Shown here in pieces: positions 1-42,080 of a stretch of 42,080 bases of DNA. The position numbers and the translations under genes are program-made. The DNA is taken from NCBI GenBank assembly GCA_020722265.1, contig DYLA01000004.1, positions 1 through 42,080 on the forward strand. The letters run 5' to 3'. The notes under the pieces are model-generated. The model had not been told where the DNA came from, searched no databases, and worked only from the letters and a program-made list of their open reading frames with translations. The stretch's first letter is position 1; each line of letters opens with the position of its first letter. The stretch comes from Anaerolinea sp. (lineage in GTDB: Bacteria; Chloroflexota; Anaerolineae; UBA4142).

Positions 1-71
1 AGGGGGCAAAGCCCCCTGAACCCCCATGTCCACGATTTACTGTGGTGCTACCCCAAGTCGGAGATTAACAT

Positions 72-104
72 AAAAAATGGAGAGGTTGAACCTCTCCATT
101 TTTT
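72..104. terminator. Bidirectional intrinsic terminator-like hairpin
   Basis: Perfect inverted repeat AAAAAATGGAGAGG-TTGAA-CCTCTCCATTTTTT, A-tract on one side and T-tract on the other, just downstream of the dnaA stop (minus strand). Confidence 0.8.
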
Positions 105-130
105 GTTTGCAACTCGACTCCTGGGTGCTA

Positions 131-1549
131 TCACCTATTCAGTCGGTATAGCCGTTCTTTGAGAGCCAGCGTTTCGCGTCGGCAATTATCATCGGTCTCG
201 ATGAGTTGTGCGATTTTGTCGTGTGCGTACATTACAGTTGTATGGTCTCTGCCGAGCGCGGCACCGATTTCTGGCAACGAGGCATCTGTTTCCTCGCGGA
301 GCAAATACATCGCCATCTGGCGCGGAGCGACGATTTCCTTGCTGCGACTACGCCCGGTGAGGTCTTGGATGTCCACATTGTAAAACTCGGCGACGGCGCT
401 CAACACTTGTTCGATAGTGATGGGCTGGTGACGGAGCATATCTTGCAGAACATTGGTCGCGAGATCGAGCGAGAGTTTTTCTTGCATCAATTGCGAGTAA
501 CCGAGGATGCGCGTCAGTGCGCCTTCGAGTTCGCGGATATTGCTCTGCACCTTGCGTGCGATGAAATCAATCACTTCGGCAGGCACTTGGGCTTGAATGG
601 CGTCTGCCTTGGTGCGCAGGATAGCGATTCGCATTTCCAGATCGGGCGGCTGGATATCGGCAATCATTCCGCCTTCAAAGCGTGAGCGCACGCGTTCCTC
701 CAGCGTTGGAATCGCGCGGGGGTGGCGATCACTGGAGAGGACGATTTGCTTGTTCGCCGAGTGCAGGTGATTGAAGGTGTGAAAGAACTCTTCCTGGGTG
801 GCTTCTTTGCCGCCGATGAATTGAACATCGTCAATCAACAGCACGTCCACTTGGCGATAGACACGGCGGAATTCTTCGGTCGTTTGGTTGCGAATCGCGT
901 TGATCAAATCGTTCGTGAACATTTCGGACGAAACGTACATTACGCGACGGTCTCTGACGCCGGGATGTTGACCGAGGGCGTGGAGAAGGTGCGTTTTGCC
1001 CAAGCCGGTGCCGCCGTAGATGAAGAGCGGATTGTACGATTCGCCGGGATGCTCGGCGACGGCGAGAGCCGCCGCGTGCGCGAGTTGATTGGACTTGCCG
1101 ACGATGAATGTCTCGAAGGTGTATTTGGGATTGAGCGGCGCGGGCGTTGGAGTTTTCAGATCGTCACTTGGAGAGAGTGGAGGCGCGGGCGCGGCTTGGG
1201 TTTCCTCCATCTCTTCCGCGGCGGGGGTGTTCTCCGGAATTTGCCACAGCGCAGGACGCGCGTCTGCCGCGCGCGCGCGTGCCAGTTCGTCGTGCGGCGC
1301 GGCGTCTTTCACGACGTAGCGCATTTCGACCGGGCGTCCCACGATGCCGGTCACCGTGCGTTGGATCGTCGTGTGCAAACGATTCTCCAACCACTCTTTG
1401 GCATATGGACTGTTGACCCCCACCGTCATCGCACCATCTTGATAGTTGATGGCGCGCGTAGGACGCACCCAGGTGTCGAAGGTTGCTCTCGTCATCTGGA
1501 GTTGCAGTTCGCCCAGCGTCGCGTGCCAAATCTCGTTTGCGTTCATCAT
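131..1549 (-). CDS. dnaA: Chromosomal replication initiator protein DnaA
   Basis: Walker A GGTGLGKTHLLHA, Walker B VDVLLIDDVQFI, C-terminal DnaA-box binding signature GRDHTTVMYAHDKI, N-terminal IWHATLGELQLQMTRATFDTWVRPTRAI. ORF opens at 1594, but the start is more likely MMNANEIW near 1549. Confidence 0.97.
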   Translation of the reverse strand: MMNANEIWHATLGELQLQMTRATFDTWVRPTRAINYQDGAMTVGVNSPYAKEWLENRLHTTIQRTVTGIVGRPVEMRYVVKDAAPHDELARARAADARPALWQIPENTPAAEEMEETQAAPAPPLSPSDDLKTPTPAPLNPKYTFETFIVGKSNQLAHAAALAVAEHPGESYNPLFIYGGTGLGKTHLLHALGQHPGVRDRRVMYVSSEMFTNDLINAIRNQTTEEFRRVYRQVDVLLIDDVQFIGGKEATQEEFFHTFNHLHSANKQIVLSSDRHPRAIPTLEERVRSRFEGGMIADIQPPDLEMRIAILRTKADAIQAQVPAEVIDFIARKVQSNIRELEGALTRILGYSQLMQEKLSLDLATNVLQDMLRHQPITIEQVLSAVAEFYNVDIQDLTGRSRSKEIVAPRQMAMYLLREETDASLPEIGAALGRDHTTVMYAHDKIAQLIETDDNCRRETLALKERLYRLNR

Positions 1550-1834
1550 CGAAAAAATCTCACCTCCCCACAAATCCGCGAGAGGAGGCGTCACACCGTT
1601 TCAAGGTGCGCCCATTCTAGCAGAAATTCCAGTCGCGCGCAATAGGTACACCTTAAAAAGGAGAATCACGCGCCAGGTTTTTAAGATACCGTTTCTCGCG
1701 CGGTTGAAAGCGAGATTGCCATAAATTTGTTGCGGTCCGAATATGGACAATTTATGCATGGCGTCTGAATTCGATTTTCGCGTTCACGCGTGCCACAAAC
1801 GCTAGTAGTGAATGGATGCGCGCACCACTAGAGG

Positions 1835-1876
1835 TGTGGATAGAAAGGATACAGCGTGTGGATTGGTTGTGGAAAT
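1835..1876. promoter_or_regulatory. Cluster of DnaA-box-like nonamers (possible oriC/autoregulatory region)
   Basis: TGTGGATAG (1835-1843), TGTGGATTG (1857-1865), TGTGGAAAT (1868-1876), versus TGTGGATAA (complement of TTATCCACA), in the intergenic region upstream of dnaA. Confidence 0.4.
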
Positions 1877-1891
1877 GATTTGTGTTATAAT
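1863..1891 (+). promoter_or_regulatory. Sigma70-like promoter TTGGTT-N17-TATAAT
   Basis: TTGGTT 1863-1868, TATAAT 1886-1891, exact 17-nt spacer, ATG 7 nt after the -10. Confidence 0.6.
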
Positions 1892-1898
1892 CCGCGCC

Positions 1899-3839
1899 AT
1901 GCTCAGACGAATGCTTATCGCGCTCATTCTCGTGGCGAGCGCCCTCACGGCGGGGTTGGTGTTTCTGGCGCAGCAGACCCGCGCCCTCACCGGCGTCGTG
2001 CGTGATGGCACGACCCAACTCCCGATCGAAAACGCGTCGCTCGTCGTCGCCGGCAATCACGCGGCAACCGACGCGCTTGGCGAATATACGATTGCACTAC
2101 CGCGCGGCGAGCACATCCTCACCGCGCAAGCCGATGGATACGAGACGGCGCAGTTCCAAGTGAACGGCGACGACCTGTTCCGTCAGTCCTTCCGCCTCGA
2201 ATTATCTCTTGCGCCGAACCGCGTCAATGTGCTTTTGCTCGACGCGGAAACGCGCCAACCCCTCGCCCAAGTCCCAGTGCGCGTCGGCGAACAGATCGTC
2301 ACGACGAACGCGCAGGGCATCCTGGAAGCGCGCGGCGTCAAAGCCGGCACACCGCTCGTCGCGCAAATCCCCGGCTATGATCCGATGGCGATTGCGCTCG
2401 AGGGACAGACCAATATCGAATGGGGACTCGCGCCGAACGTGCTGAACGTCGTCGTCAGCGACAAGTACACCGGTCAGCCGATTGCGCACGCGCAGATTCA
2501 AGCTGGCAACCAATCCTCGACGAGTGACGCGCAGGGGCGCGCGCGCTTTCGCCGTGTCACTCACGGCGCGACGGTGCGTGCTTCTGCCGCGGGCTACGAA
2601 AGCGCGCGCGCGTCGTTCGGCGGAGACGATCTGCAAATCGCCTTGCGCCCCAACACACTCGACGGCACTGTGACCGATGCCACGACCGGCAAGCCGATCA
2701 GCGGCACGCTCGTCTATCTGGGCAGCGCGATCGCGACGACGAACGCGCAAGGCGCGTACCATTTCGATAACGTGCCGGCGAAAGCCGCGCTCACCTTTCG
2801 CGCGGCGGGCTATCGCAAGACCAACGTCGAGGTGAGCGGCACCACGCGCTACGATATCAAACTCGCGCCATTTCTGGTGAAAGGAATTCGCATCCCATTC
2901 GCGCTATCGTCGGAACGCGTGCACGAATTGATGGACCTGATGGGCAAGACCGAATTGAACTCTATCGTGATTGACGTGAAATCCGAGCGCGGGCGACTCG
3001 CCTGGGATTCGCAGGTGCCGCTGGCAAAGCAGATCAATGCCGCGTATGCGGAGGGCATTGATCTTGGTGAGGTGATCGCGCGTTGCCGCGCGCAGAACAT
3101 CTATTGCATTGCGCGTATGCCGGTCTTTCAGGACACACTTCTCGCGACGGCGCGCCCTGCCCAAGCGATTCGCTATCCGAACGGTGCAGTCTTTACCGAG
3201 AATGGCGGCGCCGCGTGGCTCAACCCGTACAACACCGATAATTGGAATTACGTCCTCGCGCTCGCCAAAGAAATCGTCGCGCTAGGCTTCGATGAAATTC
3301 AGTTCGATTACGTGCGCTTTCCCGGCCGTTTCGGCGCGCTCGACTTGGGCACCGAAAACTCGGAGGAAAAACGTGTCGCGGCAATCACCGGCTTTCTCGC
3401 GCGCGCCCAAAAAGAATTGCGACCCACCGGCGTTTTCATCTCGGTAGATGTGTTCGGCTTGACGACGGCAACCGATGACGATCAGCACACCGGGCAGCGT
3501 CTGCGTGACCTTGGTCCCTACGCCGATTACATTTGTCCAATGGTGTACCCGGATACCTGGGTCAATGCCACCGATTTGTTGACGCGCGGGTTGGGGATAA
3601 CCAATTGTGTCGAGGCAGTCCGCTGTCCGTACGAAGTCGTCTTCAACAGTTCCAAGCGCGCGGCAGAGAAGACGACGACGCGGGTGCGATTGTGGCTGCA
3701 GGCGTACGCGGGGCGCGGCAACTTTGGCTTGACGCAATATCGTTTGCAGAAACAAGCCGCCACCGACGCGGGAAGTTACGGCTGGATGTTCTGGAACGGC
3801 CAGGGGGTGTACGACACGAGATTGTTCGACGCGAAGTAA
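1899..3839 (+). CDS. Secreted/membrane-anchored protein with tandem carboxypeptidase-regulatory-like/PEGA-like repeats and a putative glycoside hydrolase (DUF4015-like) domain
   Basis: N-terminal hydrophobic segment MLRRMLIALILVASALTAGLVFLA; repeated VxDxxTGxPIxxAxVxxGxxxxxTxAxG units; C-terminal GIRIPFALSSERVHELMDLMGKTELNSIVIDVKSERGRLAWDS...FDEIQFDYVRFP...PMVYPDTW typical of the putative glycosyl hydrolase family. Confidence 0.75.
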   Translation: MLRRMLIALILVASALTAGLVFLAQQTRALTGVVRDGTTQLPIENASLVVAGNHAATDALGEYTIALPRGEHILTAQADGYETAQFQVNGDDLFRQSFRLELSLAPNRVNVLLLDAETRQPLAQVPVRVGEQIVTTNAQGILEARGVKAGTPLVAQIPGYDPMAIALEGQTNIEWGLAPNVLNVVVSDKYTGQPIAHAQIQAGNQSSTSDAQGRARFRRVTHGATVRASAAGYESARASFGGDDLQIALRPNTLDGTVTDATTGKPISGTLVYLGSAIATTNAQGAYHFDNVPAKAALTFRAAGYRKTNVEVSGTTRYDIKLAPFLVKGIRIPFALSSERVHELMDLMGKTELNSIVIDVKSERGRLAWDSQVPLAKQINAAYAEGIDLGEVIARCRAQNIYCIARMPVFQDTLLATARPAQAIRYPNGAVFTENGGAAWLNPYNTDNWNYVLALAKEIVALGFDEIQFDYVRFPGRFGALDLGTENSEEKRVAAITGFLARAQKELRPTGVFISVDVFGLTTATDDDQHTGQRLRDLGPYADYICPMVYPDTWVNATDLLTRGLGITNCVEAVRCPYEVVFNSSKRAAEKTTTRVRLWLQAYAGRGNFGLTQYRLQKQAATDAGSYGWMFWNGQGVYDTRLFDAK

Positions 3840-3870
3840 AGACCAAGTGACAGGGTGAACGTTCTCTGTG

Positions 3871-4980
3871 TCACCTTGTCGCGTGACTCTTGGGTTGTGT
3901 GAGTTTCGCGATCAATTGGCGATTTGCCGCCGGAAACGCGTACTGCGTCAATTCATCCGGCACAACCCACCTCCACGCTGCGCAGCCGAGCGCGCGCGGG
4001 CGTCCGCGCACCCAGCGGCAATCGAACGCGTGCAGCGTGATGCGAAAATGCGAGTACGCGTGCCGCCGCGTTGCCCATTCCTCTCCCACCGCGATTTCGA
4101 TTCCCAATTCTTCGCGCACTTCGCGCGCGACGCACGCGGCGAGCGTCTCGCCGCGTTTTCTGTGCCCGCCCGGAAATTCCCACAAGCCGCCGAGTAGTTG
4201 GTTGTCCCTCCGCCGCGCGATCAAGAGCCGCTTGCCCTTCCAAATCACGCCGATAGCGACGTGGTGATGCGGGAGTTGGCGTTGGGCGGTTTTCGCGGGC
4301 AGTTTGGCTTGGAGTCCTAGCCGCCGCGCCGCACACGCGCGCGCGAGCGGGCACACGTCGCACGCCGGCTGGCGCGGCGCGCACACCGTTGCGCCAAGTT
4401 CCATCAAGGCTTGATTGAATTCGCCGGCGCGTCCGCGCGGCAACAGGGATTCTGCCAATTGCCACAGTTCGGTTTGTGTTCGCGCGCGCCGAGGCGCGTG
4501 CCGAATGGCAAAGACGCGGCACAGGACGCGCATCGCGTTTCCATCCACCGCTGCCGCCTCGCGATGGAACGCAATGCTCGCGATCGCGCCGGCGGTGTAG
4601 CGGCCGATGCCGGGGAGCGCCCGCAGTTCGGTGACGGTGCTGGGAATCGTGCCGTCAAAGCGCGCGACGATTTCTTGCGCCGCGCGCTGCAAGTTGCGCG
4701 CGCGCGCATAGTACCCCGCGCCTTCCCACGCTTTCAGCACATCGTCCAGCCGCGCCGATGCGAGCGCGCGCACGTTCGGAAAGCGCGCGAGGAATCGTTC
4801 ATAGTACGGGATTGCTGTGACAACCTGAGTTTGCTGCAAGAGGATTTCGGCGATCCAGACGCGATAGGGGTCGGACGCGTCGCGCCGCCAAGGGAGGTCG
4901 CGCTGGTTTGCCTCGTACCACGCGAGGAGGTGCACAGCAAACGCGCGCCGGGTCGCGCGAGCGATCTTGGTCGTCGCCAC
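3871..4980 (-). CDS. mutY: A/G-specific adenine DNA glycosylase (MutY) with C-terminal NUDIX-like domain
   Basis: LPWRRDASDPYRVWIAEILLQQTQV, LPGIGRYTAGAIASIAF (HhH), VDGNAMRVLCRVFAI, 4Fe-4S ligands CAPRQPACDVCPLARAC. Confidence 0.95.
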   Translation of the reverse strand: MATTKIARATRRAFAVHLLAWYEANQRDLPWRRDASDPYRVWIAEILLQQTQVVTAIPYYERFLARFPNVRALASARLDDVLKAWEGAGYYARARNLQRAAQEIVARFDGTIPSTVTELRALPGIGRYTAGAIASIAFHREAAAVDGNAMRVLCRVFAIRHAPRRARTQTELWQLAESLLPRGRAGEFNQALMELGATVCAPRQPACDVCPLARACAARRLGLQAKLPAKTAQRQLPHHHVAIGVIWKGKRLLIARRRDNQLLGGLWEFPGGHRKRGETLAACVAREVREELGIEIAVGEEWATRRHAYSHFRITLHAFDCRWVRGRPRALGCAAWRWVVPDELTQYAFPAANRQLIAKLTQPKSHATR

Positions 4981-4997
4981 TGGTTACCGCCTGCCCC

Positions 4998-5534
4998 TCA
5001 TAGCCCGCCGCGCCATTCCTCGCGCAAAATCGCCAAGAGATGGATGTCGTGAAACGCCCCCTCGCGATAAAGGGCTTGGCGGCGTGTGCCCTCCCTGCGA
5101 AAGCCGGCTTTTTCGTACGCGCGCATCGCGCGCGGATTGTAATCGTACACCTCGAGTTCGACGCGGTTCAGAGCGAGTTCCTCGAAGGCAAACCGCAAGA
5201 GTGTCCGCGTCGCATCGGTCCCGTACCCCTTGCCCCAATAGTCCTTGTCGCCGATGAAAATGCCCAAGACCGCGCTCCGATTCTTCAAGTCAATGCGGTG
5301 CAAGCCGCAGTTGCCGATGAGTTTGTGCTCGGCTAGCGTGAGAATGGCGAACACCACGTTGTCTTTGGATTTGGCCAAGTTCTCGAACCACGCGGTTTCC
5401 TCTTCGAGGTTGAGGGGCGCGGGGATACCTGGTCGCAAAAAGCGCGCCGTTTCCCAATCGTTCAGCCACTTGACGTACTGGGGCAGGTACTCGCGCTGTA
5501 CGGCGGCGAGTTGAATTTTTTCTCCACGAAACAT
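4998..5534 (-). CDS. GNAT family N-acetyltransferase (RimJ/RimL-like)
   Basis: GIFIGDKDYWGKGYGTDATRTLLRFAFEELALNRVELEVYDYNPRAMRAYEKAGFRREGTRRQA. Confidence 0.9.
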   Translation of the reverse strand: MFRGEKIQLAAVQREYLPQYVKWLNDWETARFLRPGIPAPLNLEEETAWFENLAKSKDNVVFAILTLAEHKLIGNCGLHRIDLKNRSAVLGIFIGDKDYWGKGYGTDATRTLLRFAFEELALNRVELEVYDYNPRAMRAYEKAGFRREGTRRQALYREGAFHDIHLLAILREEWRGGL

Positions 5535-5551
5535 GGCTTGTCTCCTCTGCG

Positions 5552-6544
5552 CTAACGTTCATCGGGGATGAGTTGGAATGTGCCGCACCCGAAATGCGTT
5601 TGCTTGCCGATGTGAAGAATGGACGCCAGTTCGAGGTAGGGCACGAGTGCGGCCGGAATCGTCCAGAAAGTTTGCGTGCCGATCCATCGCCCGGGGAAGC
5701 CGCGCGGCGATGGTTCGAGGGTGTGTCGCTGGAGCGTGCCAGCGGGGGGGTGCGCTTGTTCCAAGGCGAGCCAGATGGCGGTCTGTTCGTCCGGGGTGAG
5801 GAGTGCCCAGACATCGGAGGGCTGGGCGCGCTTGCCCGGCAGGAACAGCGTCATTCGTTCCATCAGCGCGTCAACGAGCGTTTGCAGCGTGGGTACCTCG
5901 TTCAAATCGAAGGGGGTGAGCCAGGTCAAGCGATGAAAGGGGCGCGGTTTTTGGGGCGCGAAGGATAGTCCCTCTGCCCACTGGCTTGGCGTGACGCGCT
6001 GCTCCGAGAGCAAACGCCCCGCGCTGACGACCGGTTCCCACCGCGCCCCGCGCGCCGCGTAAATGGCCGGAATCTCAAAGCGTCCCCACACGCTGTAGGC
6101 GCGATGCCATCGCTCATCGGTGAGCGTTGTGGCGTACTCCATCGCTGGCAAAATCGTTTCGAGGAACAAGCCGTGCTCCGCACTGTCGCCCAGCAGTTTG
6201 AGTTCCCACAGAATCGTCTCACCCTCTCCGTAACTTCGTTTGGCCGGGTAGGCGAACAAGACCGATTCCAGTGGCCACGATGGCAGCGTGGGCGCGTTGT
6301 GCTCTTCGAACTTTTTCTTCTCGGTTTGCCGATCCGGCGAACGGGCGGCTGCCGCGTCCTCCCACGCGGTCAGCGCGTCGCGCCACTCGCGCGCCTGGGG
6401 CGTGGGCAGCCGGCGGACGATGAGCGTACCGAGGGTTTGGGACAATTCGAGTGGGAAATAGCGCGGCAGGTGGACGAGGGGACTGGTCACGCGCCAGACG
6501 ATGAGATAGCGGATGAGGTTAACCGGACTGATAAAATTCCACAT
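5552..6544 (-). CDS. Cas6-like RAMP protein (putative CRISPR-associated endoribonuclease)
   Basis: C-terminal glycine-rich loop LHIGKQTHFGCGTFQLI resembling Cas6 (PF10040-type) ends; overlaps the upstream gene by 26 nt; adjacent to the RAMP fusion. Confidence 0.7.
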   Translation of the reverse strand: MWNFISPVNLIRYLIVWRVTSPLVHLPRYFPLELSQTLGTLIVRRLPTPQAREWRDALTAWEDAAAARSPDRQTEKKKFEEHNAPTLPSWPLESVLFAYPAKRSYGEGETILWELKLLGDSAEHGLFLETILPAMEYATTLTDERWHRAYSVWGRFEIPAIYAARGARWEPVVSAGRLLSEQRVTPSQWAEGLSFAPQKPRPFHRLTWLTPFDLNEVPTLQTLVDALMERMTLFLPGKRAQPSDVWALLTPDEQTAIWLALEQAHPPAGTLQRHTLEPSPRGFPGRWIGTQTFWTIPAALVPYLELASILHIGKQTHFGCGTFQLIPDER

Positions 6545-7460
6545 AGCGGACTAGCGTGTAGAGAAGACTGACTTGGGATTTAGACCACTGGCGAATTTTC
6601 CACGCGCTCAACATATCTTTGGCTTCCTGATTCAGCAAACCGAGGAGGCGTCCCCAGTAGAATTGCGCTTCGCCGGTCGCGTCGTCGTCTGCCGTCAAGA
6701 GTTTGTAGAGGATTTTTTGTTCGTGCGGCGGAAGCATCGTGCGGAACACCGTCGCCATATCGAGCATCCGCAGGAATTCTGACGCTTCGAAGGTGAGCAC
6801 GCCTTCGCGTTCGTAATAGCGTGGGTGGAAGACATAGTGCGGCGCGGCGAAAAAGCGGACCCACAGCCGATTCATCGCCAGGCGCGCTTCGTCGTGGATG
6901 ATGCGGCAGAGGATTTCGCCCATCGTCGAGTCTTTGCCGGTCGTTGGGGGACAGATTTGAATCAACCCCCGGAGATCGCCGCCGTGATAGAGGGCGAGTT
7001 CTCGCAGCCAGGGCTGCAACTCGCGATAGTGCAATATCAGCAAGAAACGCTGGGCGTCATGAATGTACAATCCGAGCGCGCGACTCGCGCTCGCATCGGC
7101 TCGCAGCGGCTTGGGCAACTCGGTCACGTAACCCCAAATGACGACCGCGCGACGCGCCAGCGCGTACAGCCCCCAGGCATCGTCCAGGATCGTTTGACAG
7201 GTGGCGCAGTACTGATCGTTGACGCGCGCATAGACCCAGCAGCGCAGACAGGGACCGTCGAGCGCAGAGGGAGGCGCACCGAGTGGAGCAGAGAGGGGCG
7301 CAGGAGGAATCCTTTGACTGCGGACTCGCTCCTGCGTCCCTCCGATTTCCGCCGAGGCGTCACGGGGCGCTTGCCTCTTGTCACTGTTCACATAGCGCAG
7401 CGTGGCGAGCAATTCGGCGCCGTCGCGGCAGCGACGAATCCAATCAAACGGACTGTACAT
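6519..7460 (-). CDS. Uncharacterised 313-aa protein with CxxC-x11-CxxC zinc-binding motif and helical C-terminus, in RAMP operon
   Basis: PCLRCWVYARVNDQYCATCQ motif; overlaps RAMP fusion stop by 17 nt and the Cas6-like start by 26 nt; no family recognised. Confidence 0.75.
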   Translation of the reverse strand: MYSPFDWIRRCRDGAELLATLRYVNSDKRQAPRDASAEIGGTQERVRSQRIPPAPLSAPLGAPPSALDGPCLRCWVYARVNDQYCATCQTILDDAWGLYALARRAVVIWGYVTELPKPLRADASASRALGLYIHDAQRFLLILHYRELQPWLRELALYHGGDLRGLIQICPPTTGKDSTMGEILCRIIHDEARLAMNRLWVRFFAAPHYVFHPRYYEREGVLTFEASEFLRMLDMATVFRTMLPPHEQKILYKLLTADDDATGEAQFYWGRLLGLLNQEAKDMLSAWKIRQWSKSQVSLLYTLVRYVEFYQSG

Positions 7461-10400
7461 TCAACGCGGTCTGCAACTCGGAATAGTGGGCGATGACTCC
7501 GGGTTCCAGCCATTCGCTCGCGCGGAAAGGCTGGCGCCACGCGGTCTCGTCCTGCCCGGTGTAGTGTTTGCTCCAATCGATGAGGAAACTGTCTGGGAGG
7601 AGGCGCAGGCGCAGACTGCCCAAGCCCAGGTGCCGGCAGCGTCCCAATTTGTGCGCGAGGTTCGATTCGAGCACGACGCACCAGACCAAGCGCTGGAGTT
7701 CTTGCCGTTCCAGATTCCAAAAGCGAATCGTAAAGCGCGCACGCGCGCCCGGCAAAATCGCGCGCAGGTAACTGGCTTGCGCGGTGGTGGGCTGGAAATC
7801 GTTCGCGCGTTTGACGATGGGCGCGAGGGGCGCGTGGAGGAACAATCGCCACGTGTTGGCGATGCGATGCAGCGGTACGGCTTTGCCGGCTTGGTGACTC
7901 CATTGCCCGTTGGCGAACGTCCAACCCGAGTATGGATACGGCACTTGGAACCACGCGAGGTCGGGCGATTCGAACAACGCAAAGCCGAAGGCGAGACGTC
8001 CCATAATCGCGTTGTTCTGCCCCAGACCGACCCAGCCGAACAAACTGTCCACGGGATTCAAGTGGTGCAAGTCCTCGCTCGCTTTAGCGGAATCGCTGGC
8101 GATGGCGTAGAGGTGGCGCAGCATCCCCTTGAGACTGCGACTCGGCAGGGCGTAGGTGCGCGTCGCGGGACGGAGGTCCGCTTCGGCAGGCGCCATCGAG
8201 AACGCGTCCCAGCCGTTGACGGTTCCATCGGCGAGTGTAGCGCGGAACGAAGGTTCTCCGCTCTCGCGGACGTGGAGCGGTGTCAAGACCTCTGCCTCCA
8301 CTGCCAAGGTGCCGCAATAGCCACCAAAGGCGCGGTGCGAGATAAAACCTGCCATCGCGCGCGGAGGCGTCTCGGCGACCGGTGTCGGCGGGGCGAACTT
8401 GCTGAGCGCGCTCAAGCGCGCGAGTGCGTCAGTGGCGGCTTGTTGTTTGAGCGTCAGAGTTTGCCATACTCCCGCGCGCGCGAGCGGCGCGTCGCCGAAC
8501 AGGCGAGTGGTCATGCCATCGGTTTGGCTGGTGAGCCACGTGATTTCGGCGACTTGGGCTTTGACCCAGCCAAAGCCACTTGTTTTTTCGCCGCCGAGTG
8601 GAACATCGCCGCGCTGCCAATCTTGGATGAGGTGAGCGAGGAAGGCGAGCGCTTCGAGGTTGGCTTCGGAAATGTCCTGCACATCCAGTTGACATTGGAA
8701 GACGAGGGGCGCGCCGTAGGCGAAGAGGTAATCGTGCTTGGCGGTTTCGACGGGGCGCCCGGTGGCGGGGTCCATTCGCACGCCGTCCATCGAGCACCAC
8801 GTTCGTTCGGGGGCGTGGGGGTCTTGGAGGTACGCGTCGGAGAAAAAGACGGCGCCGCGTTTGCCCTGCGCGCCGAAGAGATGGTCCAGCATCTGCGTCG
8901 TGCGCGGCGATTCGCCCCAGAGGGCTTTGAGCACTTGCGTGGCGCGCTTGCGGAGCGCGCCCTTGAGGGTGCTGCCGGGGATGTAGATTTCCCACGCGGC
9001 TTGTTCTTGCGTGGAGGGCGCCCAGGCGAGCATCCGCATAAACATCGTGTCGTACGGCTTGCCGTACTCGCGCGAGACGTCGCGGTTGAACGGTCCCCCG
9101 GCGCGAAAATCAACGTGATGCGGCTGCACCAACTCTTGGCGCACGCGCGCGCGATGCGCCTGGAGGAACGCGATAAAGTTGCGGTCGTTCACGATGCTCT
9201 TGCGGAGGTTGACCGGGTGAAGCATATGTTGATAGCGCACGCGGCGGTGTTCTTCGAGGAACGTGCGCCACGCCGCGGCGGTGATCCCTTCGGGTGGCTG
9301 GTTGCGATTGTTCCATTGCGCCTCGCTGAGTTTGCCTTCGAGGAGGAGCGTTTTGATGCGCATGTGTTGTTCACGGTTGGCAATTTCCGCGTCCACCCAG
9401 GCATCGCTTTGCAGTAGTGTGATCTGCTGTTCCACTTGGAGATAGAGCCCGGGGAGAATCGGCTTGCACGCGTCCGCGAAAATCTGGGTGAGCGCGGCTT
9501 CGTTCTGAATGTTCGCTGCCACGCCTGCTTCGAGCGCGGGATCGAGTCCGAGCGCGTGTGTGAGTTCGAGCCACGCCTCGCGATTGAACTGGGGCGCGCC
9601 GCCGCGCTGGCGTTCCATCACTTCGAGAATGCGCTTTGCCATATTGGCTTTGTCGCCGAGCGCGTCTTTGAGCGCGGCTTCGGCGGCGGCTTGGCTGGGG
9701 AAGGGTTGGTCGCACAGTGGTTTCGCCGCGTCGAGCACTTTTTGTGAGAGGGGGAATTTGCCTTTGCCCAATTTGGCGAGCGCGGCGGCGCGCAGCGTCC
9801 AAGTCTCTCCCTCGCCGCCGCAGCGGTCTTGCAGCCACACCGCGAGGACGCGGGGCAAATAGTCGGTAAAACGACGCTGCCAATCTTCCGGGCTGATGAT
9901 CGGACCGCCGATGACCATTGCCAGACGCTGGCGGACGGATTCGGGGAGCGCGCGCATCGCTTCGATGAGGAGGCGTCCTTCGATGGCGGCGAACGCCGGC
10001 ACTTCGGGGTCTACTTTGCCCCAGTTCCATCCGACGAGGACGGGATTGACGGCGTTGAATGTCAGTTTGATGCGGAGATGATTCGCGCCGGTCGAGAGGG
10101 TGGGCAGCGTGGCGGGCGTGTCTAAGGGCAAGTCCATTTCGAGGCGGACGCGTCCAAGTCCCTTGCTCTTGCCTGCGCCGAACCAAAAGCGACCTTCCTT
10201 CAATTCCTGGAGCGCATAGTACAGCCGCGCCGCATTGTCCTCTTTTTGCAGTACCGCATCGTTGACCGACATTGCGAAATCGAAGGCGGCGTTGCGGAAA
10301 AGAGTCTCCATTTTGTAATTCGCGTTCGCTTCGGCTGCCCAGCGGTCTTCGTCGAGGCGGAGTCCCATCCGCAAATCGAAAAAGTGATCACGTGGGTACG

Positions 10401-10674
10401 ACTCTTTTTGCAATCGGCACTCGACGCGGGTGATCAGCCCCGCTGGCAACGGGTCGCCGTACAGACGCAACCACAGCCGGTTGAGTAAACCAACGTTCCT
10501 GCCATCGCGCGATTGCCCGATGAACGCGTCCATCAACGCCTGCGCCGTACCGGAGATTTCACCAGCCAGCGAGACGAGTTGTTGCGTTCCATCGCCGTCG
10601 CGGGTGAACAGCGTTTTGCGCGCGTTGCCACGGAAGATTGGTGTCTCGGCGATAAGTTGTCCGTGTAAAAGCAT
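7444..10674 (-). CDS. Multi-domain RAMP/Cas7-like fusion protein (three Cas7-like modules, ~1076 aa)
   Basis: Three glycine-rich loops: FGAGKSKGLGRVRLEM (10135-10182), LGGEKTSGFGWV (8563-8598), KLGRCRHLGLGSLRLRL (7600-7650); two Cas7/Csm3-type IPGSTLKGALRK (8947-8982) and ALPSRSLKGMLRH motifs. Start moved from 10872 to 10674, which has GGGAGG upstream. Confidence 0.85.
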   Translation of the reverse strand: MLLHGQLIAETPIFRGNARKTLFTRDGDGTQQLVSLAGEISGTAQALMDAFIGQSRDGRNVGLLNRLWLRLYGDPLPAGLITRVECRLQKESYPRDHFFDLRMGLRLDEDRWAAEANANYKMETLFRNAAFDFAMSVNDAVLQKEDNAARLYYALQELKEGRFWFGAGKSKGLGRVRLEMDLPLDTPATLPTLSTGANHLRIKLTFNAVNPVLVGWNWGKVDPEVPAFAAIEGRLLIEAMRALPESVRQRLAMVIGGPIISPEDWQRRFTDYLPRVLAVWLQDRCGGEGETWTLRAAALAKLGKGKFPLSQKVLDAAKPLCDQPFPSQAAAEAALKDALGDKANMAKRILEVMERQRGGAPQFNREAWLELTHALGLDPALEAGVAANIQNEAALTQIFADACKPILPGLYLQVEQQITLLQSDAWVDAEIANREQHMRIKTLLLEGKLSEAQWNNRNQPPEGITAAAWRTFLEEHRRVRYQHMLHPVNLRKSIVNDRNFIAFLQAHRARVRQELVQPHHVDFRAGGPFNRDVSREYGKPYDTMFMRMLAWAPSTQEQAAWEIYIPGSTLKGALRKRATQVLKALWGESPRTTQMLDHLFGAQGKRGAVFFSDAYLQDPHAPERTWCSMDGVRMDPATGRPVETAKHDYLFAYGAPLVFQCQLDVQDISEANLEALAFLAHLIQDWQRGDVPLGGEKTSGFGWVKAQVAEITWLTSQTDGMTTRLFGDAPLARAGVWQTLTLKQQAATDALARLSALSKFAPPTPVAETPPRAMAGFISHRAFGGYCGTLAVEAEVLTPLHVRESGEPSFRATLADGTVNGWDAFSMAPAEADLRPATRTYALPSRSLKGMLRHLYAIASDSAKASEDLHHLNPVDSLFGWVGLGQNNAIMGRLAFGFALFESPDLAWFQVPYPYSGWTFANGQWSHQAGKAVPLHRIANTWRLFLHAPLAPIVKRANDFQPTTAQASYLRAILPGARARFTIRFWNLERQELQRLVWCVVLESNLAHKLGRCRHLGLGSLRLRLLPDSFLIDWSKHYTGQDETAWRQPFRASEWLEPGVIAHYSELQTALNVQSV

Positions 10675-10737
10675 CTTTGCCTCCCAGTCAAAGCCAAACT
10701 TTCGCACCCTAGACCCAGCGATAGGGAAGAGCGGTTG

Positions 10738-10758
10738 AGACGCCCCGCCGGGGCGTCT
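10738..10758. other. Perfect hairpin in RAMP operon 5' UTR
   Basis: AGACGCCCC-GCC-GGGGCGTCT, 9-bp perfect arms with 3-nt loop. Confidence 0.7.
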
Positions 10759-10840
10759 TGGGCTTGAGCCTGTCCGTTGGCTGGTCCAAGCGTACAGGTG
10801 CGAAATCTTGGCTAAGTAGATTGAACGTGCAAGCAACTCG

Positions 10841-10869
10841 ATTATACCACCTATTCCAGTACAATGCAA
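10841..10869 (-). promoter_or_regulatory. Sigma70-like promoter for RAMP operon, TTGCAT-N17-TATAAT (minus strand)
   Basis: Plus-strand ATTATA 10841-10846 and ATGCAA 10864-10869, 17-nt spacer. Confidence 0.65.
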
Positions 10870-10874
10870 CAAGT

Positions 10875-10903
10875 TTGGAAAAATCGCGTGAACGCGGTAG
10901 AAT
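10875..10903 (+). promoter_or_regulatory. Sigma70-like promoter for korA-like gene, TTGGAA-N17-TAGAAT
   Basis: TTGGAA 10875-10880, TAGAAT 10898-10903, 17-nt spacer; RBS AAAGGAGAG and ATG 10926 downstream. Confidence 0.6.
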
Positions 10904-10925
10904 GGTAAATGAAAGGAGAGTTTCG

Positions 10926-12050
10926 ATGCGCGAATTTATGGATGGCGCGGAGGCGATTGTGCGCGGCGCGCTGGCGGCGGGCTGCAATTTTTTCGCGGGG
11001 TATCCGATCACGCCGGCGACGCCGATCCTCTTGCGGATGCTGCGCGAGTTACCCAAGACAGGCGGCATCGGAATTCAGGGAGAAGACGAAATTGCGAGTA
11101 TCGGGATGTGCATCGGCGCGGCGATGACCGGCGCAAAAGCGATGACCGCGACGAGTGGTCCGGGCATCAGTTTGTATTCCGAGAATATCGGCATGGCGAT
11201 AATGGGCGAGGTGCCGCTGGTGATCGTGGATGTGATGCGGCTGGGTCCCGCGACCGGTGGCGCGACGACGGTGGCGCAGGGGGATGTGCAATTCTTGCGC
11301 TGGGTGACGAGCGGCGGTTTTCCGATCATCGCGTTGTGCCCCAGCAGCATTGCTGATTGTTACACGCTGACGCAGCGCGCGTTCAATCTGGCGGAGCGCT
11401 TTCGTACGCCGGTCTTTCTCGCGACCGATAAGGAGATGGTGACCGCGCAGCAGAGCGTAGAGACGGACGCGTTCCAAACGCTGCCGCGTGTCGAACGCGT
11501 GGGTGCACCAGCAGACGCCGAGTTCGTCCCGTACCATGTCAAGAAACTTGCGGATGTGCCCGCGTTCGCGCCGATTGGAGGGATGCACCTCACGCGGTTT
11601 ACCACTTCGATGCACGACGAGCGCGGGATGCTGACCAAGATTCGCGTGAACGTGAACAAGACGAGCCGGCACTTGTATCAGAAAATCGAAGCGCACTGCG
11701 ACGAGTTGGAATTCGTCACGTGGGACGCGCAGGAGGGGGCGGCGACGTTGGTCGTGAGTTACGGCATCAGTGCGCGTTCCGCGCTTGAAGCGGTGCGCTT
11801 GGCGCGCGCAACGGGGGCGCGCGTGTCATCGCTCGTCGTCCAATCGTTGTGGCCCCCGCCCGCGCGCGCGTTGCGCGTTGCCTTGCGCGGCGTCTCGCGC
11901 GTCATCGTCCCGGAGTTGAACTTGGGTCAGTATCGGTTGGAGATCGAGCGCGCGGCGTGTTCGCTCGATCCGCGCCCGCAAGTGATCGGCGTGAATCGCG
12001 TGGATGGTGAGTTGATTGCGCCGGAGGAGATCGCAGAACTAGTCGCCTAG
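10926..12050 (+). CDS. 2-oxoacid:ferredoxin oxidoreductase subunit alpha
   Basis: MDGAEAIVRGALAAGCNFFAGYPITPATPILLRML...GEDEIASIGMCIGAAMTGAKAMTATSGPGISLYSENIGMAIMGEVPLVIVDVMRLGPATG. Start at 10926 has good RBS; ORF extension to 10758 covers the promoter. Confidence 0.93.
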   Translation: MREFMDGAEAIVRGALAAGCNFFAGYPITPATPILLRMLRELPKTGGIGIQGEDEIASIGMCIGAAMTGAKAMTATSGPGISLYSENIGMAIMGEVPLVIVDVMRLGPATGGATTVAQGDVQFLRWVTSGGFPIIALCPSSIADCYTLTQRAFNLAERFRTPVFLATDKEMVTAQQSVETDAFQTLPRVERVGAPADAEFVPYHVKKLADVPAFAPIGGMHLTRFTTSMHDERGMLTKIRVNVNKTSRHLYQKIEAHCDELEFVTWDAQEGAATLVVSYGISARSALEAVRLARATGARVSSLVVQSLWPPPARALRVALRGVSRVIVPELNLGQYRLEIERAACSLDPRPQVIGVNRVDGELIAPEEIAELVA

Positions 12051-12069
12051 TAGTGCATCAACTTGACAC

Positions 12070-12092
12070 CTGCCCTAGCGGGGCTAGGGCAG
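12070..12092. terminator. Hairpin downstream of alpha subunit gene
   Basis: CTGCCCTAG-cgggg-CTAGGGCAG; no clear U-tract. Confidence 0.4.
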
Positions 12093-12158
12093 TGCATAGT
12101 CCAATTCGAGTTGCTGCCCTAGTCGCGGGGTGGTCTCGTTGGATGGTCGGAGGATGCT

Positions 12159-13007
12159 ATGCCAAAGATCGCGGTGGTCACTGACAGTGCGGCGTGTGTT
12201 CCTCCCGCATTGAGAGAAGCGCTCGATATTCATCAGGTCGCGTTCGAGTTGGTGTGGGGCGGCGTCGTCTATCGCGACGGTGTGGATATTGCGCCGGCAG
12301 AGTTCTATCGGCGTTTCCGCGCGTCGGCACCCAGTTACCCCACGACGTCGCAGCCGCCGCTGGGCGCGTTTCTCGCGTTGTACACGGAACTGGGACGAAC
12401 ACACGATGGCATCGTTTCGATTCACGTTTCGGGGGATATGACCGGCACCGTCCGGACCGCGCGGTTGGCGGCGGAGCAGAGCGGCGTGCCGGTGCGGGTG
12501 TTGGATTCGCGCACGGCGACGATAGCGGAGGGGTTTGTGGTGCTGGCGGCGGCGCGCGCGGCAACCACTGGCGCGTCGCTCGACGAGGTGGTGAGTGCGG
12601 CGGAACGCGTCATCAGCCGCGTGGATTTCTTTGCGACGCTCAAGACGCTGGAGCACATTCGGCGCGGCGGGCGGCTGGGCGAGGCGGCGGCGCTCCTCGG
12701 TAGTCAGTTGAAGATCGTGCCGGTGCTCAATCTCAAGAATGGACGCGTGAGTGTCGTTGGACTGACGCGTTCGTGGAGTCACGCGCGTCAGGAGATTGTG
12801 GATTTGGCGGTGGGGCGGCTGGGTGACAAGGCGAATGTTCACGCCTCGGTCTTTCATGGCGACGCGCCGGAGGACGCGGCGTGGCTGCGCGAGCAGTTGC
12901 TTGCGCGCGTCTCTTGCGCCGAGTTCTATGTGACCGAGTTTACGCCGGTGATGGGCGCGCACACCGGTCCGGACGTGGTGGGATTGGCGTTCTATGTGGA
13001 CGATTGA
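12159..13007 (+). CDS. DegV family protein (fatty-acid-binding type)
   Basis: MPKIAVVTDSAACVPPALREALDIHQVAFELVWGG...SIHVSGDMTGTVRTARLAAE...GAHTGPDVVGLAFY. Confidence 0.92.
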   Translation: MPKIAVVTDSAACVPPALREALDIHQVAFELVWGGVVYRDGVDIAPAEFYRRFRASAPSYPTTSQPPLGAFLALYTELGRTHDGIVSIHVSGDMTGTVRTARLAAEQSGVPVRVLDSRTATIAEGFVVLAAARAATTGASLDEVVSAAERVISRVDFFATLKTLEHIRRGGRLGEAAALLGSQLKIVPVLNLKNGRVSVVGLTRSWSHARQEIVDLAVGRLGDKANVHASVFHGDAPEDAAWLREQLLARVSCAEFYVTEFTPVMGAHTGPDVVGLAFYVDD

Positions 13008-13659
13008 GACGCTGGGCTTGATTCTCGCCAGTTACCTGTGGGGCTCGCTCTCTCCCTCGTTCATTGCCGCGCGCGTGCTCAAAGGGATTGACCTACGAGA
13101 GTACGGCAGCGCCAATGTCGGCGGATCGAACATCGGGCAACAGCTGGGGTTCGCGTGGATGATCGCGGTCGGTACCGCCGATCTGCTCAAGGGATTTTTG
13201 CCGATCGCGCTCGCGCGCGTGGTAGGACTCGATCTCGGCGTAGCGGTCTCTGCCGGGATCGCCACGATCATCGGACACAACTGGTCGCTCTATCTTGGCT
13301 TGCGCGGTGGACGTGGTATCGGCACAACGGTGGGCGCGCTCTTCGCGCTGGACGCGCGACTGGCGATGTTGTTTCTCGGCGCGCTCGCCATCGGCTATGT
13401 CACCAAGCAAGGCGCGCCAGCAACGGCGGTGGGATTGTTGCTGCTCGCGCCGAGCGCGTGGGCGATGGGCGATCCGCGCGAAATCGTTTGGATGACGATG
13501 GGGATCGCGCTGGTCGTCTTCATCAAACGCTTGGAGGCGAATCGTCTGCCGCTGCCGCGCGACGCGCGCGCCCGACGCGTCGTGCTGTGGCGCCGATTCT
13601 GGTTGGATCGCGATGTGCCGCGCGATCAGGCGTGGGAGAGGCGCGGGCGAATTCATTGA
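12994..13659 (+). CDS. plsY: Glycerol-3-phosphate acyltransferase PlsY
   Basis: SYLWGSLSPSFIAARVLKGIDLREYGSANVGGSNIGQ, GHNWSLYLGLRGGRGIGTTVG. Confidence 0.9.
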   Translation: MWTIETLGLILASYLWGSLSPSFIAARVLKGIDLREYGSANVGGSNIGQQLGFAWMIAVGTADLLKGFLPIALARVVGLDLGVAVSAGIATIIGHNWSLYLGLRGGRGIGTTVGALFALDARLAMLFLGALAIGYVTKQGAPATAVGLLLLAPSAWAMGDPREIVWMTMGIALVVFIKRLEANRLPLPRDARARRVVLWRRFWLDRDVPRDQAWERRGRIH

Positions 13660-13697
13660 CCGCCGACCGCTCACGATTGGCAGCGGTCAGCAGTCGC
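13658..13697. repeat. Period-7 GC-rich short tandem repeat between plsY and hydrolase
   Basis: gaccgcc gaccgct cacgatt ggcagcg gtcagca gtcgcta. Confidence 0.5.
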
Positions 13698-14431
13698 TAT
13701 CCCCGCAGCACGCGCGCGATCAGCGCGGCGACGCGCGGGTTCGCCCAGTAGTGGTGCGATTGGAGTCGCCCGCGCGCGCCGTCAATTTGCTCGTCGCGAA
13801 TCGGATAGGTGGGGAAGACCGCGGCAATCGGCGCGGCGATCAGATCGCGCGGGGCGTACACGTTGAGCCACTGCTTGACCGTTTGCGGCGTGATCGCGCC
13901 CAGGTCAGCGGTGCGCTGACCGGAGCGGACGAGCGTTCGCAGTGCGCAGCCGAGTGTGATCCACGCGGCGATGTTGTAGTGGTCGGCTTCGGCGCGCAGG
14001 ACATCGAACGCGACGATGCAGCCAAGCGATTCACTGACAAGGACGATTTCGTAGCCGTGCCGCGTCAACTCATCCAGCGTCGCGCGCAGACGTTCGCGGA
14101 TGATTTCTTTCTTGGGCGAAGGGGTAAAGTATGCCACCACGCCGGCGACACCGTTCACGAAACGATGCAGCCAATCGGCAGTCGTGAGGACGGCGCGCGC
14201 GATGTGGCGCGAGGGTCGCCCGATGAAGTACTGGGCGAGCGTGTGGACGTGCGCGGCGACGCGTTCTCCGATTCGCGAGACGCGCGCCCCCGCATCAATC
14301 AAGTCGCCCCACCAGACGGGGCGATGATGCGGCACTGGGTTGAGATGCGCGGCGAGGGCTTGAGACTGTGGAATCCAAAAATCGCGCTCTGTGCGTCCGG
14401 TGCCGTGAATGGTTACGATGACTCGACTCAT
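13697..14431 (-). CDS. Alpha/beta hydrolase-like protein
   Basis: MSRVIVTIHGTGRTERDFWI...YEIVLVSESLGCIVAFDVLRAEAD; nucleophile elbow S-E-S-L-G instead of G-x-S-x-G. Confidence 0.65.
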   Translation of the reverse strand: MSRVIVTIHGTGRTERDFWIPQSQALAAHLNPVPHHRPVWWGDLIDAGARVSRIGERVAAHVHTLAQYFIGRPSRHIARAVLTTADWLHRFVNGVAGVVAYFTPSPKKEIIRERLRATLDELTRHGYEIVLVSESLGCIVAFDVLRAEADHYNIAAWITLGCALRTLVRSGQRTADLGAITPQTVKQWLNVYAPRDLIAAPIAAVFPTYPIRDEQIDGARGRLQSHHYWANPRVAALIARVLRG

Positions 14432-14537
14432 TTTGTCCTGACAAAAAAGATTGCCGAGCCCGACGTTCTTGGCGCGGCGCGTTAACCGCCCATACTATAG
14501 CACAAATCGGTTTATAACGCAACAGGAGCAAAGTACT

Positions 14538-15860
14538 GTGACTGGAGAACCAATCGCCACCTACCGCAATCCGCAAAAACCACGCTATCCCTTTTGCCCC
14601 GGCTGTTCGCACGCGCTCGTACTCGACCACCTCAACGCCGCGCTCGTCAAACTCCAACTTGACCCGCGTAAGACGGTGATCGTCACCGACATCGGTTGCG
14701 TGGGGATGAGCGATCAATATTTCGACGTGAACGCGTTTCACGGTTTACACGGGCGCGCGGTGACGTACGCGACCGGCATCAAACTCGCCAATCCCGATCT
14801 GCGCGTCATCGCGCTGATCGGCGATGGCGGTGTGGGCATTGGTGGACATCACTTGCTCAACGCGGCGCGGCGCAACATCGGCATCACGGTGCTTGTGTTC
14901 AACAATTTGAATTTTGGAATGACCGGCGGCGAACATTCGGTCACGACGCCCTACGGCGCGATCACTTCGACGACGCGCGGTGGCAATCTGGAGCGTCCGC
15001 TCGATGTGTGCGCGACGGTCGCGGTGAATGGCGCGGCGTTCGTCTATCGCGGCACCGCGTTCGACAAGGGTTTGCCGGACCGAATCGCGGAGGCCATCGA
15101 GACACCTGGCTTTGCGCTGCTCGACATCTGGGAACTGTGCACCGCGTACTATGTGCCGAACAACAGGTTCTCGAAAAACGCGCTGTTGCAAACGATGCAG
15201 GGGTTGGATTTTCGCGTTGGCGTCCTGCAGCACGCGGACCGTCCTGAACTGGCGCGCGCGTACCGCCAAGAAATCTCCAATCCCCAATCCCCAATCGCTC
15301 CACCGCGATCCATCGAGCAAAAGTACAACAGCGCGCTCACGCAAACGACGCGCCTCATCCTCGCCGGCGCGGCGGGCGGCAAGGTGCGTTCCGCCGCGAG
15401 CGCGCTCGCCATCGGCGCGATGTACTGCGGCTTGTGGGCGACGCAGCGCGATGATTATCCAACGACAGTGATGAGCGGCTATTCGGTCTCGGAAGTGATT
15501 TTGAGCCGCGAGGAAATTTTGTATATGGGCATCGAAAAGCCGGACATTCTGGCGGTGCTGTCGCCGGAAGGGCTGTCGCAGGCGCCGCGTCAACTGCGCG
15601 CGATGGACGAATCGCAAACGGTGTACGTTGTCCCCGAACTCGCGGAGCAAGTGGTCACGCGCGCGCGGAAAATCGTCTTCGACTTGGCGCGTGTCAAGCC
15701 GGCGCGCAAATCGCTGGCGGTGATGGCGACCGCTGCCATCGTCCGCCACGCGAATTTGTACCCGCTCGACGCGTTCCGCGAGGCGATCCGCGCCGGGCAG
15801 CGCGCGGAGATCGCGGCGGAGAATTTGCAGGCGGTGGACGCGAGCGAGGCAATCCTGTAG
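14538..15860 (+). CDS. 2-oxoacid:ferredoxin oxidoreductase subunit beta fused to a C-terminal gamma-like domain
   Basis: YPFCPGCSHALVLDHLNAALVKL, TDIGCVGMSDQYFDVNAFHGLHGRAVTYATGIKLANPDLRVIALIGDGG; C-terminal LILAGAAGGKVRSAASALAIGAMYCGLWATQRDDYPTTVMSGYSVSEVILS gamma-like domain. GTG start with AGGAG upstream. Confidence 0.9.
   Translation: MTGEPIATYRNPQKPRYPFCPGCSHALVLDHLNAALVKLQLDPRKTVIVTDIGCVGMSDQYFDVNAFHGLHGRAVTYATGIKLANPDLRVIALIGDGGVGIGGHHLLNAARRNIGITVLVFNNLNFGMTGGEHSVTTPYGAITSTTRGGNLERPLDVCATVAVNGAAFVYRGTAFDKGLPDRIAEAIETPGFALLDIWELCTAYYVPNNRFSKNALLQTMQGLDFRVGVLQHADRPELARAYRQEISNPQSPIAPPRSIEQKYNSALTQTTRLILAGAAGGKVRSAASALAIGAMYCGLWATQRDDYPTTVMSGYSVSEVILSREEILYMGIEKPDILAVLSPEGLSQAPRQLRAMDESQTVYVVPELAEQVVTRARKIVFDLARVKPARKSLAVMATAAIVRHANLYPLDAFREAIRAGQRAEIAAENLQAVDASEAIL
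15276..15297. repeat. Period-7 repeat (CCAATCC)n inside beta/gamma subunit gene
   Basis: tccaatccccaatccccaatcg: three units of CCAATCC. Confidence 0.75.
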
Positions 15861-15877
15861 AACACGGAGAGAAGAAA

Positions 15878-16843
15878 ATGTCAACGACACTTCCCGTCAC
15901 CTTCGCCGACGTGCGCGCCGCCGCCGAACGACTGCGCGGCGTCGCCAATCGTACGCCGGTGCTTACCTCGCGCACGTTCGACGCGCTGACCGGGCGCGAG
16001 GTGTTTTTCAAGTGCGAGAACTTGCAGCGCGGCGGCGCGTTCAAATTTCGCGGCGCATACAATCGGCTGTGCCAACTGAGCGATGATGAGAAACGGCGCG
16101 GCGTCGTCGCGTTTTCGTCCGGCAATCACGCCCAGGGGGTCGCGCTCGCCGCAAAATTGCTGAACATTCCGGCGACTATCGTTATGCCGGACGACGCGCC
16201 TGCGATCAAACTCGCGGCGACGCGCGGCTATGGCGCAGAGGTCATCGTTTACGACCGGCTGACCGGCAGTCGCGAGCAGATGGCGCGCCAACTCGCGGCA
16301 GAGCGCGGGCTAACGCTCGTGCCGCCGTTCGACGATCCGCACATCATCGCAGGGCAAGGCACCACCGCGCTCGAACTGCTCGAAGAGGTGCCAGACCTCG
16401 ACGCGCTGGTTGCGCCAGTAGGCGGCGGCGGACTCATCAGCGGTTGCGCGGTCGCGGCAAAAGCGCTGCGCCCAGCCATCGCAGTCTACGGCGTCGAAGC
16501 GGAGGGCGCGGACGATGCCAAGCAGTCGCTCGCGCGCGGCGAAATCGTCCACATTCCGCCGCCCGCGACGATTGCCGATGGTATCCGCACGCAGTCGGTG
16601 GGCGCGTTGACGTTCGCGATGATGCGCGCGTTGTTGGGCGACATCGTACTGGTGAACGACGCGGAGATCGTGGAGGCGGTGCGCTTTATGCTGCTGCGCA
16701 TGAAAATCGTCGTCGAGCCGACCGGCGCGGTGCCGATCGCGGCGGTGATGCAGAATCGGATTCCCGCCAGCGCGCGACGCGTCGGCGTAATCGTCAGTGG
16801 CGGGAATATCGGGATGGAGTTGTTGCGGGCGATTGCGGTGTAG
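15878..16843 (+). CDS. PLP-dependent threonine/serine dehydratase
   Basis: VFFKCENLQRGGAFKFRGAYNRL (PLP lysine), FSSGNHAQGVALAA, GGGGLISG. Confidence 0.93.
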   Translation: MSTTLPVTFADVRAAAERLRGVANRTPVLTSRTFDALTGREVFFKCENLQRGGAFKFRGAYNRLCQLSDDEKRRGVVAFSSGNHAQGVALAAKLLNIPATIVMPDDAPAIKLAATRGYGAEVIVYDRLTGSREQMARQLAAERGLTLVPPFDDPHIIAGQGTTALELLEEVPDLDALVAPVGGGGLISGCAVAAKALRPAIAVYGVEAEGADDAKQSLARGEIVHIPPPATIADGIRTQSVGALTFAMMRALLGDIVLVNDAEIVEAVRFMLLRMKIVVEPTGAVPIAAVMQNRIPASARRVGVIVSGGNIGMELLRAIAV

Positions 16844-16905
16844 GGTGTTCGCGTTGCCGGTTTGCGATTCTTGCGGTAAAATGCCGCGCGAGGGGGCGAA
16901 ACGAG

Positions 16906-17889
16906 ATGCGCTGGCTGAATCTCGACGACTGGAGGGCGGTTTGGCAGTTGCAGGCGAGCGGAACGCAGTTGGATTTGGAGCGCGCCGTGCTATGGCCTCA
17001 CACGCCGCTGCAAGCCGCATGGCGCGCGCCTTGGCCGTTTAGCCCGATTGGTGCGGAGACGATCGTGTTGTATCCGTCCGCGTCGTCCGCGCGCGCGCTG
17101 GGGTTCGCGCAGGTGCGCGCGCGCCACGGGCGGCCGGAAGCGGACGTCGTCTTTCTCGCGCCCGCGCTCGATAGTTGTGCCGACGCGGTTTCGATTTGGT
17201 ATCGGCTGCTCGCCGAGTGCACGCAAGTTCTGGGTGGGCGCGGGGGACAACGTTTGTTCGCACAGGTGGCGAGTGGAGATGGGGCGGAGGAAGTTTTTCG
17301 GCAAGCCGGTTTCGTGACGTACGCGCGCGAAGGGATTTATCGTCTGAACCAGTTGCCTCCCGATTTGAGTCGGCGCGAGATGCGGCTGCGCCGTCAACGT
17401 GCGCGCGATGGCTGGGACTTGTTGCGGATGTACGCGCAACTGACCCCGCGCCCGGTGCAGATCGCCGAAGGGATGCTTTCGCCGGAGGGCCAGGGGGGCA
17501 AGGTGGGCGAGTGGTGGGACCAGTCGCGCGGGGCGGGCTTTATCCTCCAAGTGGAGGGGGAATTGGTGGGCGCGGCGCGAGTGCGGCGCGGACGCGCGGC
17601 GTACTGGTTGCGCTTGGGGTTGTCCGCGCCAGAGCAAAGCGACGCGCTGCTGCGCGGTGCGCTGGCGTCGTTGTGGGCGGCACCGCGACGTCCGATTTAC
17701 TGCGGGGTGCGCGATTACGAAAGTGGGCTGACGGACGCGCTCGGGCGCGCTGGGTTCGAGCGGCTGGGCGAACGCGCGTTGATGGTCAAGCATATCACCG
17801 CGCGGGCGAAAGAGCCGCTGATTCCCTTGATTCCCACACTGGAGAAACGCGCCGAGCCCGCCGCGAGCGCGTCGCATCCTGTGGGTTAG
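16906..17889 (+). CDS. GNAT-fold-like hypothetical protein
   Basis: In-frame start MRWLNLDDWRAVWQLQ; GAARVRRGRAAYWLRLGLSAPEQ and CGVRDYESGLTDALGRAGFERLGERALMVKHI resemble acetyltransferase-type ends. Confidence 0.6.
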   Translation: MRWLNLDDWRAVWQLQASGTQLDLERAVLWPHTPLQAAWRAPWPFSPIGAETIVLYPSASSARALGFAQVRARHGRPEADVVFLAPALDSCADAVSIWYRLLAECTQVLGGRGGQRLFAQVASGDGAEEVFRQAGFVTYAREGIYRLNQLPPDLSRREMRLRRQRARDGWDLLRMYAQLTPRPVQIAEGMLSPEGQGGKVGEWWDQSRGAGFILQVEGELVGAARVRRGRAAYWLRLGLSAPEQSDALLRGALASLWAAPRRPIYCGVRDYESGLTDALGRAGFERLGERALMVKHITARAKEPLIPLIPTLEKRAEPAASASHPVG

Positions 17890-17908
17890 TGGGTCTGGAC
17901 TGTTGCCA

Positions 17909-17950
17909 GTCGCTTGACAAGCGGTTGAAACCGCAGCAACACCCACGTGC
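17909..17950. repeat. Intergenic cluster of short palindromes
   Basis: GCTTG-A-CAAGC followed by GCGGTT-GA-AACCGC, bracketed by GTTGC...GCAAC. Confidence 0.4.
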
Positions 17951-18057
17951 AGCCGCCCTGCGGTGCCGGACGGCGAACTAGAGGATTGGGGGGCTTGCAG
18001 TCGCCGGAATGTCTGGAAGGTCACCATGCGAACCAAACTTGCAAAGGATGAGAAAAT

Positions 18058-19374
18058 TTGCGTCATCTGATTCTGGCTTTTATTCTCCTCGCCTACCTCG
18101 TGCTGGGCGCGCTCTACGCTGTCTTCACCCCCAAATGGCAAGCGCCCGATGAGCCCGCGCATTTCAACTACGTCCGCACGATCGGTGAAACGGGTGGGTT
18201 GCCTGTGCTACAGGTTGGCGATTACGATCAAGCGTACCTCGAGCAAATCAAAGCCGCGAAATTTCCCGCCACGATGAGCGTTGACGCGATCCGCTACGAG
18301 GCGTACCAACCGCCGCTGTACTACCTTGCCGCGACGCCCGTGTATCTGCTCGCCCGCGGCGCGGGGCTGGAGGCGACGGTGCTCGCACTCCGCCTATTCT
18401 CGGTCGCGCTCGGTGCGCTCGCACTGCTCGTCGCGTTCCGCATCGTCCGCGCGATTTTCCCCGACGACGATGTGCTCGCGCTGGCAATCGTCGGCGTGAT
18501 GGCGACGGTACCGCAACATCTGGCGGTCAGCGCGTCCATCAGCAACGATTTGGCGGCGGAACTGGTGCTGCTGCTGATTCTGTGGCTCGCCGTCAAGCGC
18601 GCCCAAAACGCAATTCGCCATTCGCAATTCGTCATTCTCGGCGGCATTTTGTACGGCGCAGCCTTGCTCACCAAGACGACGGCGTACGTGCCTGGCGCGT
18701 TGTTGCTCTTGGGCGCGGCAATTGCTCACGGCGGTCAGCGGTCGGCGGTCATCAGTCAGATCATCAAATTGATTGCGCTGGCATTGCTCATCGCCTCCCC
18801 GATGTTGATTCGCGGCGCGCTCACCTACGGCGTCACCGATCCGCTGGGCATCGCGCGGCACGACGCGGTGGTAGCGGGGCAGCCGACGACGGCAGAGGTG
18901 CTCGCGCAGCGCGGTGCCGCGCGCGTCGCGTTCGACTTGGGCGCGGTCACGTTCAAATCGTTCTGGGCGCAATTCGGTTGGATGGGCGTGTTGGTGAACG
19001 ACCGCATTTACGTCGCGCTCGCGTTGTGGGGTGCGGTCGCGCTCGTGGGTTTCGCATTTTACGTTTTGCGTTTGATGCGCCATCCGACCGCGCTGATCCC
19101 GACGCAACGCGCGGGTGTGGGTTGGCTGATGTTGCTCCTGGTCGCCGCGTTCGCCGATTACGTGGCGTACAATTTCAAGTTTTTGCAATTTCAGGGCCGC
19201 TATCTTTTTCCCGCGCTGGTTTCCATCGCGTTCGTCCTCGTCGTCGGCTTGCGCGAACTGATCGCGCGCGAGTATCAGCGCGTCGTTTTCGCGTTGCTGT
19301 ACCTCGCGCTGCTCGCGCTCGATCTCGTATGCCTGTTCGGGTTCATCGTGCCCCAATTGCGAATTGCGAATTAG
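18058..19374 (+). CDS. Multi-pass membrane protein, glycosyltransferase family 39/DUF2142-like
   Basis: FTPKWQAPDEPAHFNYVRTI near N-terminus and many hydrophobic helices; TTG start with AAAGGATGAG upstream. Confidence 0.7.
   Translation: MRHLILAFILLAYLVLGALYAVFTPKWQAPDEPAHFNYVRTIGETGGLPVLQVGDYDQAYLEQIKAAKFPATMSVDAIRYEAYQPPLYYLAATPVYLLARGAGLEATVLALRLFSVALGALALLVAFRIVRAIFPDDDVLALAIVGVMATVPQHLAVSASISNDLAAELVLLLILWLAVKRAQNAIRHSQFVILGGILYGAALLTKTTAYVPGALLLLGAAIAHGGQRSAVISQIIKLIALALLIASPMLIRGALTYGVTDPLGIARHDAVVAGQPTTAEVLAQRGAARVAFDLGAVTFKSFWAQFGWMGVLVNDRIYVALALWGAVALVGFAFYVLRLMRHPTALIPTQRAGVGWLMLLLVAAFADYVAYNFKFLQFQGRYLFPALVSIAFVLVVGLRELIAREYQRVVFALLYLALLALDLVCLFGFIVPQLRIAN
18611..18638. repeat. 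Period-7 repeat (CAATTCG-type) inside membrane protein gene
   Basis: caattcg ccattcg caattcg tcattct. Confidence 0.75.
18729..18758. repeat. Period-7 repeat (GCGGTCR-type) inside the same gene
   Basis: gcggtca gcggtcg gcggtca tcagtca. Confidence 0.7.
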
Positions 19375-19381
19375 GAATGGC
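19354..19381. repeat. Period-7 repeat (AATTGCG-type) spanning a gene end
   Basis: aattgcg aattgcg aattagg aatggcg at the end of 18058-19374. Confidence 0.65.
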
Positions 19382-19423
19382 GGCATCGTTACAATTCGCC
19401 ATTCGAAAAATGCCGGAGGTCCG

Positions 19424-19729
19424 ATGGGTTTTCTCGCTCAACTCAAATCCCTGTTTACATCTCCTTCAGGCGAATCGAACGTGCTGATGTTGTACGTCAA
19501 ATGCAAACATTGTGGCGCGCCGCTCGCCGTGCGCGTCAACTTGGCGAACGATCTCAGCGCGGATTACGACCACGGCGGATTCGTCCTCACCAAAGAGATG
19601 ATGGACAGCCGATGCTTTACGTTGATGCGCGCGGAGATTCGCTTCGATGCGGCGCGCCAAGTCGTCGAGCGCAAGATTGACAAGGGCGAGTTTATCACTC
19701 GCGAAGAGTACGTGGCAATGAGCCAATGA
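19424..19729 (+). CDS. Conserved hypothetical protein with CxxC motif
   Basis: ATG preceded by GGAGGT; VKCKHCGAPLAVRVNLANDLSADYDHGGFVLTKEMMDSRCF; overlaps next gene by ATGA. Confidence 0.75.
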   Translation: MGFLAQLKSLFTSPSGESNVLMLYVKCKHCGAPLAVRVNLANDLSADYDHGGFVLTKEMMDSRCFTLMRAEIRFDAARQVVERKIDKGEFITREEYVAMSQ

Positions 19730-20808
19730 GCCAGATAGCAGTTTACCCATACCTTCTCCGACCGCGTTTGCGCGAGATGGTATGGGGTGGACAGAACCTG
19801 GCGCGTCTGCTCGATAAGAAAATCGCGCCCGAGCAGAAAATCGGCGAGACGTGGGAAGCGTGGGACGGCGGCGTGATCGCCAACGGCGTGCATCGCGGCG
19901 CGACGCTGAGCGATTTGCTCGTGCGCGACGCAGGGGCGATTCTGGGAACACGCGTGCGCGACGCTCGCTTTCCGCTCTTGTTCAAATTCATTGATGCGCG
20001 CGAGGACTTGTCGGTGCAGGTGCATCCCAGCGACGCGCAGGCGCGCGAGTTGGAACATTACCCGTTCGGCAAAACCGAGGCGTGGTACATTCTGGAGGCT
20101 GACCCTGACGCGTGTCTGATTCACGGCTTTGCGGCGGACATGGACGCGGCGCGCGTGCGCGCCCTCATCGCCGCGCAGCGGTTGCAGGACGCGCTGGCGC
20201 GCGTGCGCGTGCAGCGCGGCGATGTCATCTTTGTCCCGGCGGGCACCATCCACGCGATCCTGCGCGGCATCGTCCTCGCCGAAATTCAGGAAAACTCCGA
20301 CATCACGTACCGGCTGTACGATTGGGGACGCGCGGATGCCACGCGCCCGCTCCACATCGAACAATCGCTGCGCGTGCTGAACTATGCACGCGTGAGCGAA
20401 CACAAGATCGCCCCGCTCGCGATTCGGTGCGACGAATTCGAGCGGCACATTCTCGTCGCGTGCAAGTATTTCGCGCTGGAACGGTGGAGCGTCCGCGCGC
20501 CTATCGAACGCCTCGCACTGAACGACACCTTCCACATCGTTTCGCTCCTCGCGGGCGCGGCGGAAATCAGCGGCGCGGGCGTGCGCGTGAACGTATCGCG
20601 CGGACAGACGCTTGTGCTGCCCGCGCGCCTCGAGACGTACGGTATCGCGCCGCGCACCGCGCCATGCGAACTCTTGCGAATGTACGTCCCCGACGTGCGC
20701 GCGGACATCATCGCACCGCTAACGCGCGCGGAGCATCGCGCAGAAGAAATCGTGCGTTTGGGTGGCGCGTCGCCGCAATTCAATGATCTGATACCACTGC
20801 TTCGATAG
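19726..20808 (+). CDS. manA: Class I mannose-6-phosphate isomerase
   Basis: LREMVWGGQNLARLL...FKFIDAREDLSVQVHPSDAQARELEHYPFGKTEAWYILEADPDACLIHGF...FVPAGTIHAI. Confidence 0.93.
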   Translation: MSQIAVYPYLLRPRLREMVWGGQNLARLLDKKIAPEQKIGETWEAWDGGVIANGVHRGATLSDLLVRDAGAILGTRVRDARFPLLFKFIDAREDLSVQVHPSDAQARELEHYPFGKTEAWYILEADPDACLIHGFAADMDAARVRALIAAQRLQDALARVRVQRGDVIFVPAGTIHAILRGIVLAEIQENSDITYRLYDWGRADATRPLHIEQSLRVLNYARVSEHKIAPLAIRCDEFERHILVACKYFALERWSVRAPIERLALNDTFHIVSLLAGAAEISGAGVRVNVSRGQTLVLPARLETYGIAPRTAPCELLRMYVPDVRADIIAPLTRAEHRAEEIVRLGGASPQFNDLIPLLR

Positions 20809-20824
20809 AACAAAAAATCTACCC

Positions 20825-20955
20825 CTCGGTTCGCCTGCCCGGCACAGTTTTGAGCCGACTTTACTAGATACCAAAACTGTGCTATACTACCAACTGAAAT
20901 AACAGGTAGATTCTAGATGGGCGCTCCCCGCGTCTATCAGGGCAGGTGAACCGAG
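20825..20955. repeat. Nested inverted-repeat leader upstream of second degV
   Basis: Outer arms CTCGGTTCGCCTGCCC (20825-20840)/GGGCAGGTGAACCGAG (20940-20955), 15 of 16 paired; inner arms GCACAGTTTTG (20842-20852)/CAAAACTGTGC (20872-20882), exact. Confidence 0.8.
20859..20888 (+). promoter_or_regulatory. Candidate promoter TTTACT-N18-TATACT
   Basis: TTTACT 20859-20864 and TATACT 20883-20888, inside the nested inverted repeat. Confidence 0.4.
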
Positions 20956-20956
20956 A

Positions 20957-21799
20957 ATGGCTAATGTCAAGATCGTCACCGACAGTCTGGCGGATATTCC
21001 TCCTGAAATTATCGAAGAATTGGACATTACTACCGTCCCGTGCGTCGTCCGCTTTGGTAGTTCCGAGTACCGCGACCGTGTTGATCTGTTTCCCCCCGAG
21101 TTCTACCACAAACTTGCGGTGAGCCATAGCTTGCCGATGACTGCCGCGCCCGGGGCAGGCGAATTCGAGCAGATTTACCGCGCGCTGGCAGAAAAGACCG
21201 ATCAGATTCTAGCGATTCACACGATTGCTTCGCTCAGCGGAATCTACAACGCATCCCGTCTCGCCGCGCAAGCGGTCCCGGATGTCCAAATCGAATTGAT
21301 TGACTCGCAGCAAGTGAGTATGTCTCTCGGCTGGCTGGTCATCCTCGCTGCGCGCGCGGCAAAAGCCGGCTACTCTCTCGCCGAGATCAAAGCGCTGGTC
21401 GAAGACGCGCGCCCGCGCGTACACATCGTCGCGATGCTAGACACGCTCAAGTACGCCGAGCGCGGCGGACGATTGTGCCAAGCGGCGGCGCTGCTCGGCA
21501 CTCTGCTCAACGTCAAACCCATCCTCTCCGCCACGCGCGGCGAAATCGTCCCCATTGGCAACGCGCGCACAGTCAAGCGCGCCCTCGAACATCTCATCGA
21601 AATCGTCCTCGCTTCCGGACCGATTCAGGAACTGGCTGTCGTGCATGCTCACGCTACCGACCTCGCCTTGTCGGTGCAAAAGACGGTTGCCCAAGCATTT
21701 CCCAACAAGCGGATTCTGTTGAGCGAAACGGGACCCGTGCTTGGCGCACACACAGGTCCCGGCGCAGTCGGAATCGCCTGGATCTCTGCCTCCGCTTGA
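20957..21799 (+). CDS. DegV family protein, second paralog
   Basis: MANVKIVTDSLADIPPEIIEELDITTVPCVVRFG...IHTIASLSGIYNASRLAAQ...GAHTGPGAVGIAWI. Confidence 0.93.
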   Translation: MANVKIVTDSLADIPPEIIEELDITTVPCVVRFGSSEYRDRVDLFPPEFYHKLAVSHSLPMTAAPGAGEFEQIYRALAEKTDQILAIHTIASLSGIYNASRLAAQAVPDVQIELIDSQQVSMSLGWLVILAARAAKAGYSLAEIKALVEDARPRVHIVAMLDTLKYAERGGRLCQAAALLGTLLNVKPILSATRGEIVPIGNARTVKRALEHLIEIVLASGPIQELAVVHAHATDLALSVQKTVAQAFPNKRILLSETGPVLGAHTGPGAVGIAWISASA

Positions 21800-21820
21800 C
21801 GCAAGAGCAGACAGTTTCGA

Positions 21821-21849
21821 CCTCTTGGGCATTTTCCCAAGAGGTTTTT
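21821..21849 (+). terminator. Intrinsic terminator downstream of degV
   Basis: CCTCTTGGG-cattt-TCCCAAGAGG followed by TTTTTGTTTTTG. Confidence 0.85.
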
Positions 21850-21894
21850 GTTTTTGCAAAATTTTGCTAAAATCTAGGAATTTTTTGATAAGGC

Positions 21895-21923
21895 TTGACA
21901 AAGTTTGATTTTTGTGTTAAATT
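21895..21923 (+). promoter_or_regulatory. Sigma70-like promoter TTGACA-N17-TAAATT
   Basis: TTGACA 21895-21900, TAAATT 21918-21923, upstream of RBS AAAGGA and ATG 21950. Confidence 0.6.
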
Positions 21924-21949
21924 ATAGCCAGAAAATAGAAAGGATTTGA

Positions 21950-22342
21950 ATGATGCATCCTGTCTTTGGCAAATGCCCTGTTTGCGGCGGAGAACTGATT
22001 GTCACTCGTCTCGAATGTCGCTCTTGCGGCACGGACATCGGCGGGCAATTCGCCGTCGGTCGTCTCTCGCAGTTGAGCGCGGACGAGATTCGCTTCGTCG
22101 AAACGTTCATCAAGAATCGCGGCAATGCGTACAAAGTCGGCGAAGAACTCGAAATGCCCTACTCCACCGTGCGGGCGCGCTTGACCGAAATCATCCGCGC
22201 GATGGGGTACGAGCCGGGTGCGGAATCGAAAGAAGAAGCCGCCGCCATCTCTCCCGAAAAACGCCAAGCCATTTTGGACGACTTGGCGCGCGGGAAGATC
22301 AGTGCCGATGACGCCATCAAACTCTTGCAAGGCGAATCGTAA
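21950..22342 (+). CDS. DUF2089-type zinc-ribbon/HTH protein with C-terminal SHOCT-like helix pair
   Basis: CPVCGGELIVTRLECRSCGTDIGG, FVETFIKNRGNAYKVGEELEMPYSTVRARLTEII, SPEKRQAILDDLARGKISADDAIKLLQGES. Confidence 0.88.
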   Translation: MMHPVFGKCPVCGGELIVTRLECRSCGTDIGGQFAVGRLSQLSADEIRFVETFIKNRGNAYKVGEELEMPYSTVRARLTEIIRAMGYEPGAESKEEAAAISPEKRQAILDDLARGKISADDAIKLLQGES

Positions 22343-22353
22343 AGGAGCCCCAC

Positions 22354-23334
22354 ATGGTTGCCCACGCGACTAGCCCATCCCGCTCCGCCTTTCGCGGCGC
22401 ACGCCCTTTTGATTTTCGTACCGATTTGTACGCTGTCGCGCGCCTGCTCGAAGAGGCGTTCCGCCCCGACCACGACTTTCCGTTCGCGCGCATCCCGCTC
22501 TTGCGCGAATTCGGCATCCTCCTCTGGACCCTCGACCACCTGCTGATGTTCGAGCCGTTCGAGGGGTGGGTCTGGATCGAGGAAGGGCGCATCGTCGGTA
22601 ACCTCACCCTCACCTTCGATGCCGGCAGGAGCAATTGTTACTACATCAGCAACGTCGCCGTCGCGCCTGCCTATCGCCGCCAGGGGATTGCGCGCGCGCT
22701 GGTGCAGACCGCGCTCGAACGATTGCGCGCGCAACGCGTCGAACGCGTGCTCCTCAACGTACGCCCCGGCAACCTCGGCGCGCAGAAACTGTACGAGCAG
22801 TTGGGCTTCCAGTCGCTGGAGATGCGCGGCGAGTGGACACTGACGCAACTCTCTCTCGCCCCCCGCGGGGTAGAAGAGCGAGAGGAATGGACGCGGTGGG
22901 AGGAGGTCAACCCCCGCGCGGTCGCAGACCTTCTCCGCGTGACGACACCTGCCAAGACGCTGCTGTACCGGCGGCGTCGAAACGCTTTCGAACTGAATTG
23001 GGAAGATCGAATCGTCGAAGCGTTTCGCGACGCCTGCACCTTGCAACGCACGCGCCGCTGGGCGATTTACCACGCCGGGCGACTGGCGGCGATGACGATG
23101 GCGCGCGGGCAGCGCGTCTTTTCGCCGCACCGCATCGCCATCGAGACGCACCCCGATTTTCGCGGGCAAATCGAAGACGATTGTCTCGCGACGGCGCTGC
23201 GTTATCTGGCGCGTTTCCCATCACGCGAAATTCGCGTCGAGGCGAGCGATTCGCATCCGGAACTGATTGCCGCACTGGAACGGCGCGGGTTCGAGTTTCT
23301 CAAAGGCTTGACGTTGATGGTATTGGAATGGTAA
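22354..23334 (+). CDS. GNAT family N-acetyltransferase
   Basis: YYISNVAVAPAYRRQGIARALVQTALERLRAQRVERVLLNVRPGNLGAQKLYEQLGFQ. Confidence 0.9.
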   Translation: MVAHATSPSRSAFRGARPFDFRTDLYAVARLLEEAFRPDHDFPFARIPLLREFGILLWTLDHLLMFEPFEGWVWIEEGRIVGNLTLTFDAGRSNCYYISNVAVAPAYRRQGIARALVQTALERLRAQRVERVLLNVRPGNLGAQKLYEQLGFQSLEMRGEWTLTQLSLAPRGVEEREEWTRWEEVNPRAVADLLRVTTPAKTLLYRRRRNAFELNWEDRIVEAFRDACTLQRTRRWAIYHAGRLAAMTMARGQRVFSPHRIAIETHPDFRGQIEDDCLATALRYLARFPSREIRVEASDSHPELIAALERRGFEFLKGLTLMVLEW

Positions 23335-23346
23335 GGAAGGCAGAAA

Positions 23347-23424
23347 CGCGAACTCACTAACGGACGTGGTCTCACGATCGAGGTAGCCGATTCGGGTGAG
23401 CGCGTGCAAGTATACATCGTTTGA
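23347..23424 (+). pseudogene. Possible remnant of a SHOCT/YvlB-N-like protein C-terminus
   Basis: Reading frame ...ELTNGRGLTIEVADSGERVQVYIV* resembles the end of the intact neighbour (GKIVDVEDEEDGEHVEVFIE); no start codon. Confidence 0.35.
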
Positions 23425-23464
23425 CAAGTGACCAGAGACGCAAAACGGGAAGCGTGAGGTGAAT

Positions 23465-23851
23465 ATGGCAACTCCGGAAGAACGCATGCAAATCCTGAAA
23501 ATGATCGAAGCGAAACAAATCACGGCGGAGGATGGCGCCAAGTTACTCGCCGCGCTCGGCGAAAAAGATCGAGCCGACAGCGCGGGCGTTCACCCTTCCC
23601 CCTCGACCAGCGGCAAATGGTTTCGCGTGCGCGTGACCGATTTGCGCAGCGGCAGGCGCAAGGTCAACGTCAACATCCCACTCGGTTTGGTGGACGTTGG
23701 AATGAAGATGGGCGCCAAGTTCGCGCCGGCCGGGCTGGAGGGCTTGGACATGCAGCAAATCATCGCGGCGATCAAGCAGGGCAGCGAGGGGAAAATCGTG
23801 GACGTGGAAGATGAGGAAGACGGCGAGCATGTGGAAGTGTTCATCGAATAG
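23465..23851 (+). CDS. SHOCT-like (YvlB N-terminal-like) domain protein
   Basis: MATPEERMQILKMIEAKQITAEDGAKLLAALGE; GAGGTGA RBS before ATG 23465. Confidence 0.7.
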   Translation: MATPEERMQILKMIEAKQITAEDGAKLLAALGEKDRADSAGVHPSPSTSGKWFRVRVTDLRSGRRKVNVNIPLGLVDVGMKMGAKFAPAGLEGLDMQQIIAAIKQGSEGKIVDVEDEEDGEHVEVFIE

Positions 23852-23852
23852 A

Positions 23853-23880
23853 ACCGACGGCCGACGAACGACTGCCGGCC
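23853..23880. repeat. Period-7 repeat downstream of SHOCT-like gene
   Basis: ccgacgg ccgacga acgactg ccggcc. Confidence 0.45.
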
Positions 23881-23938
23881 GCGCAACACGAGCATCGGTT
23901 TGCGGGTGGCAGCCTGCGGATGTCACGCGAGGTATCCT

Positions 23939-24223
23939 ATGACTCTAACATTTACCGTTTCCGAGAACGTACGCGTAAGTCCGCGCGTGCCACAACCGCG
24001 TTACCGTCGTCGGCTGGGACGATGCGCGCACCGGCGCGGCAAGCACTTTTGGGGTATACGCCTTGCGCACGCGCGGAGCCGCCGGCACGACGGCGCGGAT
24101 GCACCTCGCGCCAAGCCGCGCGGTCCAGTGGCAGGCTCGCCGGAACGCAAAGCAATTCTCGACGCGATCGCGCGCGGGGAAATCAGCGTAGACGACGCGA
24201 TCAGGCAATTGACCGGCGAGTAG
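23939..24223 (+). pseudogene. Frameshifted SHOCT/DUF4097-like gene remnant
   Basis: MTLTFTVSENVRVSPRVPQP in one frame, VTVVGWDDART in the next, ERKAILDAIARGEISVDDAIRQLTGE* back in the first frame. Confidence 0.45.
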
Positions 24224-24299
24224 GGACAGACCGGTGTGTCCGTCCGGGCAGGGCGCACACACCGGCGCGCCTCTCGGCGGACGTATGTTCGGAGAAAAA

Positions 24300-24683
24300 A
24301 TGCGAAACCTTTTGATTCGTCTGCTGATCAACGCGATCGCGCTTTACGTCGCCACGCGTGTCGGCATCGCCGGTCTATCGTTCGAAGGGGATTGGATGAC
24401 GATGGCGCTGGTCGCGTTCATTTTCGGTTTGGTGAACGCGCTAGTGCGCCCGGTGCTGACGTTTCTCACTTGTCCACTGCTGATCCTGACGATGGGCTTG
24501 TTTACGCTCATCATCAACGCGCTGATGCTCGCGCTCACCGGTTGGATCGCACAGCAGTTCAAACTGGGTTTTGTGGTGGATGGATTCTGGGCGGCGTTCC
24601 TCGGCGCGCTCGTCGTCAGTATCGTCAGTTTCCTCCTGACGGTGCTGCTGGGCGGCGATGAAACCCGTCGCGAAAGGAGATGA
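24300..24683 (+). CDS. Phage-holin-family-like (4-TM, DUF360-type) membrane protein
   Basis: MRNLLIRLLINAIALYVATRVGIAGLSFEGDWMTMALVAFIFGLVNALVRPVLTFLTCPLLILTMGLFTLIINALMLALTGWIA. Confidence 0.85.
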   Translation: MRNLLIRLLINAIALYVATRVGIAGLSFEGDWMTMALVAFIFGLVNALVRPVLTFLTCPLLILTMGLFTLIINALMLALTGWIAQQFKLGFVVDGFWAAFLGALVVSIVSFLLTVLLGGDETRRERR

Positions 24684-24698
24684 TAAGAAAGAGGTTTT

Positions 24699-26312
24699 TT
24701 AATCCACGCGCATTACCAACCCCTCGTTCGGCGCGACCTCAAGATGCTGCAAGTCCACGTGACCGCGCCGCTGCATATCCGTCGCCATCTCGATGCGTGC
24801 TGTGCGCGCGACACGCGACAGATCGAGCGTGTGCGCCCGCGCGCCGAAATTCAGCGCGATGAGAAAGCGCGCCGCGCCCTCCGCCGTTCGCTCGTACGCG
24901 AAAATATCCGCCGCGCCCACGTCCACTGAACGATAGTCGCCAATGCACAACGCCGGCTCGGCGCGGCGCAAGCGCGTGAGCGCGCGATACAAACTCAGCA
25001 TCGAAGTCGGGTCTTGCGCTTGTCGCGCAACGTTGCGCGTCGCGTAATCGGGCGCAATCGGCAGCCAGGGTGTCACGCCGGCGCGCGTAAAGCCAGCGTT
25101 CGGGCTGGCGTCCCATTGCATCGGTGTTCGCTCTGGATCGCGTCCGACGATGGGCGCGATTTCCGGTTGATTGAGCGCGGGCGGGTCTTGGACGAACTCC
25201 GGCGGAATCGGCACATCCTCCATTCCGATTTCTTCGCCTTGGTACGTCGTTGGCGTGCCGCGCAGCGTGAGCAAGAGCATATTGGCGACGCGCGCTTGCG
25301 CTTGCCCGATGCGCGTCGCGACGCGATGGCGGTCGTGATTGCCGAGCACCCAGTTGCCCCACGCGCCGGGCGGCAGCGCGGCTGCGTAGGCGTCCACCGC
25401 GCGCCGGACGATTTGCGCGTCCCAGGGAAGGCGGATGAGTTGAAAGTTGAACGGCAGATGACATTCGTCCAGATGCTCGCCATAGTACTTGGCGAGTTCT
25501 TCGTTTGGTAGGTACGTTTCACCGACCATCACGCGGTCGGGGTACTCGTCCAGCGTGGCGCGCATCTGGCGAACGATGGCGTGGATGCCGTCTACGTTGC
25601 GGGAGTAGATGTGCCGCAGACGATAGTAGGGCTCGATGCCATCCCAGTTGGGATCGAGGGGTTCGTCGCGCAGTTGCGCGTCCTTGAGCAGATGGGTAAT
25701 CACGTCCACGCGAAAGCCGTCCACGCCGCGCGCGAGCCAAAAGCGCATCACGTCGAGTATCGCCGGCAGAACCTCCGGGTGGCGATAGTTCAAATCGGGC
25801 TGCTCTTTGACGAAGGTATGCAGGTAGTATTGCCCGGTGTGCGCGTCGAACTCCCACGCCGAGCCGCCAAAGTGGCTGAGCCAGTTGTTCGGCGGTCCGC
25901 CATCCGGCGCGGGATCGCGCCAGATGTACCAATCGCGCTTGGGGTTGTCGCGACTCGAACGACTCTCGATGAACCAGGGGTGTTCGTCGGAGGTGTGATT
26001 CGGCACGAGATCGAGGAGGACGCGCAAGCCGCGCGCGTGCGCCGCGTGCAACAGGCGGTCGAAATCCGCGAGCGTGCCAAAGAGCGGGTGGATGGCGCAA
26101 TAGTCGGACACGTCGTAGCCAAAGTCGCGCATCGGCGAGGGGTAGATCGGCGAAATCCAGATGGCGTCAATGCCGAGCGACACGAGATAATCGAGCCGCG
26201 CGGTGATGCCGGGCAAATCGCCGATGCCGTCGCCGTTGCTGTCTTGAAACGAACGCGGGTAGATTTGGTAGATGATGCCGCGCTGCCACCAGGGGAATTT
26301 CTCGATGAGCAT
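24699..26312 (-). CDS. GH13 alpha-glucosidase / oligo-1,6-glucosidase-like
   Basis: WWQRGIIYQIYPRSFQDSNGDGIGDLPGI, GVDGFRVDVITHL, NWVLGNHDRHRVATR. Confidence 0.95.
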   Translation of the reverse strand: MLIEKFPWWQRGIIYQIYPRSFQDSNGDGIGDLPGITARLDYLVSLGIDAIWISPIYPSPMRDFGYDVSDYCAIHPLFGTLADFDRLLHAAHARGLRVLLDLVPNHTSDEHPWFIESRSSRDNPKRDWYIWRDPAPDGGPPNNWLSHFGGSAWEFDAHTGQYYLHTFVKEQPDLNYRHPEVLPAILDVMRFWLARGVDGFRVDVITHLLKDAQLRDEPLDPNWDGIEPYYRLRHIYSRNVDGIHAIVRQMRATLDEYPDRVMVGETYLPNEELAKYYGEHLDECHLPFNFQLIRLPWDAQIVRRAVDAYAAALPPGAWGNWVLGNHDRHRVATRIGQAQARVANMLLLTLRGTPTTYQGEEIGMEDVPIPPEFVQDPPALNQPEIAPIVGRDPERTPMQWDASPNAGFTRAGVTPWLPIAPDYATRNVARQAQDPTSMLSLYRALTRLRRAEPALCIGDYRSVDVGAADIFAYERTAEGAARFLIALNFGARAHTLDLSRVARTARIEMATDMQRRGHVDLQHLEVAPNEGLVMRVD

Positions 26313-26318
26313 TTTCTC

Positions 26319-27710
26319 CTAGTTCCAAAAAGTAGGAAGATATTCGCGATACGTCGTCAGGTAATCGTCCAGGATTTGCTGTGCCACGTCCAGATCGGTG
26401 ATGGTCGGACTGAGCAGGAGACATTGGCGCGCGGTTTGCCGGTCGCCGTGCAGCACCGCGTCCACCCCCAGACGCGCCGCAGTGATTTCGCGCCGGCACA
26501 ATTCGGCAATCGGCTCGGGCAGCGCGCCGACGCTGAGGCCGCGCACGCCCGCGCCGGTCAAGACGCCGGGCACTTCGACGATCGCGCCGCCGGGCAGATT
26601 CGTGATGCAGCCGTCGTTCGGCACGTTCACCGCGAGCCAGTACCGATTCTCTGCGCCGGCGACACTTTCGATCACTTCGGCGGCGCCTTCGCTCTCGACG
26701 TTTCGCAGCGTGTCAATGCCGAGCGCGCCCGTGCCCATCTGCGCGATTCTCTCGCGCCCTTCGTCGCGTTGGCGACTGCGCGCGTCCCATTCGTAGAGTC
26801 CGATGGCGTACTTGTCCCAGGGCTTGGTGAGCGGGTCGCTGAGCCAGGGGAGGTACTCGCAAAGGTGCTGATCGCCCGGGATGGGGAACAGACCGAACGC
26901 GTCGAAGACGCGGCGTGTGAGCGGCTCAAAGTTCGGGTCGAAGGTTGCCCAGCGTTCGCGAAAGAGGGGATAGAGATCGCGCCCGGTGGCTTTTTCGCGG
27001 AGGGCGAGCATCCAGGTAAAGTGGTTGAGCCCAGCGGCTTGGATGTCCAGCAAGCGCAGGGCTTGGTCGCGAACGTGATGGCGCGGCGGCATCGTGGCGA
27101 TGGAGGCGCGCGTGTCCGTAAAGCCGGCGGGGACGTGTATCCCCAGATCGTCCGCCAGCACCTTGCCGACCATCGCGTACCCCGCGCCGATTTGATGACA
27201 CAGTCCGACGACGCGGATCGCGCTGTAGCGCGCGATCGCGTCGCAGATGCGCTGCATCGGATTCGTAAAGTTGATGAAGAGCGCGTTCGGACAAATCTGC
27301 TCCATTGCGCGGACGATCTCCATAATCGGCGTGAGGTTGCGTGCGGCGTGCGCGAATCCGCCCGGTCCGCCGTTTTCGGCGTAGGGTTGGCGAACGCCGT
27401 ACTTGAGGGGGATTTCGAAATCAGATTTCCAGAGGGTCTCGCGCGGCGTCACTTCGATGGCGCAGATGACGAACGCCGCGTCGCGCAAGGCGTCGGCGTG
27501 GTGCGTGTGCGCGGTGATGGTCATTTGCGCGCGCCAAGCGGTGTTGATGCGGCGCGCCAGACGTTCGACGCGCGCGAGCGTTTCGGCGTCGCGATCCACG
27601 AGCGCGAGGTGAGAGCCGCGCAAGCGTTCGCTCCGCAGTAGCGTGGCGAGGGTGTTCAGACCGAACACGTCGCTCCCCGCGCCGATGGCAACGATTTTGG
27701 TGGGTAGCAT
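26319..27710 (-). CDS. GH4 family alpha-glucosidase/alpha-galactosidase-like (NAD-dependent)
   Basis: KIVAIGAGSDVFGLNTLATLL, NALFINFTNPMQRICDAI, VGLCHQIGAGY. Confidence 0.92.
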   Translation of the reverse strand: MLPTKIVAIGAGSDVFGLNTLATLLRSERLRGSHLALVDRDAETLARVERLARRINTAWRAQMTITAHTHHADALRDAAFVICAIEVTPRETLWKSDFEIPLKYGVRQPYAENGGPGGFAHAARNLTPIMEIVRAMEQICPNALFINFTNPMQRICDAIARYSAIRVVGLCHQIGAGYAMVGKVLADDLGIHVPAGFTDTRASIATMPPRHHVRDQALRLLDIQAAGLNHFTWMLALREKATGRDLYPLFRERWATFDPNFEPLTRRVFDAFGLFPIPGDQHLCEYLPWLSDPLTKPWDKYAIGLYEWDARSRQRDEGRERIAQMGTGALGIDTLRNVESEGAAEVIESVAGAENRYWLAVNVPNDGCITNLPGGAIVEVPGVLTGAGVRGLSVGALPEPIAELCRREITAARLGVDAVLHGDRQTARQCLLLSPTITDLDVAQQILDDYLTTYREYLPTFWN

Positions 27711-27782
27711 CGAACACTCCGTGTGAGACGACTTGCGATGGCGTGAGATGGACTCATTATATCACGGCGCACGCGGAATGAT

Positions 27783-27824
27783 AAAAACGTGCGACGCACC
27801 CGCGCGGATGCGTCGCACGTTTTT
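27783..27824. terminator. Intrinsic terminator, 16-bp perfect stem
   Basis: AAAAACGTGCGACGCA-cccgcgcgga-TGCGTCGCACGTTTTT. Confidence 0.85.
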
Positions 27825-27834
27825 GCACTTTGGC

Positions 27835-29445
27835 TTACTTGCCCGGTGTCACCGTGGGGGTGAGTGTCGCTGTCGGCGTGATGGTGGTGGTCGGCACGGG
27901 CGGTTCTTTGTAGCCGGCAAAACTCACGTCGTCGAGATTCAGCAAGAACTCGCGATTGCCGAAGGCCCATTTTTTCCAGCCGCGCAAATAAATCGTCAGT
28001 GTCTCCGCCGGCGCGAAGAGGACGGTGCTGAACGAATTCATCTTTGTCGGTGATTCGCGATAGTCGGTGTGTCCCCAGGGAATCACCTGCCAGTTGTCCA
28101 CGTCGTTCCAGCGCGCGCACGCTGGGTCTGCGCCGATGAGATAGCCCCACTGCGCCGCGTAACTCCAATCGTCGAGTTGCTCCACTTTTTCGAACTCGCT
28201 GACGCGCAACACCCCTTGCGCGCTCAAATAGTACGACGCGTTCGGCGTCAGTCCGCTGACGATCTGGCAGATGCCGGCAAAGCGATCCGCTTCCTGATAC
28301 GGGTCGTGTTCGCCGTGCCCGATGGTGCTGATCTCGATCAACTGCGAGTGCTTGCCGCTGGAGACGACCGGCGCCCAGGTGTCATCGTAGAGTTGGTGGA
28401 TGACGTTGCGCCCGCCGTTGTTGAACCATTCCCACTTGAGGGCGACGCCGTCGGAACGAAAGCCCCCTTCAAAGTCGCCGTTCGCGAGGAATTCGACAAT
28501 CGGGACGACCTTGACCGACTGGGTGATCGTCGTCGTCTTGCCCAGGGCGTTCGTCACCTCGACCTTGAGCGTGCGCGTACCGGTGAACAGCGGTGTCCAG
28601 AGGAAATCAATCTGCTTCGTCAGTGGTCCGACGGCGTGCGTCTGGCTCGCAATCAATTTGTCTTCGTCGAATAGTTTCACCTGCGGCGCGCCGACCGCGT
28701 CGGAGAGGTTGACGCGAACGCGGAATGGTTTGGTCGTGTAAACAAAAGTCGGAGGGATCATCTCGACCGTCGGCGCTGCGCCTTCGGTAGGGATCGCGCC
28801 GACGAGACTGATCCCATCGAGGTTGACGTAGAGATCGCGCCCGTAGGTGGCGAACTTTTTGAGGACGCGGATGAAGAGAGTGATTTTGTTCGTTGGTGCG
28901 GTAAAGGTCGTTGTGAAATGCGAGAGGGGTCCGGGGCGTTGCCAATCGTAGGTGTCTTGCCAAGGTAGCGTCTTCCAATCTACCGCGCCCCAATCGGTAC
29001 CGCCGAAGGGATCAATTCCCCACTGGACGACGTACGCCCAGTTGTTCATATCCGGATCGGTGGGCAGCACGCGCAACATCCCGTGCAGTGTCAACGTGTA
29101 GGGCGTTCCCGCGACGACGGCGATGGTTTGGTAGATGCCGGCGTAGCGTTCCGGCTCGACGACATAGTACGGCATCGTGCTGATCTGGATGAGTTGCGAG
29201 TGTTTGCCGTTGAACGCGAACGCCGGGGCAGTGTCGTCTTGAAAGTGGTAGAACGCGTTGCCGCCGTTTTCAAAGCCGACCCAGTTGAGCGCGACGCCAT
29301 TCGCGCCAAACCCCTCTTCGAAATTGCCGTTGCTGAGGCGTTCGCCATAGCCACCGGCAGCGGTCACGGCGAACGTCAAGCCGAGCGCGAGCGCGAGCAG
29401 GGCGAGATAGAAAAACACGCGATACGGATTTGGGTGTGCGAACAT
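27835..29445 (-). CDS. Secreted protein with two tandem carbohydrate-binding-module-like repeats
   Basis: Signal peptide-like N-terminus; repeat 1 NGNFEEGFGANGVALNWVGFENGG...GKHSQLIQIST, repeat 2 NGDFEGGFRSDGVALKWEWFNNGG...GKHSQLIEIST; Thr-rich C-terminus. Confidence 0.75.
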   Translation of the reverse strand: MFAHPNPYRVFFYLALLALALGLTFAVTAAGGYGERLSNGNFEEGFGANGVALNWVGFENGGNAFYHFQDDTAPAFAFNGKHSQLIQISTMPYYVVEPERYAGIYQTIAVVAGTPYTLTLHGMLRVLPTDPDMNNWAYVVQWGIDPFGGTDWGAVDWKTLPWQDTYDWQRPGPLSHFTTTFTAPTNKITLFIRVLKKFATYGRDLYVNLDGISLVGAIPTEGAAPTVEMIPPTFVYTTKPFRVRVNLSDAVGAPQVKLFDEDKLIASQTHAVGPLTKQIDFLWTPLFTGTRTLKVEVTNALGKTTTITQSVKVVPIVEFLANGDFEGGFRSDGVALKWEWFNNGGRNVIHQLYDDTWAPVVSSGKHSQLIEISTIGHGEHDPYQEADRFAGICQIVSGLTPNASYYLSAQGVLRVSEFEKVEQLDDWSYAAQWGYLIGADPACARWNDVDNWQVIPWGHTDYRESPTKMNSFSTVLFAPAETLTIYLRGWKKWAFGNREFLLNLDDVSFAGYKEPPVPTTTITPTATLTPTVTPGK

Positions 29446-29501
29446 AGATGCCTCCGGGCGAGATGTGAAACGTCAAGCGAAACGCGTGGGGCGTTGGCGC
29501 T

Positions 29502-29855
29502 TTACGTTTTTCTCTTTTCGAGTTTGGCGCGCAGTTTGGCTTCGTGTGCGGCGCGCGCGTTTTCCGGCAGCACGCGTCCGACGTAGCGGGAGCGTGTGCG
29601 TCCACCTTCTTTCCAATAAGCGTACCAATAGGGACCGTGTGGGCAACGCGTGCAATTCGCTTTGCCGCAGCGGACGGTTTCGTAGCGGAAGGTGATCGAA
29701 CCAAAGGTCTGTTGCGCGTGGACGGCGGGGCGCGCCAAACTGGCGCGGCGTTCCTGAACGACGCGGCGCAATCGTTCATCAATCGCGCGCAGTTGTTCCA
29801 GTTCTTTCTCGCTGAGTTGCGTCAGAGGGTTGGAGGTTTGCTTTTTGCGTGGCAT
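29502..29855 (-). CDS. DUF6788-like small protein
   Basis: FRYETVRCGKANCTRCPHGPYWYAYWKEGGRTRSRYVG. Confidence 0.7.
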   Translation of the reverse strand: MPRKKQTSNPLTQLSEKELEQLRAIDERLRRVVQERRASLARPAVHAQQTFGSITFRYETVRCGKANCTRCPHGPYWYAYWKEGGRTRSRYVGRVLPENARAAHEAKLRAKLEKRKT

Positions 29856-29969
29856 AAGTTGACCGGCTGGGCTTGGCCTCGCTTGCGCATCCACGCGGTA
29901 GGAGGGGGAGTGGTAGGAGCGATTGTGACTCCATTGGGCTTATCCGAGAGCGCAGGTGCGACCGCGAGG

Positions 29970-30004
29970 CTTAGGTAACTACATTATAGCACACGTTACC
30001 TAAG
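29970..30004. promoter_or_regulatory. Operator-like palindrome CTTAGGTAAC-N15-GTTACCTAAG
   Basis: Perfect 10-bp arms flanking the minus-strand -10 TATAAT. Confidence 0.6.
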
Positions 30005-30011
30005 AGGTCAA
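29983..30011 (-). promoter_or_regulatory. Sigma70-like promoter TTGACC-N17-TATAAT (minus strand)
   Basis: Plus-strand ATTATA 29983-29988 and GGTCAA 30006-30011, 17-nt spacer. Confidence 0.6.
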
Positions 30012-30020
30012 GGGGGAAAT

Positions 30021-30113
30021 CTGGTGATTGCACATATCTGTTGCGCGGGCAGCCTGCCCGCTAGACCCGCGAGCGAGCCGCTTGCCCCACATTGAGATGT
30101 GTACAATCACCAG
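30021..30113. repeat. Imperfect 19-bp inverted repeat with internal GC hairpin
   Basis: CTGGTGATTGCACATATCT (30021-30039)/AGATGTGTACAATCACCAG (30095-30113), 17 of 19; internal GCGGGCAG-CC-TGCCCGC. Confidence 0.65.
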
Positions 30114-30158
30114 AAGCATTTGGTTGCGGCTATGCCGCATTATGCTATAATTGCCGCT

Positions 30159-32042
30159 ATGAAACGAGCATGCGAAACGATCGTAGGGTTGGCATTGCTG
30201 CTGCTCGCCGCCGCGCTGCGATTCTACCGACTCGACGCGCCAGACCTGTGGGGCGACGAGGCGTTCAGCATCTGGTTGAGCCAGCAACCGCTCGAGCGCG
30301 TAGTTGCCGGCGCGGCAGACACGCATCCACCCTTCTACCCGCTGCTCCTGTTCTTCTGGCTGCGCGTCGTCGGGGCGAGCGCGTTCGCCACGCGCGCGCT
30401 CGCCGCGCTGACGGGTATTCTCGCCGTTCCGCTGATTTTCGTTTTCGCGCGGCGCATCACTGCGCGTGCGCGCGTCGCGTGGTTTGCCGCGCTCCTGGCA
30501 GCAGTCTCGCCTCTCTTGATCTACTATAGTCAAGAGGCGCGGATGTATGAACTCGTCGCCGTGCTGGCGCTCGCGTCGAGTTATTTTGCCGCGCGCGTGT
30601 TGGAGCGGGGACGCGACGCAGGCGCGTATTTCGTCTCGACCGCGCTCGCGGTGTACACGCACTACTCGGCCTTCTTCAGCCTCGCCGCGCAAAATCTCTT
30701 CGCGCTCGCGCGGCTGCGGCGGGATCGTGCCGCGTGGTGGCGCTGGGTCGCGCTCCAAATCGCGCTCGTGCTCGCGTACGTCCCTTGGATTCTCGCGCAA
30801 GCCGGTTTTTTGCGCGGCAAGGCAAGCGCGCGCTGGGACGAATGGACCTGGCGCGGCGTCGAGATGATTTTTGGCAAAACGTTTCTCGCGTTCGGCATCG
30901 GCTTGACGCTCGATGCGCCACTCGCGCAGGTTTCGGCAGCCGCATTTCTGTTTTTTGCCGCGCTCGGCGCGTTCGCCATCTGGCGCGCGCGCGAACACTC
31001 GGCATGGCTCGCGCCGCTGTGCTTCGGCGTGCCGGTCGTGATCGCGTACCTCATCAACCCCGTGATGCCGTTCTTCTTCGAGCGCTACGTTCTCGTCGCA
31101 CTCCCCGGTTTCCTCGTCACGGTCGCGTTCGGATTGGACGCGCTCGCCACGCGCAGTTTTCGCGCAGCCATCGTCGCGACGATGGTGTTGCTGCTCGTCA
31201 ACGTGTTGGCGCTCGACAACTATTACCACAGCGAGGCGTACGCCAAAGGCAAGTACGGCAAGATGATGGCGTACGTCGCGGCGCGCGCACAGCCGGGCGA
31301 CGCGCTCATCCTAAACAATCCGCTGCAAAAACCGCTCTACCAGTACTATGCGCCGCGCGATGTGCCGGCGTTCTTCCTGCCCGATGGCGCGCCGCTGGAA
31401 GACCCGCAGACGCGGCAGCACCTCGCCGAGATTGCGGACGCGCACACGCGTCTGTGGCTGGTGATGTTCGGCAACCCGGCGGAGTACGATCCGACCGGTT
31501 ATCTGGAACGCTGGCTCGGCGCGCACGCGTTCCGCGCCTACTCCGATGGCTGGGTAGACGCGCGGCTCAGTCTGTACGTGATGCCGCGCGCCCAAACCGC
31601 GATTGGGCGCGACGCGCGCGCGACGCTCGGCGAGTACATCCAACTCATCGGCTATGCGCTCGACCGCGCGGAGATTTCGCCGGGAGAAACGCTCTTGCTG
31701 ACGCTGCGGTGGCAAACGACTGCGCCGCTGGACAAACGTTACACGGTCTTCACACACCTCATCGGCGAAACGAATCCGGCAACGCACTCGCCGGTGTGGG
31801 CGCAGATGGATAGCGAGCCGGTCGGCGGCTCGCGCCCGACGACGACGTGGCAGCCCGGCGAGACGATGGACGATCATTATGGTTTGCTCCTGCCCAAGGC
31901 CGCGCCGCCCGGCGAGTACCAAATCGAAATTGGAATGTACGATACAGCAACGCGCGTGCGCCTGCCGGTGTACGCTGCCGACGGCGCGCGCGTGCCGGAG
32001 GATCGCGTGCTGCTCGGCGCGGTACGCGTCAAGGCGCGGTAG
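30159..32042 (+). CDS. Glycosyltransferase family 39-like membrane protein with C-terminal beta domain
   Basis: LYRLDAPDLWGDEAFSIWLSQQPLERVVAGAADTHPPFYPLLLFFWL; multi-TM; leaderless-type start at 30159. Confidence 0.85.
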   Translation: MKRACETIVGLALLLLAAALRFYRLDAPDLWGDEAFSIWLSQQPLERVVAGAADTHPPFYPLLLFFWLRVVGASAFATRALAALTGILAVPLIFVFARRITARARVAWFAALLAAVSPLLIYYSQEARMYELVAVLALASSYFAARVLERGRDAGAYFVSTALAVYTHYSAFFSLAAQNLFALARLRRDRAAWWRWVALQIALVLAYVPWILAQAGFLRGKASARWDEWTWRGVEMIFGKTFLAFGIGLTLDAPLAQVSAAAFLFFAALGAFAIWRAREHSAWLAPLCFGVPVVIAYLINPVMPFFFERYVLVALPGFLVTVAFGLDALATRSFRAAIVATMVLLLVNVLALDNYYHSEAYAKGKYGKMMAYVAARAQPGDALILNNPLQKPLYQYYAPRDVPAFFLPDGAPLEDPQTRQHLAEIADAHTRLWLVMFGNPAEYDPTGYLERWLGAHAFRAYSDGWVDARLSLYVMPRAQTAIGRDARATLGEYIQLIGYALDRAEISPGETLLLTLRWQTTAPLDKRYTVFTHLIGETNPATHSPVWAQMDSEPVGGSRPTTTWQPGETMDDHYGLLLPKAAPPGEYQIEIGMYDTATRVRLPVYAADGARVPEDRVLLGAVRVKAR

Positions 32043-32045
32043 AGA

Positions 32046-33833
32046 ATGAACGCGGCGACGACGCAAACATCTGCGCGGCGATGGCGATTGGGCTTCCTGG
32101 GTATAGCCGCGTGGTTACTGCTCTTTATTTTGTGGCGCTTGCCGCAAATGTCGGCGCAGGACGACTACGCCGGCATCACCGCGCTGTGGATACTCGCGGG
32201 CGTCGCGTACGCGCTCGGCGTCGCGTCACCGGGAACAGCGCGGGGCGAGAGGCGCGCGGGGTGGTGCGCGCGCCCGTGCACCGCGCTCGCGCTTTTGGCG
32301 ATTGCGCTGCTCGCGCTCGTTTTGCGTGTGTGGGAGATCGGAACGATTCCCTTTACCCTTGCCGGCGACGAGGCGTCGCAAGGGCTGGAAGCGATCCGCA
32401 TCATCGAGGGAGAGATTCGCAGTCCATTCGTCACCGGTTGGTACGGCGTACCGACGCTCAGTTTCTTTTTCAACAGCCTCACCCTGCGCGCGTTCGGTTA
32501 CACGACGACGGCGCTGCGCCTCCCGTGGGCGCTCGTCGGCGTCGCGGCGGTACTCGTCACGTTCTGGCTGGTGACGCGGCTCAAGGGCGTTCGCTTGGGC
32601 CTCATCACTGCCGCGCTCGTCGCACTGTATCACTATCACATTCACTATTCGCGGCTCGGCTCGAACCAGATTGCGGACACGTTGTTCGTTTCGCTCGCGC
32701 TCTTTTTCTTTTGGCGCGCGCGGCAGTGCAACCGCCACTTGGATTGGGCGGGCGCGGGCGCGGTGTGTGGACTCGCCCTCTACTTTTACGCCGGCGCGCG
32801 CCTCGCGCCGATCGTTCTCGCGGCAGTGGTGTTATACTTGACCGCGTACGACTATCCACGATTCTGGCGCGAGCAACGCGGTGGTCTGCTCGTCGCGCTG
32901 GGCGCGTTTGTCATCGTCGGCGCGCCGATTTTGCAATACGCGCTCGCCTTCCCCGGCGAATTTCACGGGCGCGTGTTCGACACCGGCATCATTCAAAGCG
33001 GCTGGTTGGCTAACGAGACCGTCAAGACCGGTCTGAGCATTCCAACGCTGTTGTGGAATCAGTTTTTGCGCGGCACGCTCGCGTTCAATGTCTATCCCGA
33101 TACGCGCGTGTGGTACGGTTTGCGCACGCCGCTGCTCGATCCATTCTTCGGCGCGCTTTTTCTGCTGGGGCTGGGGTACGGCACCGTACGCGCCCTCGCG
33201 CCGCGCGGCGACCGGCGTCTCTTTCCGATGGTCGCGTGGTGGTGGGGCGGCGCGCTGCTGGGTGGGATGCTCACCGAAAGTCCACCGTCGAGTCAGCGAC
33301 TCATCACACTCTCCGTACCGACGTGCTTTTTCATCGCGCTCGCGCTGACGCGCCTCGGCGCGCTCTGCCGACGCGTGACGCGGCGATTTCCGACGAGACT
33401 TTATCTGGTTGGTGCGGTCATACTCTTTGGCGCGATCAGTCTCAACACGTATTTCGTAGATTACACCCCGCGCCGAATCTACGGCGGCTGGCTCGCGGAA
33501 GCCGCGACGATGCTCGCGCCGCGTCTGAACGAACTCAAGGCGACGCATCGCATCTATTTCGTCGGCGCGCCGACGGCGTACTGGGGCTTTGCGACCTTTC
33601 CCTTTCTCGTCCCCGCCGCCGACGCGCGCGATCTACTCGAACCGCTCCCGCAGCCCGTTCCGTCCGATTGGGTGACGCGCGAGCGCGGCGCCACCTTCAT
33701 CTTCGTCGCGGCGCGAATGTCCGAACTGAAATTCGCGCAAGCCACGTTCCCGCGCGGCGAGTTGCAAGAAATTCGCGCGGCAGAGGATAATCGCGTGCTC
33801 GCGCTGCTCTATGTGGTGCCGCCCAACCGATGA
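32046..33833 (+). CDS. Glycosyltransferase family 39-like membrane protein
   Basis: EIGTIPFTLAGDEASQGLEAIRIIEGEIRSPFVTGWYGVPTLSFFF, multi-TM. Confidence 0.83.
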   Translation: MNAATTQTSARRWRLGFLGIAAWLLLFILWRLPQMSAQDDYAGITALWILAGVAYALGVASPGTARGERRAGWCARPCTALALLAIALLALVLRVWEIGTIPFTLAGDEASQGLEAIRIIEGEIRSPFVTGWYGVPTLSFFFNSLTLRAFGYTTTALRLPWALVGVAAVLVTFWLVTRLKGVRLGLITAALVALYHYHIHYSRLGSNQIADTLFVSLALFFFWRARQCNRHLDWAGAGAVCGLALYFYAGARLAPIVLAAVVLYLTAYDYPRFWREQRGGLLVALGAFVIVGAPILQYALAFPGEFHGRVFDTGIIQSGWLANETVKTGLSIPTLLWNQFLRGTLAFNVYPDTRVWYGLRTPLLDPFFGALFLLGLGYGTVRALAPRGDRRLFPMVAWWWGGALLGGMLTESPPSSQRLITLSVPTCFFIALALTRLGALCRRVTRRFPTRLYLVGAVILFGAISLNTYFVDYTPRRIYGGWLAEAATMLAPRLNELKATHRIYFVGAPTAYWGFATFPFLVPAADARDLLEPLPQPVPSDWVTRERGATFIFVAARMSELKFAQATFPRGELQEIRAAEDNRVLALLYVVPPNR

Positions 33834-36163
33834 ACCAAAAGCTTCTGTCCGTCTCCGCCTGCCTCCTCATCAGCCTCGCGGTCGGCGCGTGGCTCGGTCG
33901 GCAATGGCAAGGCGAAATCGCCGATAGGGTGCTGACTGGGATCGCGTGGCTCGCGAGCCTCGTTGCCGCGCTCGCGCTCGCCAATGCCGCGTGGCTGCGT
34001 ATCGCCGCGCGCGACCCCGCCGCGCCCCTCATCGCTGGGCGTCACCTCGTGCTGACGCGACACGCGGAACGATGGGTGTTGCGCCTGCAACACCTGGGAC
34101 GCTTGGAGTTCGTCGAGTTCGCGCTGACGCTGCCGCGCGCCCAACCCCTCGACCGCGCCGACGCATTCGCGCGCGTCCTGTTCGCGCTATCGCTCGGCGT
34201 CTATGCGGTGACGCGTCTCGTCGCGCTCGACGAATTCCCGATTTACTTTTTCACCGACGAAGCGATCCATCCCGTCCTTGCCTCCGAACTGATCCAGCGC
34301 GGTTTCCGCGACGTACAAGGGAATCTTTTCCCCGCGTACTTTCAGAACGGGTTGTACTGGAACCTGTCGCTCTCGGTTTATCTCCACGCGCTTCCGACCG
34401 CGCTCTTGGGCAAATCCATCTTGGTCACGCGCGCGATGTCGGTGGTCATCGGCATCTTCGGCGCAGCCGCCGTCGGCTTGATCCTCAAACTCTTTTTCCG
34501 CGTCGAGCGCTGGTGGCTCGGCGTCCTGCTCCTTTCGATTACGCCGGCGTGGTTCTTGCACTCGCGCACCGCGTTCGAGACGGCGTTGATGGTGTCGTTC
34601 TACGCGTGGTTCTTGCTCTGCTATCTACTCTATCGCTATCGCTCGCCCCACTATCTTTTCCCCGCGCTCGTCTTTGGTGCGGCGACGTTCTACGCGTACT
34701 CGAACGGACAAACGGTGATGCTCGCGTCCGGCATCCTCTTTCTTGTTTCCGATTTTCGGTATCACCTGCGCCATTGGCGCGTCGCCGCGTGGGGCGCGCT
34801 GCTGTTGGGATTTCTCGCGCTGCCATACGTCTCGTTTCGGGCGCAGATGCCGGAGGCGGTCACGTCGCACCTGCGCATCCTGAACTCGTACTGGCTCTTG
34901 CCGATTCCGCTCGAAGAAAAAATCGGACGCTGGCTCTCGACGTACGCCTACGGCTTGAGCCCGCGCTATTGGTTTCTTCCGAACGAACACGACTTGGTCC
35001 GCCATCGGATGGATGGCTATGGTCACTTGTGGTGGTGGACATTTCCGTTTTTCCTCCTCGGCGTCGCGCAGTGCGTTCGCCACATCAAATCGCCGGCGTC
35101 CCGCGCGCTGATCATCGCCGCGCTCTCCGCGCCATTCGGCTGCGCGTTCGCGGAAATCTTTATCACGCGCGCGCTGCTCTTCGTCCTGCCGGCAAGCATC
35201 CTGACCGCACTCGGACTCGATTGGCTGATTGGTTGGCTCCGCACGCCGCGCGCGCGGCAGATCGCCGCGCTGGGCGTTTTCGTTTCACTCGCGGGCGTGA
35301 ACGTCGCGATGCTGCGCGACGCGCTCGCGAACGGTCCCACGTGGCACACCAACTATGGTTTGTATGGGATGCAGTGGGGCGCGCGCCAACTTTTTTCGCA
35401 AGAGATTCCTGCGCTGGCGCAGCGCCATCCCGCTAGTTCGATTTATCTGACGCCGACGTGGGCGAACGGCACCGATGTCTTTGTCCGCTTTTTCGACGCC
35501 GACCGCTTCAATCTGCGTCTGCTCAACGTGGATCACTTTTTGACGTACAAACGCGATCTCGATTCCAACGCGATTCTCGTGATGACGAAAGAGGAGTATG
35601 ACCGCGCTCAAAAGAGTGGCAAGTTCAAGGAGATCGCGCTGGAGCAGACCTTGAAATACCCGGATGGCAACGATGGCTTTTACTTTGCGCGCCTCGCCTA
35701 CGTGGACGATGTGGACGCGATCTTCGCCGCCGAGCGCGAGGCGCGCCGACATCTCGTGACCGAGACGGTCACACTGAACGGCGAAACCATCCCAATCGCG
35801 CACTCGCTCTTCGACGGCGGGCGCGTGCAAGACTTGTTCGACGGCGACACGTTCACGCTCGCGCGCGGGATGGAAGCGAATCCGCTCATCCTCGAGTTCG
35901 CGTTCCCACAGCCGCGCGCGGTGCGCGGGATCGAAGGTACCTTTGGCAAGATGAACTTTCGGTGGACGCTGCTCGTGTACGCCGACGCCGCCGAACCGCC
36001 GGTGACGTACTGGGCGGAGCATCGCGATTCGCCCGGCGAGCCGCACGTCCAAATGGATTTCGATCGCGGACCCACGCGCGTCTCCAAACTCCGCATCGAA
36101 ATCCTCGCACTCGATGCGGCAGAGCCGGCGCACATTCACGTACGGGAAATCCAGTTACGGTGA
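33830..36163 (+). CDS. Glycosyltransferase family 39-like membrane protein with discoidin-like C-terminal domain
   Basis: LDEFPIYFFTDEAIHPVLASELIQRGFRD, multi-TM; starts in ATGA overlap with the previous gene; C-term DLFDGDTFTLARGMEANPLILEFAFPQPRAVRGIEGTFG. Confidence 0.8.
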   Translation: MNQKLLSVSACLLISLAVGAWLGRQWQGEIADRVLTGIAWLASLVAALALANAAWLRIAARDPAAPLIAGRHLVLTRHAERWVLRLQHLGRLEFVEFALTLPRAQPLDRADAFARVLFALSLGVYAVTRLVALDEFPIYFFTDEAIHPVLASELIQRGFRDVQGNLFPAYFQNGLYWNLSLSVYLHALPTALLGKSILVTRAMSVVIGIFGAAAVGLILKLFFRVERWWLGVLLLSITPAWFLHSRTAFETALMVSFYAWFLLCYLLYRYRSPHYLFPALVFGAATFYAYSNGQTVMLASGILFLVSDFRYHLRHWRVAAWGALLLGFLALPYVSFRAQMPEAVTSHLRILNSYWLLPIPLEEKIGRWLSTYAYGLSPRYWFLPNEHDLVRHRMDGYGHLWWWTFPFFLLGVAQCVRHIKSPASRALIIAALSAPFGCAFAEIFITRALLFVLPASILTALGLDWLIGWLRTPRARQIAALGVFVSLAGVNVAMLRDALANGPTWHTNYGLYGMQWGARQLFSQEIPALAQRHPASSIYLTPTWANGTDVFVRFFDADRFNLRLLNVDHFLTYKRDLDSNAILVMTKEEYDRAQKSGKFKEIALEQTLKYPDGNDGFYFARLAYVDDVDAIFAAEREARRHLVTETVTLNGETIPIAHSLFDGGRVQDLFDGDTFTLARGMEANPLILEFAFPQPRAVRGIEGTFGKMNFRWTLLVYADAAEPPVTYWAEHRDSPGEPHVQMDFDRGPTRVSKLRIEILALDAAEPAHIHVREIQLR

Positions 36164-38154
36164 AATCGCTTCGAGTGACTCAACGACAAACCTATCTCGC
36201 GCTGTTCGCGATTCTGCTCCTCGCCGCGTGCTTGCGTCTCTATCGCCTCGACGCGTTGCCGCCGGGCTTGCACTACGACGAGGCGTTCAAAGGAGTTGTG
36301 GCGCGCCAGATTCTTGCGGGTGCAGACCGCTCGCTCTTTTTCCGCGAAAATTTCACCGAAGAACCGATGATGATGTACGCGACCGCCCTCGCGTTCGCGT
36401 TCATCGGCGAGACACCTTGGGCGATTCGACTTGTCTCCGCGCTCGCCGGCATCGCCACGATTGCCGCGCTGTACGCGCTGGCGCGCGCGCTGTTTCGCTC
36501 GCGCGCGCTGGCGCTCCTCGCCGCGTTCGGGTTGGCGATTTTGTACTGGCACGTCAACTTTAGCCGCCTTGGCATGGAGCCGATTCTCACCCCGTTGATG
36601 CTGACGCTGGCGATGGGATTCTTGATTCGTTCCTTGCGCGAGCCACTCGCACACCAGCGACCGGGGGCAGCGGTTGGCGGTCGGCGGTCACTCGTCGGCT
36701 TTGCTCTCGCCGGCGTTTTCCTCGGTGCGACGCAGTACACCTACAAAGCCGCGCTCTTTGTTCCCGTTCTCGTCGCGGCGTGGCTTGGCGTGGAGACGCT
36801 CGCCGACCAGACCTTCTGGACGCGGCACGGGCGCGGACTGGTCATTTGCGCGCTGGTCGCCGTTTTGGTTTTTGCGCCACTTGGGTTATACTTTGCCGCA
36901 CATCCGGGTGAGTTTCTCGAACGCCCGAGCACGGTGACGGCGACGACGAGTGCGGCGAGCATCGCCGAGAACGCGCTCAAGGTCGCGGGAATGTTCTTTG
37001 TGCGCGGTGACGAGAATCCGCGCAGCAACTTGCCCGGGCGTCCCACGCTCGATCCGTTTCTCGCGCTCGGATTCGTCGCCGGGCTCGTGGCGTGCGTCGC
37101 GCGCATCCACCGCACCGAAGCGCGCTTGCTCCTCCTCTGGCTCGGCGTGATGACGCTGCCGAGTGTTCTGACCGATTACGCGCCGCACTTTGGGCGCAGC
37201 ATCGGCGCGACGCCGGCAATCGCCCTCGTCGTCGCCTACGGATTCGGCGCGATACTGCAAACGCTCGAACGCCGACTGCCGGCTGCCGACCGCCGACGGG
37301 TGGCTGCCTACTGCCTACTGCTCGCCGGACTCGCGTTTAGCACGTTCGCGACCGCGCGCGATTATTTCGCGGTGTGGGGCACGCGCACCGGCTTGTTCGA
37401 CTCGTTCGATGTGGGGTATCTCGCGCTCGCGGAAAAACTGCGCGCGCGTCCCGCCGACGAAACGCTGTACCTTTCGCCGGTGGCAGAGCAGCATTACACG
37501 ATACAGTTCGGGCTCGCGGGACGCGCCGCGCGCAGTTTCGATGGTCGGCGCGTACTGGTGGTGCCGCCGGCACGCCCGGCGGCGTACGGCATCGTCACGC
37601 GCGAGGACGCGCGTTCGCTGGCGCGGCTGGAAGCGATTTTCCCGGAGGTGCGCGTCGTCGGAACAATACGCGACTATCTCGGCAATCCGTACGCGGCGAT
37701 TGCGCGCGTTAGGGGCGCACCGCACCTTGCGCCGCAGGTGGTCGTGCGCGCGCGGCTGGATGACGCCATCGAACTGACTGGCGCCGACGTGACGCGCGAG
37801 GGGAAGCGTATCCTCATCACCGCGTACTGGAGTTGCCGCGCCGAGACGCGCACCGATTACACCGTCTTTGCGCATCTGGTCGGCGCGCGCAACCCGGCCA
37901 CTGGGTCGCCGGTGTGGGCACAGGAGGATACGCGCCCCGGCCGTGGCTCGTATCCGACGCCGCGCTGGCGCGCCGGCGAAATCGTGATAGAGGAATATCA
38001 ACTGACGCTGCCGGCAGATTTGCCGCGCGGCGAATACACCATCGAAATGGGAATGTATATCTTAGAAACAGGCGCGCGGGCGCGCGTGGTGGATACGCGC
38101 GGTGCGCCGATGGAGAGTGACCGTGTCGTTCTCAAGAGAATCACGCTACCGTAA
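36160..38154 (+). CDS. Glycosyltransferase family 39-like membrane protein with C-terminal beta domain
   Basis: GTGA overlap start; LYRLDALPPGLHYDEAFKGVVARQILAG; C-terminal domain similar to that of 30159-32042. Confidence 0.83.
   Translation: MKSLRVTQRQTYLALFAILLLAACLRLYRLDALPPGLHYDEAFKGVVARQILAGADRSLFFRENFTEEPMMMYATALAFAFIGETPWAIRLVSALAGIATIAALYALARALFRSRALALLAAFGLAILYWHVNFSRLGMEPILTPLMLTLAMGFLIRSLREPLAHQRPGAAVGGRRSLVGFALAGVFLGATQYTYKAALFVPVLVAAWLGVETLADQTFWTRHGRGLVICALVAVLVFAPLGLYFAAHPGEFLERPSTVTATTSAASIAENALKVAGMFFVRGDENPRSNLPGRPTLDPFLALGFVAGLVACVARIHRTEARLLLLWLGVMTLPSVLTDYAPHFGRSIGATPAIALVVAYGFGAILQTLERRLPAADRRRVAAYCLLLAGLAFSTFATARDYFAVWGTRTGLFDSFDVGYLALAEKLRARPADETLYLSPVAEQHYTIQFGLAGRAARSFDGRRVLVVPPARPAAYGIVTREDARSLARLEAIFPEVRVVGTIRDYLGNPYAAIARVRGAPHLAPQVVVRARLDDAIELTGADVTREGKRILITAYWSCRAETRTDYTVFAHLVGARNPATGSPVWAQEDTRPGRGSYPTPRWRAGEIVIEEYQLTLPADLPRGEYTIEMGMYILETGARARVVDTRGAPMESDRVVLKRITLP
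36666..36698. repeat. Period-7 repeat inside GT39-like gene
   Basis: gcggttg gcggtcg gcggtca ctcgtcg. Confidence 0.65.
37271..37322. repeat. Period-7 repeat inside GT39-like gene
   Basis: actgccg gctgccg accgccg acgggtg gctgcct actgcct actgctc. Confidence 0.7.
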
Positions 38155-38173
38155 CATCGTTTCTTCGGGTGAG

Positions 38174-38755
38174 ATGCCTCGCGGCGCCAGGTCGGTGCCC
38201 ATCGGGCTCGTCGGCGCGATCGCGGCATTCCTCCTGATCCTCTGCTGCGCGTGCGCCGGCTTGCTCATCGGTTTGCAATTGAGCGGCGCGAACGCGTCGC
38301 TGCTGAACCGCGCGTCCTCCGCCTTCGCGCCGGCGACGCCGACGGTGGACAAGAACGCGCCCGTGCCGCTCAAGAAACCGGGCTTGGCGGGCAATGGACT
38401 CGAAGTGACTGTCCTGGCGATGCAGCGTCCGCTCAAAGTCGAAGGTGGACTCCAACTTCCCGCTGATCAACAACTGATCCTCGTGACGGTGAATATCCGC
38501 AATACCAAGAAAACCGGCGCCGCGCTCAAAGTGACCGCCGCCGATTTCAAGGTCAAGGGGGATGGCGGGCTGACGTACGACGCGAACCCCAAGACTGTGA
38601 CGATTCCCGGGATGCTGACCGAGTTGAATCTTGCGCCCGGCAAGAGCCAGGAAGCGGAATTGATCTACCAGATCGCCGTGGACGATTCGGGGCTCAAGTT
38701 GTATTGGAAAGTCGGCAGCGCGACGCGTACTTTCTTGCTCGAACAAACGAAATGA
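38174..38755 (+). CDS. DUF4352-like membrane-anchored protein
   Basis: Single TM then LEVTVLAMQRPLKVEGGLQLPADQQLILVTVNIRNTKKTGAALKVTAADFKVKGDGG. Confidence 0.65.
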   Translation: MPRGARSVPIGLVGAIAAFLLILCCACAGLLIGLQLSGANASLLNRASSAFAPATPTVDKNAPVPLKKPGLAGNGLEVTVLAMQRPLKVEGGLQLPADQQLILVTVNIRNTKKTGAALKVTAADFKVKGDGGLTYDANPKTVTIPGMLTELNLAPGKSQEAELIYQIAVDDSGLKLYWKVGSATRTFLLEQTK

Positions 38756-41136
38756 TACTGCTGCTCGCGGCGAGTGTCTGGCTGATCGCGTTGTTCATCG
38801 CGCTGGCACAGCGCCGCGCCCGCGAGGCTTGGCGGGATGTGCTTGCCATCGGCGTCGTCGGCGCGGCGACCGCCGGTTTTTTCTGGCGATTGCTCGCGGG
38901 CCAGGTGTGGATGCCGGCAGGCGGCGGCGACCTCGCCCAGTTTCTCTATCCGACGTACTCCTTCGCTGCCGCGTGGTGGCGGCGCGGCGTCCTCCCGCTC
39001 TGGAACCCGTACCTCTTTGCCGGCGCGCCGTTCCTCGGCGACATCCAGTCCGGCATTTTCTATCCGCTCAACCTTCTTACTTTTCTGCTTTCCTCGCCGC
39101 TCACCTTCCGTGATTTGGAATTTCTTTCCGTCCTGCATTTTTTCCTCGCCGGCGCGGGGATGTATCTCTTTTTGCGATTTGGGCGCTGGGGACGACCAAG
39201 TTCGAGGTTCGCGGTTCAAGGTTCAAACTTTGAATCACGAACTGGGGACTCGCTCGCGCGTCCTGCCGCGCTCGCTGGCGCGCTCGCGTTCGAGTTTAGC
39301 GATCTGTTCATCACGCACTTTGGGAATCTCAACTTGATCGCGGTCGCGGCGTGGCTGCCGCTGGTGCTGCTGTTCTACCGCCGCGCGGTGACGGAGCGGC
39401 GCGCGGCGCTCGCGGCGATTGCCGGCATTCTGCTCGCGGTAGCATTCCTCGCCGGGCACATTCAAGCGTTCTTGTTCATCGTGTTCGCGCTGGGGCTGTT
39501 CGCGATTTGGATGACGGTGACCGGCAGTCGGCGGTCTGCGCTCGTCGGTCTAGCCGTCGTCGCGCTCGTCGCGTTTGGGCTCGCTGCGCCCGCGCTGCTC
39601 CCCGCGCTCGAATTCGCGCAACACACGGTGCGCGCCACCTTTGCGTACGAGCAAGCCGCGCAGTACTCGCTGCCGCCGGCGCAATTGATCGGGCTGTTCG
39701 TTCCCGGCTTTTTCGGACGCGGACCGCAGCACGCGTGGGGACCCTGGGCGCGCGTCGAAGTCGGCTACATCGGCGTCCTGCCGATGCTGCTCGCGCTGCT
39801 CGCGTTGATTCTGCGCCGCGACGCGCCGACGCGATTCTGGGGCGCGTTCGCGCTCGTGGGGCTCGCGCTCGCGCTGGGCGGCTATGCGATTTTGCACGGT
39901 TGGCTCTACCAACTGGTTCCCGGCTTTGGGCAGTTGCGCGCCCCCGCGCGATTCATCGTGCTGATGGATTTCGCGCTCGCCGCGCTCGCCGCGTTCGGGT
40001 TCGATACACTCTTGCGCGCCCTCCCACACGAAAGTGCGCGCGCGTTCAAGCGTATCGTTCGCGCCGCGCCGTTCGTGTTTTGGCTGATCGCGCTGCCCGC
40101 CGGCGCGACGGCGTACGCGATTTTGATTCTGGGGCAGGGACAGGACGCGGTCTTGTTCGCGCGCATCGCCAACGCCGCGAACGCGCTGGCGTTCTTCATC
40201 CTGCTCCTCGCGTGCGCGTGCGCGCTCGTCATCGCGCGCGGCACACGCTTCTTTCACCCGCGCGTGTGGGCAATCGCCGCGCTCGCGCTCATCGGTTTCG
40301 ATCTCTTTTCGCTTGGCGCGTACGTGGACGCGAGTACCGACGACCCAACGCGCGTGTTCGAGCATCCGGGCGCGGTGGCGTTTCTCCGGAGCGATGGCAG
40401 TCTCTTTCGCGTGGACTCACAGGGAACCGGCGTGGAGAACGTGTGGACTGCCGACACCGCGCTCCTCTACGGCATCGGCGACGTGAACGGCGACAACCCG
40501 CTCGTGCTAGCGGATTTCGACCGGTACTGGCAAGCGCTTGGCAGTCGCTCGTCGCCGCTGTACGATTTGCTCAACACCAAGTATTTGCTCGCGCGCAAGA
40601 GCGCGCCGGTGGATCGCGCGAAATTCCACCTCGCGTTCGATGACGCGGCGTTCAATATTTACACGAACGCGCGTGTCCTGCCGCGCGCGTTCATCGTCGC
40701 TGAGGCGCGCACCGCGACGGATCACGCTGCCGCGCTCGCGGCGATTCACGCCCCCGACTTTGACCCCGCGCGGATGGCGGTGCTGGAGACCGCCGACACG
40801 CGCGCGGCGGCGGTCGGTGGTCTGCCGTCGGCAGTCGCAATCGTTGGCTATGGTCCCAACGAGATTCTGCTGGAGGTGACCGCGCCGGGCGGCGGCATGT
40901 TGGTGTTGAGCGAGGTGTACTATCCCGGCTGGCGCGCGTGGGTGGACGATCGCGAAACGTCCGTGCTGCGCGCGAACTATCTTTTCCGCGCGGTCGAGTT
41001 GCCGGCGGGGGCGCGTCGCGTGCGGCTGCTGTACGATCCGCTGTCGTTCCAGGCCGGGGTGGGGCTATTCGCGGCGACCGCGCTGGCGTTGGGCGCGACC
41101 GTTTGGTGGCAATGGCGCTCGCGGCGCGGGGCTTGA
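38752..41136 (+). CDS. YfhO-like membrane protein
   Basis: YPTYSFAAAWWRRGVLPLWNPYLFAGAPFLGDIQSGIFYPLNLL; LLNTKYLLARKSAP; VLSEVYYPGWRAWVDDRETSVLRANYLFRAVELPAGARRV; ATGA overlap with previous gene. Confidence 0.85.
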   Translation: MILLLAASVWLIALFIALAQRRAREAWRDVLAIGVVGAATAGFFWRLLAGQVWMPAGGGDLAQFLYPTYSFAAAWWRRGVLPLWNPYLFAGAPFLGDIQSGIFYPLNLLTFLLSSPLTFRDLEFLSVLHFFLAGAGMYLFLRFGRWGRPSSRFAVQGSNFESRTGDSLARPAALAGALAFEFSDLFITHFGNLNLIAVAAWLPLVLLFYRRAVTERRAALAAIAGILLAVAFLAGHIQAFLFIVFALGLFAIWMTVTGSRRSALVGLAVVALVAFGLAAPALLPALEFAQHTVRATFAYEQAAQYSLPPAQLIGLFVPGFFGRGPQHAWGPWARVEVGYIGVLPMLLALLALILRRDAPTRFWGAFALVGLALALGGYAILHGWLYQLVPGFGQLRAPARFIVLMDFALAALAAFGFDTLLRALPHESARAFKRIVRAAPFVFWLIALPAGATAYAILILGQGQDAVLFARIANAANALAFFILLLACACALVIARGTRFFHPRVWAIAALALIGFDLFSLGAYVDASTDDPTRVFEHPGAVAFLRSDGSLFRVDSQGTGVENVWTADTALLYGIGDVNGDNPLVLADFDRYWQALGSRSSPLYDLLNTKYLLARKSAPVDRAKFHLAFDDAAFNIYTNARVLPRAFIVAEARTATDHAAALAAIHAPDFDPARMAVLETADTRAAAVGGLPSAVAIVGYGPNEILLEVTAPGGGMLVLSEVYYPGWRAWVDDRETSVLRANYLFRAVELPAGARRVRLLYDPLSFQAGVGLFAATALALGATVWWQWRSRRGA
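39199..39250. repeat. Period-7 repeat (GTTCRMG-type) inside YfhO-like gene
   Basis: gttcgag gttcgcg gttcaag gttcaaa, then TTCAAA-C-TTTGAA. Confidence 0.7.
40805..40842. repeat. Degenerate period-7 repeat inside YfhO-like gene
   Basis: ggcggcggtcggtggtctgccgtcggcagtcgcaatcg; weaker periodicity. Confidence 0.4.
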
Positions 41137-41161
41137 CACGCCCGCTAATCCGCGATAGTAT
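41133..41161 (+). promoter_or_regulatory. Sigma70-like promoter TTGACA-N17-TAGTAT for rsfS
   Basis: TTGACA 41133-41138 (overlapping the YfhO stop), TAGTAT 41156-41161. Confidence 0.65.
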
Positions 41162-41187
41162 AAGCCACCACATCCTAGGAGGATGCT

Positions 41188-41535
41188 ATTCTGGAATCCA
41201 ACGACTTGGCTCGCTTGATCGTTGACCTCGTTTCGGACAAAAAGGGCGCGGATATTCTGCTCCTCGATACGCGCGCGGTCTCTATCATCGCCGACTATTT
41301 CGTGATCGCGACCGGCGAGAGCGAACGGCAAATCAAAGCCATCGCCGACGAAATCCAAAAGCACTTGAAGAAACATACGGTCCTACCGCTCGGCGTGGAG
41401 GGAACACCGGCTTCGGGCTGGGTCCTCCTCGATTACAACAGTGTCATCGTCCATCTTTTTAGCCCTGCGCTCCGCGACTATTACCGGCTAGAGAAACTCT
41501 GGGAGCGCGCACCCGTCGTGGTGCGGATACAATGA
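41188..41535 (+). CDS. rsfS: Ribosomal silencing factor RsfS (likely ATT or CTG start)
   Basis: LESNDLARLIVDLVSDKKGADILLLDTRAVSIIADYFVIATGESERQIKAIADEI; AGGAGG at 41177-41182; in-frame ATT 41188/CTG 41191; ORF track start TTG 41206 is far from the SD. Confidence 0.9.
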   Translation: MLESNDLARLIVDLVSDKKGADILLLDTRAVSIIADYFVIATGESERQIKAIADEIQKHLKKHTVLPLGVEGTPASGWVLLDYNSVIVHLFSPALRDYYRLEKLWERAPVVVRIQ

Positions 41536-41555
41536 ACGTAGGGGGGAGATGCAAA

Positions 41556-41582
41556 ACGGCGCGGGTCCGAACCCCGCGCCGT
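41556..41582. terminator. Terminator between convergent rsfS and ndk
   Basis: ACGGCGCGGG-tccgaac-CCCGCGCCGT. Confidence 0.7.
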
Positions 41583-41618
41583 CTTCTGTCTCCGGCTCAC
41601 TCTCCCCTCTCCTACGGT

Positions 41619-42068
41619 TCACTCGTTCACCCACCGATCCACCTCGCGCGTGTACGAGAGCAACTCCTCCGGCTTGAACCACAGCGCGATTTCATTCGCC
41701 GCCGTTTCGGGCGCGTCGGATGCGTGGATGAGATTGCGCAGCCCCATCAGCGCGTAATCGCCGCGAATCGTGCCGGCGGCTGCTTCCCACGGACGCGTCG
41801 CGCCGACCATCGTGCGCACCACACTAATCGCCTCGTGTCCCTCCAGCACCATCGCGACGACCGGGCTGGAGCCGATGTAATTCACCAACCCCTCGTAAAA
41901 GAACTTGCCTTTGTGAACGGCATAATGCTCCTCAGCCAAGTCGTGGCTCACTTGGACCATTTTCAGCGCGACGATTTTCAATCCGCGCTCTTCGAAGCGC
42001 GCCAAGATTTTGCCGACGAGCCCGCGTTGCACGCCGTCGGGTTTGACGATGACAAGTGTCTGTTGCAA
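41619..42068 (-). CDS. ndk: Nucleoside diphosphate kinase
   Basis: MQQTLVIVKPDGVQRGLVGKILARFEERGLKIVALKM; VVAMVLEGHEAISVVRTMVGATRPWEAAAGTIRGDYA; NLIHASDAPETAANEI. Confidence 0.97.
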   Translation of the reverse strand: MQQTLVIVKPDGVQRGLVGKILARFEERGLKIVALKMVQVSHDLAEEHYAVHKGKFFYEGLVNYIGSSPVVAMVLEGHEAISVVRTMVGATRPWEAAAGTIRGDYALMGLRNLIHASDAPETAANEIALWFKPEELLSYTREVDRWVNE

Positions 42069-42080
42069 AGAAACCTCCTC

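Follow-up and report, generated by a model that had tools for sequence, protein, structure and literature searches.

Start Codon Candidates at the rsfS Locus

Within the 42,080-nucleotide stretch of Anaerolinea sp. DNA analyzed here (the window), the gene rsfS poses the question of where its translation begins. An in-frame TAG bounds the reading frame upstream, and the first in-frame ATG, GTG or TTG is TTG 41206. A sequence-only reading of the locus had argued that no ATG or GTG could serve as the start, that initiation at TTG 41206 would truncate the protein and that a rare start codon stands behind a strong Shine–Dalgarno (SD) sequence, with ATT 41188 as its first choice and CTG 41191 as its second. 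The comparison with relatives described below agrees with the first three points and reverses the order of the last two: the rsfS of Anaerolinea sp. almost certainly starts at CUG 41191, and the predicted N-terminus is M-E-S-N-D-L-A-R, not M-L-E-S-N-D. The features of the locus are listed in Table 1.

Table 1. Features of the rsfS locus, with positions in the window
Feature	Position	Strand	Basis
Promoter match, sigma-70 type, TTGACA-N17-TAGTAT	41133..41161	+	Consensus match; recurs in family
In-frame TAG, upstream bound of the rsfS frame; overlapped by AGGAGG	41176..41178	+	Sequence
Shine–Dalgarno AGGAGG, 8 nt 5' of CTG	41177..41182	+	GGAGG type, spacing conserved in relatives, on average a better SD than in the control genes
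ATT proposed in the sequence-only reading; not conserved as a start	41188..41190	+	Variable column, ATT in 11/186 loci
Predicted CTG start codon of rsfS	41191..41193	+	Column CTG in 122/186 Chloroflexota loci and 12/12 family members
rsfS coding sequence read from CTG, 114 aa + stop	41191..41535	+	TIGR00090/PF02410; N-terminus alignment to solved RsfS chains
Terminator-like hairpin between rsfS and convergent ndk	41556..41582	+	Consensus match only

The product belongs to the RsfS / Iojap family, scoring 117.8 bits against TIGR00090 (cut-off 56.9) and 114.2 bits against PF02410 (E = 6.4e-33), and the genome holds one copy. Read from the CTG, query residue n corresponds to chain residue n in five solved RsfS chains (9q40, 2o5a, 2id1, 6sj6 and 30qz), and this residue-for-residue match places the CTG at their residue 1. 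By analogy with homologues solved on 50S subunits, the Anaerolinea protein would bind uL14 and block subunit joining. The AGGAGG lies 5 nt from the ATT and 8 nt from the CTG, as the sequence-only reading had it. The hexamer occurs 22 times in the whole window against 8.7 expected and is weak evidence taken alone; the start anatomy stands above chance because it is conserved in relatives.

The CTG Is Conserved across Chloroflexota

In all 12 sampled members of the family (L002-L013), the codon at the position of 41191 is CTG. Just ahead of it stands ATT, ACC, GCT, ACT, CTT or ACA, with ATT in five of the 12. Across 186 distinct Chloroflexota rsfS loci, the start column holds CTG in 122, ATC in nine, ATA in three, GTG in five, ATG in three and TTG in two, the other 42 rows starting at another position or being unresolved. 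Within the class sample the proportion is 46/54, and in three further loci of the same class a CTG follows an SD farther upstream, by two codons in L031 and L079 and by seven in L014. An SD lies 5 to 9 nt from the codon in 107 of the 122 CTG loci, most often at 7 nt and usually as GGAGG. In 56 CTG loci with an SD, not one ATG, GTG or TTG occurs from the upstream in-frame stop to codon 5, and in 19 CTG loci the stop lies zero or one codon ahead of the CTG, as in L137 with GGAGGCCATAA-CTG (TAA-CTG). An SD-like sequence also accompanies a canonical codon farther upstream in 11 of the CTG loci.

The preference is for this codon among those for leucine: CTG makes up 122/141 of the leucine codons at the start column, 37% (770/2100) elsewhere in these genes and 43/130 in a nearby leucine column, column 6. 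The nominal P values for the excess (2e-34 and 6e-20) are overstated, since the loci are related. On the protein tree, in which many forks of this short gene are unresolved, CTG occurs in nearly all major groups with the changes scattered, and our own tally of the tables puts CTG with an SD in about 30 family-level groups within the class and in about 20 beyond it. The gene combines a conserved codon outside ATG, GTG and TTG with a productive SD spacing, two of the properties of the conserved non-canonical start class to which infC belongs. The case for initiation at the CTG is thus a comparative one.

Initiation at ATT 41188, giving M-L-E-S-N-D, would be compatible with a spacing inside the usual range, with the existence of AUU starts for infC and pcnB and with the 11 loci that have ATT in that column. 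The conservation of the ATT, which had been proposed as a check, was not found: elsewhere the column reads CTT, ACT, TTT, ACC, GAG, AAG and so on, in L137 it is the stop codon TAA, and it is the next codon, CTG, that is invariant in the family. We therefore regard a start at the ATT as very unlikely. Still less credible is a truncated RsfS beginning at TTG 41206, as in a mechanical list of open reading frames; the ORF tool reported this TTG, a standard alternative start, but relatives have CTG, CTC, CTA, CTT or GTC at this position, the window offers no SD at productive spacing ahead of the TTG, and the first residues that align with the solved RsfS chains would be lost. A sequencing or assembly error by which a true ATG was lost or frameshifted in this metagenome-assembled genome has a negligible chance of being the cause, for although the metagenome assembly behind the window is incomplete and there is an ATG out of frame a short way upstream, independent assemblies of many genera, including the single-contig genomes that hold L083 and L146, share the CTG. 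That out-of-frame ATG, at 41183, does open the frame MLFWNPTTWLA followed by a stop, as had been noticed, but as the start of a leader peptide we rejected it: it abuts the AGGAGG with zero spacing and is absent in relatives.

Control Genes and Initiator tRNA

A canonical start near the domain is missing in none of the related genomes for efp (0/30), ndk (0/30) and rbfA (0/30), scored by presence or absence of canonical codons, as the codon-blind SD start caller put some control starts one codon off. For infC, in contrast, it is missing nearby in 26/30 loci (L219-L248), where ATC, ATA or ATT follows the SD instead, and the parallel with infC drawn in the sequence-only reading is apt. Ordinary genes thus use ordinary starts in these genomes, and infC and rsfS are the exceptions. 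The SD of rsfS is also stronger, with a mean perfect match of 6.2 nt against 4.8, 5.6 and 2.8 nt in control genes.

An altered initiator tRNA was rejected as the cause of a permissive CUG, since the source genome has the usual GGGCTCATAACCC anticodon stem-loop. In the order-mates G015 and G016 (L344 823-1540, L346), and also in G017 and G019, the anticodon loop of the initiator tRNA gene is interrupted by an insertion of ~270-650 bases. The insertions match the group I intron family RF00028 with E values of 1e-9 and 5e-11, slightly below the gathering score, and within that of L344 lies a 158-aa ORF, possibly for a homing endonuclease.

Variation among Lineages

As about one-third of the loci differ, the CUG is not indispensable. 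ATC or ATA occupies the start column in Chloroflexales-like genomes (L055, L096, L110, L112, L161, L173 and others), and there is no nearby in-frame canonical alternative in L110, L112 and L173 or in the Anaerolineae row L171 (ATA). Three loci (L049, L050, L058), with an ATG that lies two codons upstream and very near the SD, are ambiguous. In a Ktedonobacteria-like family (f58), rsfS starts at a GTG that lies a few codons upstream, and ATG, GTG or TTG is found in scattered Chloroflexota lineages. Beyond Chloroflexota, a small sample drawn from plasmid-collection records only shows rsfS starting with TTG in Escherichia coli, Aeromonas and Listeria and with ATG in Bacillus, Pseudomonas, Paenibacillus, Limosilactobacillus and others. 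Three records titled Micrarchaeota and Deltaproteobacteria (L130, L179, L184) carry a Chloroflexota-type rsfS with a CTG start and are probably misbinned or mislabelled contigs.

Promoter and Leader of rsfS

The sigma-70-type match in Table 1 is the sole promoter match on either strand in 40900-41650, where 0.3 were expected, and its -35 box shares bases with the stop codon of the preceding gene. TTGACA-N17-TANNAT recurs in 10/12 family members at a nearly constant distance. From this match, we predict a transcript start near 41168 and a leader of ~23 nt. An RNA element in the leader was rejected: an Rfam search gave no convincing match, and a leader of the predicted length is too short for a riboswitch. 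Convergent with rsfS lies ndk (41619-42068, minus strand), with a TTG start behind GAGGAGG, and in many relatives too ndk lies within ~1 kb of rsfS.

A Possible Throttle on RsfS Synthesis

The retention of a non-canonical rsfS start across most of Chloroflexota argues that it is selected and not accidental. That the gene starts at CUG and that this start limits its expression is, taken jointly, quite likely, and the start probably both keeps output low and is under selection for doing so. In the mechanism that we propose, a short-leader rsfS mRNA would be made from the gene's own promoter, and the ordinary initiator tRNA, brought in by the strong SD, would read CUG 41191. CUG forms less stable initiation complexes than AUG, GUG or UUG, and IF3 blocks premature 50S joining and permits accurate start codon selection (PMC11497404); the unstable complexes on rsfS would thus be proof-read by IF3 before the 50S subunit joins. 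RsfS itself binds uL14 of the 50S subunit and, together with IF3 on the 30S subunit, keeps 70S ribosomes from forming (PMC13246957). Taken together, these properties imply that rsfS translation should be low and sensitive to IF3 and 50S, falling with a rise in free IF3 or a shortage of free 50S, such as would arise from RsfS capping the 50S subunits. The CUG start would then act as a throttle on the synthesis of an anti-association factor. A feedback through IF3 or 50S joining is plausible. Sensitivity to the supply of 50S would mean that RsfS could limit itself, and we tentatively suggest such a feedback, in which capped 50S subunits would leave IF3-sensitive CUG complexes without a partner and rsfS translation would drop, although we would not call it probable.

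A start without any regulation, in which little RsfS is needed and the strong SD compensates for the poor codon, has a somewhat better prospect than the feedback, if one still short of even. The SD is unusually good, several lineages with GTG, TTG or ATG still keep rsfS, and a low-demand gene could tolerate a weak start. Against this, a single substitution would turn CTG into ATG, GTG or TTG, yet CTG has been kept in ~50 family-level groups, and in Chloroflexales-like genomes the chief replacement, ATC or ATA, is non-canonical too.

Comparison with Known Non-Canonical Starts

Conserved non-canonical starts are few in bacteria, and rsfS would be a second anti-association factor with one, in the form of a phylum-wide CUG. 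The textbook case is infC, encoding IF3, whose start takes part in autoregulation by IF3. Like infC, rsfS has a deeply conserved non-canonical start behind an SD, and its product would likewise block subunit joining. The two differ in that RsfS acts on the 50S side and in that the rsfS codon is mainly CUG, a first-position mismatch, whereas infC has AUU, AUC or AUA, mismatched at the third position; moreover, infC is autoregulated, while for the rsfS of Chloroflexota we only infer autoregulation. If true, the self-regulation of RsfS would be a 50S-side counterpart of that of infC, kept across a phylum, and finding such a CUG start in another anti-association factor points to start codon choice as a recurrent means of controlling subunit joining.

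In the open-access literature that we searched, we found no mention of rsfS starting at CTG, and one arXiv study (Gvozdjak and Samanta 2020), which is described where PMC9845219 cites it as dealing with genes preferring non-AUG starts, may list the gene. The kind of start, a conserved non-canonical codon with a strong SD, is known already from infC and Staphylococcus aureus; what appears to be new is its occurrence in this gene, with this codon and at the depth of a whole phylum. The findings indicate that CUG can be a genuine, selected start in bacteria and that programs taking only ATG, GTG and TTG as starts probably misannotate RsfS N-termini throughout Chloroflexota.

The same gene has a weak start in E. 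coli, where rsfS (ybeB) begins at UUG (PMC10917681), as with the TTG of Aeromonas and Listeria; UUG is, however, a standard start that annotation software calls, whereas the CUG of Chloroflexota is weaker and generally not called. The pcnB gene of E. coli likewise has an inefficient start, an AUU that limits synthesis (Binns and Masters 2002, as cited in PMC13009471), but it is unrelated to rsfS and does not encode a ribosome factor. In S. aureus, extended SDs direct the AUA and AUU starts of infC, ccpN and cvfC1 (PMC13009471). The starts of ccpN (AUA) and cvfC1 (AUU) resemble that of rsfS in that a strong SD directs a conserved non-canonical start, but they concern other genes and codons, are reported to be conserved among staphylococci and were shown by Ribo-RET, whereas the start of rsfS is predicted from sequence comparison across a phylum.
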